Assembly: GCF_004151105.1 (NCBI RefSeq)
Contig: NZ_PHRF01000035.1
Location: forward strand, 62,001-126,000
Reading direction: 5' to 3'
DNA from: Streptomyces sp. L-9-10
GTDB lineage: Bacteria > Actinomycetota > Actinomycetes > Streptomycetales > Streptomycetaceae
Length of the DNA stretch: 64,000 nt
In this document: piece after piece, positions 1 through 64,000 of the stretch
Numbering within the stretch: the first letter of the stretch is position 1
Layout: the number at the start of each line of letters is the position of its first letter
Notes under the pieces: model-generated
What the model saw: only the letters and a program-made list of their open reading frames with translations
The model's database searches: none
What the model was told of the DNA's origin: nothing
Translations under genes and position numbers: made by a program

Positions 1-525
1 GATCAGGATGTGCCGGGTGAAGTCGCGCAGGGTGGCGGGGATGTCGTCGAACCGGTCGACACCGCTCAGATACTCGTGCCGGGTGGTCAGCCGGCCGGCC
101 ACGCCGCGCTGCCAGCCGTCCACCAGCGCCAGTGACCAGGTCCAGGCCAGCGCGGCGGCCCAACTGGCCCAGGTCAGCCGGCGCCAGGACAGCCGGGCGG
201 CGAGGGGCGGACCGTACGCGATCACCGCGACGGCGGTCAGCAGCGCCGGGAGCGTGCCGGGTCCGAGGTGCGGCATCCACTGGGCCAGCAGGGGCGGCCA
301 GCTGACGTGAAGGGTCCCGTCGTAGTGGTCGATCAGGGTGCCGGCCACGGCGGCGACGGCGAAGAGCAGCGCGCCCGCACCGGCCGCCATCAGGTCGGGC
401 CGGCGGCCGGAGCGCTCCCTTGGGGCGGGCGGGGCGCACGCGGCGTCCGCCGCTTCTGGGGCTTCCGGCGTTCCTGGGGCTCCTGGGGCTCCGGAGCCCG
501 CGCCGGGGCGGGGTAGCAGGGTCAC
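1..525 (-). CDS. Integral membrane protein, cut by the left window edge
   Basis: Reading from a GTG at 525 to the window edge gives 175 codons without a stop, so the 3' part lies outside. The first 45 residues are rich in Pro, Ala and Glu. Hydrophobic segments follow at about residues 46-65, 91-105 and 118-136, then a polar stretch with TRHEYLSGVDRFDD. This looks like the first part of a multi-pass membrane protein. I do not recognise the family with certainty; large membrane glycosyltransferase-like proteins of actinomycetes are one possibility. It is divergent from the molybdopterin oxidoreductase, with about 175 bp between the starts. The coding frame is clear, the function is unknown. Confidence 0.6.
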   Translation of the reverse strand, partial: MTLLPRPGAGSGAPGAPGTPEAPEAADAACAPPAPRERSGRRPDLMAAGAGALLFAVAAVAGTLIDHYDGTLHVSWPPLLAQWMPHLGPGTLPALLTAVAVIAYGPPLAARLSWRRLTWASWAAALAWTWSLALVDGWQRGVAGRLTTRHEYLSGVDRFDDIPATLRDFTRHILI

Positions 526-593
526 GGCGTCACGTTAGGCACGCGGTCCCGCGTCCGGGGGCGACCGACAGGCCACGTCACCGAACCGTCAGA

Positions 594-623
594 TCTCCCG
601 CCGTCCGGTCTCCCGCCGTCCGG
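594..623. repeat. Two perfect 15-bp tandem units in a divergent promoter region
   Basis: The unit TCTCCCGCCGTCCGG occurs twice head to tail between the divergent genes starting at 525 and 701. It may be a pair of regulator sites or only a slippage repeat. Confidence 0.5.
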
Positions 624-700
624 GTCGGCGGTGACGGCGTCAGGGTTTCGTCATGCGTCGAAACCGCCTCCGGCGCGTTCCACGCCCTACGGTCGCCGGT

Positions 701-1978
701 ATGAAAGTCCCCGCCCGCCTCACCCCGACGTGGCGCAGCCCGTTGCGCGGCCCCTGGCTGACCTCCGTCTTCGCCGTGGTGCTGCTGATCGGTATCCCCA
801 TCCTCTTCCTGACGGGGCTGCTGTCCTATCTCGCGTACAACCCCGATCTGTCCCCGGTCAACGACAAGACTCCGGACAAGGGGCTGCTCGGCTTCTATCT
901 CTTCGCCTGGCCGACCGATCCCTACTGGCTCTACCGCGTCACGCAGGGCGTGCATGTGACGCTCGGGATCGTGCTCGTGCCGGTGCTGCTCGCGAAGCTG
1001 TGGTCGGTCGTGCCGAAGCTGTTCGTGATGCCGCCGGTGCGCTCGCCCGGCCACGCGCTGGACCGGCTGTCGCTGCTGTTCCTCGTCGGCGGCGGGCTGT
1101 TCGAGTTCATCACCGGCGTGCTCAACGTCCAGTTGGAGTACCTCTTCCCGGGGTCGTTCTATCCGCTGCACTTCTACGGGGCGTGGGTGTTCATCGGGGC
1201 GTTCATCGCCCATGCCGCCCTGCGGCTGCCGCGTACGGTACGGGCGCTGCGCGGCCGGGATCTCCGGGCCGAGCTGCGGACTCCGGTGGCGCGGACCGTA
1301 CCCGAGCCGCTGGACGAGACCGGTCTCGTCTCCCGCGATCCGGCGCCGCCCACCCTCTCGCGGCGCGGCGCGCTCGGGATGGTCGGGCTGGGCTCGCTGG
1401 CGCTGCTCGCGGTGACGGCCGGTCAGAGCATCGGCGGCTCGCTGCGCGGTACGGCGCTGCTCGCCCCGCACGGCCGGAACCCCGGGCCCGGTCCGAACGG
1501 CTTCCAGATCAACAAGACGGCGAGGTCCGTCGGGATCCGGGCGCGGGACATCGGTCCCGACTGGCGGCTGACGGTACGGGGCGGCGGCCGGGAGACCGTA
1601 CTGACCCGGGCCGAGCTGGAGCGGCTCCCCCGGCACGGGTCCGCGCTGCCGATCGCCTGCGTGGAGGGCTGGTCGACCTCCGACCAGCGGTGGGAGGGGG
1701 TCCGGCTGACCGATCTCGCCGCGCTGGTGGGGCTGGGGGACGCGGCGCCCAGCGTGTTCGTGGAGTCGGTGCAGTCGCACGGCTCCTTCCGGGAGGTGGC
1801 CCTGCGGGACAACCAGGTACGCGATCCGCGCTCGCTGCTCGCGCTCCGGGTCAACGGCGCGGAGCTGTCGGCGGATCACGGCTATCCGGCGAGGATCATC
1901 GTGCCGGGCGCGCCGGGTGTGATGAACACCAAGTGGGTCCGGCGGCTGAGCTTCGGGGAGTCGTCATGGCCCGTATGA
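701..1978 (+). CDS. Membrane-anchored molybdopterin-dependent oxidoreductase with cytochrome b561-like N-terminus
   Basis: The 425-residue protein has two parts. Residues 1-200 hold four or five membrane helices with histidines placed as in di-heme cytochrome b561 proteins (GVHVTLG, HFYGAW, FIAH). Another hydrophobic segment follows a RRGALGMVG stretch near 225-250. The C-terminal half is a molybdopterin-binding fold of the sulfite oxidase superfamily, with the likely Mo-ligand Cys in PIACVEGWS and a closing GVMNTKWV. It probably passes electrons between an extracytoplasmic substrate and the quinone pool. I chose the ATG at 701 because the frame upstream (to 653) is Arg-rich and not membrane-like. 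It overlaps the next gene by 13 bp, so the two are coupled. The substrate is unknown. Confidence 0.85.
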   Translation: MKVPARLTPTWRSPLRGPWLTSVFAVVLLIGIPILFLTGLLSYLAYNPDLSPVNDKTPDKGLLGFYLFAWPTDPYWLYRVTQGVHVTLGIVLVPVLLAKLWSVVPKLFVMPPVRSPGHALDRLSLLFLVGGGLFEFITGVLNVQLEYLFPGSFYPLHFYGAWVFIGAFIAHAALRLPRTVRALRGRDLRAELRTPVARTVPEPLDETGLVSRDPAPPTLSRRGALGMVGLGSLALLAVTAGQSIGGSLRGTALLAPHGRNPGPGPNGFQINKTARSVGIRARDIGPDWRLTVRGGGRETVLTRAELERLPRHGSALPIACVEGWSTSDQRWEGVRLTDLAALVGLGDAAPSVFVESVQSHGSFREVALRDNQVRDPRSLLALRVNGAELSADHGYPARIIVPGAPGVMNTKWVRRLSFGESSWPV

Positions 1979-2553
1979 GAATGCCGCGGGTGAGCCTGCG
2001 GGACCTGCGGGAGCTGCGCCGTCATCTGAACGTGCGCCGGCGCTTCCGTCGGCTGTACGGGGAGTCGCCCGCCCAACTCCTGATTCTGCTGGCCTCGTTC
2101 GCGCTCTGCGGATACGCCGGGATCCGGCTGCTCGCGGGCGACTGGCCGCTGATCGTGCTCTGGTTCGTGGGCGCGGCGGTGCTGCACGATCTCGTACTGG
2201 TGCCGCTGTACACGCTCGGCGACCGGGCCGTCAGGGCCGCCCTGGCACGGCCTCGGCGGCCGGTGCCGCGCGTCGGCGTCAACCACGTACGGGTTCCGGC
2301 CTTTCTCTCGCTGCTGTTGCTGCTGGTGTACTGGCCGCTGGTGCTGCGGACCCCGGAGCCCTACGAGCCGGCCACGCGGCTCGATATCGATGTCTTCCTG
2401 GGCCGCTGGCTGCTGATCACCGCCGCGCTGTTCGCGGTGTCCGCGGGCTGGCTGCTGGTCCGGGCCTGGCCGGATCTGTGGTCCCGCCGGCCGAAGGCGC
2501 CGTGGCGGCGGCCGCGGCCGGCCCCGTCGCCGGGCCGGTTGTCAGACCCATGA
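1966..2553 (+). CDS. Small multi-pass membrane protein coupled to the oxidoreductase
   Basis: The 195-residue protein starts at an ATG inside the end of the oxidoreductase gene. It has a basic N-terminus (about 35 residues) and four hydrophobic segments near 40-60, 65-90, 115-130 and 150-170, then an Arg/Pro-rich tail. No catalytic motif is visible. The overlap suggests it is made with the oxidoreductase and may be its membrane partner. It has no family name that I can support. Confidence 0.75.
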   Translation: MARMRMPRVSLRDLRELRRHLNVRRRFRRLYGESPAQLLILLASFALCGYAGIRLLAGDWPLIVLWFVGAAVLHDLVLVPLYTLGDRAVRAALARPRRPVPRVGVNHVRVPAFLSLLLLLVYWPLVLRTPEPYEPATRLDIDVFLGRWLLITAALFAVSAGWLLVRAWPDLWSRRPKAPWRRPRPAPSPGRLSDP

Positions 2554-2596
2554 CCCAGACTTGAGGGTCCGACAGATCCATCGAGAGGAAGCCGGG

Positions 2597-2848
2597 ATGA
2601 CCACCACCACGTCCGTCACATCGAGCCCGTCGGATGAGTGCACCGCCGCGCAGGCCTATCTGCGCCTCCTGTCGGCGGTGCGCGCGGTACTGGACGACCC
2701 GTCGCGGGCGTCCCTGGCGGCGCCGCTGCTCGCCGCCCCGATCGCCGAGGCGGACGAGGCGCTCACCGCGGCGGGCCTGGCGGGCAACGAACGGGAGTTC
2801 CTCCATCTGGTGGCCGCGCAGGCACTGGACCACCGGCCCCACACATGA
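2597..2848 (+). CDS. Small hypothetical protein, 83 residues
   Basis: An ATG at 2597 follows a GAGGAAG ribosome site. An earlier in-frame TTG at 2561 lacks one. The product is Ala/Leu-rich and helical, starts with a Thr/Ser-rich tip and ends in LDHRPHT. It has no signal peptide or membrane helix. It may belong with the two genes before it, but the 43-bp gap does not prove that. I do not recognise it. Confidence 0.55.
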   Translation: MTTTTSVTSSPSDECTAAQAYLRLLSAVRAVLDDPSRASLAAPLLAAPIAEADEALTAAGLAGNEREFLHLVAAQALDHRPHT

Positions 2849-2910
2849 CCGCACGGCGGCGGACGCCCCATGTCTCCCGGGCGCCCGCCGCGTGTGCCGG
2901 CCGGGCCGTG

Positions 2911-2928
2911 CCGGCCAGGCCTGGCCGG
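2911..2928. terminator. Perfect 18-bp palindrome between convergent genes
   Basis: CCGGCCAGGCCTGGCCGG is fully self-complementary and sits in the 80-bp gap between the ends of the small protein gene (plus) and the alpha-mannosidase gene (minus). It could serve as a bidirectional terminator. The lack of a loop and U-tract keeps confidence modest. Confidence 0.4.
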
Positions 2929-5900
2929 TCAGCCGCGCGTCAGCCGCAGCGTGATCAGTTCGAACGGGCGCAGCGCCAGCTGGACCGACCCGTCGACCGC
3001 CTCGGGCGGCGCCACGTCCGCCAGCGGGCGCTCCAGCAGATCGGTCACGGCCAGTCCGGTGGTCTCGAAGCCGATGCCGACCCGTGCCTTGGCCCGGCCG
3101 CCGGTCGACTCGTAGAGCCGTACGACCAGATCGCCGCTCCCGTCGTCGGCGAGCTTGACGGCGCTGACGACGACGGCGTCGTTGTCGACGCTCACCAGCG
3201 GGGCCACCTCCGCGTCGCCCGGAACGCGGCGCTCCGGCAGGTTCACGCGGTAGCCCTCACGGACCGCGTCACCGATCGACGCGCCGGGCGCCAGGGCGTG
3301 CCGGAAGCGGTGGACGCCCTGGTCGGTCTCCGGGTCGGGGAAGCGCGGGGCGCGCAGCAGCGAGACCCGGACGGTCGTGGTCGTACCGGCGTCCGAGGGG
3401 CGGACGGTACGGGTCACGTCATGTCCGTACGTCGAGTCGTTGACCAGCGCGACGCCCCATCCCGGCTCCTCCAGATGCACGAAGCGGTGGTTGCACGCCT
3501 CGAACTTGGCCGCCTCCCAGCTGGTGTTGGTGTGGGTGGCCCGGTACACATGGCCGAACTGCGTCTCCGACGCGTACCGCTCGGCGTGGACATCCAGCGG
3601 GAAGGCCGCCTTGAGGAACTTCTCGGTCTCGTGCCAGTCCACCTCGGTGTCGATGTCGAGGCGCTTGACCCCGGGGGTGAGCGTCAGCAGCTGGGTGACC
3701 TTCGAGGAGCCGAAGCCGCGCACGACCCGGACACCGACCGCGCCGGCCGGCAGCGCGCCGGCCGAGGGGGCACCCTCCTCGACCGGGGTGAGCGCGTCGA
3801 GATCCGTCAGATCGGTGACGGTGTTCCGGTAGAACTCGTCCACGTCCCAGGCGTCCCACTGGTTCGGGAAGTCGGGGTGGATCTGGAGGAGGTTGGCCGC
3901 CTCGCCCGGGGCGACGGCCTCGCGCTCCGCGCTCACGTCGTAGACCGACACCACCAGGCCGCGGCCGTCGACCTCCACCTCCAGCAGCCCGTTGCTGAGC
4001 ACATATCCGCCGCCCTCGCGCGGCGACAGCTGCGCGCTGCCGCTCCCGCCGACCGGTCCCGCCGCACCCGCCGGGACGCCGCCGCGCGCGTGCGGCGCGG
4101 AGTTGAAGAGCAGGGTCGTCCCGCCGGACGTGTCCCCGGCGAGGGCGCGCTGTGCCGTGTCCACGATCCCGTTCAGCTCGGCCGCGACGGCCGCGTACGT
4201 CTTCTCCGCCTCGCGGTGCACCCAGGCGATGGACGAGCCGGGCAGGATGTCATGGAACTGGTGCAGCAGGACGGTCTTCCAGATCCGGTCCAGCTGCTCG
4301 TACGGGTACGACGCGCCGGTGCGTACGGCCGCGGTCGCGGCCCACAGCTCGGCCTCCCGCAGCAGATGCTCGCTGCGCCGGTTGCCCTGTTTGGTCTTCG
4401 CCTGGCTGGTGAGGGTGGCGCGGTGCAGCTCCAGATACAGCTCGCCGACCCAGACCGGCGGGTTCGGGTATTCCGCCTCGGCCTTCGCGAAGAACGCGCC
4501 GGGCGCCTCCCACTCGACCGTCGCGGAGCCTTCGAGGCTGCGCAGCCGGGCCGCCTTGGCGATCATCTCGCGGGTGGTGCCGCCGCCTCCGTCGCCCCAG
4601 CCGGTCGGCGCGAGGGAGTGCCTGGCGACACCCTTCTCCTTGAAGTTCTTCGCCGCGTGCGCGATCTGCTGGCCCGTCATCGAGCAGTTGTAGGTGTCGA
4701 CGGGCGGGAAGTGGGTGAAGATGCGGGTGCCGTCGATGCCCTCCCAGCGGAAGGTGTGGTGCGGGAACTTGTTGATCGTGGACCAGCTGATCTTCTGGGT
4801 CAGCAGCCACTTGGACCCGGCGGCCTTGATGATCTGCGGCAGTCCCGCCGCGAAGCCGAAGGTGTCGGGCAGCCACGCCTCGTCGTTCTCGATGCCGAAC
4901 TCGTCGAGGAAGAAGCGCTTGCCGTGCACGAACTGCCGGGCCATCGCCTCGGAGCCGGGCATGTTGGTGTCGGACTCCACCCACATGCCGCCGGCCGGTA
5001 CGAACCTGCCGTCGGCCACGGCTTGCTTGACCTTGGCGTAGACCTCGGGCCGGTGCTCCTTGATCCAGGCGAACTGCTGCGCCTGCGACATCGCGAAGAC
5101 GAACTCCGGCTCGTCCTCCAGCAGCGCGGTCATATTGGCGGTCGTACGGGCGACCTTGCGTACCGTCTCGCGCAGCGGCCACAGCCAGGCGGAGTCGATA
5201 TGGGCGTGGCCGACCGCGCTGAGGCGGTGGGCGGTCGCCGGCGCGGGGGTCGCCAGGACCTCGGCGAGCCGTTCCCTGGCGGCGGCCGCGGTGCCGTTCA
5301 CGTCCTGGAGGTCGACCGCGTCGAGCGCGCGGCTGATCGCCCGCAGGATCTCCCAGCGGCGGGCGCCGTCGACGGGCAGCTCGGCCATCAGCTCCCCCAG
5401 CACCTCCAGGTCCTGGATCAGCTGCCAGACGGTCTCGTCGAAGACCGCGAGATCCATCCGGGCCAGGGTGTACTGCGGCTCGCTGCCCGCGGTCTCCTTG
5501 TCACCGAGCCGGGTCGGCAGGAAGGGGTGGTAGTCGAGGATCACCGGGTTGGAGGCGGCCTCGACATGGAGGAGCACCTCCTCGCCGCCCGCGACGGGCG
5601 CTCCGATCCGTACCCACTGGTTGCGCGGGTTGAGGCCCTTCACCGGGGTGCCGTCGGGCCGGTAGACCAGGCCCTCGCACTGGAAGCCGGGCATGTTCTC
5701 GTCGAAGCCGAGGTCGAGGACCGCCTCGACCGTGCGGCCCGCCCACTTCTCGGGGACGGTCCCGGAGACCCGGAACCAGCTGGTGCCCCAGGGGGCGCCC
5801 CACCGGTCGCCGGCCCTGACCGGCTCGGCGGGGCCCGCCAGGCCCTCTTCGACGGGTACGGGTTCGCCCGGCGCGTTCCAGACGGCGACGTCCAGCGGTA

Positions 5901-5985
5901 TCGATTCGGGGTATACGGCGGGCCGGATGCGCTCGTCGAGGACGCGCTTGAGGCGGGCCTCCACCAGGCTGCGGTCGTCGTGCAT
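2929..5985 (-). CDS. Alpha-mannosidase, glycoside hydrolase family 38
   Basis: At 1018 residues this has the usual length of bacterial GH38 enzymes, which release terminal alpha-mannose by a retaining, zinc-dependent mechanism. The zinc-site motif GHAHIDSAWLWP lies near residue 260. The nucleophile region is WLPDTFGF near 370, and a further histidine motif HQFHDILPGSS near 575. The remainder is the beta-sandwich C-terminal domain. No signal peptide is seen, so it probably acts in the cytosol on imported oligosaccharide. It is the last gene of the minus-strand sugar operon, 156 bp after the GH5-like gene, which supports a mannoside as the transported substrate. The ATG at 5985 follows a CAGGAGC ribosome site. 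Confidence 0.93.
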   Translation of the reverse strand: MHDDRSLVEARLKRVLDERIRPAVYPESIPLDVAVWNAPGEPVPVEEGLAGPAEPVRAGDRWGAPWGTSWFRVSGTVPEKWAGRTVEAVLDLGFDENMPGFQCEGLVYRPDGTPVKGLNPRNQWVRIGAPVAGGEEVLLHVEAASNPVILDYHPFLPTRLGDKETAGSEPQYTLARMDLAVFDETVWQLIQDLEVLGELMAELPVDGARRWEILRAISRALDAVDLQDVNGTAAAARERLAEVLATPAPATAHRLSAVGHAHIDSAWLWPLRETVRKVARTTANMTALLEDEPEFVFAMSQAQQFAWIKEHRPEVYAKVKQAVADGRFVPAGGMWVESDTNMPGSEAMARQFVHGKRFFLDEFGIENDEAWLPDTFGFAAGLPQIIKAAGSKWLLTQKISWSTINKFPHHTFRWEGIDGTRIFTHFPPVDTYNCSMTGQQIAHAAKNFKEKGVARHSLAPTGWGDGGGGTTREMIAKAARLRSLEGSATVEWEAPGAFFAKAEAEYPNPPVWVGELYLELHRATLTSQAKTKQGNRRSEHLLREAELWAATAAVRTGASYPYEQLDRIWKTVLLHQFHDILPGSSIAWVHREAEKTYAAVAAELNGIVDTAQRALAGDTSGGTTLLFNSAPHARGGVPAGAAGPVGGSGSAQLSPREGGGYVLSNGLLEVEVDGRGLVVSVYDVSAEREAVAPGEAANLLQIHPDFPNQWDAWDVDEFYRNTVTDLTDLDALTPVEEGAPSAGALPAGAVGVRVVRGFGSSKVTQLLTLTPGVKRLDIDTEVDWHETEKFLKAAFPLDVHAERYASETQFGHVYRATHTNTSWEAAKFEACNHRFVHLEEPGWGVALVNDSTYGHDVTRTVRPSDAGTTTTVRVSLLRAPRFPDPETDQGVHRFRHALAPGASIGDAVREGYRVNLPERRVPGDAEVAPLVSVDNDAVVVSAVKLADDGSGDLVVRLYESTGGRAKARVGIGFETTGLAVTDLLERPLADVAPPEAVDGSVQLALRPFELITLRLTRG

Positions 5986-6141
5986 GAGGGGGTGCTCCTG
6001 AGGTGCGTGTGGGTGCGGGTTACCGGGAAGGGTCAGGGACTACACGTACACGGATCACGGGATACTGGCCATGGGGAGGGACTACCCGTTTCCCTTGTTC
6101 CCCTGGCACGGCACTCACCGTTCCTACCGAACTCACCTGTC

Positions 6142-7425
6142 TCACGGGACCTGGTCCGGGTGGACGACCTCGGTGATGTGGCGGCTCGCCAGATGCTCCG
6201 TGTCCCCGGCGCGGCTCGCGAGGACGGCGGTGGGGCGGACGCCGTCCTCGGTGAGCCGCGCGAAGGCTTCGAAGAACGCCCCGCCGGGACGGCAGGTGCT
6301 CCGGGGCGGCGCGTGCCCGCCGTCCCCCGTCGGGTGGTCCGCGGTCTCGTCGTCCCCGATGTCGACCACGAGCGCGGTGGTGCGGGGAGCCGGGCTGTAC
6401 GTTCTGCCGCGCCACTCCTCGACGATCCGGGCGATGGACTCCCCGGCCGGCTTGACCTTCCGGTCGTTCGTCAGCAGGCCGAGGCTGTATTCCAGTTCGG
6501 GGAAGTCGGCGAGCGAGCGCGACACATCGTGCGAACACCACCAGGTGACGCCCCAGACATCGGGGCAGTCCAGCGCGTTGGCGACGGTCGCCTCGGTGAA
6601 CGCGGCGGCGTGCTCGGCCGGGATCAGCGGCGCCGGGGCGCCGACCTCCTGGAGCCAGACCGGGCGGTGCGGTTCCAGCGCCCACGCCTTGGACAGTTCG
6701 ATCAGATAGGCGGCGTGGTGCTCGGTGGCGGTGCCTGTCCGGCCGTGCCGCTGCGCGGTGCCGTTGAAGACCCAGGAGTGCACGGCGGTGACGGCGCCGA
6801 TCCTGGCCGCGTGCGCGGGGGTGAAGGCGTGCTTGTCCTGGTACCAGGCGGCGTCGTACTCCGCGTGCAGATGGAGCTTGCCGGGCGCCCCCTCCTCACA
6901 GGCGTCCAGCAGCCGGCGGAGCCAGTCGGCGGCCTGCGCCGGGGTGATGGGGTCGGGATCGGGGTGCGGTGGTCCGGAGAACTGGTTGATCTCGTTGCCG
7001 ATGGTCATGCCGATGAAGTTCGGCCGGTCGGCGAGGGCGGCGGCGAGCGTACGGAGATACTCCGCCTGGCCGGCGACGACATCGTTGTCAGTGAAGATGT
7101 TCCGCCGGTGCCAGGTCTGGGTCCAGGCGGGCAGGAAGTCGAAGCTCGACAAGTGGCCCTGGAGTCCGTCGACATTGACGTCCAGACCGCGTTCGGCGGC
7201 GGCGTCGGCGAGCTGGACGAGCTGTTCGACGGCGCGGGGCCTGATCAGCGTGCGGTTGGGCTGGAAGAGCGGCCAGAGCGGGAAGACCCGGATGTGGTCC
7301 AGGCCGAGTCCCGCGATCGAGTCCAGGTCGGCGCGTACCTCGTCGAGATCGAAGTCCAGCCAGTGGTGGAACCAGCCCTGGCTGGGCGTGTAGTTGGCGC
7401 CGAAGCGCGGCGCGGGAGTACTCAT
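6142..7425 (-). CDS. GH5-like (beta/alpha)8 glycoside hydrolase
   Basis: The 427-residue protein resembles cellulase-fold hydrolases. The acid/base Glu is in TIGNEINQF (near residue 165) and the nucleophile Glu in WLQEVGAP (near 265). Other typical elements are HIRVFPLWP near 45 and WGVTWWCSHD near 300. About 70 extra C-terminal residues (from near 355) match no domain I know. No signal peptide is present, so it should work inside the cell. It lies between the transporter genes and the alpha-mannosidase and probably takes the same glycan apart, perhaps as a beta-mannosidase or endo-mannosidase; this specificity is inferred from context. A palindrome centred on CAACGTTG lies just before its start. 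Confidence 0.82.
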   Translation of the reverse strand: MSTPAPRFGANYTPSQGWFHHWLDFDLDEVRADLDSIAGLGLDHIRVFPLWPLFQPNRTLIRPRAVEQLVQLADAAAERGLDVNVDGLQGHLSSFDFLPAWTQTWHRRNIFTDNDVVAGQAEYLRTLAAALADRPNFIGMTIGNEINQFSGPPHPDPDPITPAQAADWLRRLLDACEEGAPGKLHLHAEYDAAWYQDKHAFTPAHAARIGAVTAVHSWVFNGTAQRHGRTGTATEHHAAYLIELSKAWALEPHRPVWLQEVGAPAPLIPAEHAAAFTEATVANALDCPDVWGVTWWCSHDVSRSLADFPELEYSLGLLTNDRKVKPAGESIARIVEEWRGRTYSPAPRTTALVVDIGDDETADHPTGDGGHAPPRSTCRPGGAFFEAFARLTEDGVRPTAVLASRAGDTEHLASRHITEVVHPDQVP

Positions 7426-7428
7426 ACT

Positions 7429-7441
7429 GGCAACGTTGTCC
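7429..7441. promoter_or_regulatory. Possible LacI-family operator before the GH5-like gene
   Basis: GGCAACGTTGTCC contains the perfect 8-bp palindrome CAACGTTG centred on CG, the symmetry usual for LacI-family sites. It lies 4-16 bp upstream of the hydrolase start at 7425, where a bound repressor would block initiation or transcription. Confidence 0.4.
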
Positions 7442-7528
7442 TGGTTCTGTGGCGCGTTGGACAGCGGGCGGTGGTACGGGGGAGCGGTGGTGCGGGCGGG
7501 CGTTCGGGATGTGCGGCCGGGCCTGGGG

Positions 7529-8389
7529 TCAGCCCTTCACGGCGCCTTCGCCGACACCCCGGAAGAAGTATCGCTGGAGACAGGCGAAGAGCACGATGAG
7601 CGGCACCACGGCGATGACCGTACCCGCCGCGACCAGCCGTGGATCCTGGGCGAAGGTGCCGTGCAGATAGTTCAGTCCGATGGTGAGGGTGAAGTTCTCC
7701 GGGTCGCTGAGGACGATCAGCGGCCAGAGGAAGTCGTCCCAGGCGCCCATGAAGGCGAAGATCGCCACCACCGCGAGGGTGCCCTTGACCGACGGCAGCG
7801 CGATCCGCAGGAACCGCTGCCAGGTGTTGGCCCCGTCGACGAAGGCCGCCTCCTCCACCTCGTGCGGCAGATTGAGGAAGGCGTTGCGCATCAGCAGGAC
7901 GTTCATCGCGCCGATGGATCCGGGCAGCAGCACCCCGATCAGGGTGTTGTTGAGACCGAGGTCACGCATGGTGGTGAACTGGGCGATGATGATGCCCTCG
8001 ACGGGCACGAGCATGGCGAGGATGAACGCGAGGGTCGCCGCGCGGCGGCCCCGGTAGCGCATCCGGGCCAGCGCGTAGCCGGCCAGCGCGGCGCCGACGC
8101 AGTTGGTGATCACGTTGGCGGACGCGACCTTGAGGGAGTTGAACGCGTAGTCCCAGACCGGGATGATCTCGGCGACACGGCTGAAGTTGTCCAGCGTCGG
8201 CTCGCTCGGGAGGAACGTCGGCGGGGAGCTGTAGATGTCCTCGTGCATGCCCTTGAGCGAGGTGGACAGCTGCCACACGAACGGCCCGATCATCACGGCC
8301 AGCATCACGAGCAGCAGGGCGTACCGCAGGGCGAGCTGCCAGGGTGCGAGGCGCCGGCCGTCGGCGTCGATGGTCTTCGGGAAGCTCAC
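7529..8389 (-). CDS. Carbohydrate ABC transporter permease, MalG type
   Basis: The 286-residue protein has six predicted helices and the permease EAA loop (EEAAFVDGANTWQRF, near residues 185-200) that docks on the ATPase. It begins with a GTG at 8389 whose bases overlap the stop of the other permease gene (GTGA), which fixes the start and indicates coupling. No ATPase gene is in the operon; Streptomyces sugar importers often share the ATPase MsiK encoded elsewhere. The substrate is probably a mannose-containing oligosaccharide, judged from the neighbours. Confidence 0.92.
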   Translation of the reverse strand: MSFPKTIDADGRRLAPWQLALRYALLLVMLAVMIGPFVWQLSTSLKGMHEDIYSSPPTFLPSEPTLDNFSRVAEIIPVWDYAFNSLKVASANVITNCVGAALAGYALARMRYRGRRAATLAFILAMLVPVEGIIIAQFTTMRDLGLNNTLIGVLLPGSIGAMNVLLMRNAFLNLPHEVEEAAFVDGANTWQRFLRIALPSVKGTLAVVAIFAFMGAWDDFLWPLIVLSDPENFTLTIGLNYLHGTFAQDPRLVAAGTVIAVVPLIVLFACLQRYFFRGVGEGAVKG

Positions 8390-9363
8390 GCGTCCTCCTT
8401 GCGGTCGGCGCGGAGCACCAGCAGCATCAGGGCGACCGTGACGACGAAGACGACCACGGAGATGGCGGAGGCGTAGCCGACCCGGCCGCTCAGCCCGGTC
8501 CCCACGCGCTGGACGAGCATCACCAGCGTGGTGTCCTCGCCCGCCGGGCCGCCGCTGGGCCCGGCCATCAGATAGACCTCGGAGAACACCTTGAAGGCGG
8601 CGACCGAGGACAGCGCGCCGACGAGGACCATGGTGGAACGGACCGCCGGTACGGTGACGGTGACGAAGCGCCGGATGGCGCCCGCCCCGTCCACGGCGGC
8701 GGCCTCGTGCAGCTCGCGCGGCACGTTGGCCAGCGCGGCCAGGTAAATGATCATGTAGTAGCCGAGGCCCTTCCAGACCGTGACGGCCATCGCGCTGAAC
8801 AGCAGCAGCCACTGGTCGCTGAGGAAGCCGATCCGGCCGACCCCCACCGCTTCGAGCACCGCGTTGATGAGCCCCCGGTCGTCCAGCATCCACACCCAGA
8901 TCAGCCCGACCACCACGATCGAGGCGACCACGGGGGTGTAGAAGGCGGAGCGGAAGAAGGTGATGCCGGGGATCTCGCGCTGCACGAGCATGGCGAGCAG
9001 CAGCGGCAGGATGATCAGGGCCGGGACGACCCCGACGACATACAGCGCGCTGTTGCGCAGGCCGATCCAGAACATCTCGTCATGGATCAGTTCCCGGAAG
9101 TTGGCCAGCCCCACGAACTCACCCGGAACCAGGGTCCGCCGGTCGGTGAAGGAGTTGACCAGTGTGCTGAAGAACGGGTAGAGGCTGAAGGCGCCGACGA
9201 TCAGCAGTCCCGGCGCGGCGAACAGCCAGGGGCTGGAGGGCAGTTGGCGCCTGATGCCGGTCGCGGGACCGCGGGGCCCACGCCCGGAGCCGGGGCTCCG
9301 GAGCGTGGTCCCCGGCGCGGCCGCGTCCGAGGGGAGCGCCCTGGGGGCGGTGGTGCTTTTCAT
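8386..9363 (-). CDS. Carbohydrate ABC transporter permease, MalF type
   Basis: This 325-residue protein has an N-terminal cytoplasmic Ser/Thr/Gly-rich stretch of about 45 residues, then six helices. The first is near SPWLFAAPGLLIVGAF. The EAA loop is HEAAAVDGAGAIRRF near 220. It pairs with the MalG-type permease, which starts inside its stop codon. The ATG at 9363 lies 17 bp after the binding-protein gene, so the three genes should share a transcript. Confidence 0.92.
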   Translation of the reverse strand: MKSTTAPRALPSDAAAPGTTLRSPGSGRGPRGPATGIRRQLPSSPWLFAAPGLLIVGAFSLYPFFSTLVNSFTDRRTLVPGEFVGLANFRELIHDEMFWIGLRNSALYVVGVVPALIILPLLLAMLVQREIPGITFFRSAFYTPVVASIVVVGLIWVWMLDDRGLINAVLEAVGVGRIGFLSDQWLLLFSAMAVTVWKGLGYYMIIYLAALANVPRELHEAAAVDGAGAIRRFVTVTVPAVRSTMVLVGALSSVAAFKVFSEVYLMAGPSGGPAGEDTTLVMLVQRVGTGLSGRVGYASAISVVVFVVTVALMLLVLRADRKEDA

Positions 9364-9380
9364 GGTGCGGGGCTCGGCTC

Positions 9381-10673
9381 TCAGCTCTTCTTGAGCAGGC
9401 TGTCGCAGGCCTCGACCGCGCGGTCGAGCGCCTCCTGGGGGCTCTGCTTGCCCTGGAGCGCCTTGGCGACCTGGTTGCGCAGCTCGGTCTTCATCTGCTC
9501 GCTGAACAGGACGGGCGTGTAATTGACGGCCGTCTTCAGGGACTTGGCGGCGGCGATGCGTACGCGCGTCTCGTCGGTGCCGTCCTCCTTGGTGAAGTAC
9601 GGGTCGTCCAGGGAGCCCTTGGTGCTCGGGAAGATGGCGACCTGCTTGGCGAACGACATCTGGCGGGTCGCGTCGGTCACGAAGTGGGCGAAGGCCACGG
9701 CGGCGGGCTTCTGCTTGGTCTGCGCGTTCACCATGACGCCCATGACGTACATGTTGACCTTGCCGGTGCTGGTGACCTGGTCGGTGATCCCGATGTTCTT
9801 GTAGAGGCTCGGGGCCTCCTTCTTGAACTTCTCCAGGTCCAGCGCGCTGCCCGGGTTCATCGCCACGGCCTCGGTGAGGAACTTGGTCCCCGAGGACTCG
9901 GGGGTGGCGGTGAGCGCCTGCGGGTCGAGCGCCTTCTTGTCGAACAACTCCTTGTAGCGGGTGAGCATTTCCACCCCCTTGGCGTCGTTGAACGCGAAGC
10001 CGGTGCCCTCCTTGTTCATCAGCTGGACGCCGTAGCGGCCGAAGTCCTCGATGGTGGGCACCTGCGCGAGCGTGGCGATCTCGCCGTCGCTCTGCTCGGC
10101 CAGCTTCAGTCCCTGGTCGAAGACCTCGTCGTAGGTCGTCGGCGGCTTCTCGGGGTCGAGTCCGGCGTCCTGGAAGAGCCGCTTGTTGTAGAACATCGGG
10201 CCGGTGTTGAGGTACCAGGGGAAGCCGTACGTCCCGTCCGTGCCCGGGATCTGATGGCTCTGCCACGCGCCCGGCAGGTACTCGTCGCGGAACGACGCCG
10301 CCGTCTCGTCCTTGTCGAGGTCGAGCGCGAGCCCGGCCTTCGCCAGCGGGGTCACCAGGTCGGGCGAGACATTGACGACGTCCGGCAGCGTGCCGCCGGC
10401 GGCGTCCGCGCTCAGCTTGTCGGCGTAGCCCTCGGCCGGCCGGTCGACCCACTTCACCTCGGTGTCGGGATACTTCTTCTCGAAGTCCTTGATGACTCCG
10501 TTGAAGTAGTCCTTGAAGTTGGCCTGGAGGTTCCAGGTCTGGAAGGTGATCTTGCCCTTGACCGGGCCCGAGGCGTCGGAGGAGCCGTCGCCGGAACCTC
10601 CACTACAGGCGCTGAGCGGCAGAACGGTGGCGAGAACAGCGGCGACAGCGACTGTTCTTCGGGAGATGCGCAC
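9381..10673 (-). CDS. Sugar ABC transporter substrate-binding lipoprotein
   Basis: The 430-residue protein begins with a lipoprotein signal: RISRR, a hydrophobic stretch, then LSAC with Cys23 as lipidation site, followed by a Gly/Ser linker. The rest is a type 1 extracellular solute-binding fold (ITFQTWNLQANFKDYFNGV, PDVVNVSPDLV). It should sit on the outer face of the membrane and deliver sugar to the two permeases downstream. I chose the GTG at 10673 because AAAGGAG lies 9 bp before it and the signal peptide then starts correctly; the longer frame from 10733 adds 20 unlikely residues. It is the first gene of the operon and faces the LacI operators. Confidence 0.92.
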   Translation of the reverse strand: MRISRRTVAVAAVLATVLPLSACSGGSGDGSSDASGPVKGKITFQTWNLQANFKDYFNGVIKDFEKKYPDTEVKWVDRPAEGYADKLSADAAGGTLPDVVNVSPDLVTPLAKAGLALDLDKDETAASFRDEYLPGAWQSHQIPGTDGTYGFPWYLNTGPMFYNKRLFQDAGLDPEKPPTTYDEVFDQGLKLAEQSDGEIATLAQVPTIEDFGRYGVQLMNKEGTGFAFNDAKGVEMLTRYKELFDKKALDPQALTATPESSGTKFLTEAVAMNPGSALDLEKFKKEAPSLYKNIGITDQVTSTGKVNMYVMGVMVNAQTKQKPAAVAFAHFVTDATRQMSFAKQVAIFPSTKGSLDDPYFTKEDGTDETRVRIAAAKSLKTAVNYTPVLFSEQMKTELRNQVAKALQGKQSPQEALDRAVEACDSLLKKS

Positions 10674-10860
10674 GGAGAACGGCTCCTTTGCTCGGACCAG
10701 GCGTGCGTACGGCCAGCCGGAGCTGCGGGCCACGGCTGCTTATGTCCAGCAGACCTTGCAATGCGTTCGGGTGAAAGTCAACACATTCGTGCGACAAAAG
10801 CCCATCATCCTGGTATCACGGCAGGTCAGAGCCGCCCTTTTGCTTTCCTTGCGGTATGAC

Positions 10861-10900
10861 ACTAATGCGCTTTAGGATGCTCGGACTCAAGCGCATTAGT
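10861..10900. promoter_or_regulatory. Paired LacI-family operators in the divergent promoter region
   Basis: ACTAATGCGCTT and its exact reverse complement AAGCGCATTAGT are separated by 16 bp. Each arm also extends into its own near-palindrome centred on CG: CTAATGCGCTTTAG at 10862-10875 and CTCAAGCGCATTAG at 10886-10899, with 24 bp between centres. This is the look of two LacI-family dimer sites. They sit between the binding-protein gene (start 10673) and the regulator gene (start 11062), so the regulator probably controls both. Confidence 0.75.
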
Positions 10901-11061
10901 ACGGGGTCCACATGGCTCGTCCGGTACGGCCGGAAGGCCCTGCGATGCCCCCGTTGCACACCCGGGTCCCGGAGCGCGGACGTACGCGGGAACGCGGACG
11001 CGACGGGGCGTGCCGGGAACGCAGGGACGGCAACGGGGACCGCGAGAAGAGAGGCACACGG

Positions 11062-12147
11062 GTGGCAGCGAACCCGCCGTCGGACAGGGACACGCCCACG
11101 GCCAGACGTACTCCCCCGCGCCGTCCGACCATGAAGGACATCGCGAAGCGCGCCGGGGTCTCGGAGAGCGCGGTCTCCTTCGCGCTCAACGACCGCCCCG
11201 GCGTCTCCGCGGTGACCCGCGACCGGGTGCGCCGGGTCGCGGAACAGCTGGGCTGGCGGCCCAGCACCGCCGCCCGCGCGCTGTCGGGCGAGGGCTCGGC
11301 GACGGTCGGCCTGGTGCTGGCCCGTCCGGCGGCGACCCTCGGCGTCGACTCGTTCTTCCTCCAGCTGATCTCCGGCATCCAGGAGATCCTGTCAGAACGT
11401 CAACTCGGCCTCCTTTTCCAGGTGGTGGAGGATGTGCCCGCCGAGTGCGCGGTCTACCGGCGCTGGTGGGCGGAGCACCGCGTCGACGGCGTGCTGGTCG
11501 TGGACCCCAGGACCGACGACCCCCGGCCCGATCTCCTGGCCGAGCTGGGACTCCCCGGCGTCGTCATCGGCGCGCTGCCCGCGGGCGACACGGGCCGCCA
11601 CCCCGGCCTGTCGCAGGTACGGGCCGACGACGCGGGCGCGATGGCCGCCATCGTGGGCCGGCTGCACGAGTTGGGGCACCGGCGCATCGTGCATATCGCG
11701 GGGCTGCCCTCGCTCGCCCACACCGAGCGGCGCATCCGGTCGCTGCGGATCGAGGCCGACCGGCGGGGGCTGCCCGAGGCGCGCTCGCTGACCACGGACT
11801 ACTCCGACACCCAGGGCGCGGCGGCCACCCGCCGGGTACTGGAGGAGGACCGCCCGCCGACCGCCCTGATCTACGACAACGATGTGATGGCCGCGGCCGG
11901 GGCGGCCGTGACGACGGGGCTCGGCCTCTCCGTACCCGGTGATGTCTCGGTCATCTCCTGGGAGGACTCGGCCCTGTGCCGGCTGGTGCGCCCCTGGCTC
12001 ACCGCCCTCTCCCGCGACTCGGTCGCCTTCGGCCGGATCGCCGCGACCGAGCTGGCCGCGCTGCTCGACGGCGGCGGGGCCCGCACCGTACAGGTGCCGC
12101 TCCCCCGGCTGATCGAGCGGGAGAGCCTGGACCGGGCACGGTCGTAA
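11062..12147 (+). CDS. LacI-family transcriptional repressor of the mannoside operon
   Basis: The 361-residue protein has the LacI helix-turn-helix and hinge (TMKDIAKRAGVSESAVSFAL, near residues 23-42) followed by a periplasmic-binding-protein-like sensor domain (GLVLARPAATLGVDSFF, GHRRIVHIAG, VISWEDSALC). It should release its operators when bound to a sugar from the transported glycan. The GTG at 11062 follows AGAGAGG; an ATG at 10912 would add 50 Arg-rich residues not usual in the family. It is divergent from the sugar operon, with paired operators between them. Confidence 0.88.
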   Translation: MAANPPSDRDTPTARRTPPRRPTMKDIAKRAGVSESAVSFALNDRPGVSAVTRDRVRRVAEQLGWRPSTAARALSGEGSATVGLVLARPAATLGVDSFFLQLISGIQEILSERQLGLLFQVVEDVPAECAVYRRWWAEHRVDGVLVVDPRTDDPRPDLLAELGLPGVVIGALPAGDTGRHPGLSQVRADDAGAMAAIVGRLHELGHRRIVHIAGLPSLAHTERRIRSLRIEADRRGLPEARSLTTDYSDTQGAAATRRVLEEDRPPTALIYDNDVMAAAGAAVTTGLGLSVPGDVSVISWEDSALCRLVRPWLTALSRDSVAFGRIAATELAALLDGGGARTVQVPLPRLIERESLDRARS

Positions 12148-12176
12148 CGCGCCGGAAATACATCCGCGCACGACCA

Positions 12177-12211
12177 TTGACACCCCAAGAGATCAAGTGA
12201 TCTATTCACTT
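12177..12211 (+). promoter_or_regulatory. Leaderless promoter with overlapping operators for the GntR gene
   Basis: TTGACA (12177-12182) is followed after 18 bp by TCTATT (12201-12206). Transcription would start about 7 bp later, at the ATG at 12213, with no room for a ribosome site. Two overlapping inverted repeats cover the -10: AGATCA-AG-TGATCT (12190-12203) and AAGTGA-TCTAT-TCACTT (12195-12211). They are good candidate sites for autoregulation by the GntR protein. Confidence 0.6.
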
Positions 12212-12212
12212 C

Positions 12213-13025
12213 ATGAGTCGCAGTGAACTGTCACTGTCCGAGCATCTGGCGGACAGCATCGTCGAGATCATCCGTACCGAACGGCTGGTCCCCGGGGACG
12301 CCCTGGCGTCCTCGCGTGACCTCGCCCGCCGGTTCGACGTCACCACACCCACGGTCCGCGAGGCCCTGCGCAGGCTCGAGGCCACCAACGTGGTGGAGTT
12401 CCGGCACGGCTCGGGGACGTATGTGGGACCGGGCAGCGAACGGCGGCTGCTCGCCAATCCGCATCTTCCGCGTGGCAGCAGGGAATCGGTGCTCGAACTC
12501 GTCGAGGCGCGGCTGGTCCTGGAACCCGCCGTGGCCGCCGCCGCGGCGCGTGCCCGCGTACCGGAGGCCGTGGAGCAGTTGCGCACCGCGGCGGCCAACG
12601 CGCTGCATCCGCCGCGCGAGTCGCTGCTCGCCTCGATGCACTTCCACGTGGTGCTGGCGACCGCGAGCGGCAACGCGCTGCTGCGCGAGGCCGTCGAGGC
12701 ATTGCTCCAGGTCAGAGCGCGGGAGCAGGTCGAGATCCGGCATCGCTATAACGACCGCGCACGGGACCACGCGGAGCATGTGGAGATCTTCGAGGCGGTA
12801 CGGGACGGGGACGCGGAAGCGGCCGAGCGGCTGACCCGGGAGCATCTGGGCTGCATCCGCGAGGCGGTCCTCGCCGCCGATTTCCCGGACACCGGGACAG
12901 CCGGCACCGGGACGGCCGGCACCGGGACGGCGGACCCCGGCACGACGGCGACCACGCACGGCGCGAACGGCGCGGGAGACAGCGCGAAGGACAGCGCGGA
13001 AACAGATCTGGAGGCCCGCCGATGA
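12213..13025 (+). CDS. GntR/FadR-family transcriptional regulator
   Basis: The 270-residue protein has an N-terminal winged helix of the GntR family (SRDLARRFDVTTPTVREAL near residues 34-52, then FRHGSGTYV) and an all-helical FCD ligand-binding domain (LVEARLVLEPAVAAAAA, MHFHVVLATASGN, DHAEHVEIFEAV) with histidines that often bind metal in this family. The C-terminus carries a Thr/Gly repeat from three roughly 18-bp DNA repeats near 12890-12940. The gene overlaps the creatininase-family gene by 4 bp and probably controls that pair in response to its substrate or product. Confidence 0.9.
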   Translation: MSRSELSLSEHLADSIVEIIRTERLVPGDALASSRDLARRFDVTTPTVREALRRLEATNVVEFRHGSGTYVGPGSERRLLANPHLPRGSRESVLELVEARLVLEPAVAAAAARARVPEAVEQLRTAAANALHPPRESLLASMHFHVVLATASGNALLREAVEALLQVRAREQVEIRHRYNDRARDHAEHVEIFEAVRDGDAEAAERLTREHLGCIREAVLAADFPDTGTAGTGTAGTGTADPGTTATTHGANGAGDSAKDSAETDLEARR

Positions 13026-13795
13026 ACGCCGCACAGCCGCTGCGACTCGCCGAGATGACCACCGAAGAGGCGGCCACCGCCGTCACGGCGAGCCCCGTGG
13101 TGATCATCCCGGCCGGCGCGTTCGAGCAGCACGGTCCCGCGATGCCCCTGGCCACGGACACGATCCGGGCCGAGGGCGTGGCCGAACGCGTGGCCGCCGC
13201 ACTGGCCGGCCGCGCGGTGATCGGCCCCCCGCTGCCGGTCGGGGTCTCCCCGCACCATCTCGCCTTCGCCGGTACGGTCACGCTCACCACCACGACCCTG
13301 GCCGCGGTGGTCCGTGAGTACGTGGAGAGCCTGTACCGGCACGGCTGGCGGAAGGTGCTCGTCATCACCGGCCACGGCGGCAACAACGCCACGCTGTCCA
13401 CGGTGGCGCAGGATCTGCTCACCACCCACCCCGATCTCCAGTTCGCCTGGACCCCCGTCACCCCGCTCGCGGCCGATGTCGTGTCCGGGATGGGGGTCAG
13501 TGAGGTGCACGGTCACAGCGGCGAGGCCGAGACCGCGCAGATGCTCCATCTCGCGCCCGGACTGGTGCACACCGACCGGCTCACCGCCGGTACGACCTCC
13601 ACCGCCCAACTCGACCCGCTCTCCCGGCTCTCGCGCCACGGCGCCCACCCCGCGCTCGCCGTGCGCTACGACCGGCTCAGCCCCAATGGCATCCTCGGTG
13701 ACCCGCGCCGGGCGACCACCGAGGACGGACACGCGGTCGTCGACGCCGTCGTGGTCCGTGTGGTCGCCTTCGTCAAGGAGTGGCTGGACGCCTGA
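13022..13795 (+). CDS. Creatininase-family amidohydrolase
   Basis: The 257-residue protein shows the creatininase fold motifs: IIPAGAFEQHGPAMPLATDT near residues 28-47 (metal ligands Glu, His, Asp), VITGHGGNNATL near 120 and HSGEAETAQML near 162 (Glu ligand). Members hydrolyse cyclic amides or formamides, including creatinine and formamidopyrimidines from riboflavin-related pathways, so the substrate cannot be named here. It starts within the GntR stop (ATGA), indicating a two-gene operon in which the regulator senses the pathway. Confidence 0.85.
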   Translation: MNAAQPLRLAEMTTEEAATAVTASPVVIIPAGAFEQHGPAMPLATDTIRAEGVAERVAAALAGRAVIGPPLPVGVSPHHLAFAGTVTLTTTTLAAVVREYVESLYRHGWRKVLVITGHGGNNATLSTVAQDLLTTHPDLQFAWTPVTPLAADVVSGMGVSEVHGHSGEAETAQMLHLAPGLVHTDRLTAGTTSTAQLDPLSRLSRHGAHPALAVRYDRLSPNGILGDPRRATTEDGHAVVDAVVVRVVAFVKEWLDA

Positions 13796-14135
13796 ACCGG
13801 GCGCCCGCACCCGCCACTTCCCCGCAGACGGCACCGCGCCGCCACGCCGCCGCGACGGCGTGCGTGGTGCCGTAGGCAGCACACGGTACGCATCGCACAG
13901 CACGCACAACACAGCACCGCACCGCACCGCACCGCACCGCCCAACGCAGCACCGCACAACACAACACCGCGCGCACCACCACACACGCGCGCGGCACCAG
14001 CACAGCACTCGCACCACACATCGCATGTGTCACGCATCGCGCGTCCGAGCCGCGATCCCCGCCCCGAACGACGGGGCACCCCTGCCGAAATCCAGTGAGC
14101 CGTCCGCCCCAGGCGTCCGGCAGAAGGAGCTTGCC
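13796..14135. other. Intergenic region with C-rich low-complexity DNA
   Basis: The 340 bp between the creatininase and esterase genes contain no supported gene. From about 13870 to 14030 the plus strand is built from C, A and G with almost no T, including five ACCGC units at 13916-13940 and many CAC/GCAC words. No clear promoter or terminator hairpin is seen. The last 20 bases hold the esterase ribosome site (AAGGAG). Confidence 0.5.
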
Positions 14136-15107
14136 ATGAACTCCCTCCAGCGGATGGCGACAGCCGCCGTGGGCCTCGCCCTGTGTCTCGCCGCGACCGG
14201 AGCGACGACCGCGACAGCGACCGCCGCCCCCGCGGCGCGGGGCACCTCGAAGACCGCCTGCCGGCCGCCCGCGCCGCAGCAGCCCGGCACCAGCGCGTCG
14301 CACACCATCAGCAGCGGCGGCCGGGAGCGCGCGTACCGGCTCCATCTCCCGGCCGACTACGCGAAGAAGCGTGACTGGCCGGTCGTCCTCGCCTACCACG
14401 GCCGGGGCAACACCGGCGCCGGGACGGAGGAGTTCTCCAAGCTCTCCACCCTGCCGGCCGTCGTGGTCTACCCCGAGGGGGTCATCGGCACCGGCGACGG
14501 GGACCGCCAGGCGTGGCAGGGCGCTCCGTACGCGGCGGCCGGGGTGGACGACGTCCGGTTCACCGAGGACCTGCTCGACCGGCTGGAGTCCACCCTCTGC
14601 GTGGACGAGCGGCGGGTGTACGCCACCGGGAAGTCCAACGGGGCGGGGTTCATATCCACCCTGCTCGCGTGCCGCCTGGCGGACCGGATCGCCGCCATCG
14701 CGCCGGTGGCCGCCGCCCTCTATCCCACCGGCGAGCCGTGCGAGCCATCCCGTCCGGTGCCCGTCATCGAGTTCCACGGCACCGGCGACGTCACCATCCC
14801 GTACGCCGGGGACGCCGACCGCGGACTCCCCGCCATCCAGGACTGGGTGGCGGAGTGGGCCGCCAGGAACGGCTGCGCCTCGCGCGCCCGTGACCGGGTG
14901 ACCGAGCCCGACATCACCGTCTCGCACTGGCGCGGCTGCGACCGGGGGGCCGAGGTGCGCCATGTCGCGGTCACCGACGGCGGACACACGTGGCCCGGCG
15001 CCGACAGCTACAGCGGCGGCGGCTACACCACGCAGACCATCGAGGCCCACGAGGTCCTGTGGCGGTTCCTGCGTCCGTTCCGTACCCCCGCGTCCTCCCA
15101 CCACTGA
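14136..15107 (+). CDS. Secreted esterase of the PHB depolymerase / feruloyl esterase (CE1) type
   Basis: The 323-residue protein starts with an export signal cleaved near ATAAPAARG (residues 30-36). The alpha/beta-hydrolase part has the nucleophile Ser in GKSNGAG (near 167), Asp in HGTGDVTIPY (near 218) and His in GGHTWPG (near 284), a complete triad. Similar proteins hydrolyse polyhydroxybutyrate oligomers or acyl groups on plant polysaccharides; the substrate is not settled. The ATG at 14136 follows AAGGAG. It is 53 bp before the AbgT transporter gene, so the two may be co-transcribed. Confidence 0.85.
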   Translation: MNSLQRMATAAVGLALCLAATGATTATATAAPAARGTSKTACRPPAPQQPGTSASHTISSGGRERAYRLHLPADYAKKRDWPVVLAYHGRGNTGAGTEEFSKLSTLPAVVVYPEGVIGTGDGDRQAWQGAPYAAAGVDDVRFTEDLLDRLESTLCVDERRVYATGKSNGAGFISTLLACRLADRIAAIAPVAAALYPTGEPCEPSRPVPVIEFHGTGDVTIPYAGDADRGLPAIQDWVAEWAARNGCASRARDRVTEPDITVSHWRGCDRGAEVRHVAVTDGGHTWPGADSYSGGGYTTQTIEAHEVLWRFLRPFRTPASSHH

Positions 15108-15160
15108 GACCCGCCCCCCGTCCCCGCCGATCACAGGAACCGAGCAAGGAGCCCGCTCCC

Positions 15161-16786
15161 ATGTCCACCCCGCCACCCGCACCACCCGGCAGACCCTCCC
15201 CACCGCCCGACGGACCATCCGAGGGAGCCGACGGACCCGGGTCCGCACCTCCCGCCGTGACCGACGACGGGACCCGGCTCCCGCGCATCGTCCGCGCGAT
15301 GGCCGTCATCGAGCGGGCGGGCAACGCGCTGCCGCACCCGTTCTGGCTGTTCTGGATCCTCTCCGCACTGCTCGCGGTGATCAGCGCGATACTGGCCGCC
15401 GCCGACGTCTCCGTCGTCTCCCCGAGCGACCACAAGACCGTCACGGTGCAGAACCTGCTCAGCGGTGACGGGCTGGCCATGGCCGTCTCGACGATGATCG
15501 AGAACTTCGCCACCTTCCCGCCGATGGCCACCATCGTGGTGGTGATCATGGGCGTCGCCGTGGCCGAGCGCACCGGCTTCCTCGCGGCGCTGATGCGGGT
15601 CGGTGTCTCGCGGGTACCGGCCTCGTGGGTGGTGTTCGCCGTCGCCTTCGCCGGCACCGTCTCCCATGTCGCCTCTGCCGCCGCGTACATCATTCTCGTA
15701 CCGCTGGGCGGGCTGGCCTTCCGGGCCGTGGGGCGCTCCCCCATCCTCGGCATCGTCGTCGCGTACACCTCCATCGCCTCGGGGTACGACGCGAGCCCGA
15801 TCCCCACGCCCAACGACGCCATCTTCGCGGGGATCACCACCGCCGCGGCGCGGATCGTGGGCGGCGACGACGCGTATGTGTCGCCGCTGAGCAACTGGTT
15901 CTTCAATATCGCCTCGTCGCTGCTGCTGGCTCTCGTCATCACGCTGGTGACGAAGTTCGTCCTGAGCAAGCGGCCCGATCTCGACGCGGACCCGGACGCC
16001 GATCTGGAGGACCTCGGCACACTCACCCTCAGCGCCCGGGAACGCTCGGCGCTGCGCGCGGCCGTACTCGCCCTGCTGGCGGCGCTCGTGGTGCTCGTCG
16101 TGGTCATGGTGCCCGAGTCGTCACCGCTGCGCGGTGAGGGCGGCAGCATCGTGGAGTCGCCGTTCCTGGACGGCATCGCGGCGGTCGTCGCGCTGGTCTT
16201 CGGGCTGGTGGGCATCGTCTACGGGTACCGCTCGGGCTCGGTGACCTCGGCCGGTGACATACCGAAGCTGATGGGCCGCGGCATCATGCAGATGGCGCCG
16301 GTGCTGGTGCTGTTCTTCGCGATCGCCCAGTTCCTGGCGTACTTCGACTGGACCCATATCGGTGATGTGCTCGCGGTCAGGGCGGCTGAGGCGCTTGAAC
16401 AGAGCGGGATGCCGATCGTCCTGGTGTTCCTGCTGATCCTCCTCCTGCTGACGCTGGTCAATGTCATGGTCACCAGCGGTTCGGCGATGTGGGCGATGTG
16501 CGCGCCCGTTCTGGTGCCGATGCTGATGCTGGTGAGCGTGCCCGCCGAGACGACCCAGGCGCTTTTCCGCATCGCCGACTCGGGATCGACGGCGATCACG
16601 CCGATGAGCCCGTACTTCGTGATGGCGCTGGGCTTCCTCCAGCGCTACCGCAAGAGTGCGGGGATCGGCACGCTGGCCTCGTACACGCTGCCGCTGGCCC
16701 TGGCCATGACGGTCGCGTGGACCGCGCTGTTCCTCGTGTGGTGGGCGGTGGGCATTCCGCTCGGCCCGGGGGCTCCGGTGCGCTGA
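15161..16786 (+). CDS. AbgT-family transporter
   Basis: The 541-residue protein has a Pro-rich cytoplasmic start, then about a dozen helices. Family features include NALPHPFWLFW at the first helix, YTSIASGYDASPIPTPND in the middle and DSGSTAITPMSPYF near the end. The family holds p-aminobenzoyl-glutamate importers and antimetabolite exporters such as MtrF, so it may move an aromatic amide or export sulfonamide-like drugs. The ATG at 15161 has an AAGGAG ribosome site. A strong terminator follows. Confidence 0.9.
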   Translation: MSTPPPAPPGRPSPPPDGPSEGADGPGSAPPAVTDDGTRLPRIVRAMAVIERAGNALPHPFWLFWILSALLAVISAILAAADVSVVSPSDHKTVTVQNLLSGDGLAMAVSTMIENFATFPPMATIVVVIMGVAVAERTGFLAALMRVGVSRVPASWVVFAVAFAGTVSHVASAAAYIILVPLGGLAFRAVGRSPILGIVVAYTSIASGYDASPIPTPNDAIFAGITTAAARIVGGDDAYVSPLSNWFFNIASSLLLALVITLVTKFVLSKRPDLDADPDADLEDLGTLTLSARERSALRAAVLALLAALVVLVVVMVPESSPLRGEGGSIVESPFLDGIAAVVALVFGLVGIVYGYRSGSVTSAGDIPKLMGRGIMQMAPVLVLFFAIAQFLAYFDWTHIGDVLAVRAAEALEQSGMPIVLVFLLILLLLTLVNVMVTSGSAMWAMCAPVLVPMLMLVSVPAETTQALFRIADSGSTAITPMSPYFVMALGFLQRYRKSAGIGTLASYTLPLALAMTVAWTALFLVWWAVGIPLGPGAPVR

Positions 16787-16801
16787 GCCGGCGTGTGACG
16801 G

Positions 16802-16832
16802 GAGGGGAGGGCCCCGGGGCGGCCCTCCCCTC
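16802..16832. terminator. Strong hairpin after the AbgT gene
   Basis: GAGGGGAGGGCC and GGCCCTCCCCTC form a perfect 12-bp stem with a 7-base loop. It lies 16 bp after the AbgT stop and also serves the convergent small gene ending at 16895. Confidence 0.85.
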
Positions 16833-16894
16833 TCGATGTCCCAACGCTCTTGCCGTGGTGCGTGGTTGTGCGGTGGCCGACGGTTGCGCCGGGG

Positions 16895-17116
16895 TCAGTT
16901 CCAGGCGTGGCCGTCACCGAACAGAAGCGTGTGCTCCAGCACATCCTCCATCGGGTCGTCGATCTGGCCGGTGTGGATCAGCGCGAACGTCGACCCGTTG
17001 TGGGAGTCGCGGTGCGTCTCGTCCGCGCTCGCCGCGCCGGCCGGCAGCCCCGTCACCGCCGCCGTCGCCGCGATGCCGACCGCCCACCGGGAAATGGTCC
17101 TTGTCGTGCCGTTCAC
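16895..17116 (-). CDS. Small secreted protein, 73 residues
   Basis: A GTG at 17116 follows AGGAG. The product has a signal peptide (WAVGIAATAAVTGLPAGAASA, likely cut after ASA near residue 31) and a mature peptide of about 42 residues, DETHRDSHNGSTFALIHTG through MEDVLEHTLLFGDG. It has no cysteine and lacks chaplin or rodlin features. The function is unknown; the mature part is acidic and probably soluble outside the cell. Confidence 0.65.
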   Translation of the reverse strand: MNGTTRTISRWAVGIAATAAVTGLPAGAASADETHRDSHNGSTFALIHTGQIDDPMEDVLEHTLLFGDGHAWN

Positions 17117-17211
17117 CGTTGGCTCCTGACTCTCGTGTCCCTCGGACAGCGGTACTTTCCATCCGGTTCATCTGTTTGACGGACCAAAAGGTCACGCGGA
17201 TCATCGGAGAA

Positions 17212-17345
17212 TTTCCCGCCCGCTCGCCCAGGACATCGCGGCCGAGGCGGACCCCGGCATCGTGAAGCCGCTGCCGTCCGAGGTGTTCACCCTCCGGGGC
17301 GCCAACGCCGAGACCGACTGCGCGGCGGCGCCGTGGACTTCGGCC
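17212..17345 (+). pseudogene. Possible remnant of a sulfite-oxidase-like molybdoenzyme N-terminus
   Basis: One plus-strand frame reads LAQDIAAEADPGIVKPLPSE, then VFTLRGANAETD, which resembles the start of sulfite-oxidase-type molybdopterin oxidoreductases (GIVKPLPPE, NAE motif). After that the similarity is lost, and no Mo-cofactor domain or start codon with a ribosome site is present. I read it as a decayed gene fragment of about 45 codons. It lies in the 347-bp space between two minus-strand small genes. Confidence 0.4.
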
Positions 17346-17401
17346 ACTCTGTTCGACGCCGTGGTACGTCACCGGGTGACCGTGGTCCGACCCGGAGCGC
17401 C

Positions 17402-17435
17402 GGACGGCCGGCCGCGCGCACGCGGCCGGCCGTCC
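17402..17435. terminator. Perfect 15-bp stem hairpin
   Basis: GGACGGCCGGCCGCG pairs fully with CGCGGCCGGCCGTCC across the 4-base loop CGCA. It is 29 bp beyond the stop of the minus-strand small gene at 17464 and just after the remnant reading on the plus strand, so it can stop transcription from either side. Confidence 0.85.
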
Positions 17436-17463
17436 TCAACAGCGCCCGCGGGCGCGGGGGATG

Positions 17464-17706
17464 TTACTTGACGGTACCGCGCTCACCTCGTTCCTGGCCC
17501 TTCGCGTGGCGGTCGACGGAGCGTCGGTCCAGGGAACGCCGCTCGGCGAGGCGCCGGTCGGCTGCGGCGATGGGTTCGGAGTCCCACCCGGGGTCGTCCG
17601 AGCCACCGCCCGGACTCGGGGCCCGGCGACGGAGGTTCGACGCGTCGGAGCGTGCGGCCTCGGCGCGGATCATGGCGTTGAGCGCGGCGAAGGGGTCAAT
17701 GGGCAT
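17464..17706 (-). CDS. Small charged hypothetical protein, 80 residues
   Basis: The ATG at 17706 follows GTGAGGA. The protein begins MPIDPFAALNAMIRAEAAR and continues with an Arg/Asp/Glu-rich, probably disordered tail (RRLAERRSLDRRSVDRH). It has no signal or membrane segment. I do not know the family. It is flanked by hairpins on both sides, so it is probably a single-gene transcript. Confidence 0.6.
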   Translation of the reverse strand: MPIDPFAALNAMIRAEAARSDASNLRRRAPSPGGGSDDPGWDSEPIAAADRRLAERRSLDRRSVDRHAKGQERGERGTVK

Positions 17707-17765
17707 GGCTGTGTCCTCACGGTGAGAAGGTGCTGGAACAAGCGACTGCTGTGGCCCGAAAGGCA

Positions 17766-17791
17766 CTTCAGTGCCGGGCGAGGCACTGAAG
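17766..17791. terminator. Hairpin after the small membrane protein gene
   Basis: CTTCAGTGCC and GGCACTGAAG form a perfect 10-bp stem with loop GGGCGA, 12 bp past the stop at 17803 of the minus-strand gene and before the next small gene. Confidence 0.75.
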
Positions 17792-17802
17792 GGCGGGGCC
17801 TG

Positions 17803-18186
17803 TCAGCAGCGCAGCACCACACAGCGCGGCGTGACCGGAGCGCGCGGCGGCCAGACCGGAGCGCACCGTCCGGCGTACGGAACCCGAACCCGCTCGCCGG
17901 ACAGTCCTGTCCGGGTCAGGGGCTGTTGGGGCTCCCTGCCCGTCCGCTCGGTCCTGGCCGGGGCGGACTGCTCGGATTCGGCGGTGTCCTGGTGTCCCTC
18001 GCCCGCCGGATCACGGGAACCGGACGCGGGCGGCAGGGACTCGGGGTCCCGCATCGCCGCCGAGGACGGCGCGATCGACATGCCCAGGAAGGCGATCAGC
18101 ACCAGCAGCGCCACCAGGGCGGCCGGGCGCGCGGCGGCGACGCGGACAGCCGCGGCGCGGGTGGGAACGGACGTGGCACGCTTCAT
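17803..18186 (-). CDS. Small membrane-anchored or secreted hypothetical protein, 127 residues
   Basis: The ATG at 18186 follows a good AGGAGG ribosome site with 8-bp spacing. Residues 1-22 are basic, 23-45 form one hydrophobic segment (LVALLVLIAFLGMSIAPSSA), and the rest is Pro, Arg, Ser and Thr rich. Two Cys-containing motifs lie near the end (GRCAPVW and a terminal LRC). The topology suggests an exported or N-terminally anchored tail. The function is unknown. The reading frame is supported mostly by its ribosome site and membrane segment. Confidence 0.5.
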   Translation of the reverse strand: MKRATSVPTRAAAVRVAAARPAALVALLVLIAFLGMSIAPSSAAMRDPESLPPASGSRDPAGEGHQDTAESEQSAPARTERTGREPQQPLTRTGLSGERVRVPYAGRCAPVWPPRAPVTPRCVVLRC

Positions 18187-18277
18187 GGGCACGACCTCCT
18201 GGACAACGCACCTCTGCCCAGAAACACACCCGCGCCGTCCTGCTACCGGCGGAAACCGCTCACACGGGGTACGCGCC

Positions 18278-20548
18278 CTACGCCGAGTCCTTCTCCTCCT
18301 CGGCGGTTCGTGCTTCGTCGGAGCGTGCATTCGCCACGGGAACGGACACCGTTCCCAGCGGCACCTGCGGTCCGCTGCCCTCCCGCAGCCACCGTCTGAG
18401 CACCTGATGCACCCGCTCGGCGCCCACGAGTTCGCCGCTGTCGGGGACCGGTGCGGAGAGCGCCAGCGGTGACAGCAGGAAGGCGCTCGACTGCTCGCCG
18501 CCGAGTCCGCCGTGCGAGCCGATCTGTTCCTCGAAGGCGTGCACGCGGCCCGTCGCCGGGTCGTACATCGAGTTGACCATGATGTCCGCGACATGCGGGA
18601 AGGAATCCGTGCGCCGTACGGCGTCGGCCGCGCCGGGTCCCATACCGGCGAGCAGTCCGCTGTCGTCGAGCGCGTCGACCGGCACCTCCGCCCCGCCGGG
18701 GCCGAGCACCACCGAGCCGTGTTCCTCGCTCCGCACCAGCAGGAAGCCGATCCCCGGATGGCTCGCGAGGGTCCGCAGCAGCGCGGGGTGGCGCCGGTCG
18801 ATCCGCTCGCGGCTCATCCGCTCCGGCACATCGGGGAAGGAGATCAGGCCGAGATTCCCGGACGCGAGAACGACCGGGTCGGAGCCGTGCGCGGGCTGCT
18901 CGCCCGCGCCCTCGGGCTCGGGCCTGTGCAGCGCGCCGAGGACGGCGTGCCGGGCCGCCTCGCGGGCCTCCGCGCCGCTCCTCGTCCGCTCGGCCCTGCG
19001 CGACACCGGCAGTCCGCAGCCGGCCCTGACCAGGTCCTTGAGGGTGAGTCCGTACGCGCTCTCGAAGGTCTCGCCGGGGCTCTGGCCGTGGTCGGAGAGC
19101 AGCACGATCCGGTAGGTACGGGGTGCGTGCTCGGCGGCCCTGGCGATCAGTCCGACCGAGCGGTCGAGCCGGGCGAGGACCCGCTCGGCGTCCCGGCTGT
19201 GCGGTCCCGAGTGGTGGGCCACCTCGTCGTACGCGACGAGATCGGCGTAGACGGCGGTGCGTCCGGCCAGCATGTCGCCGATCACGGCCGCGACCACCAC
19301 ATCGCGCTCGACGACGGTCGCGAAGGCCCGGATGAACGGGTAGAGCCCGCCCCGGCCGACCCGTGGCCGGTCGCCGCGCAGCCGCGCCCGGGTCGATTCG
19401 CCGATCTCGCGGCCGACGTCGGCGACGAACGAGACCACCGTACGGACGGCGTTGGCCGGGTCGGAGAAGTAGGCGAAGTAGCCGGCGCGGGAGCGGTTGG
19501 CCCTGCCGCGCCGCGCGGCGATCGACAGCACCAGCGCGAGCTGGTCGGCGCCGCCGCTGAAGAGGTTGCCGCGGCTGGCGCCGTCGAGGGTGAGCAGGCC
19601 CCCGTCGTTGGTGCGGGCGATGGCGCGGCGCTGGAGTTCGGCGGCGCTGGAAGGCCGGTTGCTGACCATGATCCGGCCGGTGTCCTTCTCGTACCAGCGG
19701 AAGGCGGGGACGTCGTGGTTCGAGCCGTGCAGGATGCCGAGCTGGCTCGCGCCCGTCTGGCTGGACCAGTCGGTGCGCCAGGGGGTGAGCCGGTGGGTCG
19801 GCCGCGGGTCGCCCGTCAGGCTGTCCGCCGGGCCCCCGCTGTCCGCACGGCCCGCGCCGTCGGCAAGGCCCGCGCCGTCCGCCAGGCCTCCCGGCGAGAC
19901 GTGCGCGGGGTCGTCGGCCGTACCGTACCCGCCGTCCGGATCCGGTGGGCGCACGCCCAGCCAGCCGGCGACATGCGGCATCACCCCGGCGGTGACCGCG
20001 TCGAGCAGCACCTGGTGCCCGACCCCGTCGAGTTGCAGGAACACCGTGCCGGGCGGTCCGCCGTGCCCGCCGTCCTCGCCGCTCCTGCGCCGCCGCCGGT
20101 CCGCGAGACGGGAGAGCCGGCGCCGGTACGCGTCGTCGTCACCGACCGCGAGCCCCGTCGAGGTCGCGGAGGCGACGGCGGACATCACGGCCGCGACCAC
20201 CACGGCGGTCTCCGGATTGGCCGCCCCGCGCCCGTCGGGGATGAGCCAGAGCGCGATCAGCAGCAGCGAGCCGTTCAGGAAGAACACCAGCAGACCGAGG
20301 ACCAGCGCGGGAACGAGCAGCAGCGCGCGGACGAGCAGGGGCCAGACCAGCGCGCTGAGGATGCCGAACGCGCCCGCGCCCCAGGCCGCGGTGACCGCGG
20401 TCCTGGTGATGCTGTCCTGGTTGTCCGACTGAAGCTTGAAGTCCGGCAGGATCCCCGCCAGCGCCAGCATCGTCAGCGTGGAAACCGCCCATACGATGAT
20501 CACCCGCAGCAGGGCTCCGCCCGTCGTACGCCACCGCCCCTTGAACAC
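18278..20548 (-). CDS. Holin-like membrane domain fused to alkaline-phosphatase-superfamily domain
   Basis: The 756-residue protein starts with four membrane helices (residues 10-135) like the phage-holin-family (membrane protein YvlD) fold. A phosphodiesterase/nucleotide pyrophosphatase-like domain follows: TVFLQLDGVGHQVLLDAV near 170 (first metal Asp), AYDEVAHHSGPHSRD near 440, LLSDHGQSPGETF near 480 and SHGGLGGEQS near 700. These are the expected metal-binding positions. It likely hydrolyses a phosphoester at the membrane; the substrate is unknown. The start is a GTG at 20548. An insertion rich in Asp/Gly/Ala around 210-255 is low complexity. Confidence 0.82.
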   Translation of the reverse strand: MFKGRWRTTGGALLRVIIVWAVSTLTMLALAGILPDFKLQSDNQDSITRTAVTAAWGAGAFGILSALVWPLLVRALLLVPALVLGLLVFFLNGSLLLIALWLIPDGRGAANPETAVVVAAVMSAVASATSTGLAVGDDDAYRRRLSRLADRRRRRSGEDGGHGGPPGTVFLQLDGVGHQVLLDAVTAGVMPHVAGWLGVRPPDPDGGYGTADDPAHVSPGGLADGAGLADGAGRADSGGPADSLTGDPRPTHRLTPWRTDWSSQTGASQLGILHGSNHDVPAFRWYEKDTGRIMVSNRPSSAAELQRRAIARTNDGGLLTLDGASRGNLFSGGADQLALVLSIAARRGRANRSRAGYFAYFSDPANAVRTVVSFVADVGREIGESTRARLRGDRPRVGRGGLYPFIRAFATVVERDVVVAAVIGDMLAGRTAVYADLVAYDEVAHHSGPHSRDAERVLARLDRSVGLIARAAEHAPRTYRIVLLSDHGQSPGETFESAYGLTLKDLVRAGCGLPVSRRAERTRSGAEAREAARHAVLGALHRPEPEGAGEQPAHGSDPVVLASGNLGLISFPDVPERMSRERIDRRHPALLRTLASHPGIGFLLVRSEEHGSVVLGPGGAEVPVDALDDSGLLAGMGPGAADAVRRTDSFPHVADIMVNSMYDPATGRVHAFEEQIGSHGGLGGEQSSAFLLSPLALSAPVPDSGELVGAERVHQVLRRWLREGSGPQVPLGTVSVPVANARSDEARTAEEEKDSA

Positions 20549-20650
20549 GTCGCTCCGTCACCTCACGTCCGGCCCGTACACGGTCACGGGCTCGGCCCAG
20601 CCTCGCACAGAGCGCCGCGGTCTCCTCCCGGGCCGCGGGGCCCGCGCGGG

Positions 20651-21055
20651 TCAGCAGCCGTCGTACCCGGCCGTGGGCATCGAGAGCCTGCGGTGCACGT
20701 CGGCCTTCATGGCCGCGTCGTACAGCGGTTCGTCCAGTCCGACGGTCTCCAGCGGTACGCCTCTGCGCGCGCACTCCGCGGAGAAGGCGGACGCCGAACG
20801 GAACGCCCGTTCGAGAACGCGCTCGTTCGCCGCGACGAAGAGATCCACCAGCCCCGCCTCGACATCCGCCCAGAGCGCGCAGTGGTCGGGGCGCATCCCG
20901 TAGAGCAGCAGCTGCCGGGTGACGAGATACCCCTTGTCCTCGGCCCAGCGCGCGCACATCGTGTGCTGGCCGCGGGTGTCCACGAGGAAGGGATCGCGGT
21001 CCAGCTCCTCCAGCGGTGTCAGGCTGGCGATCACGGCCACTCGTACCTCACGCAT
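20651..21055 (-). CDS. Small resolvase-like protein, probably non-catalytic
   Basis: The 134-residue protein has the pattern of a serine-recombinase catalytic domain: a first strand VRVAVIASLTP, then QHTMCARWAEDKGYLVTRQL and CALWADVEAGLVDLFVAANE, which match the Cys/Trp/Ala helix and the LL..V.AG.VD strand of resolvases. The usual Arg before the catalytic Ser is not present, there is no DNA-binding domain, and no inverted-repeat or crossover site is near. It may be a domesticated regulator. It is divergent from the metallo-beta-lactamase-fold gene. The family call is tentative. Confidence 0.55.
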   Translation of the reverse strand: MREVRVAVIASLTPLEELDRDPFLVDTRGQHTMCARWAEDKGYLVTRQLLLYGMRPDHCALWADVEAGLVDLFVAANERVLERAFRSASAFSAECARRGVPLETVGLDEPLYDAAMKADVHRRLSMPTAGYDGC

Positions 21056-21259
21056 GCCTGCCCCCCGCTCCCCCGGCACTCGCCTCCGTCCGCAGACCCT
21101 ACTCGGCGCACGCCTCCGCGAGGCAGGCGCGTGCCCGGCGGTCAACGGCGCGCGACCAGCGCATCCCGCTCCGCCCGCGCGGGTATCCGCCGTACGCTGA
21201 GTTCGGAGAGGGTCCCGGGGCGGGAGCGCGGTCCACGGGCGGACGGAGCTGAGGTCGGG

Positions 21260-22051
21260 TTGGGAACTGTCATCACGTGGTGGGGCCATGCCACCTGCAC
21301 GGTCGAGGACTCCGGGGTACGCGTGCTGACGGACCCGGTCTTCGTCCGCCGGCTGGCCCATCTGCGCCGCCGGCGCGGTCAGGTACCGCCGCCCCAGGCG
21401 TCCGTCGCCGATGCCGTGCTCGTGTCGCATCTGCACTCCGACCACCTCCATCTGCGGTCGCTGACCAGGCTCGCGCCCGGCACCCGGCTGATCGTGCCGC
21501 GCGGCGCCGAGCGGTCGGTGCCGGGGCTGCGCAGGCTGGACGCCCGCAGAAACCCCTCGGGCCTGCGGATCACCGAGGTCGGGCCGGGCGACGAGGTGGA
21601 GATCGGGGCGCTGCGGGTACGGGCCGTGCCCGCGCGCCACGACGGACGGCGGCTGCCGGTCGGACCGCACCGCTCCCCCGCCCTGGGCTATGTGATCAGC
21701 GGCGCGTCACGGACGTACTTCGCCGGGGACACCGGGCTCTTCGACGGGATGGCGGACGCCGTGGGCCCGGTCGATGTGGCGCTGCTGCCGGTGGGCGGCT
21801 GGGGACCGCATCTGGGGCCCGAGCATCTGGACGCCGGGCGCGCGGCACAGGCGCTGGCCGAGCTGGCGCCGAGCGCGGCGGTACCGGTGCATTTCGGTAC
21901 GTACTGGCCGATCGGTCTGGACGGGGTCCGCCCCCACGAGTTCTACGCGCCGGGCGACGAGTTCGTACGGCACGCGGCGCGGCTCGCGCCGAAGGTCAGC
22001 GTCCATCTGCTGCGGCACGGCGAGAGTGTGCGGCCGGAGGCGGGCCTGTGA
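21260..22051 (+). CDS. Metallo-beta-lactamase-fold hydrolase
   Basis: The 263-residue protein has ITWWGHATCTVED near the start, the zinc motif SHLHSDHLH near residue 55, ARHDGR near 130, and FAGDTGLFD near 155, followed by VHFGTYWP. This is the UlaG/NAPE-PLD-like branch of the fold. The substrate is unknown; lipid or RNA cleavage are both known in the superfamily. The TTG at 21260 with GAGGTC upstream gives the first residues expected for the family; no ATG or GTG fits. Its stop overlaps the start of the DedA gene (GTGA). Confidence 0.8.
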   Translation: MGTVITWWGHATCTVEDSGVRVLTDPVFVRRLAHLRRRRGQVPPPQASVADAVLVSHLHSDHLHLRSLTRLAPGTRLIVPRGAERSVPGLRRLDARRNPSGLRITEVGPGDEVEIGALRVRAVPARHDGRRLPVGPHRSPALGYVISGASRTYFAGDTGLFDGMADAVGPVDVALLPVGGWGPHLGPEHLDAGRAAQALAELAPSAAVPVHFGTYWPIGLDGVRPHEFYAPGDEFVRHAARLAPKVSVHLLRHGESVRPEAGL

Positions 22052-22704
22052 TCGACCGGCTCCTGACGCAGCTCTCGGAGCTGCCCCCCGAGTCGACGCA
22101 GCAGGCCGTCGGCTATCCGTCCGTCTTCCTGCTGGTGGCACTGGGCGCGCTGGTGCCGGTGGTGCCGACGGGGGCGGTGGTGAGTTCGGCGGCGGTGGTG
22201 GCCTTCCACCAGACCGCGCCGCTCTCCATGCTCTATGTCTTCCTGGTGGCGTCGTTCGCGGCCTTCCTCGGTGACATATCCCTCTACTGGCTGGGGCGGC
22301 GCGGTGTCGGCTCCAGGAACGGGTCCCGCTGGCTGGCGGCGATACGCAGGCACGCCCCGCCCGACCGGCTCGAACAGGCGCAGACGAAGCTGCGCGAGCA
22401 CGGGGTGACGGTGCTGGTGCTCTCCCGGCTGGTGCCCGCCGGGCGGATTCCGGTGATGCTGGCCTGCCTGCTGGGGGACTGGCCACTGCGCCGGTTCGCC
22501 CGGGGCGATGTGCCCGCCTGTCTGGCCTGGGCGGCGACCTACCAGCTGATCGGGGTGCTCGGCGGCTCGCTCTTCGAGGAGCCCTGGGAGGGGGTGCTCG
22601 CCGCGGTGGCGCTGACGCTGGTGCTCAGCGGTGCCCCGGCGCTCTGGCGCAGACTGCGGCGGCCGGGCCGCGAGAGTCCGGGCTCGGAGGGCCGGCCGAC
22701 CTAG
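22048..22704 (+). CDS. DedA-family membrane protein
   Basis: The 218-residue protein begins at a GTG in the stop of the metallo-hydrolase gene. Family marks are the VPVVPTGAVVSSAAVVAF helix, FLGDISLYWLGRRG near 75, and LSRLVPAGRIPVMLACLLG near 130, with four to five membrane segments. DedA proteins act as polyprenyl- or phospholipid flippases linked to proton motive force. The terminal stop TAG is part of the CTAG border of a MITE-like element, so the last residues may have changed when it inserted. Confidence 0.87.
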   Translation: MIDRLLTQLSELPPESTQQAVGYPSVFLLVALGALVPVVPTGAVVSSAAVVAFHQTAPLSMLYVFLVASFAAFLGDISLYWLGRRGVGSRNGSRWLAAIRRHAPPDRLEQAQTKLREHGVTVLVLSRLVPAGRIPVMLACLLGDWPLRRFARGDVPACLAWAATYQLIGVLGGSLFEEPWEGVLAAVALTLVLSGAPALWRRLRRPGRESPGSEGRPT

Positions 22705-22923
22705 GGCCTCTCGTTTGGATCATGCCGGGCTCGCGTGCCCGCGGTGACATCAGCCGCTGCCGCGGCGGGCCGCGCCTCGCCGCGTTGTCGTCGGTCACCA
22801 GGGCTCCGCCATGGCTCCCTCCTCCGCCTCGCGATCCTCCCCCGTAGCCTGAACGGCACGGGAGGGACCCCCTCCACCAGACCCCGCTCCCAGATCCGGC
22901 CTGATCCAAACGAAAGACCCTAG
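22701..22923. mobile_element. MITE-like element with 28-bp inverted ends
   Basis: The left end (22701-22728) and right end (22896-22923) are inverted repeats with 25 of 28 positions matching, sharing CTCGTTTGGATCA (left) and TGATCCAAACGA (right). Both ends carry CTAG. The interior of about 165 bp has no gene. The size, long ends and absence of a transposase fit a non-autonomous mini-transposon. It occupies the whole space between the DedA stop and the end of the aminotransferase-like gene. Confidence 0.75.
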
Positions 22924-22942
22924 CTCACACGCGGGCTCCGGC

Positions 22943-24160
22943 TCATCGCAGTTCGTCGAAGACCGCTCCGAAATGGCCGAGCGCCCGTGCGACATGCGGC
23001 AGTTCCAGCGGCGCCGTCGCGGTGAGGGACTTCAGCCGCTGTTCCGGGGTCGCCCCGAGCAGCGGTCCCGTCGGCAGGCGTACGCGCAGCGCGCCCAGTT
23101 CGTCCCCGAACCGGTGGCCGCCCGGCACGGGCACCTCCAGGCGCCGGCTCAGATGGTTCTCCAGCTCCATGGAGTCGGTGACGCCCAGCCGGGCCAGTTG
23201 TGCGCGCAGCGGCCCGAGGTCGGCGTAGAGATGGCGGCCTGCCAGCGGTACGACCGCGAGGGCGCCGGAGGCGAGGACCGCATGATGGGCGGCGGCGGCC
23301 AGACGCCCGTGCAGCGCGGCGGTGGCCCGCGCCCTGGCCGTGACGGCGTCCGGCTCGTCGAGCGCGTGGGCGGCGGCAGCGGCGACGGGTCCCGCGACCA
23401 TCGCTCCGAGCGCGGTGAGGATGTCGAGCGTCCTGGCCCGCAGCGCGGTTCCGGCGTCGGTGGCCGGGTAGCGGGCGACGGCCATCGGCCAGGCGGCCGG
23501 GAGCAGCGCGCCCGCCAGGTCGGAGAGGACGACGACCTCGTCGGGCCACATCTCGGCCGGGCTGAGCAGCACCGTCTCGTGCGGCCGGTGCAGGGTGTCG
23601 CGCCATGTCTCGTCGCTGATGATGTGCAGTCCTTCGGCGACCGCGGCCTCGCAGGCCTCGCGGACCAGTTCCGGCGGGGCGACCGCGGCGGTCGGGTCGT
23701 CGGCGACGGAGAGCAGCAGCACCCGCGGCCGGCCGCCCTCGGCCCGGATCCGCCGTACCGTCTCCAGCAGGGCGAACGGATCGGGCACGCCGCCCGCGTC
23801 CGCCGGGGCCGGCACCTGGTAGGCGGGCCGGCCGAGCAGCCGGGCCTGCGGGGTCCAGGAGGCGGGGCACGGCCGGGGCATCAGGACGTCCCCGTCGTAC
23901 GCGGCGAGCAGCGCGAACAGCAGCGGCTGCGCGCCGGGCGCGGCGGCCACGTCGTCGGGACCGGTGCGCAGGCCGCGCCGCGACCAGTAGCCGGCGGCCG
24001 CCTCCCGCAGGACCGCGTCCCCGCCGGGCGGCTGCGGTGAGGTGTGTCCGGCCGCCCCCGCGCACTCGCCGACCAGTTCGGGCAGCGCGGGCAGCCCGGC
24101 GTCGGGGGCGGCCGGGCCGAACCGTACGGGGCCACGGCCCTCGGGAATCGTCCGGCGCAT
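22943..24160 (-). CDS. Aminotransferase-fold protein lacking the PLP lysine
   Basis: The 405-residue protein follows the class I/II aminotransferase plan: a substrate-arm start, GPDDVAAAPGAQPLLFALLAAY (PLP phosphate region), IISDETWRD where the PLP-pyridine Asp is expected, and a C-terminal small domain. But the usual Schiff-base lysine motif is replaced by VVLSDLAGALLPAAWPM, and the whole protein has only one Lys near the C-terminus (RLKS). The Asn of the NPTG motif is Asp (DDPTAA). It is thus probably not a transaminase. The ATG at 24160 follows GGAGGTG; a longer frame to 24229 lacks support. Confidence 0.75.
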   Translation of the reverse strand: MRRTIPEGRGPVRFGPAAPDAGLPALPELVGECAGAAGHTSPQPPGGDAVLREAAAGYWSRRGLRTGPDDVAAAPGAQPLLFALLAAYDGDVLMPRPCPASWTPQARLLGRPAYQVPAPADAGGVPDPFALLETVRRIRAEGGRPRVLLLSVADDPTAAVAPPELVREACEAAVAEGLHIISDETWRDTLHRPHETVLLSPAEMWPDEVVVLSDLAGALLPAAWPMAVARYPATDAGTALRARTLDILTALGAMVAGPVAAAAAHALDEPDAVTARARATAALHGRLAAAAHHAVLASGALAVVPLAGRHLYADLGPLRAQLARLGVTDSMELENHLSRRLEVPVPGGHRFGDELGALRVRLPTGPLLGATPEQRLKSLTATAPLELPHVARALGHFGAVFDELR

Positions 24161-24329
24161 ACCGTCACCTCCCGTGGTCACCGCCCGCCCGGGTATCTCG
24201 TCTGGACCCTTTATACGGAGGTTTCGCACACCTCGCCCCCCGGCTTCCCCGCCATGCGCTCCGGGGTCCGTTCACCCGCTCCCCCGGACGGTCTGCTTGG
24301 GGTGACCGCTCGCGGGGTACCCGCGTTCC

Positions 24330-25847
24330 ATGCCAGACACCACTGCCACCTCCGCTCCCTACGGTCAGCCGGTCCCGGGCGCCCGCGCCCGGATCACGGC
24401 ACTGCTCGACAGCTGGGACGAGCGGGCCTTCCGCTCCGTCGCCGACCGGCACTGGCCGGGCGCGGGGCCGGTGCTGCCCCGGCTGAGCCGGTCCGCCAAC
24501 CACGGACTGCTCTGGTTCGGCGCCGCCGCGGGCATCGCCGTGCTGGGGCGCGGGGCGCGCTCACGCCGGGCCGCCCTGCGGGGCGCGGTGTCGCTGGGGC
24601 TCGCCTCGGCCGCCATCAACACCGTGGGCAAGCGGGCGGTACGCCGGCAGCGCCCCCTGCTGGACGCCGTACCGGTGATACGACGGCTGAAGCACCAGCC
24701 GTTCACGACGTCCTTCCCGTCCGGGCACGCGGCCTCGGCCGCCGCCTTCGCCACCGGGGTCGCGCTGGAGTCGAAGGGCTGGGGCGCCGTGGTGGCGCCG
24801 GTGGCCGCCGCCGTGGCCCTCTCCCGGGTCTATACGGGGGTGCACTATCCGAGCGATGTCCTGGCGGGCGCCGCGCTGGGGGTGGGGGCCGCCTACGCGG
24901 TACGCGGGATCGTGCCGACCCGTTCCCAACTGCCGTCACCGGGACGGCCGTACGCCGAGGCCCCCGCGCTGCCCGACGGCCACGGGCTGGTGGTCGTGGT
25001 CAACCTGGCCTCCGGTTCTTCGGACACCGCCGCACTGGTACGGGACGCGCTGCCGGCCGCGGAGGTCGTGGATTGCGCGCCGGAGGATGTGGAAGCCGAG
25101 CTGGCGAAGGCGGCGGACCGCTGCGTGGCCCTCGGTGTCCTCGGCGGCGACGGTACGGTCAACCGGGCGGCGTCGATCGCCGCGCGGCACGGTCTGCCGC
25201 TGGCCGTCTTCCCCGGCGGCACCCTCAACCACTTCGCGTACGACCTGGGCATCGAGAGCGTCCAGGACACCTGCCGGGCGCTGACGGCGGGTGACGCCGT
25301 ACGGGTCGACCTGGGGCGCTTCACTCCTGGGCCGGACGGGGCGGCGACGGGGTATTTCCTCAACACCTTCAGTCTGGGCGTCTATCCGGAGCTGGTACGG
25401 GTGCGTGAGCACTGGGCGCCGCGCATCGGCGGCTGGCCCGCCGGGATCCTGGCCGCGGCGAAGGTGCTGCGCGGCGGACACCAGCTGGAGGCCGAGTTCG
25501 AGGGCCGGCACCGGGCGCTGTGGCTGCTGTTCGCGGGGAACGGCATCTACCAGCCGATGGGGCCGACGCCGGGCCACCGGCTCGATCTGGCCGACGGCCT
25601 GCTGGACGTACGGATCGTGCACGGCGGCCGGGCCCCGGGGCCGCGGCTGATCGCCGCCGCGCTCGCCGGGCCGCTGAGCCGTTCGCCCGTGCACGCGGCG
25701 GAGCGGATGCGACGGGTACGGATCGCCCGGATCGCGCCGGGTACGCCGCTCGCGTTCGACGGTGAAGTGGCCGAGGCTCCGAGGGAGTTGGTACTGGACA
25801 AGGCGGAGGAGGCACTGACGGTCTACCGGCCGAAGGCGCTGCTCTGA
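24330..25847 (+). CDS. PAP2 phosphatase fused to diacylglycerol-kinase-like domain
   Basis: The 505-residue protein joins two lipid enzymes. The N-terminal part (to about 205) has the three PAP2 motifs: KRAVRRQRP, FPSGHAA and SRVYTGVHYPSD. From about 215 a lipid-kinase catalytic domain begins (VVVNLASGSSDTA, LGGDGTVNRAAS near 272, GGTLNHFAYDLGI). PAP2 removes and the kinase adds a phosphate on diacylglycerol or isoprenoid lipids. Such fusions are known in actinobacteria, but their lipid substrate is uncertain. It is divergent from the aminotransferase-fold gene with a 169-bp shared promoter region. Confidence 0.9.
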   Translation: MPDTTATSAPYGQPVPGARARITALLDSWDERAFRSVADRHWPGAGPVLPRLSRSANHGLLWFGAAAGIAVLGRGARSRRAALRGAVSLGLASAAINTVGKRAVRRQRPLLDAVPVIRRLKHQPFTTSFPSGHAASAAAFATGVALESKGWGAVVAPVAAAVALSRVYTGVHYPSDVLAGAALGVGAAYAVRGIVPTRSQLPSPGRPYAEAPALPDGHGLVVVVNLASGSSDTAALVRDALPAAEVVDCAPEDVEAELAKAADRCVALGVLGGDGTVNRAASIAARHGLPLAVFPGGTLNHFAYDLGIESVQDTCRALTAGDAVRVDLGRFTPGPDGAATGYFLNTFSLGVYPELVRVREHWAPRIGGWPAGILAAAKVLRGGHQLEAEFEGRHRALWLLFAGNGIYQPMGPTPGHRLDLADGLLDVRIVHGGRAPGPRLIAAALAGPLSRSPVHAAERMRRVRIARIAPGTPLAFDGEVAEAPRELVLDKAEEALTVYRPKALL

Positions 25848-25939
25848 CGGAACCTCCACGCGCTGATCCTGGCGCCGCCGCGGGCCGTGCCCCGGAATCC
25901 CGGTGGACGGCCGGGAACCGCACGGCCGAGGATCACGCC

Positions 25940-26479
25940 ATGGACACGCGCTACTTCCTGGAGACCCCGCGGCTGCGGCTGCGTTCCCTCACCGAGGACG
26001 ACCTCGACCGGGTGGTCGCCCTCGACAACGACCCCGGCGTACGGCGGTTCATCGACGGCGGCCGGCCGGTCTCCCGCGACACCGTACGGACCGGGACGCT
26101 GCCGCGACTGCTCGGCCGGGGCTTCTGGGCCGCCGAGGAGAGCGCCACGGGCGCGTGGCTGGGGTGGTTCTGTCTGGCGCCGGGGAGCGAACCGGGGTGG
26201 CGGGTCGTCGAGCTGGGGTACCGGCTGCGCCGGGCGGCCTGGGGCCGGGGGTACGCCACCGAGGGGGCCCGCGCCCTGGTGCGCGCGGCGTTCACCGGCC
26301 TCGGCACGGAGCGGGTGACCGCGCAGACCATGACGGTCAACACGGGTTCGCGGCGCGTACTGGAGAAGGCGGGGCTGACGTACGTCCGTACCTTCTTCGA
26401 GGAGTGGCCCGAGACGATCGAGGGATCGGAACAGGGCGATGTGGCCTATGAGCTCACCCGGGAGCAGTGGAAAGGTTAG
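25940..26479 (+). CDS. GNAT-family N-acetyltransferase (RimJ/RimL-like)
   Basis: The 179-residue protein begins TPRLRLRSLTEDDLD and has ELGYRLRRAAWGRGYATEGA near 95-115, the acetyl-CoA pyrophosphate loop (R/Q-x-x-G-x-G/A). NTGSRRVLEKAGL near 135 is typical of enzymes acetylating ribosomal proteins or small amines. The target is unknown. Its stop lies inside the iron box upstream of the next gene, so the two genes are separated by a regulatory site. Confidence 0.85.
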   Translation: MDTRYFLETPRLRLRSLTEDDLDRVVALDNDPGVRRFIDGGRPVSRDTVRTGTLPRLLGRGFWAAEESATGAWLGWFCLAPGSEPGWRVVELGYRLRRAAWGRGYATEGARALVRAAFTGLGTERVTAQTMTVNTGSRRVLEKAGLTYVRTFFEEWPETIEGSEQGDVAYELTREQWKG

Positions 26480-26491
26480 GCTCGCCTAACC
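26471..26491. promoter_or_regulatory. Iron box (DmdR1/IdeR/DtxR-type operator)
   Basis: GGTTAGGCTCGCCTAACC is a perfect 8-2-8 inverted repeat (26474-26491). AAAGGTTAGGCTCGCCTAA (26471-26489) matches the streptomycete siderophore-gene iron box, as I recall it, at 16 of 19 positions. It lies 16-36 bp before the VOC gene start, where iron-loaded repressor would block transcription. Confidence 0.75.
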
Positions 26492-26506
26492 GACCTGGGA
26501 GGCATC

Positions 26507-27331
26507 TTGCGCGTCCAACCCGCCACGGAATCGCCGGAGTTCGAGCAGTCCGGATCCGAGCTGCCCGGTTTCGGCCGACCGGACGCCGAGCAACCGGAGT
26601 TCGACCATCTGGTGCACTGCGTACCGGACGTCGAGTCCGCCGTACGCGGCTACACCGAAGCCGGACTGCCCGCCCACGCCAACCCGGAGTATCTGGGGTA
26701 CCGCAATGGCGCGTGGCGGCTGGACAGCCGGTATATCGAGCTGTCGAGCATCGTCAACCGCCTGGTCTTCCTCGACTCGCCCTACGGCAGGGCCATGAGG
26801 GGCTGGCAGCCGCGGGCCGACGAACTCGTCGCGCGGGGCGGCGGCGCGCTCGTCTTCTGCGTCCATGTCACCGACGCGGGTGCCACGGCGGAGCGGCTGC
26901 GCGCACGCGGGCACGGGGTGGAGCTGCTGACCTTCGCCCGCGAGGGCTCCCCCGTCTCGTTCCGCGAGGCGATACTGACGGACGGCCCGCCCTGGGCACC
27001 GTTCTTCGTCACCTACGAGCCCGACCGGCAGACGATTCTGGCCAAGTACAGCGCGGGCCGGGTCAACCGGGGCCCGCACGACCTCGCCGGGATCCTCGTC
27101 GAGACCCCCGATCCGCGTGCCTCGGCGCGCTGGCTGGGCGAGCTGCTCGGCATCCCGCCCGGGGCGTCGCCCACGGTGGTGCCGCTGCCGTTCGGCCGGG
27201 TGCACTTCACCGAGGGGCCCGCCGACGCGATCACCGCCCTGCTGCTCTCCGGGGGCGACCCGCCGACGACGGTGATCGACGGACTCGCGGTGCGGCCGGT
27301 GGAATCGGTCACCGGGCCCCCGCGGACCTGA
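26507..27331 (+). CDS. VOC-superfamily protein (glyoxalase-like domain 3), likely iron-regulated
   Basis: The 274-residue protein starts at a TTG preceded by GGGAGG. After about 28 acidic residues comes FDHLVHCVPDVESAVRGYTE, the first glyoxalase-type beta-alpha-beta unit. A second copy begins at GPHDLAGILVETPDPRASARW near 190. Two such modules in one chain make one metal-binding barrel. No substrate can be named; the fold covers dioxygenases, isomerases and resistance proteins. The iron box in front suggests a role in iron shortage. Confidence 0.78.
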   Translation: MRVQPATESPEFEQSGSELPGFGRPDAEQPEFDHLVHCVPDVESAVRGYTEAGLPAHANPEYLGYRNGAWRLDSRYIELSSIVNRLVFLDSPYGRAMRGWQPRADELVARGGGALVFCVHVTDAGATAERLRARGHGVELLTFAREGSPVSFREAILTDGPPWAPFFVTYEPDRQTILAKYSAGRVNRGPHDLAGILVETPDPRASARWLGELLGIPPGASPTVVPLPFGRVHFTEGPADAITALLLSGGDPPTTVIDGLAVRPVESVTGPPRT

Positions 27332-27449
27332 TCCGCCCCCCACCGAACGCGTCCACATTACAAGACACAGGTCTCATCATGCGACATGGCGGCGTACCGT
27401 GGCCGGACCACGTCACGAGCCGGGCCACGTCGCGAGAGGGAGTCCCGCC

Positions 27450-28259
27450 ATGCCGAAGGAGACCGCGGTCTACACCCACGGGCACCACGAATCGGTGCTG
27501 CGTTCGCACCGCTGGCGCACCGCCGCCAACTCCGCCGCGTACCTTCTCCCCGAACTGCGGCCGGGCCAGGACCTGCTGGATGTCGGCTGCGGACCCGGGA
27601 CCATCACCGCCGACCTGGCCGCGCTCGTCGCCCCGGGCACGGTCACGGCCGTCGACGCCGCCGAGGACGTCCTGGACAAGGCGCGGGCGGCGGCGGCCAC
27701 CGCCGGTGCGGACAACGTCCGCTTCGCGGTCGCCGATGTCCACGCACTGGACTTCCCCGACGACTCCTTCGACATCGTGCACGCGCATCAGGTCCTCCAG
27801 CATGTGGGCGATCCGGTGCGGGCCCTGAGCGAGCTGCGCCGGGTGTGCCGGCCCGGCGGGGTCGTGGCGGCGCGTGACGCGGACTACGGCTCGTTCGCCT
27901 GGTTCCCCGGCGTACCGGCACTGGACGGCTGGCAGGAGCTGTACCGCCGGGTGGCGCGCGCCAACGGCGGCGAGCCCGACGCCGGCCGGCGGCTGCTGTC
28001 CTGGGCACGGCGCGCCGGCTTCACCGACATCACCTCGACCGCCGGCACCTGGTGCTTCGCCACCCCCGACGAGCGCGCCTGGTGGAGCGGCCTGTGGGCG
28101 GACCGTACGACCGCGTCGGGCTATGCGGGTCTGGCGGTCGGCGGCGGGCATACGACACCGGAGCGGCTGGACGAGATCGCCGGGGCGTGGCGGGAGTGGG
28201 GCGGCGCCGAGGACGGCTGGTTCATGGTCCCGCACGGGGAGATCCTCTGCCGGGTATGA
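27450..28259 (+). CDS. Class I SAM-dependent methyltransferase
   Basis: The 269-residue protein has the SAM-binding loop LLDVGCGPGTITADLA near residue 38, an acidic residue after the second strand (TAVDAAEDVL), and FDIVHAHQVLQHVGDP near 105, typical of the UbiE/Methyltransf_11 group. It begins YTHGHHESVLRSHRWR, as in many actinobacterial C-methyltransferase-like proteins. The ATG at 27450 follows GAGAGGGAG. The substrate is unknown. It is separated from the VOC gene by 118 bp, so it may have its own promoter. Confidence 0.85.
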   Translation: MPKETAVYTHGHHESVLRSHRWRTAANSAAYLLPELRPGQDLLDVGCGPGTITADLAALVAPGTVTAVDAAEDVLDKARAAAATAGADNVRFAVADVHALDFPDDSFDIVHAHQVLQHVGDPVRALSELRRVCRPGGVVAARDADYGSFAWFPGVPALDGWQELYRRVARANGGEPDAGRRLLSWARRAGFTDITSTAGTWCFATPDERAWWSGLWADRTTASGYAGLAVGGGHTTPERLDEIAGAWREWGGAEDGWFMVPHGEILCRV

Positions 28260-28331
28260 AGCGGGCTCACTCCCGGTCCCGGCCACCCGAATCGATCACA
28301 CGTCCCCGCGCGGCCAACTAACCTGGTGCGC

Positions 28332-28694
28332 ATGGAAATCCTGGGAACCACGCTGCGCATCTGCGTCGACGACCTGGAGACCTCGGTGGTGTTCTACGAA
28401 CGCCTCACCGGAAGCCCCGCGCTCCGCTTCGAGCGCGGTGGGGTCTCCGTCGCCGCCGTCGGCTGCTTCCTCCTCATGAGCGGCCCCGCGTCGGAAATCG
28501 ATGTCCTGCGCAAGGTCACGGCGACGATCGCCGTCAAGGACGTCGACGAGGCGATCACCGTCCTCACCGGCGTCGGGGCACATATCGTCGCGGGCCCGGT
28601 GCCGACGCCGGTGGGGCGCAATGTGATCGCCCTGCACCCCGACGGTTCGGTCTTCGAGTACGTCGACCGCAACGCCGTCCAGTCTCCGGGCTGA
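28332..28694 (+). CDS. Small VOC-family (glyoxalase/bleomycin-resistance-like) protein
   Basis: The 120-residue single-module protein shows LRICVDDLETSVVFYERLTG at the start and VGRNVIALHPDGSVFEYVD at the end, with Glu in the FEYVD metal position. Proteins of this size work as dimers. The function could be drug binding or a small-molecule lyase or isomerase reaction; nothing decides between these. An in-frame GTG at 28326 is an alternative start. Its stop directly touches the stop of the convergent arginase-fold gene. Confidence 0.8.
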   Translation: MEILGTTLRICVDDLETSVVFYERLTGSPALRFERGGVSVAAVGCFLLMSGPASEIDVLRKVTATIAVKDVDEAITVLTGVGAHIVAGPVPTPVGRNVIALHPDGSVFEYVDRNAVQSPG

Positions 28695-29621
28695 TCACCG
28701 GGCCGGTCGGCCGGCGGCCGGGGGCCCTTCGTCGGTGAAGGCCCCCACCACCAGATCGGCGAGCAGCGCACCGGCCGTCCCGTCCGGGTCGAGGTCCGGG
28801 TCGTAGATGGTCACGTTGAGCCCGACGCAGCGCTCGGAGCGCACCAAGGTCCGCAGCAGTACAGCGAGTTCGTCCGGCAGCAGACCGCCCGCGTCCGGGC
28901 TGTCGACCGCCGGCATCACCTCCGGATCGAGCACATCCGCGTCCAGATGGACCCAGAACCCGTCGGTGACCGGCGCCTCCAGCGTCTGGAGCACGGCTCC
29001 CGCCAGCTCCGCCGCGCCCCATTCGCGCAGCTCGCCGACCGTCACGGTGTGGATCCTCAGCCGGGCGAGCTCCTCGCGGTCCTCGTCGTCGTCGCGGATC
29101 CCGAAGAGCCGTACGTCCTCGTCCCGCAGGTACGGGCGCAGTCCCTCCAGGTCGCTCAGATCCCGCTGGCCCCGGCCGGTGCCGATCGCCAGTTCCTCGC
29201 CGCCGGCCGCGCCGATGGTGTCGGAGTTGCCCGTGTGCCGGAAGTCGGCCGAGCCGTCGATGGCGGCCAGTCCGTACCGTCCCATGCGGCGCAGCGCGAG
29301 CGAGGCGCCGAGCTGGATGGAGCAGTCGCCGCCCAGTACGAGCGGGAAGTCCCCGGCCCTGACGTGGTGTTCGATCCGGTCGGCGAGCCGGGGCGTGTAC
29401 GCGGCGATCGCCGCCGCGTTGAAGACCCCGTCACCCTCTTTCCAGTCGCCGCGGTCGTAGCGCGGCGGGACGACGACCCCGCCCTCGAACGCGCCGAGCC
29501 GCTGGACGATCCGCTGCTCGCGCAGGGCGCCCGCGAGTTTGTAGCACCCCGGCACGACACCGGGGGCCGGAGGCCGGAGGCCCAGGTTGGAGGGCGCGTC
29601 GATCACCACGATATTCCGCAT
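28695..29621 (-). CDS. Arginase/agmatinase-fold hydrolase with altered metal ligands
   Basis: The 308-residue protein has the ureohydrolase fold: FPLVLGGDCSIQLG near 100, GLAAIDGSADFRHTG near 125, and WVHLDADVLDP near 222 with the two late Asp ligands. The usual GGDHS is GGDCS and the usual DAHxD is DGSAD, so two of the standard Mn-binding histidines are Cys and Ser. From memory, the hydroxyarginine hydrolase DcsB of cycloserine biosynthesis has comparable replacements. The substrate may therefore be an unusual guanidino or ureido compound. The ATG at 29621 has AAGGA 8 bp upstream; the ATG at 29630 would leave no space for it. Confidence 0.8.
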   Translation of the reverse strand: MRNIVVIDAPSNLGLRPPAPGVVPGCYKLAGALREQRIVQRLGAFEGGVVVPPRYDRGDWKEGDGVFNAAAIAAYTPRLADRIEHHVRAGDFPLVLGGDCSIQLGASLALRRMGRYGLAAIDGSADFRHTGNSDTIGAAGGEELAIGTGRGQRDLSDLEGLRPYLRDEDVRLFGIRDDDEDREELARLRIHTVTVGELREWGAAELAGAVLQTLEAPVTDGFWVHLDADVLDPEVMPAVDSPDAGGLLPDELAVLLRTLVRSERCVGLNVTIYDPDLDPDGTAGALLADLVVGAFTDEGPPAAGRPAR

Positions 29622-29699
29622 GCGAACCATCCTTACCGCCGTAGGGTTGTTCCTCAAATGGATTCAGGACAGTGAGAACGGACAAGGACGGGCGGCGGG

Positions 29700-30035
29700 A
29701 TGACCACTCAGCACACCTACCGGGTGATCGTGCGCGGCACATGGGACGGGCTGACGGACGACGACCGCGCCCGGCTGCTCGCGGACGTCGACCAGCACGG
29801 TCTGGCACAGATGCGGTTCACCCCGGAAGGCTCGCTCACCTACGACGCGGCGCTGAAGCACTTCAGCTACCGCTTCGTGGTGGTCTCCGACGCGGCGGAC
29901 GGCGAGGAGATGGCGGGCGCGCTCGCCGAGGACCGTGCGGAGACGGCGCTGGAGGCCCTGGGCTGCGGCCATCGCGAGCTGCGCTCCACGGTGACCGACA
30001 TGGACACCATGAAGATCAACCGCAAGGGCCGCTGA
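29700..30035 (+). CDS. Small conserved actinobacterial protein (DUF6204-like)
   Basis: The 111-residue protein begins HTYRVIVRGTWDGLTDDDRARL and ends TDMDTMKINRKGR, with alternating strands and helices (FSYRFVVVSD, ETALEALGCGHRELRSTVTD). I recognise it as a small actinobacterial family, from memory DUF6204, with no assigned function. It has no signal or membrane segment. It is divergent from the arginase-fold gene with 78 bp between starts. Confidence 0.7.
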   Translation: MTTQHTYRVIVRGTWDGLTDDDRARLLADVDQHGLAQMRFTPEGSLTYDAALKHFSYRFVVVSDAADGEEMAGALAEDRAETALEALGCGHRELRSTVTDMDTMKINRKGR

Positions 30036-30252
30036 GCCGGTGCGGCCAGGGGCGGACCGGACCGCAGGCCCGGCCGTCCCGCCTTCGGCGAGCCGTTCGG
30101 GAAGGTCGGGCATCGCGCCACCCTACGTGATCTTGAGCCGGGTGGACCAGGGTGGCTCGGAACCGACTCCGTCAAACGTCCCCGGCGCCTCCGGACGGGG
30201 TGTTGATCATCACACTGGGACGTGACTGGTCGTTGGGTTAGCGTTCCGCCCT

Positions 30253-32097
30253 GTGACTATGGTGACTTCCCCTTCCGCTTCCGCGCTTCCCTCTGTCCAG
30301 GACTCCCCGGCCGCCGCGGCGCTGACCACGGTCCTCTTCGGCGAACGGTTCGAAGAGGTCCACCAGCCCTGGCGGAAGCTCTTCAGCACCGGGCCGTTCC
30401 GCTTTCGCGAGGGGCTGACACCGCAGGAGCGTGCCGCGCTGTCCTACGAGCGGCTGCGGCTGGTCAATGACGTACTCGACAGCCCGGAGGACCTCGTCGC
30501 CGACGTGGAACGCCTCAGCGCCCTCCACGAGTGGTCCGGGCCGGTGGACCCGGGATTAACGACAGTCGCGAGCATCCACTACAACCTCTTCCTCGGCAGC
30601 CTCCTGGATCACAGAGCGGGCGGGAAACGTGACCTGCGCGCGTTCACCGAACTGCGGCGTACGGGTACGTTCCTGTGCACCGAGGCCGGGCACGGCAACA
30701 GCGCCTCCCAGTTGGAGACGACCGCCACGTTCGACCCGGCGACCGGCGGCTTCGTCCTGCACACGCCGTCCCCGTCCGCGGGCAAGTTCATGCCCAACAC
30801 CAGCTCCACCGGCGGCCCCAAGACCGCTGTCGTGGCGGCCCGGCTGATCACGGACGGCACGGACCGGGGCGTCTTCCTGTTCCTCACCCCGCTCAGCGAC
30901 GACACGGGAGGCCCGCTGCCGGGGGTGGAGATACGCAGGCTGCCGCAGACGGCCACCAGCCCGGTGGACCACTGCGTCACCTCCTTCGAGAACGTCCGGC
31001 TGCCCCATGACGCGCTCCTCCAGTCCGGCCATGGACGGCTCACCCCGGACGGCGTCTTCACCAGCGCGATCGGCAGCCCCCGCAAGCGTTTCCTGCACTC
31101 CATAAGCCGGGTCACCGCCGGCAAGCTCTGCATGAGCGCCTACAGCCTCGGGGTCACCCGTCACGCCCTGGCGGTCGCGGTACGCCACGCCCACACCCGG
31201 CACACCTCGGGCGTCACCGCCGGGGGGAGCGTGCCGCTGTTCGCCCATCGCAGCCATCACACCCCGCTGATCGACGCCCTCGCCACCACCTACGCCGCGA
31301 CGCTGCTGCACCGCACCGCCGTGCGGCAGTGGACCGAGGCGACGGAGGCGGAGCGCGAGGACGGCGAACGTCTGGCGGCCGTCGCCAAGGGCTGGATCAC
31401 CTGGCGGGCCCGCGCCGTGATGACGGAGTGCCGCGAACGGTGCGGCGCCCAGGGGCTGTTCCTCGCCAACGGCATCGCCGCCCAGCTGACGGCCAACGAG
31501 GGCACCATCACCGCGGAAGGTGACAACCTTGTCATCTGGGTGAAGGCGGCCGGGGAGATGCTTCTCGGACACTTCACCCCGAAGCGGCCGAGCGCCATCG
31601 CGCCCGAGGACCGCGATCTCACCGATCCGGCCTTCCTCCAGGACCTCCTGGCGGACATCGAAAGCGTCTGGCACCAGCGGGCCAGGACCCGGCTGCGCGC
31701 GGGCAAGGCCGGCAACCCGCTCAACCGGTGGAACGCGGCGGTCACGCCCGCCCTCGAACTGGTCGACGCCCACGCCCACCGCCGGGCCGCCGAGGCCCTG
31801 CTGACCGCCGCCGACGCGACCGCGGAGCCCGGGGCACGGCCTCTCCTGCACACGCTGCACCGGCTCTTCGCACTGCGCCGTATCGCCGCCCACAGCGGAG
31901 ACCTCCTCGCCGAAGGACGGCTGACCGCCGACCAGGTGAGGCTGCTCCCCGACCTGGCGGAGGACGCCGTCGTCGCGCTGGCCCCCCATGCCCCGGCCCT
32001 CACGCGTGGTTTCGCCATCGCCGACGAGATCCTTCTCGACCACCCCATCAGCCATCCGGAGGCCATGGGCCGCGACCCGGAGGGCCGTACGGACTGA
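30253..32097 (+). CDS. Acyl-CoA oxidase/dehydrogenase-like flavoprotein with a TTA codon
   Basis: The 614-residue protein has the layout of acyl-CoA oxidases: helical N-terminus, beta domain (GTFLCTEAGHGNSASQLETTA near 140-160), and two C-terminal helical domains. The expected catalytic Glu is in TAEGDNLVIW near 420. It would oxidise an acyl-CoA at C2-C3 with FAD; oxygen as acceptor is inferred from the oxidase-like length. Codon 102 (30556-30558) is TTA, the rare codon read by the bldA tRNA in Streptomyces, so expression may be tied to development. A nearby ATG at 30259 is an alternative start. Confidence 0.83.
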   Translation: MTMVTSPSASALPSVQDSPAAAALTTVLFGERFEEVHQPWRKLFSTGPFRFREGLTPQERAALSYERLRLVNDVLDSPEDLVADVERLSALHEWSGPVDPGLTTVASIHYNLFLGSLLDHRAGGKRDLRAFTELRRTGTFLCTEAGHGNSASQLETTATFDPATGGFVLHTPSPSAGKFMPNTSSTGGPKTAVVAARLITDGTDRGVFLFLTPLSDDTGGPLPGVEIRRLPQTATSPVDHCVTSFENVRLPHDALLQSGHGRLTPDGVFTSAIGSPRKRFLHSISRVTAGKLCMSAYSLGVTRHALAVAVRHAHTRHTSGVTAGGSVPLFAHRSHHTPLIDALATTYAATLLHRTAVRQWTEATEAEREDGERLAAVAKGWITWRARAVMTECRERCGAQGLFLANGIAAQLTANEGTITAEGDNLVIWVKAAGEMLLGHFTPKRPSAIAPEDRDLTDPAFLQDLLADIESVWHQRARTRLRAGKAGNPLNRWNAAVTPALELVDAHAHRRAAEALLTAADATAEPGARPLLHTLHRLFALRRIAAHSGDLLAEGRLTADQVRLLPDLAEDAVVALAPHAPALTRGFAIADEILLDHPISHPEAMGRDPEGRTD

Positions 32098-32152
32098 GAC
32101 GAGTACGTCCGAGCGCCGCCACCCTCACTCCGGACCGGCCGGCCCCGCCACC

Positions 32153-33085
32153 TCAGACGAGGGCGGGGAGGTCCAGGGTGAGGGTGGCGCTCTCCGCGTC
32201 CAGAACGGCGGACACGCCCAGCGGCACGGTCAGGTTCGACTCGCCGTGGCCGAAGCCCAGTTCCTCCACGACCGGTACGCCCAGCCCGCCGAGCCGGTCG
32301 AGCAGCAGCGCCCTGACATCCTCGGGCGCCCCGCACTCCGCCCAGGAGCCGAGGCCGACCCCCGCGACGCCGTCCAGCCCGCCGGAGCGCAGCAGTTGGG
32401 TGAGGATGCGGTCGAGACGGTACGGCTCCTCGCCGACATCCTCGATCAGCAGCAGCCCTCCCGCCGCCGAGGTCCGCGCGTACGGGGTGCCGAGTTCGGC
32501 GGCGAGCAGGCTGACGCAGCCGCCGAACGTGACGCCCGCGGCACGCCCCGGCACCAGCCCCCGCGCGGTGTCCTGGCCGAGCACGCGCACCGACTCGGGC
32601 TCGAAGAGCGTGGCGCGCAGCGACTCCTGTGTGGCGGCGTCCTTGAGGAAGGTCATCGCGGCGGTCATCGGACCGTGCAGGGTGACCAGTCCGAGGCGCC
32701 GGGCGAACGCCTCGTGCAGCGCGGTGATGTCGCTGTAGCCGACGAAGACCTTGGGGCCCGCGGCCCGCATCGCGGTCCAGTCGAGCAGGTCGGCCATGCG
32801 CTGCACGCCGTAGCCGCCCCGGGCGCAGAGCACCGCCGAGACGGCCGGGTCGCACCAGGCGTCCTGGAGGTCGCGGGCGCGGTCCTCGTCCGTTCCCGCG
32901 AGATAGCCGAGCCGGGGATGGACGTCCAGGACATGCGGCGCGACGACGGGATCGAGGTCCCAGCCGCGCAGGATGTCCAGGCCCGCTTCGAGCCGCTCGG
33001 CCGGCACGGGGCCGCTGGGTGCCACGACGGCGACGCGGGCCCCGGGCCGCAGTCGTGCGGGCCGGGTCAGTGGGGTGAGCGTCAT
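32153..33085 (-). CDS. S66-family LD-carboxypeptidase
   Basis: The 310-residue protein has the S66 marks: VAVVAPSGPVPAERLEAGL at the start, CARGGYGVQRM near 90, nucleophile Ser in FVGYSDITALHEAF near 115, Glu in LLLIEDVGEEPYRL near 213, and His in LGFGHGESN near 282. The family includes LdcA, which trims D-Ala from recycled wall tetrapeptides, and self-immunity peptidases such as MccF. The start (ATGA) overlaps the stop of the S9 peptidase gene. It is the last gene of a four-peptidase operon. Confidence 0.88.
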   Translation of the reverse strand: MTLTPLTRPARLRPGARVAVVAPSGPVPAERLEAGLDILRGWDLDPVVAPHVLDVHPRLGYLAGTDEDRARDLQDAWCDPAVSAVLCARGGYGVQRMADLLDWTAMRAAGPKVFVGYSDITALHEAFARRLGLVTLHGPMTAAMTFLKDAATQESLRATLFEPESVRVLGQDTARGLVPGRAAGVTFGGCVSLLAAELGTPYARTSAAGGLLLIEDVGEEPYRLDRILTQLLRSGGLDGVAGVGLGSWAECGAPEDVRALLLDRLGGLGVPVVEELGFGHGESNLTVPLGVSAVLDAESATLTLDLPALV

Positions 33086-35106
33086 CCGCGGAACTCCAGC
33101 CGGGGGACGTCGGTACGGTCGATACCGAAGGTCTGCGCGTACAGGGACAGTTCGGCCTCCAGCGCGCGGACCAGCGTGCCGGCCCTGCGGAAGCCGTGGC
33201 CCTCGCCCTCGAAGGCGAGGTACGCGTGCGGTACACCGCTTCCGGCCATCCGCTCCAGGAACCGTTCGCACTGCGCGGGCGGGCAGATCACGTCGTCGAG
33301 CCCCTGCAACAGCAGGAACGGCGCGCTGACCCGGTCGGCGTGGTTGAGCGGCGAGCGGTCCCGGTAGCGGCCGGGGACCTCGGCGAGCGGGCCGATCAGC
33401 GATTCGAGGTACTGGGACTCGAAGTCATGGGTCTCGTCGGTGGCCCAGCCCAGCAGGTCGAGGATCGGATAGCTGATGGTGCCGCAGGCGTAGACATCGG
33501 TGGAGGTGAGGGAGGCGGCGGTGGTCCAGCCGCCCGCGCTGCCGCCGCGTACGGCGAGTCTGGCCGGGTCGGCGGTGCCCTCGGCGGCGAGCGCGGAGGC
33601 GACGGCCGCGCAGTCCTCCACATCGACCACGCCCCACTGCTCGCGCAGCCGGTCGCGGTAGGCCCGGCCGTAGCCGGTGGAGCCGCCGTAGTTGACCTCG
33701 GCGACGCCGATGCCGCGCGAGGTGAAGTAGGCGATCTCCAGGTCGAGTACGAGCGGGGCATGGCTGGTGGGTCCGCCGTGGGCCCACACCACATAGGGCG
33801 GTAGTTCGTCGTGGGGCGCGCTGTGATCGGGGCTGTGCGGCGGATAGATATGGGCGTGGATCTCGCGGTGGTCGGGCCCGGTGAAGGTACGGATCCGGGG
33901 CTCGGGGTAGTAGGCGGGGTCCACCGGGTCCCGGTGTGCCGCGCCGATCACCCGGGCGTGTCCGGTGCCGGTGTCCAGCTCCACGATCTCGTACGCGCTG
34001 CGCGGGCTGGCCGCGACGCCGATCACTCGGTCGCCCTGGACGGCGAGGGTGGCGGCCCATTCGGTCCAGGGCCCGGCGGCGTCCACCACTTCACCCGTCG
34101 CCGGGTCGAGTACGCCGAGCGCGGTGGAGCCCTTGCCGTGGATGACGGCGATCAGCCCGTTGTCCATGGGATGGAACCACTGGAGGCCGATCTTCCAGAG
34201 CGGTCCGCCGAACTCCTCCCCGCGGCCGGGGCAGAGGCCGGCGCTCCGGATGACGCCGGGGGCCCTGTCCGGGCCTATGGCCTGGTCCAGGGCCTCGGGG
34301 CGGATGCGCCGGATCTCCCACCAGCCGTCGCTGTCGGAAACGAAGAGCAGCGAGCCGTCCGGCGCCCAGTCGGCCTGCGGGACCGATTCGCCGGTGCCCC
34401 CGACGAGGGCCCTGACGCCGGTGAACGGGCCGCTCTCCGCCACGTCACCGAGCATCACGACCGTGCCGTCCCAGGGCATCCGCGGGTGGTCCCAGGCGAT
34501 CCAGGCGGCCCGGCGCCCGTCGGGCGAGAGCCGGGGCCCGGTGACGAAGCGGTGCCGGTCGTCGGAGAGTTCGCGCACGGCCGTACGGTTCTCGGCGGCC
34601 GAGCCGTCGAGCGGGACCGCCGCGATCACCCGCCGTACGTCGGTGGGCGACTCGCCGGTGAACTCCTCCAGCACGCACCAGACCTCGCCGCGGTCGAGGA
34701 GGAGCCGCGGGTCGGCCCAGCGCAGTCCGCCGCCGGTCGCGGACACCGGGGTGAGCGGCCGGGGCGCACCGCCGCCGTCCGGTTCGTACGCGTACAGCCG
34801 CTGGTCGGGGAAGTGGACGAAGACGACGAGCGGGCCGCCCTCGGGGCGGGTGGCACCGGCCCAGGGCACCCCGCCGTACTCGATGACCCGGCTGCGGACG
34901 TTCCACGGGGCCGGCAGCGGCGACTCCTCGTGGCCGTCGGCCCGGCGCCGTACGAGCGCGCGCCGGCCGGCCTCGGCGGGACGCGGCGCCGTCCACCACA
35001 CCTCGTCGCCGACCACGCCCACATACTCGGGGCGCCCGTCGTGCGAGGCGGCCAGCGCGGCGTCGATCGGTGACGCCCACGTTCCGTAGGCCCCCATGGA
35101 CAGCAT
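33082..35106 (-). CDS. S9-family prolyl oligopeptidase-type peptidase
   Basis: The 674-residue protein has an N-terminal beta-propeller (WDHPRMPWDGT, ADWAPDGSLLFVSDSDGWW) and a C-terminal alpha/beta-hydrolase domain. The nucleophile Ser is in VRGGSAGGWT near 525, Asp in LQGLDDVICPP near 610, and His in GEGHGF near 640. Members such as dipeptidyl aminopeptidase/acylaminoacyl peptidase cut short peptides. No signal peptide is seen, so it acts inside. The ATG at 35106 follows TAGGAG. It lies 11 bp after the M20 gene and overlaps the S66 gene by 4 bp. Confidence 0.9.
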   Translation of the reverse strand: MLSMGAYGTWASPIDAALAASHDGRPEYVGVVGDEVWWTAPRPAEAGRRALVRRRADGHEESPLPAPWNVRSRVIEYGGVPWAGATRPEGGPLVVFVHFPDQRLYAYEPDGGGAPRPLTPVSATGGGLRWADPRLLLDRGEVWCVLEEFTGESPTDVRRVIAAVPLDGSAAENRTAVRELSDDRHRFVTGPRLSPDGRRAAWIAWDHPRMPWDGTVVMLGDVAESGPFTGVRALVGGTGESVPQADWAPDGSLLFVSDSDGWWEIRRIRPEALDQAIGPDRAPGVIRSAGLCPGRGEEFGGPLWKIGLQWFHPMDNGLIAVIHGKGSTALGVLDPATGEVVDAAGPWTEWAATLAVQGDRVIGVAASPRSAYEIVELDTGTGHARVIGAAHRDPVDPAYYPEPRIRTFTGPDHREIHAHIYPPHSPDHSAPHDELPPYVVWAHGGPTSHAPLVLDLEIAYFTSRGIGVAEVNYGGSTGYGRAYRDRLREQWGVVDVEDCAAVASALAAEGTADPARLAVRGGSAGGWTTAASLTSTDVYACGTISYPILDLLGWATDETHDFESQYLESLIGPLAEVPGRYRDRSPLNHADRVSAPFLLLQGLDDVICPPAQCERFLERMAGSGVPHAYLAFEGEGHGFRRAGTLVRALEAELSLYAQTFGIDRTDVPRLEFRG

Positions 35107-35117
35107 GAGCCACGCTC

Positions 35118-36467
35118 CTAAGCGGACTTCAGATAGTGGTCGAGGACACGGACGCCGAAGTGCAGCGCCGAGACGGGCACCCGCTCGTCCACGCCGTGGA
35201 AGAGCGCCTGGTAGTCGAAGCCGGGGGGCAGCTTGAGCGGCGAGAAGCCGTAGCCGGTGATGCCGAGCCGGGAGAACTGCTTGGCGTCCGTACCGCCCGA
35301 CATGCAGTACGGCACGACATGCCCGGCCGGGTCGAAGCGCTCGACGGCGGCGCGCAGCTTGGCGAACGTCGGCGAGTCGACCGGCGACTGGAGGGCCACC
35401 TCCCGGTGGTGGAACTCCCACTCCACATCCGGTCCTGTGAGCTGGTCCAGGGTGGTGCGGAACTCCTCCTCGCCGCCGGGCACCATGCGCCCGTCGACAT
35501 AGGCGGTGGCCTGGCCCGGGATGACATTGACCTTGTAACCGGCCTCCAGGACCGTCGGGTTGGCGCTGTTCCTTATCGTCGGCTCGACCAGCGCGGCGGC
35601 CGGGCCGAGCTTGCCGAGCAGCCCTTCCGTGTCGAAGTGCTCGGCGTTGACATCGGTGTCGATGTCGTAGAGCGCGGCGAGTTCGGCGAGGGCGGCCCGC
35701 ACGGTCGGGGTGAGCCGGACCGGCCAGGGGTGGCTGCCGATCCTGGCGACGGCGGCGGCGAGCCTGCTGACCGCGTTGGCGCGGTTCACCTTGGAGCCGT
35801 GCCCCGCCCTGCCGTGGGCGGTGAGCTTCAGCCAGCCGGTGCCGCGCTCCCCGGCGGCGATCGGGTAGAGCGCCATGCCGGGCCCGGCGTGGAAGGTGAA
35901 GGCCCCGGATTCGCTGATGCCTTCCGTGCACCCCTCGAACAGCTCAGGGTGCTGGTCGGCGAGGAATCCGGAGCCGTCCTCGGCGCTGGCCTCCTCGTCG
36001 GCGGTGTAGGCGAGCACGATGTCCCGGCGTGGCCGGATCCCGTCCCTGGCCCAGGCGCGGACGACCGACAGCACCATCGCGTCCATGTTCTTCATGTCGA
36101 CCGCGCCGCGGCCCCACACCACTCCGTCGCGGACCTCGCCGGAGAAGGGGTGCAGGCGCCAGTCGGCGGGCTCGGCGGGCACCACGTCCAGATGGCCGTG
36201 GACGAGGAGCGCGTCGGCCGAGGGGTCGGTGCCCTCGATCCTGGCCACCACGTTGGTGCGCCCGGGGGTCCGCTCCAGCAGCGTGGGTTCGATCCCCGCG
36301 TCCGCGAGCCGCTCCGCGACGTATTCGGCCGCCGGCCGCTCGCGGCAGTCCCCGCTCCCCCGGTTGGTGGTGTCGATACGGATGAGTTCCGAGGTGAACG
36401 CGACCACCTCGTCGAGCGCGGCCGCGTCGGGGCCACCACTCGTGTCGCTGGGTGTCATGTCAGCCAT
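35118..36467 (-). CDS. M20-family metallopeptidase (dipeptidase/deacylase type)
   Basis: The 449-residue protein has the full zinc set of M20: LLVHGHLDVVP near 90, VWGRGAVDMKN near 118 (bridging Asp), YTADEEASA near 152 (Glu-Glu), and the final His in ALFHGVDERVP near 430. The lid domain includes GRAGHGSKVN. It hydrolyses a peptide or N-acyl amino acid in the cytosol. The ATG at 36467 lies within the end of the D-aminopeptidase gene (8-bp overlap), behind a GGAGGAG site. Confidence 0.92.
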   Translation of the reverse strand: MADMTPSDTSGGPDAAALDEVVAFTSELIRIDTTNRGSGDCRERPAAEYVAERLADAGIEPTLLERTPGRTNVVARIEGTDPSADALLVHGHLDVVPAEPADWRLHPFSGEVRDGVVWGRGAVDMKNMDAMVLSVVRAWARDGIRPRRDIVLAYTADEEASAEDGSGFLADQHPELFEGCTEGISESGAFTFHAGPGMALYPIAAGERGTGWLKLTAHGRAGHGSKVNRANAVSRLAAAVARIGSHPWPVRLTPTVRAALAELAALYDIDTDVNAEHFDTEGLLGKLGPAAALVEPTIRNSANPTVLEAGYKVNVIPGQATAYVDGRMVPGGEEEFRTTLDQLTGPDVEWEFHHREVALQSPVDSPTFAKLRAAVERFDPAGHVVPYCMSGGTDAKQFSRLGITGYGFSPLKLPPGFDYQALFHGVDERVPVSALHFGVRVLDHYLKSA

Positions 36468-37293
36468 ACTGCTCCTCCACGGCGGCCGAAACGATCGTCG
36501 TGACCGCTTTGAAGGTACGAATGGCCTCATACATCGTCCCGCTGGTGTAGGCGGCCCGGCGCTCCCCGCTGGGGGCCACGCCCGGTACGACCGTGGCCAC
36601 GTCGGAGAGATGGGCGGCGTCGAACTCCATCTCCACGGTGAACGGGCCGCCCGCGACCGGCTCGTACCGTCCGGCGAGGGCCGTGGCCTCCTTGGCGGCG
36701 GCGCGGATGTCGGCGGCGGTACGGGCCGGGGTCCGGCAGACGGCCGCGTACCGCGAGACATGGTCCTTGACGGCGACCTTGCGCGCGTCCGGCGCGTAGC
36801 CCTCCGCGTCCACGCAGGTCAGGTCGTCGCCGGTGACCAGGACCACCGGGACGCCGTACTCCGCGACGACGCGCGCGTTCAGCAGCCCCTCGCTGGCCCG
36901 GGTGCCGTTCAGCCATACGCCGGTGAGGGAGTTGGCGAGATAGGTGTGCGCGAGCACCCCTTCCGTACCGGCGCCGGTGTGGTAGCCGACGAAGGCGATG
37001 CCGTCGACGTCACCGTGCTGGACGCCCTCGACCATGGACAGCGACTTGTGCCGGCCGGTCAGCATCTCGGCGCGCTCGTCGAGCCGTTCCAGCAGCAGAT
37101 TGCGCATGGTCCAGTGCGCCTCGTTGATCAGCACCTCATCGGCGCCGCCGTCGAGGAAGCCGAGTACGGCGGCGTTGACATCGGAGGTGAACAGGGAGCG
37201 GCAGCGTTCCCACTGGGGCGTGCCGGGCAGGACGTCGGCCGGCCAGGTCACCCCCGTGGCACCCTCCATGTCGGCGCTGATGAGGATCTTCAC
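36460..37293 (-). CDS. dppA: M55-family D-aminopeptidase, DppA-like
   Basis: The 277-residue protein begins MKILISADMEGATGVTW, the Asp/Glu metal motif (SxDxEGxxG) of DppA. It continues with EVLINEAHWTMRNLL, FVGYHTGAGTEGVLAHTY near 105 and VVLVTGDDLTCVDAEGY near 150. DppA is a zinc enzyme that removes N-terminal D-amino acids (D-Ala-D-Ala and related) and forms a decameric ring in Bacillus subtilis. It heads the four-gene peptidase operon and sets its likely purpose: using D-amino-acid-containing peptides such as wall fragments. Confidence 0.9.
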   Translation of the reverse strand: MKILISADMEGATGVTWPADVLPGTPQWERCRSLFTSDVNAAVLGFLDGGADEVLINEAHWTMRNLLLERLDERAEMLTGRHKSLSMVEGVQHGDVDGIAFVGYHTGAGTEGVLAHTYLANSLTGVWLNGTRASEGLLNARVVAEYGVPVVLVTGDDLTCVDAEGYAPDARKVAVKDHVSRYAAVCRTPARTAADIRAAAKEATALAGRYEPVAGGPFTVEMEFDAAHLSDVATVVPGVAPSGERRAAYTSGTMYEAIRTFKAVTTIVSAAVEEQYG

Positions 37294-37355
37294 AGGTGCT
37301 CCGTTCTCCAGGGGGAGAGACGTTTGACGGCATCGGCACGGGCGTCGGCGGGACG

Positions 37356-39413
37356 TTACACCCGTCGTACGACATGCAGCAGATACTCCTTGCGGTTGAG
37401 CGGATTGTGGTCCGTTCTGGGCCGGGCCGGGATGGTGTCGCGGACCGCTTCATAGTGGTCGAAGGACGCTTCGAGCACACCTTCTCCACTGGTCAGCGTA
37501 GGCAGCCGCTGTTCCAGTTCATGGACCCGGGCCGCCGGAATCTCCCCCTCCAGCAGATACGCGTGGCCGTTCGCCGACGAGGTGCGCGGGACGGCGCGCA
37601 GGCGCCCCAGGACGGGCAGTACGGCGCCGAGCGCGTCCGCCGGGAGGTCGAGCCGGAAGCGGTGCATCGGCTCGTACACCGTGGTGCCCGCCCTCTCCAG
37701 GGCGCTCATCAGCACCAGCGGGGTGAGATGGCGGAAGTCGCTGCCGGTGCTCGACATGCTCTTGTCGAAGACGCCGTGGGAGTGGCTCTGCCGGGGTGCG
37801 TAGCCGGAGTGCGTCATGGTGACCACGCAGTCGGTGACCTGCCAGCCGTGGATCCCCTGCCGCAGCGACTCCTTCACGGTGTCCTCCACGGCCTTCATGA
37901 ACGCGTACGGCATCGACCCCAGCTCGACCTCCAGCCGGAATTCCACGCCCGCGCCGACGGGAGCGGGATCGACGCGCAGCCCGACGGTCGCCAGAAAGGG
38001 ATTGGGATCCTTTCCCATGATCTCGGCGGCCGCTCCGCTGCCCGCGGGCCGTTCCACACAGATCGTCGTGGTCTCGCGGAAGGTGACGTCGACCCCGAAT
38101 TCGTCCAGCAGCGTCGCCTGGATGACCTCTTTCTGCACCTCGCCGTAGAGGGAGACGGAGATTTCCCGCCGGATCCGGTCCTGCCGCAGATTGATCAGCG
38201 GGTCCTGTTCGGCGAGCTGGGTGAGCGCGGCGTACATCGCGCCCTTGTCGGCGGCTCGGCGGGGAACGACGACTGTTTCGAGCGTCGGCGGGGAGAAGAA
38301 CCGGCGCTCCGCGGGGACGGCGGGCGGAATTCCGATCTCGTCGCCGATGCGGATGTCGCCGAGGCCCCGGAGCTTTCCGATCCGCCCGGCGGAGACCGAC
38401 GCGCGCCGGACGGCGGACCCGCGGTCGAACACGCTGATCGCGGTGACCTTGTCCTCCATGTCCCGTACCTCGTTCACCGGATCGCCCCCAGCATGGCCCG
38501 CGGTATCGCTCTGCGTGTCGGTCTGCGGATCGCGGTGGTATCGCAGCAGGTCCCGCGTCCTTACCGTGCCCGAGAACATCCGTACGTATGCGATCTTCTC
38601 CCCTGCCGGCCCCCGTTCCATCTTGAAGACCGTGCCGGAGACGGGCCCTTCGGGATCGCCTCCCGCCCTGGGCAGCAGTTCCCTGATGCCGGTGATGAGC
38701 GCGTCCACACCCGCGCCGGTGATCGCCGAGCCGAAGTAGACCGGGTGCACGAGCGCCCGTCGGGTCTGGCCGGCCAGTTCTTCGCGGAGCCGGTGGTACG
38801 GGAGCGCCGCCGGGTCGTCCACGTACGCGGCCAGCAGTGCGTCGTCGTGCTCGGCGAGCAGTTCGGCGAGCCCGGAGGTGAACGCGGCGTCGCCGGCGCC
38901 GTACGGCACGGGCAGCGCGGCGCGTGTGCCCAGACCGGTGGCCGCCCCCATCGCGATCACCGACGGGGAGAGCTTCTCGGACATGGCCCGCAGCACCTCT
39001 TCGTATCGCGCGCCGGTGCGGTCGATCTTGTTGACGAAGATCAGGGTGGGAATGCGCAGCCGCCGCAGCGTCCGCATGAGCACCCGGGTCTGCGCCTGCA
39101 CGCCCTCGACCGCGGAAATGACCAGCACGGCGCCGTCGAGCACGCCGAGGACCCGTTCCACTTCGGCGATGAAATCCGGGTGGCCGGGGGTATCGATCAG
39201 ATTGACCGTGGTGTGGCCGACGACGAACGAGACGACCGCGGATTTGATGGTGATGCCACGCTGTCGTTCCAGCGTCAGGGAATCCGTCTGGGTGCTGCCG
39301 TCATCGACACTTCCGATCTCGTCGATGACACCGGCGGTGAAGAGCAGCCGCTCGGTCAGACTTGTCTTACCGGCGTCGACATGCGCCAGAATTCCCAGGT
39401 TCAACGTACTCAT
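37356..39413 (-). CDS. otrA: Tetracycline-resistance ribosomal protection protein, OtrA/Tet(M)-like
   Basis: The 685-residue protein is an EF-G-like GTPase. GTP-binding motifs are AHVDAGKTSL near residue 10-19, RGITIKSA near 53, DTPGHPDF near 74 and VNKIDRT near 127. The later domains include the tip loop region QSHSHGVFDKSMSSTGSDFR near 565-585, like that of Tet proteins that dislodge tetracycline from the ribosome. The length is close to OtrA. A short Asp/Thr/Gly-rich insert lies near 300. The start is fixed: an in-frame TGA is three codons upstream. The ATG has no good ribosome site (only GAGG, 12 bp away), and it is buried in a leader ORF and hairpin. No antibiotic cluster surrounds it. 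Confidence 0.9.
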   Translation of the reverse strand: MSTLNLGILAHVDAGKTSLTERLLFTAGVIDEIGSVDDGSTQTDSLTLERQRGITIKSAVVSFVVGHTTVNLIDTPGHPDFIAEVERVLGVLDGAVLVISAVEGVQAQTRVLMRTLRRLRIPTLIFVNKIDRTGARYEEVLRAMSEKLSPSVIAMGAATGLGTRAALPVPYGAGDAAFTSGLAELLAEHDDALLAAYVDDPAALPYHRLREELAGQTRRALVHPVYFGSAITGAGVDALITGIRELLPRAGGDPEGPVSGTVFKMERGPAGEKIAYVRMFSGTVRTRDLLRYHRDPQTDTQSDTAGHAGGDPVNEVRDMEDKVTAISVFDRGSAVRRASVSAGRIGKLRGLGDIRIGDEIGIPPAVPAERRFFSPPTLETVVVPRRAADKGAMYAALTQLAEQDPLINLRQDRIRREISVSLYGEVQKEVIQATLLDEFGVDVTFRETTTICVERPAGSGAAAEIMGKDPNPFLATVGLRVDPAPVGAGVEFRLEVELGSMPYAFMKAVEDTVKESLRQGIHGWQVTDCVVTMTHSGYAPRQSHSHGVFDKSMSSTGSDFRHLTPLVLMSALERAGTTVYEPMHRFRLDLPADALGAVLPVLGRLRAVPRTSSANGHAYLLEGEIPAARVHELEQRLPTLTSGEGVLEASFDHYEAVRDTIPARPRTDHNPLNRKEYLLHVVRRV

Positions 39414-39477
39414 GGAGCGTCATGTCCTCTAGATAGGCGGTGGTGACCTTCCGGATGGGCATTGACGCTCCACGCAT
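39367..39477 (-). CDS. Leader peptide ORF overlapping the otrA-like start
   Basis: An ATG at 39477 has an excellent AAGGAG site 6 bp upstream, much better than that of the resistance gene. The frame encodes 36 residues (MRGASMPIRKVTTAYLEDMT, then LHEYVEPGNSGACRRR) and ends at a TAA 46 bp inside the resistance gene, in a different frame. It includes the rare codon CTA. A ribosome reading it must pass through the hairpin that covers the resistance-gene start. This fits translational coupling or attenuation sensed through ribosome stalling. Translation of this ORF is inferred. Confidence 0.6.
   Translation of the reverse strand: MRGASMPIRKVTTAYLEDMTLHEYVEPGNSGACRRR
39411..39472 (-). promoter_or_regulatory. 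Inverted repeat sequestering the otrA-like start codon
   Basis: TGGAGCGTCA (minus strand, 39472-39463) pairs perfectly with TGACGCTCCA (39422-39413), whose last base is the A of the resistance-gene ATG. The 40-base loop lies inside the leader ORF. In RNA the 10-bp stem would hide the initiation region unless a ribosome moves through the leader. Confidence 0.65.
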
Positions 39478-39639
39478 AATCTTCTCCTTGATCAATGGGC
39501 TGTCGCGGGGAGTACAGCAGAGGCCGCCGCGGGCGGCAACTCATTTCCGCGGCGGACCGGGGACCCGGGGGCTCGGACGACTCGACCGGACCCCGGGCGG
39601 GTGACTCGCCTGGACCGCGGGCTCAGGGGCCGGTGCGGT

Positions 39640-40359
39640 TCACTCGCGGGCGAGGATGTACCACCTGGCCGGCAGATCGATACGGGTGCCGTCCGGCAGT
39701 TGTTCCGTCTGGACCAGCGCGGTGTCCCCGTCCGCCAGGATCCGCAGCCCCGCCGCGCGCAGCAGCTCGGGCACTTCCTCGTCCCCGGCACCGGCCGGCC
39801 TGAGCCCGTGGTCGAAGACCCGCCGCAGCTTCGCGGGCGGGCCGCCCGGCCCCGCCGCGGCCTGCTGGAGCACGGCCTTGGAGGCACTGGTCAGCTCGGC
39901 GACGAACGCCCGGCCGCGCTCCCCCAGCAGCTCCGCGACCGCGCCCGCCACCGCCGGCCGGTCCTGGGGCTCGCTCTGGTGGATGACCGCGCGCATATAG
40001 ACATTGGTGTCGCCCGTACGCTCCCGCAGCGCGCGCACCGCGTCGTGGTCGACCAGGTCGAGCTGCTGGAACTCCGCGGACTTCTCGGTGTCGGCACGCA
40101 GCGCGTGCGCGATCGCCGCGTGCGACAGGTCCACTCCGATCGCCCGTGCGAAGCGGGTGGCCAGATAGCGGGTCTGGGTGCCGTTGCCACAGCCGAGGTC
40201 GGCCACGGGCAGGGTGGTGTCGGCGTACGGCAGCAGCAGAGCGCTGTCCGGTACGGAGGTGAAGGACGGGTCCGAGTCCCAGATCGCCTCGCCGGGCGCG
40301 TCGGAGGTCTCCGCCCAGAAACCTTCCCATGCCTCGCGGTAACGCTGCGACACGTCCAT
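39640..40359 (-). CDS. Class I SAM-dependent methyltransferase
   Basis: The 239-residue protein has the SAM loop VADLGCGNGTQTRYLA near residue 52, IGVDLSHAAI near 75, and QQLDLVDHDAV near 98, with an unusual NVYMRAVIHQSEPQDR in place of the common motif IV. The C-terminal part (GLRPAGAGDEEVPELLRAAG, IDLPARWYILARE) is typical of small-molecule methyltransferases. The substrate is unknown. It lies just upstream of the resistance gene on the same strand, 162 bp from the leader ORF. A methylation role in resistance is possible but not supported by any motif. Confidence 0.82.
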   Translation of the reverse strand: MDVSQRYREAWEGFWAETSDAPGEAIWDSDPSFTSVPDSALLLPYADTTLPVADLGCGNGTQTRYLATRFARAIGVDLSHAAIAHALRADTEKSAEFQQLDLVDHDAVRALRERTGDTNVYMRAVIHQSEPQDRPAVAGAVAELLGERGRAFVAELTSASKAVLQQAAAGPGGPPAKLRRVFDHGLRPAGAGDEEVPELLRAAGLRILADGDTALVQTEQLPDGTRIDLPARWYILARE

Positions 40360-40380
40360 ATACGGCCTCCCCTGTTCCGG

Positions 40381-40395
40381 CCCGCCGAAGGCGGG
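40381..40395. terminator. Short hairpin between the phosphatase and methyltransferase genes
   Basis: CCCGCC-GAA-GGCGGG lies 22 bp upstream of the methyltransferase ATG and about 110 bp past the end of the SpoIIE-type gene. It could terminate the upstream transcript or shape the 5' leader of the methyltransferase mRNA. Confidence 0.4.
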
Positions 40396-40506
40396 CTGTA
40401 GAGGACCGGACTACCGTCCGCGCAGGTCGGGGGGCAAGGGGAAGGATGCCTCTTTCACACTCCGTTGGACCGCGCCCGTCCTTTCGCGCCGGGCGGGGGG
40501 CAGCCC

Positions 40507-43002
40507 TTACGTGCGCACCAGGGCCTGTTCGAACCAGACCGTCTTGCCGCGCGCGGAGCTGCTGGTGCCCCACTCCCTGGCCAGGGTGCTCACCACCCGC
40601 AGTCCGCGCCCGAACTCGTCGTCCCGGCCCGCGTCCAGCAGCGCGGCGGGGGCCGGCTCGTCATCGAGGACCTCGCACAGCAGCGCGTCCGTACGGACGA
40701 GACGCAGCCCGACCCGCCGGGACCGCGCGTGCTTCACGGCGTTGGTGACCAGTTCGCTGACCATCAGCTGGGCCGTCTCCACCGCGGCCGGCAGCTCCCA
40801 GTGGAGCAGCTGTCCGCGCACCAGCCGTCTGGCCCTGGCCACCTCGCGCGGATCCAGGGCGAGGTGGAACTCCGCGACGTCCCTGTCCGGGATGCCGTTC
40901 AGCCTGGCCATCAGGAGCGCCACGTCGTCCTTGCGCCCCTCCCGGGTGTTGAACGCGCGGATGATGGTGTCGCAGGCGTCGTCCATCGAGGCGGCGGGGT
41001 GCGCGGCGGAGGCGCAGAGCGCGGCCAGACCGTCCCCGACGTCCGCCCTGCGGACCTCGACGAGACCGTCGGTGCAGAGCACCAGCCGGTCGCCGGGCCC
41101 CACCTTCACGGTCGCGGTCTCGAAGGCCACTCCGCCCACTCCTATGGGGGCACCGGTCGGCAGATCGAGCACCTCGGCCCCGCCGCTCTCCGCGCGGACG
41201 AGCACCGGCGGAATGTGCCCGGCGTTGGCGATCTGGAGCTCGGACCTGATCGGGTCGTACACCGCGTACAGACAGGTCGCCAGATACAGTTCGCCGAGCC
41301 GCTGCGCCACGTCGTCGAGATTGCGCAGCAGTTGGGCGGGCGGCAGCTCCATGGTCGCCATGGTCCGCACGGCGGTGCGCAACTGGCCCATCATCGCGGC
41401 CGAGTTGAGCCCGTGCCCCATCACATCGCCGACGACCAGCGCGGTGCGCGAGCCGGGCAGCTTGACGGCGTCGAACCAGTCGCCGCCGATCCGGCCGAGC
41501 CGGGCGCCCGGCAGATAGCGGGTCGCGATGTCACACCCCGCCATGTGCGGCGGGACCCGCGGCAGCATGCTGTCCTGGAGTGTGTCGGCGACATTCTCCT
41601 GGTACGTGTACATCCGGGCGTTGTCGAGTACGAGCCCGGCGCGGGCGGCGAGCTCCGCGCCGGTCGTACGGTCCATGTCGTCGAACGGCTGCCGGTCGGG
41701 CCGCCGCATCAGCACCATGAAGCCGAGCACCACGTCACGCGCCTTCAGCGGGACGAGGAGCATCGACCGGTGGTTGATGAGAGGGCGCAGATCACGCTTC
41801 TCGAACTCGCCCGAGATCCGGTCGCCCGCCTCCTCGCTGAGGCGCGGGATGAGCACGGGCTCGCCGGTGCTCATGCACTGGAAGAACGGGGTGTGTTCGG
41901 GGAAGGCCATGGCCTCGCCGATGGGCACGGTGTCGTCCCAGCGGCCCGGTTCGTCGTTGTGCTCGACCCAGACCCGGTGCCAGACGGTGGTCGCGTCGGG
42001 CGGTCCGTCCGGGAAGCCCTCCCCGGCGAGTACGGCGGCACGCAGATGCGTACCCGCGAAGTCGGTGAAGCGGGGCACGGCCGCGCTGGTGACCTCGCGG
42101 ATGGTGTGGGCCAGATCGAGGGACGAGCCGATCCGGCCGCTGACCTCGTTCAGGAACTCCAGCCGCTCGCGTACCGCCGCGTATTCGAGGTCCAGCTCGG
42201 GACGGGGGACCGGCCGCCGCCGGGAATCCCCGTCCCCGCCCCCGTCCAGCGGCTCCGTCACGCCGAAGCGGCCCGCGGGCCGCTTCGGCACACCCCAGTC
42301 CGGGGTGACGGGCACCAGGTCGTGGTAGCTGAACTCCAGGACCGGATAACCGAGTTCGAGGACCTGCGCGACGATGCGACCGGATTCGGCGGGACCCATG
42401 TTCGGCAGGATGTCCGGCAGCCGCCGGGCCAGCGCCTCGGCGTCGGGGAGCTCGGTGTGCAGGGCGAAGGCCGGAGAGATCCGCCGGTCACCGGCCCGGC
42501 CGTCCGCGCCTGCCCGGCTCTCCGTGCCGTCCGGGCCGTTGGCTCCGGCATTCTTGAACTGGGCGGCGTCCGCGGCGAGTACGAGATGGCGCCCGGTTCC
42601 CGGGCCGACGAGCGGATACACCCACCACACCACGTCGAGCCGGTCGCGGCCCCGCTCGGAGAGCGTCGCGTACCCCGCGGTCGGGTAGGAGCCGCGGCGG
42701 TGCAGCCCCGGGCCGCCCTCGCCACCGGTATCGAGGACGGTGCCGATCTCGATGTCGGTGTCGGTGTCGTACATGCCGTGCGCCACGCCGCGTTCCTCCG
42801 CGGCGAGGGCGCCGGCGACCGGCATCAGATCGGTGGCCGGCTGCCCCACCGCCTCGTCCTTCGCATGGCCGAAAAGTCTCCGTGCGCCGGTCGACCAGTG
42901 CGAGACCAGGCCGTCCCCGTCCACGACGACCACGGCGAGCGGAATCCGGCCGGCCGCGGCGGGCCGCTGCCGCGACGCTCCCGGCGGAACACCACTGTCC
43001 AT
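40507..43002 (-). CDS. PAS-GAF-SpoIIE phosphatase with C-terminal anti-sigma-type kinase domain
   Basis: The 831-residue protein carries a PAS-like sensor at the start (PLAVVVVDGDGLVSHWSTG), a middle GAF domain (about residues 280-440), and a PP2C/SpoIIE phosphatase with metal Asp residues in IGGDWFDAV near 510, VVGDVMGHG near 535 and LCTDGLVEV near 640. It ends with an RsbW-like HATPase (SELVTNAVKHARSRR near 750). It thus unites switch phosphatase and anti-sigma kinase, as in the many streptomycete partner-switching proteins. It should control an anti-anti-sigma factor, so a sigma factor, in response to a signal bound by PAS/GAF. No partner gene is adjacent. Confidence 0.9.
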   Translation of the reverse strand: MDSGVPPGASRQRPAAAGRIPLAVVVVDGDGLVSHWSTGARRLFGHAKDEAVGQPATDLMPVAGALAAEERGVAHGMYDTDTDIEIGTVLDTGGEGGPGLHRRGSYPTAGYATLSERGRDRLDVVWWVYPLVGPGTGRHLVLAADAAQFKNAGANGPDGTESRAGADGRAGDRRISPAFALHTELPDAEALARRLPDILPNMGPAESGRIVAQVLELGYPVLEFSYHDLVPVTPDWGVPKRPAGRFGVTEPLDGGGDGDSRRRPVPRPELDLEYAAVRERLEFLNEVSGRIGSSLDLAHTIREVTSAAVPRFTDFAGTHLRAAVLAGEGFPDGPPDATTVWHRVWVEHNDEPGRWDDTVPIGEAMAFPEHTPFFQCMSTGEPVLIPRLSEEAGDRISGEFEKRDLRPLINHRSMLLVPLKARDVVLGFMVLMRRPDRQPFDDMDRTTGAELAARAGLVLDNARMYTYQENVADTLQDSMLPRVPPHMAGCDIATRYLPGARLGRIGGDWFDAVKLPGSRTALVVGDVMGHGLNSAAMMGQLRTAVRTMATMELPPAQLLRNLDDVAQRLGELYLATCLYAVYDPIRSELQIANAGHIPPVLVRAESGGAEVLDLPTGAPIGVGGVAFETATVKVGPGDRLVLCTDGLVEVRRADVGDGLAALCASAAHPAASMDDACDTIIRAFNTREGRKDDVALLMARLNGIPDRDVAEFHLALDPREVARARRLVRGQLLHWELPAAVETAQLMVSELVTNAVKHARSRRVGLRLVRTDALLCEVLDDEPAPAALLDAGRDDEFGRGLRVVSTLAREWGTSSSARGKTVWFEQALVRT

Positions 43003-43122
43003 GGGTGGGAGGCTCCTTCCCTGCCGCCAGGATCCGCGGCTCCGCCCTCCACGGTACGGCCCTGCGCGGGGTTGCGCGGGGCAATGAACTAATCAGTAGT
43101 GCGCCCGCGCACAACCCCCTGT

Positions 43123-43139
43123 TGACTGAAATTCAGTCA
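43123..43139. promoter_or_regulatory. Perfect palindrome resembling a TetR-family operator
   Basis: TGACTGAAATTCAGTCA is a perfect 17-bp palindrome. It covers the stop codon of the MFS gene and lies 121-137 bp upstream of the SpoIIE-type gene start, in the 134-bp gap and on the AT-richest part of it. A second weaker repeat, ACTA-ATCAG-TAGT, occurs near 43088-43100. No TetR gene is adjacent. Confidence 0.5.
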
Positions 43140-45644
43140 GTCTTCGTGGCCGAGTTGGAGATCGCGTTCGGTACGTCCGCCGCCCGCCACCTGGAGCACC
43201 GTGGCGACCGGCGGATAGCCCGCGGCGATCACCGTGTACTCACCCGACGAGAGATCCACGAACCGGAACGTGCCGTCGGCGCCGGTGGTGAGGGTGTCCA
43301 CCACATTGCCCGCCGCGTCGAGCAGGGTGACCCGCGCGTCCTCGACGGGACGGCCGCCCCCGGCGCGTACGGTGCCGCGCAGCACCGCCCCGCCGGCCAG
43401 CTCGATGTCCTGCCGGGTCTCCCGGGACGCCTGCACACTGACCGGCAGCGCGGCGGGCCGGAAGGCGGGGGCGCTCGCGGCCAGGGTGTACTCGCCCGCC
43501 ACCAACTCCGAGATCACATACGCGCCCTCGCGTCCGCTGCGGGTGCTCGCCACCACCTCGCCCCGTACATCCGTGAGGGTCACGGCGGCGTCCCGCACCG
43601 GCGTGCCGTCCGCGGTGAGCACGGCCCCGGCGAGCCGTCCGGCGCCACCGAGGACCACGTCCAGTTCGACGGGGCGTTCGCCGACGGTGACCGTGACGGC
43701 CTGGGGCTGGTGCCCGCCGGCCGCCGCGATCATCACGTACGAGCCGGAGCCGGGCACGCTCAGCGCGTACCGTCCGTCCTCGCCGCTCGCACCGCGCCCG
43801 ATCTGCTTGCCGTGGACGTCGATGAGGGTGAGGGCGGCGCGGGGCACGGTGGAGCCGTCGTAGTGCTGCACGGTGCCGCAGACCGCGACACCCGAGATGT
43901 ACGGGGCCGGTCCCGGTGCGGCGGGGATGCCGGGGTCGGACGCGCTGCGCGCGGCGGGGACGGTGCCGGACTCGGCTGCCGAGACGTTCTGGGACACCAG
44001 CGGTTTCTCCTTGAGGAAGAAGGCGATCAACAGGCCGAGGACGAGCACCGGCACGAGATAGAGGAAGACCCGCGGCATCGCGTCCGCGTATGCCTGGACA
44101 TAGCCCTCGCGCAGTGCGGGCGGCAGCGCGTGGACCGCCTGCGGGGTGATGGACTCGATGTCGGGGAGGCCGGCGTCCGCGGGGACACGGTCGGCGAGGG
44201 CGTCGGCGAGCCGGTTGGCGAAGAGCGTGCCGAAGACGGCGGCGCCGACACTGCCGCCGATCTGCCGGAAGTAGTTGTGGGCGCTGGTGGCGGTGCCGAG
44301 GTCGGCGGACGGTACGGCGTTCTGCACGGCGACGATCAGTACGGGCATCACCATCCCCGTCCCGAGACCGAGGGCGCCCTGCGCGATACCGCACTCCAGC
44401 ATGGACGTGTCGGCGTCCAGCCTGGACAGCAGCAGCATCCCGGCCACCGAGAGGGCCCCGCCGAGCACCGGATAGATCTTGTAGCGGCCGGTGCGGCTGA
44501 TGAGATGGCCGGAGGCGATGGAGGCGATGACGACGCCGCCCATCATGGGCAGCATCAGCAGACCGGACTCGGTGGCGCTGGACCCCTCGACCATCTGGAG
44601 ATAGGTCGGCAGATAGCTGGCGGCACCGAACAGCGCCACGCCGACCACCGCCCCGACCAGGCTGGTGATGTTGAAGACGGAGTCGCGGAACAGCCGCAGC
44701 GGGATGAGGGGTTCGGCTGCGAAGCGCTCAACGACCAGGAAGAGCAGGGCAGTTCCGACGGCTCCCGCGGTCAGCCCGAGGATGACGCGTGAGCCCCAGG
44801 CGTACTCCGTACCGCCCCAACTGGTCAGCAGCATCAGGCAGATGGACGAGGCGGTGAGCAGCAGCGCGCCCAGGACGTCGAGCCGGGCGCGGGCGGTCGG
44901 TTTGGGGAGCTTGAGCACGACGGCGACGACGGCGAGCGTGACCAGGCCGAAGGGCACATTGATGTAGAAGCACCAGCGCCAGGAGACATGGTCGGTGAAG
45001 AATCCGCCGAGCAGCGGGCCGGCCACGGACGCGAGACCGAAGGCCGCGCCGATCAGCCCCATGAAGCGCCCGCGCTCCCGGGGCGGCACGATGTCCGCGA
45101 TGATCGCCTGGACGCCGATCATGAGCCCGCCCGCGCCGATGCCCTGGATGGCGCGGAAGGCGATGAGTTCGTTCATGGTGCGCGACCAGCCGGCCAGCGC
45201 GGAGCCGATGACGAAGACGACGATGGCGAACTGGAAGACGCCCTTGCGGCCGAAGAGGTCGCCGAGCTTGCCGTAGATCGGCAGTCCGACCGTGGCGGTG
45301 AGCAGATACGCGGTGATCGCCCACGACATCCGGTCCAGGCCCTGGAGTTCACCGACGATCTTCGGCAGCGCGGTGGCCACGATCATCTGTTCCAGCGCGG
45401 CCAGCAGCAGGGCGAGCATCAGCCCGACGAAGACCAGCCGTACCCGGCGGGGGCTGAGGGCTTCCGCGGCGGCGGCGTCGGCGGGCGGGGGCGGCGGACG
45501 GTCGGCCGCGGCGGGGACGGGCGGTGGCGCGGCCCGTGCGGCCTCGTCGGCGCCGTTCCCGGCGCCGTCGGCACTGTTCCCGGCGCCGTCGGCACCTTTC
45601 CCGGGGCCGTTCCCGACGTCCTTCACCAGAGTGGTCCCGCCCAC
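43137..45644 (-). CDS. MFS drug exporter (DHA2 type) with C-terminal carboxypeptidase-regulatory-like repeats
   Basis: The first 560 residues are an EmrB/QacA-type 14-helix exporter: motif [15 protein letters not shown] near 125, and [19 protein letters not shown] near 80. From about 595 to the end there are three beta-sandwich modules of the carboxypeptidase-regulatory type ([60 protein letters not shown]). With 14 helices the tail would be cytoplasmic. It may bind substrate, wall material or a partner. The GTG at 45644 follows GGGGAG. The N-terminus has Gly/Ala/Asp repeats (GADGAGN). Confidence 0.88.
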
Positions 45645-45947
45645 GTACTGCTCCCCTCGTCACACCTGCGCGGCGTCATTGTTCGCATTGCGCGCCAAGC
45701 AGGAGCAAGCGGGTTGCCCTCCCCTGAACGGGGTTGTGACGGGGGCGGGTTGACCGGTTGAGCTGACGCCGAGGCGCTCATCAGGAGCTTTCCCGCGACG
45801 CGTCGTGCGGGGGCACGCTACGGCGCCGCGGGGAAAACCACTCGAAACGGTGACCCCGGCAACTATCCGCCGGGAGGCACCCTCAAACCGCCCGAAGGCG
45901 GCCCGGGGGCAGGGGCACTCGGCCGGTCCCTGTCCTAAGGACAGGTA
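45645..45947. other. Gene-free stretch between MFS and SRPBCC genes
   Basis: These 303 bp hold the promoter side of the MFS gene and the terminator of the SRPBCC gene. I see a small hairpin CCGCC-CGAA-GGCGG at 45888-45901 and the stronger one at 45929-45945. No supported coding region is found. Confidence 0.5.
45929..45945. terminator. Hairpin after the SRPBCC gene
   Basis: CCTGTCC-TAA-GGACAGG is a perfect 7-bp stem only 2 bp past the stop codon of the SRPBCC gene. No U-tract follows, which is usual in Streptomyces. Confidence 0.65.
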
Positions 45948-46403
45948 TCAGTCCGTGCTGCCCTTCTCGGTCTCCTTGGCGAGCCGCGCGAGCACCTCGT
46001 CGTAGATGCGGCTCAGGCCCTTGGGGGCGAAGGTCCGCTCGAAGAAGCCGCCGATGCCGCCCGCGCCGTCCCAGACGGTGGTGACGACGGCCTTCGAGCT
46101 GCCCTCACCGGCGGGGGTGACGGTCCAGGTGGTGACCATGGAGGAGTTGCGGTCCTTCTCCACGAGCCGGCCGTCGCTGGGCTCGGTCACCTCCAGCAGA
46201 CAGTCGCGGACGCGCTTGCTGGTGGCCTGGAGCCTCCAGTGGACGAGGGTGCCCTCGCCGTCGCCGCCCTCCCGGACCTCGTACTCGCTGAAGTGTCCGG
46301 GCAGAAGCTTCGCGCGGGTGTTCTCATAGTCGGCCAGAGTGTCGAACACCGTCTCCGGGTCCGCCGCGATGATTCGCTCCGTCGTGGCCTCGACCTGCGC
46401 CAT
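45948..46403 (-). CDS. SRPBCC-family protein
   Basis: The 151-residue protein has the START/Bet v1-like pattern: AQVEATTERIIAADPETVFDTLADY at the start, HWRLQATSKRVRDCLLEV in the middle, and a long C-terminal helix (GLSRIYDEVLARLAKETEK). The fold makes a hydrophobic pocket for lipids or polyketides. The function is unknown. The ATG at 46403 follows GGAGG with 6-bp spacing. It is divergent from the radical SAM gene, with a SOS-type box between them. Confidence 0.82.
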   Translation of the reverse strand: MAQVEATTERIIAADPETVFDTLADYENTRAKLLPGHFSEYEVREGGDGEGTLVHWRLQATSKRVRDCLLEVTEPSDGRLVEKDRNSSMVTTWTVTPAGEGSSKAVVTTVWDGAGGIGGFFERTFAPKGLSRIYDEVLARLAKETEKGSTD

Positions 46404-46494
46404 GGCTTTCCTCCAGCACTCGTTTTCCGGTGGGGTGCGGCCAGCCAACCACCCTCCGGTACGCCCGCCCAAATCGCGGTTGCGGCGATCAAGG

Positions 46495-46512
46495 GAACGT
46501 GTGTTCTATTCT
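46495..46512 (+). promoter_or_regulatory. LexA (SOS) box and -10 element
   Basis: GAAC-GTGT-GTTC at 46495-46506 fully matches the Gram-positive/actinobacterial SOS core GAAC-N4-GTTC. TATTCT (46507-46512) follows at once and can act as -10, so LexA would cover the promoter spacer. The radical SAM gene starts 28 bp downstream. Confidence 0.7.
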
Positions 46513-46539
46513 GTCGTCAGTGCTACCGAGGAGGCACCC

Positions 46540-47625
46540 ATGCGCTGGGACAATCTGGTCGAGAACGCCTCGACGACCGGGCCGACCGGGCCTACCGGGG
46601 ACATCGCGCTCTTCGGCACGGACGCCGTGACCACCCGAACCTTCGACACACCCGAGTTCCGCGGCATCACCTTCCACGAGATCCGCGCCCGTTCGATCGT
46701 GAACCGGGTGCCGGGCGCGTCCCGTATGCCGTTCGAATGGACGGTGAACCCGTACCGCGGCTGCACCCACGCCTGCGTGTACTGCTTCGCCCGCAAGACC
46801 CACAGCTATCTGGACCTCGACACGGGGCTCGGCTTCGACTCCCAGATCGTGGTCAAGATCAACGCGCCGGAGCTGGTACGCCGCCAGCTGGCCTCCCGCC
46901 AGTGGCAGGGGGCCCATATCGCGATGGGGACGAATGTCGACTGCTACCAGCGCGCGGAGGGCCGCTACCGGCTGATGCCGGGCATCATCACGGCCCTGCG
47001 CGACCGCGCGAACCCGTTCTCCATCCTCACCAAGGGAACCCTGATCCTGCGCGATCTCGAACTGCTCCGGGAGGCGGCGGCCGTCACGGACGTGGGCATA
47101 TCCGTCTCCGTCGGCTTCGTCGACCAGGAGCTGTGGCGCACGGTCGAACCGGGCACACCCTCGCCCGAACGCCGCCTCGACGTCGTACGGGCGATGAGCG
47201 ACAACGGCATCGGCTGCGGGGTGCTGATGGCGCCCGTGATCCCCTTCCTGGGCGACGGGCCCGACCAGCTGCGGGCGACGGTACGCGCGATCGCCGCGGC
47301 CGGCGCGACCTCCGTGACCCCGCTCGTCCTGCATCTGCGGCCCGGCGCGCGCGAGTGGTTCATGGCCTGGCTGACACGGCACCATCCCCATCTGGTGGCG
47401 CGGTACGAGCGGCTGTACGCGGAGGGCGCGTACGCCCCCAAGTGGTACCAGCGCCGGATCACCCGGCAGGTGCATGAGCTGGCCGACGAGTTCGGCATCG
47501 GTCCGGCGAGCCGTGGCGAGGCCCGGCGGATCACCGTGCCACGGGATCCGGACCTTCCGGGCCTGCCGGTCAGGCCGGTGGCGGCGGACCCGGGGCCGGC
47601 GGCCACGCAGCTCACGCTGCTGTAG
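46540..47625 (+). CDS. Radical SAM protein, Rv2578c/SplB-like
   Basis: The 361-residue protein has the iron-sulfur cluster motif CTHACVYCFARKTH near residue 77 (C-x3-C-x2-C), preceded by FEWTVNPYRG. It belongs to the family called Rv2578c in mycobacteria, distantly related to spore photoproduct lyase. The reaction is not known. The C-terminal 70 residues are Pro/Arg-rich. The ATG at 46540 follows GAGGAGG. The SOS box upstream suggests a DNA-damage role, perhaps nucleic-acid repair; this last step is inference. Confidence 0.87.
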   Translation: MRWDNLVENASTTGPTGPTGDIALFGTDAVTTRTFDTPEFRGITFHEIRARSIVNRVPGASRMPFEWTVNPYRGCTHACVYCFARKTHSYLDLDTGLGFDSQIVVKINAPELVRRQLASRQWQGAHIAMGTNVDCYQRAEGRYRLMPGIITALRDRANPFSILTKGTLILRDLELLREAAAVTDVGISVSVGFVDQELWRTVEPGTPSPERRLDVVRAMSDNGIGCGVLMAPVIPFLGDGPDQLRATVRAIAAAGATSVTPLVLHLRPGAREWFMAWLTRHHPHLVARYERLYAEGAYAPKWYQRRITRQVHELADEFGIGPASRGEARRITVPRDPDLPGLPVRPVAADPGPAATQLTLL

Positions 47626-47656
47626 AGCCGCCGGTCAGGGCACCCTCGTGGGTCCG

Positions 47657-47679
47657 TTGTCAGTGGCGTCGGCGAGGAT
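47657..47679 (+). promoter_or_regulatory. PafBC-type (RecA-independent DNA damage) promoter
   Basis: TTGTCAGTG at 47657-47665, 8 bp, then GAGGAT at 47674-47679. The published actinobacterial motif is TTGTCRGTG-N8-TAnnnT; only the first -10 base differs. A start 7 bp after the -10 falls on the A of the RidA ATG (47686), so the mRNA would be leaderless. Confidence 0.65.
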
Positions 47680-47685
47680 GGGGCC

Positions 47686-48099
47686 ATGACGGAACTCACG
47701 CATCTGCACTCCCCCGCCGGTGTCGCACCGGGCAACGGCTACAGCCATGTCGTCTGGGGCACCGGCCGGTTCGTCGCGGTCTCCGGCCAGTGCGCGTTCG
47801 ACGAGGAGGGCGCGCTCGTGGGCGAGGGCGATCCGGCCGCCCAGGCGCGCCAGGTGTTCGAGAATCTGCGCCGCTGTCTCGCCGCGGCCGGCGCCTCGTT
47901 CGACGATGTGGTCAAGCTGACGTATTTCGTCACCGATGTCGCCCATCTGCCGGCGATACGGGAGGCACGGGACGCGGTGATCGACACGGCGCGTCCCCCG
48001 GCCAGCTCGGCGGTCCAGGTGTCCGCGCTGTTCCGACCCGAACTGCTCCTGGAGATAGAGGCGTTCGCGATCGTCCCGGATTCCGGCCCGCTTTCTTGA
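47686..48099 (+). CDS. RidA-family protein
   Basis: The 137-residue protein matches the YjgF/YER057c/UK114 fold: YSHVVWGTGRFVAVSGQCAFD, AAQARQVFENLRRCLAAAGASFDDVVKLTYFV, and RPPASSAVQVSALFRPELLLEIEAFA. RidA hydrolyses reactive enamine/imine products of PLP enzymes; many relatives have other roles. The active-site Arg of the true RidA pattern (A-R-S/T) is not clearly kept (RPPASSAVQV), so this may be a different Rid subgroup. The promoter looks PafBC-dependent and leaderless. Confidence 0.85.
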   Translation: MTELTHLHSPAGVAPGNGYSHVVWGTGRFVAVSGQCAFDEEGALVGEGDPAAQARQVFENLRRCLAAAGASFDDVVKLTYFVTDVAHLPAIREARDAVIDTARPPASSAVQVSALFRPELLLEIEAFAIVPDSGPLS

Positions 48100-48125
48100 G
48101 GGCTCGGTTCGCCTCCGGGGCGCCT

Positions 48126-48236
48126 TTAGCCAACGTCGACGGTCGACCGTGCTCGATTCGCTCGTACCTCACGAACCTCCGCCCGCGCGGCGGAGCCGCA
48201 TATCGGGCACAGCCTCCCTTTCGACGTCGGCGCGCC
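48126..48236 (-). repeat. Possible recurrent intergenic element with CPICG reading and hairpin
   Basis: After the HEAT-repeat gene, one minus-strand frame without a start reads KGRLCPICGSAARAEVREVR, then ANRARSTVDVG and stop. Inside it CTCCGCC-CGCGC-GGCGGAG (48177-48195) forms a 7-bp stem. The sharp codon-like quality without a gene start, and my impression that this peptide string recurs in unrelated places of Streptomyces genomes, suggest a dispersed element. This is unchecked. Confidence 0.35.
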
Positions 48237-48304
48237 CCTTCGGCTCACTCGCCACCGGGAAGACCGCACCCGGAACCCAGCCCGCGGGTCGGGCCGGTGG
48301 TGCG

Positions 48305-48871
48305 TTACGCGAGGCGGCCGAGCGCGTCGGCCGCGGCGGCGGTCAGCCTCGGGTGACGCCCGGCGGCTTCCAGGGCGGGGCGCGCCCGGCCGTCGCCGAG
48401 CCGCCCCAGCCCCTCCACGCAGGCGAGCGCCACCCGCCAGTGCGGTTCGCCGGGCTCCAGCAGCCGTTCCAGCGTGCTGATCAGCGCCGGCACGGACTCG
48501 GGCGCGCGCAGTTCGGTGAGCAGCCGTACGGGGTGGAGCGCGTAGGCCGTGCGCAGCCCGTTGGTGGCGAGCGCGGCGGCGGCTCTGGGGGTGCGCGGGT
48601 CGCCGAGCCGTGCCAGGGCGTACGAGGCGGAGACGCAGCGCTCCGGATCCCGGTGGTTGAGGAGCAGCACCAGCGTCTCGAAGGCCCGCCGGTCCCCCGC
48701 GCAGCCGAGCCGGAATGCCGCGATCTCCCGTGCCCACAGGGGCTGTTCCGGCGCGACGAGGACGCCGGCCAGGGCCTCGGGGTCCTCGGTGGCGATCAGC
48801 CGCTCGCAGGCGGCGGAGCCCCGGGACTCGTCCCGCACCCGGTCCGCGAGCGAGCGGAAGTCCTCGTCCAT
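48305..48871 (-). CDS. HEAT-repeat protein
   Basis: The 188-residue protein is made of five or so paired helices with the HEAT pattern: AREIAAFRLGCAGDRRAFETL, CVSASYALARLGDPRTPRAA, ALISTLERLLEPGEPHW, and ACVEGLGRLGDGRARPALEA. Such repeats form curved scaffolds for protein binding. It has no enzyme motif. The ATG at 48871 starts the family-like part; the frame extends to 48970 without a likely start. A short inverted repeat, CGATCC-GGT-GGATCG (48885-48899), lies just upstream and may be an operator. Confidence 0.75.
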   Translation of the reverse strand: MDEDFRSLADRVRDESRGSAACERLIATEDPEALAGVLVAPEQPLWAREIAAFRLGCAGDRRAFETLVLLLNHRDPERCVSASYALARLGDPRTPRAAAALATNGLRTAYALHPVRLLTELRAPESVPALISTLERLLEPGEPHWRVALACVEGLGRLGDGRARPALEAAGRHPRLTAAAADALGRLA

Positions 48872-49308
48872 CGGTCCAGCGTATCGATCCGGTGGATCGC
48901 TGTGGCTCCAAATAGCGTGCTCCACCGGCCACTTCGCGCCCGGACGAACGATTCCGGCCGTCCGTGACACGGCGCACAGCGTCCCCGCTATGGCGCGCTC
49001 GTTACTCGTCGGTTAGCCTCAGATGAGCGGATACCCTCCGCGGCTTTCGACGGCCTGGTGACGCAGCCGTCGTGAGTGCTGTCGGTTCAGCACGGCCGTG
49101 TGCGGCCATGTACGGCCACGCACGGCCACGCACGGCCACGCACGGCCACGCACGGCCTTCAAACGGCGGTGTACGGCGTGACTCCGGAACAGAGTCCGCC
49201 CGCCACACCGCCGCCACATCTCCGCGACCCGCACGCGCTCGCGCGTCCGGCGCCCGGCGCTCGCCGCGCGCGCCCTCAGCCGTCACTCTCATCCCCTGGA
49301 GTCCCGTG
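48872..49308. other. Divergent promoter region between HEAT-repeat and dehydrogenase genes
   Basis: The 437 bp hold the promoter of the HEAT gene (with the CGATCC-GGT-GGATCG repeat), the 10-bp tandem repeat at 49091-49160, and the leader of the dehydrogenase gene, which ends in CTGGAG before the ATG. Nothing else is supported. Confidence 0.5.
49091..49160. repeat. Seven 10-bp tandem units
   Basis: The unit CACGGCCACG repeats in phase at 49091, 49101, 49111, 49121, 49131, 49141 and 49151. Units 4-6 are identical and the outer ones are degenerate. The 10-bp period puts each copy on nearly the same face of the helix. It lies about 150 bp upstream of the dehydrogenase start. Confidence 0.85.
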
Positions 49309-51090
49309 ATGGACATCCCTCTCTCCACCATCGCCGTCGTCGGCCTCGGCACGATGGGCACCGGTATCGCCGAGATCCTCACCCGGGCCGGGCACGAGGT
49401 CATCGGTATCGACATCAGCGACGCCGCCGCCCTCCGGGCCGTCGCGGCACTCGACGCCTCCACCGCGCGGGCCGTGGAACGGGGGCGGCTCGGCGAGGAG
49501 GAGCGGCGGACCGTGCTCGCCCGGTTCCGTACCTTCTCCGATCTCCGGGCCGCCGCCGACGCCGAGCTGGTGATCGAGGTCGTGCCGGAGTCGTACGAGA
49601 CGAAGCAGCGGGTCTTCCGCGAGCTGGACACGATCGTCAGCCCCACCGCGATCCTGGCGACCGGCACCAACGCGCTGTCGGTGACCCGGCTGGCCGCCGA
49701 CTCCGCGCACCCCGAGCGCGTGCTCGGCCTGCACTTCTTCAACCCCGCGCCGGCGATGAAGCTCGTCGAGGTGGTCTCGTCGGTCCTCACCTCGCCGCAG
49801 GCGGTCGCGGCCGTCACGGCGCTCGCCCGGGAGCTGGGCAAGGAGCCGGTCGCGGTGGGCGACCGGCCCGGTTTCGTGGCGGACGGGCTGCTCTTCGGCT
49901 ACCTCAACCAGGCGGCGGCGATGTTCGAGGCGAAGTACGCCTCCCGCGAGGACATCGACGCCGCGATGCGGCTGGGCTGCGGGCTGCCGATGGGGCCGCT
50001 CGCTCTGATCGATCTGATCGGGGTCGACACCGCCCGTACCGTGCTGGAGGCGATGTACGCGGCGTCGCACGACCGGCTGCACGCCCCCGCGCCGATCCTC
50101 GGCCAGCTCAGCGATGCCGGGCTGACCGGCCGCAAGTCGGGGCGCGGTTTCTATACGTACGAGGCGCCGGGCAGCGGCACGGCCGTGCCGGACGCGCTCA
50201 CCCCGCGGTCCGGCCGGGAGGGCGGCGCGGGGCGGCCCGTCCGCTCGGTGGGCGTGGCGGGCTCCGGCACGATGGCGAGCGGTATCGCGGAGGTCTTCGC
50301 CAAGGCGGGATACGACGTCGTGCTCGCCGCCCGCACCCCGGAGAAGGCCGGGGGCGCCGTGTCCCGTATCGCGAAGTCCCTGGACCGCTCGGTCGGCAAG
50401 GGGCGGATGACGGCCGAGGAGCGCGCCGGCACGCTGGCGCGGATCACCCCGGCCGGTTCACTCGACGCGCTGTCCGAGGTGGACCTCGCCATCGAGGCGG
50501 TGGCCGAGGATCTGGAGGTCAAGCAGCGGCTGTTCGCCACGCTCGACAAGGTCTGCCGGCCTGGCGCGGTGCTGGCGACCACCACCTCGTCCCTCCCGGT
50601 GATCGCCTGTGCCCGCGCGACCTCGCGCCCGGGGGACGTCGTCGGGATGCACTTCTTCAATCCGGCCCCGGCGATGAAGCTCGTCGAGGTGGTCCGTACG
50701 GTCCTCACCTCCGACGAGGCGGTGGCCACCGTCCACGCCGTGTCCACGGCCGTCCGCAAGCACCCGGTGGACTGCGGCGACCGCGCCGGTTTCATCGTCA
50801 ACGCGCTGCTCTTCCCGTACCTGAACAACGCGATCAAGATGGTCGAGGAGCACTACGCGACGCTGGACGACATCGACGCCGCGATGCGGCTGGGCGGCGG
50901 CTATCCGATGGGGCCCTTCGAGCTCCTCGACGTGGTCGGCCTGGATGTCTCGCTGGCCATCGAACGGGTCCTGCACCGCGCGTTCAGGGACCCGGGGCTG
51001 GCTCCGGCGCCACTCCTCGAACACCTGGTGGCCGCGGGCTGCCTCGGCCGCAAGACGGGCCGCGGCTTCCGCGAGTATGCCCGGCGCTGA
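49309..51090 (+). CDS. Double-domain 3-hydroxyacyl-CoA dehydrogenase
   Basis: The 593-residue protein is two complete 3-hydroxybutyryl-CoA dehydrogenase units in tandem. Each has an NAD loop (GLGTMGTGIAEIL near 13, GSGTMASGIAEVF near 320), the catalytic HFFNPAPAMKLVEVV near 145 and 450, and a C-terminal C-x-MGP domain (GLPMGPLALIDLIG, GYPMGPFELLDVVG). Both units look intact. They oxidise (S)-3-hydroxyacyl-CoA with NAD, or reduce acetoacetyl-CoA, which would feed crotonyl-CoA to the carboxylase/reductase downstream. The ATG at 49309 follows CTGGAG. Confidence 0.92.
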   Translation: MDIPLSTIAVVGLGTMGTGIAEILTRAGHEVIGIDISDAAALRAVAALDASTARAVERGRLGEEERRTVLARFRTFSDLRAAADAELVIEVVPESYETKQRVFRELDTIVSPTAILATGTNALSVTRLAADSAHPERVLGLHFFNPAPAMKLVEVVSSVLTSPQAVAAVTALARELGKEPVAVGDRPGFVADGLLFGYLNQAAAMFEAKYASREDIDAAMRLGCGLPMGPLALIDLIGVDTARTVLEAMYAASHDRLHAPAPILGQLSDAGLTGRKSGRGFYTYEAPGSGTAVPDALTPRSGREGGAGRPVRSVGVAGSGTMASGIAEVFAKAGYDVVLAARTPEKAGGAVSRIAKSLDRSVGKGRMTAEERAGTLARITPAGSLDALSEVDLAIEAVAEDLEVKQRLFATLDKVCRPGAVLATTTSSLPVIACARATSRPGDVVGMHFFNPAPAMKLVEVVRTVLTSDEAVATVHAVSTAVRKHPVDCGDRAGFIVNALLFPYLNNAIKMVEEHYATLDDIDAAMRLGGGYPMGPFELLDVVGLDVSLAIERVLHRAFRDPGLAPAPLLEHLVAAGCLGRKTGRGFREYARR

Positions 51091-51215
51091 CCCGGGCGCG
51101 GGCTGGGGCGGGCTGCTCGATCCGGCGGACCGGGCACCGGACGGCAGGGCGCCGGGGACGGCGTCCGGCACGACCGGCGGTACACCGGGCGGTCCGCCCC
51201 CGCAGGCGCGCTCTC

Positions 51216-51229
51216 CTGCACCGATGCAG
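51216..51229. promoter_or_regulatory. Inverted repeat near the TetR start
   Basis: CTGCA-CCGA-TGCAG ends 12 bp before the TetR ATG at 51242. Its position fits an autoregulatory operator. The short arms keep confidence low. Confidence 0.35.
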
Positions 51230-51241
51230 TACGTTCACCTC

Positions 51242-52054
51242 ATGTCCCAGCCCGCCAAGTCCTCCCGTACGAACCCCAGGACCGACGTTCCCGAGAGTGC
51301 CGCCGGTACCCGCGCCGCCGCCCAACGGCTCAAGATGCGCCGTGAACTGGCGGCCGCGGCCATGGAACTGTTCGCGACCAAGGGGTACGAGGCGACGACC
51401 GTCGACGAGATCGCCGCGGCGGCGGGGGTGGCCCGCCGTACCTTCTTCCGGCACTTCCGCTCCAAGGAAGAGGCGATCTTCCCCGACCACGACGACACGC
51501 TCGTACGGGCGGAGGCGGTCCTCAACGCCGCCCCCGCCCATGAGCATCCGCTCGACACGGTCTGCCGGGGCATCAAGGAGGTCATGCGGATGTACGCGGC
51601 CTCCCCCGCGGTCTCCGTGGAGCGCTACCGGCTGACCCGCGAGGTCCCCACGCTCCGGGAGCGCGAGATCGCCTCGGTGGCCCGCTACGAGCGGCTGTTC
51701 ACCCGCTATCTGCTGGGCCACTTCGACGAGCGCGACCACACCGACGGCAATGACGACCCGCTGCTGGCCGAGGTGGCCGCGTCCGCCGTCGTCACCGCGC
51801 ACAACCATGTGCTGCGCCGCTGGCTGCGGGCCGGCGGCCAGGGCGACGTGGAGGCGCAGCTCGACCACGCCTTCGCGATCGTGCGCGACACGTTCGGTAC
51901 GGGCATCGGCGCGGGCCGGACCATCGGCGGCAAGCCGGAGCATCTGGCGGCCTCGGCACGCACCACCGGGGACGTCCTGGTGGCGGTGGCGCACACCGAC
52001 GCCCCGCTGGACGAGGTCATGCGCACCATCAGGCAGGCGCTCAGAAACGCCTGA
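51242..52054 (+). CDS. TetR-family transcriptional regulator
   Basis: The 270-residue protein has the TetR DNA-binding helices AMELFATKGYEATTVDEIAA and GVARRTFFRHFRSKEEAIF at residues 40-80, after a basic/Ser-rich tip of about 30 residues. The ligand domain (ERYRLTREVPTLREREIASV) is like that of regulators in acyl-CoA metabolism. It lies between the dehydrogenase and the ethylmalonyl-CoA genes and is the best candidate regulator for them. An in-frame ATG at 51224 is an alternative start. A terminator follows, so it is cut off from ccr transcription. Confidence 0.87.
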   Translation: MSQPAKSSRTNPRTDVPESAAGTRAAAQRLKMRRELAAAAMELFATKGYEATTVDEIAAAAGVARRTFFRHFRSKEEAIFPDHDDTLVRAEAVLNAAPAHEHPLDTVCRGIKEVMRMYAASPAVSVERYRLTREVPTLREREIASVARYERLFTRYLLGHFDERDHTDGNDDPLLAEVAASAVVTAHNHVLRRWLRAGGQGDVEAQLDHAFAIVRDTFGTGIGAGRTIGGKPEHLAASARTTGDVLVAVAHTDAPLDEVMRTIRQALRNA

Positions 52055-52089
52055 GCGCCCCCGTTCATCACCCCGGCGCACCTCACCCG

Positions 52090-52121
52090 GCGCACCGGAC
52101 CCACGAGGTCCGGTGCGCTTT
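52090..52121. terminator. Terminator of the TetR gene
   Basis: GCGCACCGGACC-CACGA-GGTCCGGTGCGC is a perfect 12-bp stem followed by TTTC. It lies about 35 bp past the TetR stop. Confidence 0.85.
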
Positions 52122-52241
52122 CGTCTGCCGGCCCTCGCCTACGCCATGCGCTCGCTTGGCCGCGCCCGGTGATATTTGTCGCGGAATGAGCGGTAGACAT
52201 TGCTCATGCGTGCCCTACGGGTGACAAACGAGAGAAATTGT

Positions 52242-52284
52242 TGGCACCCAGTGCCTTGTCAGCTGTCACAGGGTGCCATACCGT
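52242..52284 (+). promoter_or_regulatory. Probable ccr promoter with flanking inverted repeat
   Basis: TTGTCA (52256-52261), a 17-bp spacer and TACCGT (52279-52284) fit a vegetative promoter. TGGCACCC (52242-52249) and GGGTGCCA (52271-52278) are perfect inverted repeats on either side of the -35; the right arm abuts the -10. A smaller repeat GGCAC-CCA-GTGCC overlaps the left arm. A regulator binding here would control the whole pathway operon. Confidence 0.6.
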
Positions 52285-52488
52285 GAAGTTGTCCGGCTGT
52301 TCCCGCAAGCCATCTCGCTTGTGCGCCAGGACGCCTGCGTCACAGGCACCTCCGCGCCCACCCGGCGCCGCCGATCAGCACGAGCGGCTCGATCAGCACG
52401 CGCACCCGCCGAACCGACGGCACACCTCCACCGCACCAGCAAGCAGCCCCCCGCATCTCGCACCCTCAGCTTCGCCGGAGGCAACACC

Positions 52489-53862
52489 GTGAAGGAAATC
52501 CTGGACGCGATCCTCTCGCCGGACAGTACGTCCGCCGACTTCGCCGCACTGCCGCTGCCCGGTTCGTACCGGGCGGTGACCGTGCACAAGGACGAGACGG
52601 AGATGTTCGCCGACCTCCCCACCCGGGACAAGGACCCCCGCAAGTCACTCCATCTCGACGAGGTGCCGGTGCCCGAACTCGGCCCCGGCGAGGCCCTGGT
52701 GGCCGTCATGGCCAGCTCGGTGAACTACAACTCCGTCTGGACCTCGATCTTCGAGCCGCTGCCGACCTTCGGCTTCCTGGAGCGGTACGGCAAGCTCAGC
52801 GAGCTCGCCAGGCGGCACGATCTGCCGTACCACGTCATCGGTTCGGACCTGTCCGGCGTGGTGCTGCGCACCGGGCCCGGCGTCAACGCCTGGCACCCGG
52901 GCGACGAGGTCGTCGCGCACTGTCTCTCCGTCGAACTGGAGTCGTCCGACGGCCACAACGACACGATGCTCGACCCCGAGCAGCGGATCTGGGGCTTCGA
53001 GACCAACTTCGGCGGTCTGGCGGAGCTGGCACTGGTGAAGTCCAATCAGCTGATGCCCAAGGCCCGGCACCTCAGCTGGGAGGAGGCCGCGGCCCCCGGT
53101 CTTGTCAACTCCACCGCGTACCGCCAGCTGGTGTCCCGCAACGGCGCCGGGATGAAGCAGGGCGACAACGTGCTGATCTGGGGCGCGAGCGGCGGACTCG
53201 GCTCGTACGCCACGCAGTTCGCGCTGGCGGGCGGCGCGAACCCGGTCTGTGTGGTCTCCAGCGACCGGAAGGCGGAGCTGTGCCGGGGGATGGGCGCCGA
53301 GGCGATCATCGACCGCAGCGCCGAGGAGTACCGGTTCTGGAAGGACGAGCACCACCAGGATCCGCGCGAGTGGAAACGGTTCGGCAAGCACATCCGCGAG
53401 CTGACCGGCGGCGAGGACGTCGACATCGTCTTCGAGCACCCGGGGCGCGAGACCTTCGGCGCGAGCGTGTATGTGACCCGCAAGGGCGGCACGGTCGTGA
53501 CCTGCGCCTCCACCTCCGGCTACACCCATGAGTACGACAACCGCTATCTGTGGATGTCGCTGAAGCGGATCGTCGGCTCGCACTTCGCCAACTACCGCGA
53601 GGCGTGGGAGGCCAACCGGCTGGTCGCCAAGGGGAAGATCCATCCCACCCTGTCGAAGGTGTACGCGCTGGAGGACACCGGCCAGGCCGCGCACGACGTG
53701 CACAGCAACCGCCATCAGGGCAAGGTCGGCGTGCTGGCGCTGGCACCGCGCGAGGGCCTCGGTGTGCGCGACCAGGAGCTGCGCGCACGCCATCTCGACG
53801 CCATCAACCTGTTCCGCGACGCCCCGGCGGAGCGGACCGCCCCCCACACACGTGACAGCTGA
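52489..53862 (+). CDS. ccr: Crotonyl-CoA carboxylase/reductase
   Basis: The 457-residue protein turns crotonyl-CoA, CO2 and NADPH into ethylmalonyl-CoA, the key step of the ethylmalonyl-CoA pathway and a source of polyketide extender units. It is a zinc-free MDR-superfamily reductase with the nucleotide loop WGASGGLGSYATQF near 231. With the GTG at 52489 as residue 1, the four CO2-pocket residues described for the Kitasatospora enzyme fall exactly at Asn81, Phe170, Glu171 and His365, which strongly supports both identity and start. CGGAGG lies 7 bp upstream. It heads a five-gene pathway operon. Confidence 0.97.
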   Translation: MKEILDAILSPDSTSADFAALPLPGSYRAVTVHKDETEMFADLPTRDKDPRKSLHLDEVPVPELGPGEALVAVMASSVNYNSVWTSIFEPLPTFGFLERYGKLSELARRHDLPYHVIGSDLSGVVLRTGPGVNAWHPGDEVVAHCLSVELESSDGHNDTMLDPEQRIWGFETNFGGLAELALVKSNQLMPKARHLSWEEAAAPGLVNSTAYRQLVSRNGAGMKQGDNVLIWGASGGLGSYATQFALAGGANPVCVVSSDRKAELCRGMGAEAIIDRSAEEYRFWKDEHHQDPREWKRFGKHIRELTGGEDVDIVFEHPGRETFGASVYVTRKGGTVVTCASTSGYTHEYDNRYLWMSLKRIVGSHFANYREAWEANRLVAKGKIHPTLSKVYALEDTGQAAHDVHSNRHQGKVGVLALAPREGLGVRDQELRARHLDAINLFRDAPAERTAPHTRDS

Positions 53863-53873
53863 GGGTTCCTCAT

Positions 53874-55910
53874 ATGCCTGACCGCCAGAAGGACCGGCCC
53901 TGGCTCATGCGGACGTACGCCGGTCACTCGACCGCCGAGGCGTCCAACGAGCTGTACCGGCGCAATCTCGCCAAGGGGCAGACGGGCCTGTCCGTCGCGT
54001 TCGACCTCCCGACGCAGACCGGCTACGACCCCGACCACGTCCTCGCCCGCGGCGAGGTCGGCCGGGTCGGGGTGCCGGTCTCGCACCTCGGCGACATGCG
54101 CCGGCTGTTCCAGGACATCCCGCTGGAGCGTACGAACACCTCGATGACCATCAACGCCACCGCCATGTGGCTGCTGGCGCTCTACCAGGTGGTCGCGGAG
54201 GAGCAGGGCGCGGACATCGGCCGGCTCCAGGGGACGACACAGAACGACATCGTCAAGGAGTACCTCTCACGCGGGACGCATGTCTTCCCGCCGGCCCCGA
54301 GCCTGCGGCTGACCACGGACATGATCACGTACACGGTGAACCACATCCCCAAGTGGAATCCGATCAACATCTGCAGCTACCACCTCCAGGAGGCGGGGGC
54401 CACCCCGGTCCAGGAGATCGCGTACGCGATGTCCACCGCGATCGCCGTACTGGACGCGGTGTTCGCGTCCGGCCAGATCCCCGAGGAGCGCAAGGGGGAC
54501 GTGGTCGGCCGGATCTCGTTCTTCGTCAACGCGGGGGTCCGGTTCATCGAGGAGATGTGCAAGATGCGGGCCTTCTCCCGTATCTGGGACCGGATCACCC
54601 GGGAGCGGTACGGCATCGAGGACGCCAGGCAGCGCCGCTTCCGCTATGGCGTCCAGGTCAACTCCCTGGGGCTGACCGAGGCGCAGCCGGAGAACAACGT
54701 CCAGCGGATCGTCCTCGAAATGCTCGCCGTGACGCTCTCCAAGGACGCCCGCGCCCGTGCCGTACAGCTGCCCGCCTGGAACGAGGCGCTGGGGCTGCCC
54801 CGCCCCTGGGACCAGCAGTGGTCGCTCCGTATCCAGCAGGTGCTGGCGCACGAGAGCGATCTGCTGGAGTACGCGGACATCTTCGACGGCTCGCGGGTCA
54901 TCGAGGCCAAGGTGGCGGACCTGGTCACCGAGTCCTTCGCCGAGATCGACCGGATCGAGGCGATGGGCGGGGTGATGACCGCCGTCGAGTCCGGCTATCT
55001 CAAGTCGCGGCTCGTCGCCTCGCACGCCGAGCGGCGGGCGCGGATCGAGTCGGGCGAGGAGAAGATCGTCGGCGTCAACTGCTACGAGTCCACCGAGCCC
55101 AGCCCGCTCACCGCCGATCTCGACACCGCCATCATGACGGTCGATCCGGCGAACGAGGCCGGGGTGGTGGCCGCTCTCCAGAGCTGGCGGGTCAACCGCG
55201 AGGAGGCGCGGGCCACCGACGCGCTGACCGCTCTGAAGAAGGCCGCCGCGGGCACCGACAATCTGATGGCCGCCACGCTGGAGTGCGCGCGGGCCGGGGT
55301 GACGACCGGTGAGTGGTCCTGGGCGCTGCGCGATGTCTTCGGCGAGTTCCGCGCGCCCACGGGCGTCAGCGGCGCCCCGATCGCGGTCTCCGCGGAGACC
55401 GGCACCGCGCTCGCGGCCGTACGGGAGAAGGTGGCCCGTACCGCCGAGGAGCTGACCTCGGCGGGAGGCGCCCCGGGCGGCGGGAGGCGGCTGCGGCTGC
55501 TGGTCGGCAAGCCGGGTCTGGACGGCCACTCCAACGGGGCCGAACAGATCGCGGTCCGCGCCCGCGACGCCGGCTTCGAGGTGGTCTACCAGGGCATCAG
55601 GCTGACGCCCGAACAGATCGTCAGTGCCGCGCTCGCCGAGGACGTGCACTGCGTGGGCCTGTCGATCCTGTCGGGCTCGCACGCGGCGCTGGTGCCCGAG
55701 GTCCTCGGGCGGCTGCGCGAGGCGGGCGCGGGCGACATCCCGGTGATCGTCGGCGGGATCATCCCGAACGCCGACGCCGAGGAGCTGCGGGCGGCCGGAG
55801 TGGCCGCCGTCTTCACCCCGAAGGACTTCGGGATCACGGAGATCATCGGCCGTATCGTCGACGAGATCCGTACAGCGAACAAGCTCGACCCATGGGAGGT
55901 CCCCGCATGA
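53874..55910 (+). CDS. meaA: Ethylmalonyl-CoA mutase (MeaA-type)
   Basis: The 678-residue protein is a B12-dependent acyl-CoA mutase that converts ethylmalonyl-CoA to methylsuccinyl-CoA. The N-terminal barrel has RPWLMRTYAGHSTAEASNEL and DLPTQTGYDPDH, usual in this subfamily. The C-terminal cobalamin domain (from about 545) has GKPGLDGHSNGAEQ (DxHxxG His ligand), SILSGSH and IVGGIIPNADAEEL. It starts 11 bp after ccr, and its stop overlaps the lyase gene start. Confidence 0.95.
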   Translation: MPDRQKDRPWLMRTYAGHSTAEASNELYRRNLAKGQTGLSVAFDLPTQTGYDPDHVLARGEVGRVGVPVSHLGDMRRLFQDIPLERTNTSMTINATAMWLLALYQVVAEEQGADIGRLQGTTQNDIVKEYLSRGTHVFPPAPSLRLTTDMITYTVNHIPKWNPINICSYHLQEAGATPVQEIAYAMSTAIAVLDAVFASGQIPEERKGDVVGRISFFVNAGVRFIEEMCKMRAFSRIWDRITRERYGIEDARQRRFRYGVQVNSLGLTEAQPENNVQRIVLEMLAVTLSKDARARAVQLPAWNEALGLPRPWDQQWSLRIQQVLAHESDLLEYADIFDGSRVIEAKVADLVTESFAEIDRIEAMGGVMTAVESGYLKSRLVASHAERRARIESGEEKIVGVNCYESTEPSPLTADLDTAIMTVDPANEAGVVAALQSWRVNREEARATDALTALKKAAAGTDNLMAATLECARAGVTTGEWSWALRDVFGEFRAPTGVSGAPIAVSAETGTALAAVREKVARTAEELTSAGGAPGGGRRLRLLVGKPGLDGHSNGAEQIAVRARDAGFEVVYQGIRLTPEQIVSAALAEDVHCVGLSILSGSHAALVPEVLGRLREAGAGDIPVIVGGIIPNADAEELRAAGVAAVFTPKDFGITEIIGRIVDEIRTANKLDPWEVPA

Positions 55911-56899
55911 CCGCGCCTGTTACCACCGAGACGGCCGGAACCGCCGCGAGCCGGCTGCGTCCGCGCCGCTCGTGTCTCGCCGTACCGGGGTCGAACCCGC
56001 GCTTCCTGGAGAAGGCCCAGGGGCTGCCGGCCGACCAGGTCTTCCTGGATCTGGAGGACGCCTGCGCGCCGCTCGCCAAGGAGGGCGCCCGGCACACCAT
56101 CGTCGACGCGCTCAACAAGGGCGACTGGACGGGCAAGATCCGGGTCGTACGGGTCAATGACTGGACGACGCACTGGACCTACCGCGATGTGATCACGGTG
56201 GTGGAGGGCGCGGGACACAATCTCGACTGCGTCATGCTGCCGAAGGTCCAGGACGCCCAGCAGATCATCGCCCTCGATCTGCTGCTCACCCAGATCGAGA
56301 AGACGATGGGCTTCGAGGTCGGCAGGATCGGGATCGAGGCGCAGATCGAGAACGCGAAGGGCCTGGTGAACGTCGACGAGATCGCCGCCGCCTCGCCGCG
56401 TCTGGAGACGATCGTCTTCGGTCCCGCCGACTTCATGGCGTCCATCAACATGAAGTCCCTCGTCGTCGGGCAGCAGCCGCCCGGCTATGGCGCGGACGCG
56501 TACCACTACATCCTGATGCGCATTCTGATGGCGGCCCGTACCCACGATCTCCAGGCGATCGACGGCCCCTACCTCCAGATCCGCGATGTGGACGGCTATC
56601 GCGAGGTGGCGCGCCGGGCGGCGGCGCTGGGCTACGACGGCAAGTGGGTGCTGCACCCGGGCCAGATCGAGGCGTCGAACGAGATCTTCTCGCCCTCCCA
56701 GGAGGACTACGACCACGCCGAGCTGATTCTCGACGCGTACGACTACTGCACATCGGAGGCGGGCGGCAAGAAGGGCTCCGCGATGCTCGGCGACGAGATG
56801 ATCGACGAGGCGAGCCGCAAGATGGCGCTGGTCATCTCGAGCAAGGGCCGGGCCGCGGGGATGCGGCGTACCACCTCGTTCGAAGCCCCGGAGGCGTGA
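55907..56899 (+). CDS. mcl: Beta-methylmalyl-CoA/malyl-CoA lyase (HpcH/CitE family)
   Basis: The 330-residue protein is a CitE-like aldolase: RRSCLAVPGSNPRFLEKAQ, VFLDLEDACAPLAKEGAR near 50, IEAQIENAKGLVNVDEIA near 145, and VFGPADFMASINM near 170, with the Glu and Asp that bind Mg. It should cleave beta-methylmalyl-CoA to glyoxylate and propionyl-CoA, given its neighbours. The ATG at 55907 overlaps the mutase stop (ATGA). Confidence 0.93.
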   Translation: MTAPVTTETAGTAASRLRPRRSCLAVPGSNPRFLEKAQGLPADQVFLDLEDACAPLAKEGARHTIVDALNKGDWTGKIRVVRVNDWTTHWTYRDVITVVEGAGHNLDCVMLPKVQDAQQIIALDLLLTQIEKTMGFEVGRIGIEAQIENAKGLVNVDEIAAASPRLETIVFGPADFMASINMKSLVVGQQPPGYGADAYHYILMRILMAARTHDLQAIDGPYLQIRDVDGYREVARRAAALGYDGKWVLHPGQIEASNEIFSPSQEDYDHAELILDAYDYCTSEAGGKKGSAMLGDEMIDEASRKMALVISSKGRAAGMRRTTSFEAPEA

Positions 56900-56901
56900 C
56901 G

Positions 56902-57408
56902 ATGCGGTTCGGACGCACCTTCGAGGAGTTCGAGGTCGGCGCGGTCTACAAGCACTGGCCGGGCAAGACGGTCACGGAGTACGACGACCATCTGTTCTGT
57001 CTGCTCACGATGAACCACCACCCGCTGCACCTGGACAGCAACTACGCGGAGAAGACGACCGACTTCGGGAAGAACGTCGTCGTGGGCAACTACGTCTACT
57101 CACTGCTGCTGGGCATGTCGGTGCCGGACGTCTCCGGGAAGGCCATCGCCAATCTGGAGGTGGAGTCGCTCAAGCACGTCGCGCCGACCTTCCACGGGGA
57201 CACGCTCTACGGCGAGACGGCCGTGCTGGAGAAGACGCCGTCGCGTTCGAAGAGCGACCGCGGAATCGTGTACGTGGAGACCCGGGGCTACACGCAGGAC
57301 GGGACGCTGGTCTGCGTGTTCAGACGCAAGGTGATGGTCCCCACCGAGGCGTACATCAAGGAACGCGGCGGCGACCAGCCCGGCCGCCCCGAGCTGCGGG
57401 AGAAGTGA
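56902..57408 (+). CDS. mch: Mesaconyl-CoA hydratase (MaoC-like)
   Basis: The 168-residue protein is a hot-dog-fold hydratase with FEEFEVGAVYKHWPGKTVTEYDD and the hydratase motif NHHPLHLDSNYAEKTTDFG (Asp and His active-site pair). It would hydrate mesaconyl-CoA to beta-methylmalyl-CoA. It starts 2 bp past the lyase stop. A GTG at 56896 is a possible earlier start. The symbol rests on the pathway context. Confidence 0.9.
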   Translation: MRFGRTFEEFEVGAVYKHWPGKTVTEYDDHLFCLLTMNHHPLHLDSNYAEKTTDFGKNVVVGNYVYSLLLGMSVPDVSGKAIANLEVESLKHVAPTFHGDTLYGETAVLEKTPSRSKSDRGIVYVETRGYTQDGTLVCVFRRKVMVPTEAYIKERGGDQPGRPELREK

Positions 57409-57415
57409 CAGAGAC

Positions 57416-58621
57416 ATGAGCCGACTCGCCCAGACCGCCGGACTGACCGACATTCAGCGGGAGATCCTGGCGACCGTGAGGGACTTTGTCGACAAGGAGA
57501 TCCTCCCGGTCGCCACCGAACTGGAGCACCGCGACGAGTACCCGGACCAGATCGTCGAGGGGCTCAAGGAACTCGGCCTGTTCGGGCTGATGATCCCCGA
57601 GGAGTACGGCGGCCTGGGCGAGTCCCTGCTCACCTACGCGCTCTGCGTGGAGGAGATCGCCCGGGGCTGGATGTCCGTCTCCGGCATCATCAACACCCAC
57701 TTCATCGTGGCGTACATGCTCAAGCAGCACGGCACCGAGGAGCAGCGGGCCGCCTTCCTGCCACGGATGGCGGCCGGTGAGGTGCGCGGCGCGTTCTCGA
57801 TGTCGGAGCCCGGTCTCGGTTCCGATGTCGCGGCCATCACGTCCAAGGGGATCAGGGACGGCGACTCGTATGTACTGAACGGCCAGAAGATGTGGCTGAC
57901 CAACGGCGGCACCTCCCATCTCGTCGCCGTGCTGTGCCGCAGCGAGGAGGGGCACCCGGAGGGCACGGCTCCGCACAAGTCGATGACCACGTTCCTGGTC
58001 GAGAAGGAGCCCGGCTTCGGCGAGGTGCGGCCCGGTCTGACCATCCCGGGGAAGATCGACAAGATGGGCTACAAGGGGGTCGACACCACCGAGCTGATCA
58101 TGGACGGACTGCGCATTCCGGCCAATCGGGTACTCGGCGGCACCACCGGCCGAGGGTTTTACCAAATGATGGACGGCGTCGAGGTCGGCCGGGTGAATGT
58201 CGCGGCGCGTGGCTGCGGGGTCGCACAGCGCGCCTTCGAGCTGGGTGTCTCGTATGCCCAGCAGCGTCATACTTTCGGCAAACCCATCGCCCAGCACCAG
58301 GCGATCCAGTTCAAGCTGGCGGAGATGGCCACCAAGGTCGAGGCCGCCCATGCCATGATGGTCAACGCGGCACGCAAAAAGGACTCCGGTGAACGAAACG
58401 ACCTGGAGGCAGGGATGGCGAAGTACCTCGCCTCCGAGTACTGCAAGGAAGTCGTCGAGGACGCCTTCCGCATCCACGGCGGCTACGGTTTCTCCAAGGA
58501 GTACGAGATCGAGCGCCTCTACCGCGAGGCGCCGATGCTGCTGATCGGCGAGGGTACCGCCGAGATCCAGAAAATGATCATCGGCCGCCGACTGCTGGAG
58601 GAGTACCGATTCCAGGGATAA
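57416..58621 (+). CDS. mcd: Methylsuccinyl-CoA dehydrogenase (acyl-CoA dehydrogenase)
   Basis: The 401-residue flavoprotein has LFGLMIPEEYGGLGESLL, FSMSEPGLGSDVAAI near 125, KMWLTNGGTSHL near 160, and a catalytic Glu in ERLYREAPMLLIGEGTAEI near 375. It oxidises methylsuccinyl-CoA to mesaconyl-CoA in this operon. It starts 7 bp after the hydratase gene and is the last gene of the pathway run. With the others, it permits acetyl-CoA to be turned into glyoxylate and propionyl/succinyl units. Confidence 0.93.
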   Translation: MSRLAQTAGLTDIQREILATVRDFVDKEILPVATELEHRDEYPDQIVEGLKELGLFGLMIPEEYGGLGESLLTYALCVEEIARGWMSVSGIINTHFIVAYMLKQHGTEEQRAAFLPRMAAGEVRGAFSMSEPGLGSDVAAITSKGIRDGDSYVLNGQKMWLTNGGTSHLVAVLCRSEEGHPEGTAPHKSMTTFLVEKEPGFGEVRPGLTIPGKIDKMGYKGVDTTELIMDGLRIPANRVLGGTTGRGFYQMMDGVEVGRVNVAARGCGVAQRAFELGVSYAQQRHTFGKPIAQHQAIQFKLAEMATKVEAAHAMMVNAARKKDSGERNDLEAGMAKYLASEYCKEVVEDAFRIHGGYGFSKEYEIERLYREAPMLLIGEGTAEIQKMIIGRRLLEEYRFQG

Positions 58622-58805
58622 TTGTCGCTTCTGTCCGGGTTTAATGGCGAAGAAGATCACACCCTGTCGCCCTCTGGCGCTGGCTTCAAGCCGCTCGACT
58701 CGGGCCCTGGCTTGCTCAGTTGCGTGCCGAAACCAGTACCATCGCTGGAAAGCCGCCGCCGTCCCCCCGTTGCCAGCGCGGCATCATCCGCTACGAAGGT
58801 CATCC

Positions 58806-59462
58806 ATGCCCCACAGCCAAACCTCTGCACCACGCGTTAGCTTCCTTGGTGGACGCCTCGCCCGCGGAGCATCGCCGTGGCTCCTGCCGACCGTCGCCAC
58901 CGCGGCGATCGGTCTTGTCCGCGCACGTCACTCGAAGCGCGCAGCGGTCCTCGCTGTGCCCGCCACCGCGCTCGCGGCGGGCATGCTGTGGTTCTTCCGC
59001 GACCCCGAGCGCGAGATCACGCAGGGCCGGGTCATCTCCCCGGCCGACGGTGTGGTGCAGAGCATCATGCCGTGGAAGGACGGGCGCACCCGGGTCGCCA
59101 TCTTCATGAGCCCGCTGAACGTCCACGTCAACCGCGCGCCCCTCGCGGGAACCGTGACATCCGTGGAGCACATCCCCGGCGGATTCGTTCCGGCGTTCAA
59201 CAAGGAGAGCGAGAACAACGAGCGCGTTGTCTGGCACTTCGACACCGAACTGGGCGACATCGAGATGGTGCAGATCGCCGGCGCGGTTGCCCGGCGCATC
59301 GTGCCGTATCTGCCTCAGGGGACCAAGGTGGAACAGGGTGAGCGCATCGGCCTGATCCGTTTCGGCTCGCGTGTCGACATCTACCTTCCGGAAGGTGTCG
59401 ATGTCGCCGTCGAGGTCGGTCAGACCACGACCGCAGGGGTGACTCGAATTGACCGTGATTGA
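58806..59462 (+). CDS. psd: Phosphatidylserine decarboxylase proenzyme
   Basis: The 218-residue protein is the short type of Psd. It has one or two N-terminal membrane segments (SPWLLPTVATAAIG, AAVLAVPATALAAGMLWFF), SPADGVVQSI near 75, FMSPLNVHVNR near 95, and the self-cleaving FGS site in IRFGSRVDIYLP near 190, whose Ser becomes the pyruvoyl group. It makes phosphatidylethanolamine. The ATG at 58806 follows GAAGG; an in-frame ATG at 58644 would add 54 unlikely residues. It overlaps pssA by 14 bp. Confidence 0.94.
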   Translation: MPHSQTSAPRVSFLGGRLARGASPWLLPTVATAAIGLVRARHSKRAAVLAVPATALAAGMLWFFRDPEREITQGRVISPADGVVQSIMPWKDGRTRVAIFMSPLNVHVNRAPLAGTVTSVEHIPGGFVPAFNKESENNERVVWHFDTELGDIEMVQIAGAVARRIVPYLPQGTKVEQGERIGLIRFGSRVDIYLPEGVDVAVEVGQTTTAGVTRIDRD

Positions 59463-60330
59463 TCCTGATACGCAAGCAGGCTGGGCGGCGGAGGCCGAGG
59501 CCGAGGAGGAGGACGACGCGGAAGACATGCCGCTCTCTCTGCGGCTGTCGATAGCGGACACCCTCACGCTCGGTAACGCCACCTGCGGCTTCATGGCCGT
59601 CTACTTCACCACCACCGGCATCCTCATCCCGCATCTCACGGGCAGCGACGAGAGCGGCATGGCGCGGCACTCCGCCGCGACGGCCGTGATCCTGATGCTG
59701 GCGGCGGCGATCTTCGATCTCTTCGACGGGCTCGTGGCGCGCAAGCTGCGCAGCTCGCCGATGGGCGCGGAGCTGGACAACCTCTCCGATCTGATCAGCT
59801 TCGGCCTCGCCCCGGCATATTTCGTACTGGTGTACGGGATGGTCGCGGACGACGCGCATCAACGGGTCTCCGCGCTGGCGGCGATCGTCGTCCTGCTGGC
59901 CGTCGTGCTACGGCTGGCGCGATTCTCCTGCGTGACCATTAAGAACGGCATGTTCCAAGGGATGCCGAGCCCCTTCGGCGCCCTGACCGTCATCTCGATC
60001 GTCCTGCTGGAACTGCGCTTCGTACCGACGCTGCTCGCGATCATCGGGGTGGCCTGGCTGATGGTGAGCCGGGTCGAGTACCCGAAGCCGCGGGGCGTGC
60101 TCGCGGTGGCGATGCTCGGCTGGATCGTGGCCGCGATGGGGCTGCTGGCGGCCTGGGCGTTCGAGGCGCCGGGGGGTCAGCTGCTGCTCCAGACCGGCTG
60201 TGCGCTCCAGGTGGTCGCGGGAGCCGTGATCCCGCTCTTCGCCACGGCCCGGCGCGTGAACACGTTCCGTGGCAACCGTCGCGAGGCGCGGGCGGCGCAC
60301 CGCGAGGCACGGGCGGCGCAGCTGCCGTAG
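59449..60330 (+). CDS. pssA: CDP-diacylglycerol-serine O-phosphatidyltransferase
   Basis: The 293-residue membrane enzyme makes phosphatidylserine, the substrate of Psd. The CDP-alcohol phosphotransferase motif is FDLFDGLVARKLRS (near 85) continuing to GAELDNLSD. About eight helices follow a Glu/Asp-rich N-terminal tail (EAEAEEEDDAED). It starts at TTG 59449 or GTG 59455 inside psd, so it is translationally coupled. A very strong terminator follows. Confidence 0.94.
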   Translation: MTVIDPDTQAGWAAEAEAEEEDDAEDMPLSLRLSIADTLTLGNATCGFMAVYFTTTGILIPHLTGSDESGMARHSAATAVILMLAAAIFDLFDGLVARKLRSSPMGAELDNLSDLISFGLAPAYFVLVYGMVADDAHQRVSALAAIVVLLAVVLRLARFSCVTIKNGMFQGMPSPFGALTVISIVLLELRFVPTLLAIIGVAWLMVSRVEYPKPRGVLAVAMLGWIVAAMGLLAAWAFEAPGGQLLLQTGCALQVVAGAVIPLFATARRVNTFRGNRREARAAHREARAAQLP

Positions 60331-60362
60331 GCGGAGCTGTCGCCGTACGGCGAATGATCGTG

Positions 60363-60397
60363 AAGGGCCCGGACGCGTGCGCGCGTCCGGGCCCTTT
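60363..60397. terminator. Strong terminator after pssA
   Basis: AAGGGCCCGGACGCG-TGCG-CGCGTCCGGGCCCTT is a perfect 15-bp stem with a 4-base loop and TTT, 32 bp past the pssA stop. It separates the phospholipid genes from the adenylation gene. Confidence 0.93.
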
Positions 60398-60449
60398 CCG
60401 GTGTGCTCCCTCTTCCGCGGGCCCTGCCCCTCTGGAATGATCGACCGCC

Positions 60450-62345
60450 ATGACCGGGGGATCGATACATCAGCTTTTCGAAGAACGGGCACGGCGGACG
60501 CCCGACCATATCGCCGTCATCACCGACAGTGACCGGATCGCATACGAGCGACTGGACACCGAGGCCGGGCGACTGGCCGCGTATCTCGCCACGAACGGTG
60601 GACTGCCGCATTCCGGATCCACCGTCGCCATCTGTGCGCAGCGCCCGGCCGAGGTGCTGGTGGCGATCCTCGCCGTACTGAAGGCGGGCCACGCGTACGC
60701 GGTCGTGGACCCGGGAACACCGGCCCAGGAGCTGCACCGGTTACTCGCTCTCGCCCACGCCGACGCCGTCATCACGAACGGATCGCTGCTCCCGCGGGTC
60801 GACGACGGCCGCGGCCGGACGGCCATCTGCCCGGACACCGCCGCGGCGGACATCGCCCACACGGAAGCCGCCCCGCACGACGCGGCGGGCCGTGCGTCCG
60901 GCGGACCGGCCGCCGTGCTGTTCACGGCGGGGACGACGGGCAGCCGCACGGCCGTCGCCACCGGGCACGACCGGCTGCTCGCCGCATACGCCGCCTGGTC
61001 CCAGGTCTACGGGCTGTCGCCGGAGGACCGGCTGCTGGTGACCGCGCCGCCCGCGGCCGTCGAGTTCACCGGCGGCTGGATACGCGCCCTGTGCTCGGGT
61101 GCGACGCTGGTGCTCACCGAAAGGCCGGTCACGGCCGGCCGGATCACCGCGGAGCAGGTCACGGTCGCCGACATGAGACCCGCGACCGCGGCCGGGCTGC
61201 TGGACGAGGAGCTGCCGTCGCTGCGTCTGCTCGCGGTGGGCGGCGCACCGCTGCGCCTTGATGAGCAGCTGCGGCTCCAGGGGCTGCTGCCGGCCGTCGG
61301 GGCGCGTGTGCTGAGTGTGTACGGGACGGCGGAGGTCGCCGGCTGCGGTACCTGGTTCGAGCCCGAGCAGCTGCCCGGTCCCGTGGCGCATCCGGAGCGT
61401 GCCGCGTATCTGGGGCTGCCGTTCCCGGGGGTCGCGGCCGACCTGCGGAAGGGGCGGATATGGCTCACCCCTCCGGAGGGCGGCGACGCGGTCCCCACCG
61501 GTGACATCGGCCGGCGGCAGGGCGAAGGACCTCTGGAGTTCCGTGGCAGGACGGCCGACCGGGTCACGATCGACGGCAGGACGGTCGACACCTACCGGGT
61601 GGAGACGGCGCTGGCCGACCATCCCCACATCCAGGACGTGGTCATCACCGGGGACCGGGGCCGCACCGGAAGCCGTCTGATCGCGTTCGTGGTACCGAGC
61701 GCCAGAGCTCCGTTCGGCGCCGCACCGGAGGCCGCCTCCCTGCGGGCCGGGCTCACCGGCCTGGTCCCTACGGGGGACGTCCCCGCGGCGGTGGTGCGCC
61801 TCGAGAAGCTGCCGCTGAACGCGGCCGGGAAGGTGGACCGGGCGGAGCTGCCGCTGCCACCGATCCCGGGAGCGGTGCGGGCGAGCGGCAAGAGCGGAGG
61901 GAGCGACGACGCGACCGAGGGCGCGATCGCCGCCGCGGTCGGGGTCAGCTCCGGCTTCCTCGCCGCCGCGCTCACCGGCGTGATCTTCCCCGGCGCCACG
62001 GATCTGACCGGGGTGCCGGGGCCGTGGAACGCGCTGTTCGTCCTGCTCTATCTGGCCGAGTGGCTCGCCTTCGCCGTCGGGATGGGGTTCCTGGCGGTGG
62101 GCCGGGGGGTGATGCTGCGGCGGAGCGAGTCCCGGGGGCTGACGACCGCGGCCCATCTGGCGATCGTCTACCTGCTGGTGGCCTGGTGGCCGCAGGACAA
62201 CCTCTACCGGCTGACCGCCAAGACCGACTGGCCGCAGCAGGCGGCTCTCGTCTACGCCTTCAATGTGCCCTTGATGATCGCGGCGCTGATCGTGCTGATC
62301 TGGGTGGTGGCGTCGCTGCCCGCCGTCAGACAGCGGGACCGGTAG
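60450..62345 (+). CDS. Membrane-tethered adenylation enzyme (AMP-binding) with a TTA codon
   Basis: The 631-residue protein starts with an NRPS-like adenylation domain: FEERARRTPDHIAVI, LKAGHAYAVVDPGTP near 80, P-loop LFTAGTTGSRTAVA near 155, VLSVYGTAEVAGCGTW near 290, PTGDIGRR near 350, and the catalytic Lys motif LNAAGKVDRAEL near 455. The P-loop lacks the usual Lys. There is no carrier domain. Instead four membrane helices follow (about 489-511, 525-550, 567-581, 599-625). It may activate an amino or fatty acid at the membrane. Codon 98 (60741-60743) is TTA, so translation may depend on bldA. Its 3' end overlaps the convergent ATP-grasp gene by 20 bp. Confidence 0.8.
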   Translation: MTGGSIHQLFEERARRTPDHIAVITDSDRIAYERLDTEAGRLAAYLATNGGLPHSGSTVAICAQRPAEVLVAILAVLKAGHAYAVVDPGTPAQELHRLLALAHADAVITNGSLLPRVDDGRGRTAICPDTAAADIAHTEAAPHDAAGRASGGPAAVLFTAGTTGSRTAVATGHDRLLAAYAAWSQVYGLSPEDRLLVTAPPAAVEFTGGWIRALCSGATLVLTERPVTAGRITAEQVTVADMRPATAAGLLDEELPSLRLLAVGGAPLRLDEQLRLQGLLPAVGARVLSVYGTAEVAGCGTWFEPEQLPGPVAHPERAAYLGLPFPGVAADLRKGRIWLTPPEGGDAVPTGDIGRRQGEGPLEFRGRTADRVTIDGRTVDTYRVETALADHPHIQDVVITGDRGRTGSRLIAFVVPSARAPFGAAPEAASLRAGLTGLVPTGDVPAAVVRLEKLPLNAAGKVDRAELPLPPIPGAVRASGKSGGSDDATEGAIAAAVGVSSGFLAAALTGVIFPGATDLTGVPGPWNALFVLLYLAEWLAFAVGMGFLAVGRGVMLRRSESRGLTTAAHLAIVYLLVAWWPQDNLYRLTAKTDWPQQAALVYAFNVPLMIAALIVLIWVVASLPAVRQRDR

Positions 62346-64000
62346 GAGCGGCGGGGCCGGAAGGGCCGCCGGGGCCGCTGGTCCGGGCGGCGTTGGCGAA
62401 GATCCGGCCGAGGTCCTGAGCCGCGCCGCGGACCAGCGCCTCGGCCGCCTCGAGGCAGTCCGCCGTCCGGGCGGCCAGCACGACACCCAGAAACGGGGCG
62501 GGGTCGAAGGCGGCCGTGGGGATCGAGGGCAGGAACACCGCCCCGCTTCCGGCGCAACGCTCCGTCAGTTCCCGCAGCCACGGCAGGAGTTCGGCGTCCG
62601 GGAGCCGCGCGCCGAGCGGGATGTGATCCAGGGAGCGTACGAGATGATCGCCGCCCCTGGTCTCATCGAGGCGGGCCTTCACCATGAAGGCGACGGACGG
62701 TCCCGTCAGCCGCAGATTGATCTCCGTCGGTGCGAGCCGGCCGGCCGTGGCGGTCACGAAATCGACGTCGTACCAGCCGCGGTAGCCGCTCGCGGCGAGT
62801 TCGAGGCCGACGGCGTGCCCGAACCGCAGGGCGACCGAGGCGGCCCGGTCCGGGACGGCCCCGGGGCCGACCGTCGCTCCCCGGTACGCCGTGCCCGCCA
62901 CGTCCATGCGCGCGGCGCCGACGTCGTGCACCGCGCCGGCCGAGTCCACGAGGCCGTCGTACGTGAGGTCGCGCGGGCTGTCGCCCCGGCCCGGCACGGA
63001 GCCGTCCGTCGCGTCCGCCAGATAGTCCTCCACGAGGAGCGGGCCCCGGGGCAGCGCGCGCAGCACCGGCAGCAGAGCCCGTACGGATCCGACCACACGG
63101 GTACCCGACCCCCCCACGCCATGCTCGGTCTTGACGACTCCGCCCGCCCCGGAGCGGACCAGCGCGAGAAGCAGCCGGGCCGCCTCGCGGCGATTGGCCG
63201 CCGTCCGCTGAACGGCCACGGTGATGGCGGAATGCGCGGGGGCCAGCCGCTGGAAGAGGCTGTTGGCCGCACTCTTGGACTCGTAGCGCAGTGCCCCGGG
63301 CGGGAGGGGCTCCCCGGACAGCTCACCGGACGTCCAGGTGTGACCCCACGGTACGAAGGGCAGCTTGAGCCCGCGCAGCCGGCGGGTGAGGGCGGGGCGG
63401 GCGAGGATCGCGGCGGCGAGCACGGGGCGGGGGGCCTCGTCGGCCTGGAGGACCCCGCTGAAGTGATGGGAGGGGACGGCGGCGAGGCCGTCGTACACCT
63501 CCAGCGAATCCCAGGCCAGTTGGCGGCACAGCAGCTCGGCCCAGCCCGGCGGCACCGTCACGGGCAGCACGACCGCGGCCGGGTGCGGACTGCCCAGCGC
63601 GGCCAGGCAGGAGTAGTGTCCGCTCGCCCGGAGCGCGAGCGGGCTCAGCGCACCGAACTGCGCCTGGAACTCCGCGCCGTTGCCGAGTTGTACGGTGCGC
63701 TGTCCGCGTGTCCAGGCCTGTACCCAGGCCCCGCGCGGAGGCGGTTCCACCAGGAGCCGGGGCAGCGTGCCCCCGCCGGGGACGGGCCGCGCGCCCAGTG
63801 CCCGGTAGAAGTCCACCGCGTGCGGGTCGGAGTCGATGGTCAGCCGCTCGAACCCCAACTCGCGAGCCCTGTCCAGGACATGGGCGTACAGAGCACGGCC
63901 GATGCCCCGGCCGATCGCACGGGGTTCGACGAAGAGCAGGCCGAGCGTGCCGTCCGGGGCCCGGCCCTCCAGCGAGGCGACGCCCAGGGCCTCCCCCGAT
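62326..64000 (-). CDS. GNAT/ATP-grasp fusion protein, cut by the right window edge
   Basis: The frame runs off the window; 558 codons are visible. The first part shown is the end of a GNAT domain (VEPRAIGRGIGRALYAHVLD, FERLTIDSDPHAVDFYRALGA). The long second part looks like an ATP-grasp ligase: a pre-grasp region, VVKTEHGVGGSGTRVV near the glycine-rich loop, LLVEDYLADATDGSVP, and WYDVDFVTATAGRLAPTEIN with the metal-binding Asp/Glu/Asn set, then LRLTGPS. It resembles the peptide ligase PGM1 group. It may join amino acids or peptides and acetylate them. It overlaps the adenylation gene at the 3' end. The start is not visible. Confidence 0.78.
   Translation of the reverse strand, partial: SGEALGVASLEGRAPDGTLGLLFVEPRAIGRGIGRALYAHVLDRARELGFERLTIDSDPHAVDFYRALGARPVPGGGTLPRLLVEPPPRGAWVQAWTRGQRTVQLGNGAEFQAQFGALSPLALRASGHYSCLAALGSPHPAAVVLPVTVPPGWAELLCRQLAWDSLEVYDGLAAVPSHHFSGVLQADEAPRPVLAAAILARPALTRRLRGLKLPFVPWGHTWTSGELSGEPLPPGALRYESKSAANSLFQRLAPAHSAITVAVQRTAANRREAARLLLALVRSGAGGVVKTEHGVGGSGTRVVGSVRALLPVLRALPRGPLLVEDYLADATDGSVPGRGDSPRDLTYDGLVDSAGAVHDVGAARMDVAGTAYRGATVGPGAVPDRAASVALRFGHAVGLELAASGYRGWYDVDFVTATAGRLAPTEINLRLTGPSVAFMVKARLDETRGGDHLVRSLDHIPLGARLPDAELLPWLRELTERCAGSGAVFLPSIPTAAFDPAPFLGVVLAARTADCLEAAEALVRGAAQDLGRIFANAARTSGPGGPSGPAAPTGPAV

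Follow-up and report, generated by a model that had tools for sequence, protein, structure and literature searches.

The window, by which we mean the whole 64-kb stretch of DNA that was analysed, contains a gene for a ribosomal protection protein whose start is overlapped by a short leader open reading frame (ORF) and covered by a predicted RNA hairpin. The following features, all on the minus strand, are relevant here.

37356 to 39413, minus strand: otrA-like ribosomal protection gene encoding 685 amino acids, with Otr(A) and tet_protect as the nearest NCBIfam families
39367 to 39369, minus strand: leader stop TAA, made from the otrA P-loop codons GGT-AAG, an unusual glycine codon that is kept
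39367 to 39477, minus strand: leader ORF of 36 codons with an ATG start, crossing the otrA start out of frame and kept in homologues
39413 to 39422, minus strand: 3′ arm of the hairpin, TGACGCTCCA, including the A of the otrA ATG (from repeat and fold)
39424 to 39429, minus strand: Shine-Dalgarno-like GAGGAC of otrA, some 12 nt ahead of the ATG and within the inner part of the hairpin
39463 to 39472, minus strand: 5′ arm of the hairpin, TGGAGCGTCA, leader nucleotides +6 to +15 (from repeat and fold)
39484 to 39489, minus strand: leader Shine-Dalgarno sequence AAGGAG (from sequence)
39511 to 39516, minus strand: putative −10 element TGTACT, with a 17-nt spacer to the −35 element and 33 nt before the leader ATG
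39534 to 39547, minus strand: upper part of a WblC/WhiB7-type promoter by motif, GAAATG (39547-39542) and the −35 element TTGCCG (39539-39534)

The best NCBIfam matches of the encoded protein were Otr(A) (NF000120; 763 bits, curated cut-off 900) and tet_protect (710 bits, cut-off 775). Because the scores lie under both cut-offs, the protein is called Otr(A)-like, and its gene otrA in the following. The third gene upstream (43137-45644, minus strand) encodes a DHA2-type efflux transporter with a long C-terminal extension, whose best NCBIfam matches, OtrB and Tcr3, were far under their cut-offs.

The otrA ATG lies at 39413-39411 and, as the initial annotation had proposed, its position is fixed by an in-frame TGA three codons earlier (39422-39420). 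The same annotation had described the gene as almost lacking a ribosome binding site of its own. This did not hold, as GAGGAC is present about 12 nt before the ATG, and the AGGAC within it is conserved in homologues and sits in the inner stem of the hairpin. The leader, in turn, was found as described: an ORF of 36 codons at 39477-39367, preceded by AAGGAG, beginning 64 nt before the otrA start and ending 46 bp inside the gene, counted from the first base of otrA to the last base of the leader stop.

In 208 of the 392 genomes of the genus, a protein search gave a hit with an e-value no higher than 1e-100. From 572 relatives, the best 80 were retrieved, and the upstream DNA of 149 homologues, including the window, was read; 20 of these form a group of 50-56% identity and 129 lie outside it. 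The leader is present in 127 (117 distinct sequences from several genera) of the 128 close homologues whose upstream DNA could be read, the sole exception being L091 from an uncultured actinobacterium bin. According to the record titles, leader-bearing sequences come from Streptomyces, Streptosporangium, Nonomuraea, Micromonospora, Kribbella, Amycolatopsis, Kutzneria, Actinopolymorpha and Rubrobacter, among others. One homologue (L052) was dropped because its contig begins inside the gene, a motif variant with a leader (L032) was left out of the counts, and another (L015) was entered by hand, the leader pattern having been too narrow.

The distance between the two starts is 64 nt in 114 of the 117 distinct sequences, 67 nt in two (L009, L019) and 61 nt in one (L077). 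An ATG, GTG or TTG is found at the 64-nt position in 111 of the 114; the other three (L062, L073, L094) have a TTG 3 nt upstream and are among seven sequences whose otrA start was shifted from −15 to −12. The leader frame is free of stops in the 594 loop codons of 66 representatives, compared with 14 and 3 stops among 528 codons in the two alternative frames. Two homologues outside the main set (L218, L185) have a one-base indel and, as judged by eye, a leader that stays open across the start in another frame.

A looser WblC/WhiB7-type motif, consisting of AT-rich bases, a −35 TTG and a −10 element, precedes 98 of the 117 distinct leaders, compared with 0.2 expected from Markov shuffles. The distance from the −10 element to the leader start ranges from 27 to 66 nt across homologues and is mostly 32-50 nt. 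In the window, GAAATG deviates at one position from GAAAWY, the WblC motif upstream of the −35 element as given in PMC7157823, and the same source reports that WblC activates tetM transcription in S. coelicolor. Transcription would be expected to start upstream of the leader, at this WblC/WhiB7-type promoter.

The first leader codons and the otrA start form a perfect 10-bp inverted repeat, as initially noted, in which TGGAGCGTCA pairs with TGACGCTCCA. By itself this repeat is weak evidence, because the window has 16 positions from which a perfect 10-bp inverted repeat with a loop of 30-60 nt starts. An RNA segment reaching from shortly before the leader into otrA folds with −39.8 kcal/mol (z = −3.2), and 0 of 200 shuffles folded as well; Rfam gave no match at an e-value of 1 or better within 38500-40500. 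The initial annotation had named conservation of leader and repeat among homologues as a way to check its proposal. The leader and a hairpin hiding the start are indeed kept, whereas the exact repeat is confined, within the 117 distinct sequences, to that of the window. In its general form, leader GCG(T)TCATGTCC (codons 4-7) pairs with GGACATGACGC over the otrA Shine-Dalgarno sequence and the bases before the start, often lengthened by leader TGCGC pairing with otrA GTGCA. This hairpin core is part of the minimum-energy fold in 64 of 66 representatives.

RNAalifold returned a consensus structure on samples of at most 20 sequences, but none on samples of 30 or 50 or on the alignment of all 66; evidence was therefore drawn from counts of pairs and from folds of single sequences. 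With the structure fixed, 86.5% of the core cells pair, the covariation score is 0.124 versus 0.087 in shuffles (reached in 0 of 500), and 19 core cells are changed on both sides versus 7.1 in shuffles (0 of 500). Two further measures of covariation were weak, namely pairs with changes on both sides (5 versus 3.1; 23 of 500 shuffles) and extra pair types (13 versus 11.9; 133 of 500). For the full stem, 79.7% pairing and a covariation score of 0.131 versus 0.109 were obtained. Along a tree of OtrA with 103 sequences, 28 compensatory events were counted in the true register versus 3-18 in slid registers; the same counts also hold evidence to the contrary, with 141 changes from paired to broken in the true register versus 72-101 in the slid ones.

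Hairpin arms fit their own partner better than a foreign one (−22.7 versus −19.7 kcal/mol after exchange), and among 2829 swaps between sequences less than 70% identical, the swapped arms paired more weakly than the sequence's own in 76%. Compared with folds under synonymous codon choices, the leader fold is more stable in 90% of the 117 sequences (mean z −1.26). In five sequences (L180, L181, L182, L184, L186), the inner stem reads CGGGTCC:GGACTCG and not CATGTCC:GGACATG.

The end of the leader is constrained as well. The P-loop glycine at the leader stop is encoded by GGT in 108 of the 117 distinct genes, whereas elsewhere in the same genes GGT accounts for 9.7% of 6316 other glycine codons and for 0 of 116 other Gly-Lys sites. 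Seven of the nine genes without this GGT have GTT for the valine three codons earlier, which gives a leader stop TGA; of the remaining two, the leader of L022 stops earlier and that of L103 two codons later. In the group of 50-56% identity, GGT is present in 14 of 20 genes and GTT in the other six, so that all 20 follow the rule of GGT or GTT. L091, the homologue without a leader, has GTC and GGC at these positions, neither of which makes a stop. That two independent ways of making the stop alternate would be hard to explain unless the leader is translated. Judged by these codons, the leader stop itself is under selection, exerted via unusual otrA codons, with the reservation that kinship among the sequences inflates any probability computed from such counts. 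The possibility that the leader stop is a by-product of the OtrA P-loop was rejected, because the usage of GGT and GTT points to selected codons.

The loop peptide, in comparison, bears no mark of amino-acid selection. Among near neighbours, loop codons 8-16 contain 41 synonymous and 124 non-synonymous changes in the leader frame (omega-like value 1.26, versus 0.99 and 0.81 in the other two frames), and on these counts peptide-dependent stalling of the erm type was rejected for this segment. The conserved leader codons are those of the pairing arms, where selection on the peptide is inseparable from selection on RNA pairing. What matters in the leader is its openness, its early codons and its stop, and not the loop peptide. 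An unconstrained loop peptide points to arrest at the start rather than to peptide sensing as in erm leaders.

The initial annotation had taken the arrangement to be consistent with expression set off when drug-slowed ribosomes open the hairpin. In silico, a ribosome placed on the first leader codons is indeed predicted to free the otrA site. With a ribosome placed on the leader start, the mean energy for opening the otrA site in 114 sequences fell from 18.2 to 8.5 kcal/mol (drop of 9.7), and that of the window site from 21.9 to 8.1 kcal/mol (drop of 13.9). The same treatment changed 131 background gene starts, called imprecisely by a simple script, by a mean of 0.8 kcal/mol; the drop in the window exceeds all 131, and 88% of the otrA sequences lie above the 95th percentile of the background. 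For 66 representatives, the drop was 8.6 kcal/mol, versus 0.8 when the leader was shuffled. The closed site of the window is not unusually costly, as 15 of the 131 background starts cost as much to open. Unpaired probabilities changed modestly under the simulated ribosome, and the opening energy was the clearer measure. When ribosomes further along the leader were modelled by masking, with P-site codons 9-15, mostly the Shine-Dalgarno sequence and not the start codon was freed, and codon 12 freed neither.

Similar arrangements were found in more distant relatives. All 20 genes of the group of 50-56% identity have an overlapping leader (19 by script, L126 by eye); 18 of these leaders begin with MRR or MRQ, and the leader Shine-Dalgarno sequence is weak in some, e.g., L130. 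In at least seven members (L125, L127, L130, L134-L137), early codons of the kind CCTCGAAA pair in the fold with TTTCGAGG over the Shine-Dalgarno sequence, and in some of the group the pairing is different or weaker; the folds of L128, L131 and L132 were left out because of a wrong upstream start. With the simulated ribosome on the leader start, the mean cost of opening the otrA site in 19 genes of this group dropped from 14.0 to 6.6 kcal/mol. Two of its genes pass the Otr(A) cut-off (L188 with 990.6, L189 with 971.1), and both have a leader. No clear start-hiding hairpin was seen in the folds of the genes passing the cut-off, and the simulated ribosome changed the opening energy from 13.1 to 5.0 kcal/mol for L188 (L120) and only from 5.0 to 4.2 kcal/mol for L189 (L118). 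The loci L118, L120 and L121, comprising these Otr(A)-passing genes and a near copy, have a leader but no clear hairpin of this kind. Among seven loci still more distant (L169-L172, L176-L178), the script found a leader in six; the leader of L170 was seen and is unscored.

We consider it likely that the arrangement is a translational attenuator, one that senses drug arrest at the leader start and controls a ribosomal protection gene of the Otr(A) clade. The transcript would begin at the putative WblC/WhiB7-type promoter upstream of the leader. Without drug, ribosomes would initiate at the strong leader site, cross the otrA start in the other frame and stop just inside the gene, and behind them the first leader codons would pair with the otrA Shine-Dalgarno sequence and start, permitting little translation of otrA. 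In the presence of tetracycline, a ribosome arrested on the leader start or first codons would cover the 5′ arm and free the otrA Shine-Dalgarno sequence and start, where a second ribosome could initiate and make the protection protein. Leader translation, arrest at the leader start and induction by the drug are what we infer from this arrangement. The 5′ arm lies in the first 21 bases of the leader, inside or next to the footprint of an arrested ribosome, whose edge is given as +16 to +18 in PMC12121999, and this placement fits the absence of peptide conservation.

The main rival, which we regard as unlikely, is translational coupling. Ribosomes translating the leader would melt the hairpin, and otrA would be initiated behind them or by ribosomes sliding back from the stop; the leader would set a ratio, and induction would come only through the WblC promoter. 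Such coupling would be served by a leader that has a strong Shine-Dalgarno sequence, runs through the otrA start in the homologues scored and ends at a selected stop, by the hiding of the otrA site in the hairpin and by the activation of S. coelicolor tetM transcription by WblC reported in PMC7157823. However, ribosomes further down the leader mostly free the Shine-Dalgarno sequence and not the start codon in the masking model, and a stop 46 bp inside otrA is far away for stop-start coupling. The evidence for a selected leader stop slightly raises the probability of both the attenuator and the coupling, and it lowers, from small to very small, that of the reading in which a hairpin alone dampens translation of otrA, with an incidental leader ORF that stays open owing to high GC content. 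The omega-like value of 1.26 in codons 8-16 and the existence of homologues with a one-base indel (L218, L185) would suit this structural reading, but it is highly improbable given a stop that unusual otrA codons maintain and that is missing together with the leader, and given a leader frame free of stops where the other two frames have 14 and 3.

Transcriptional attenuation, as in tet(M) and the whiB7/wblC uORF, we consider quite improbable. In its favour, the two precedents have leaders or uORFs and answer to tetracycline or to other drugs that target the ribosome, as stated in PMC5418344 and PMC7157823. Here, however, the pairing occupies the Shine-Dalgarno sequence and start, and a search of 39340-39640 for intrinsic terminators yielded 0 terminator-like sites. 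Rho-dependent termination of untranslated otrA would be a conceivable form of such attenuation. A coincidence of a spurious ORF and a random repeat could appeal to the 16 positions in the window at which perfect 10-bp repeats begin, yet it is contradicted by the comparison, given the covarying arms, and has next to no probability: a leader in 127 of 128 homologues, a hairpin core in 64 of 66 representatives and a stop kept by unusual codons place the arrangement beyond chance.

The translational attenuator may be part of something broader, a possibility that we put somewhat below even chances. The out-of-frame leader over Otr(A)-clade starts would then be a clade-wide, peptide-independent tetracycline sensor that signals when a ribosome is arrested on the leader's own start codon. 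By virtue of the overlap, leader ribosomes would keep passing over the otrA start, and the gene would stay shut until initiation is blocked; the unusual P-loop codons would be kept solely to end the leader. CATGTCC:GGACATG and CCTCGAAA:TTTCGAGG would be two sequence solutions of one architecture, acting atop WblC-type control.

Several known systems resemble the attenuator proposed here. Tetracycline arrests E. coli ribosomes at start codons, and the toiL uORF of this species, which pairs with the downstream topAI Shine-Dalgarno sequence, frees it upon such arrest at its own start codon, as described in PMC12121999. According to the same source, toiL controls a toxin-antitoxin transcript and acts together with Rho termination, whereas the otrA leader precedes a resistance gene, overlaps it out of frame, also pairs with its start codon and takes its stop from otrA codons. 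Translational attenuation of tetQ and transcriptional attenuation of tet(M) are already known (PMC5418344). The Bacteroides tetQ attenuator likewise responds to tetracycline and controls a ribosomal protection gene (PMC5418344, PMC12121999), but the uORF mentioned in PMC12121999 has four codons, and phylum and gene clade differ. The leaders of erm genes share the leader ORF and a hairpin over the ribosome binding site that is opened by a drug-stalled ribosome (PMC5118997, PMC5418344); there, however, stalling depends on the leader peptide, whereas the loop peptide before otrA is free of constraint and its leader continues across the start of the gene.

Leaders also precede the ribosomal protection genes tet(M) and tet(W) (PMC5418344, PMC3350403). 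For tet(M), PMC5418344 lists transcriptional attenuation, in contrast to the otrA leader, for which no terminator was found in the region searched; the role of tetLP, the leader gene of tet(W), is stated as unknown in PMC3350403. The whiB7/wblC uORF and the uORFs of Streptomyces ABCF genes are further actinobacterial examples responding to ribosome-targeting drugs; they are described in PMC12421871 and PMC7157823 as acting by transcriptional attenuation, whereas the otrA leader pairs with the Shine-Dalgarno sequence and start of the gene itself. Among the matches listed in a search of the open-licence literature, none described a leader or an attenuator for otrA or for Streptomyces tetM. If the proposed mechanism is correct, it would explain how a tetracycline-resistance gene intrinsic to actinomycetes and akin to the Otr(A) genes of producers can answer the drug directly, beyond WblC-type control, and it would add a widespread natural case of sensing by start-codon arrest. 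The otrA codons at the leader stop are also an example of a resistance gene constrained by a leader that overlaps it.

The distribution of the element was further surveyed with RNA model R1. It returned no second site in the genome of the window at an e-value of 1 and matches in 75 of 249 genomes of the family (76 rows, two of which represent one site on both strands). All 37 of these 75 matches that were inspected (30 loci and 7 regions) lie before an otrA-like gene or a degenerate copy; in L227, the distance from the match to the conserved NLG downstream is 145 nt, as would fit an N-terminal extension. The element also precedes the otrA-like gene of S. violaceoruber (L071), a species close to the model S. 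coelicolor. In L103, labelled as a Phenylobacterium metagenome-assembled genome and thus as an alphaproteobacterium, an otrA of the actinobacterial type is accompanied by the leader, either by mis-binning or by transfer. In L191 (G688), the best match to R1 stands before a broken-looking otrA with a shortened reading and the P-loop lysine changed to arginine, although the leader is intact, and the otrA-like frame behind the intact leader of L225 (G720) has a degenerate P-loop.
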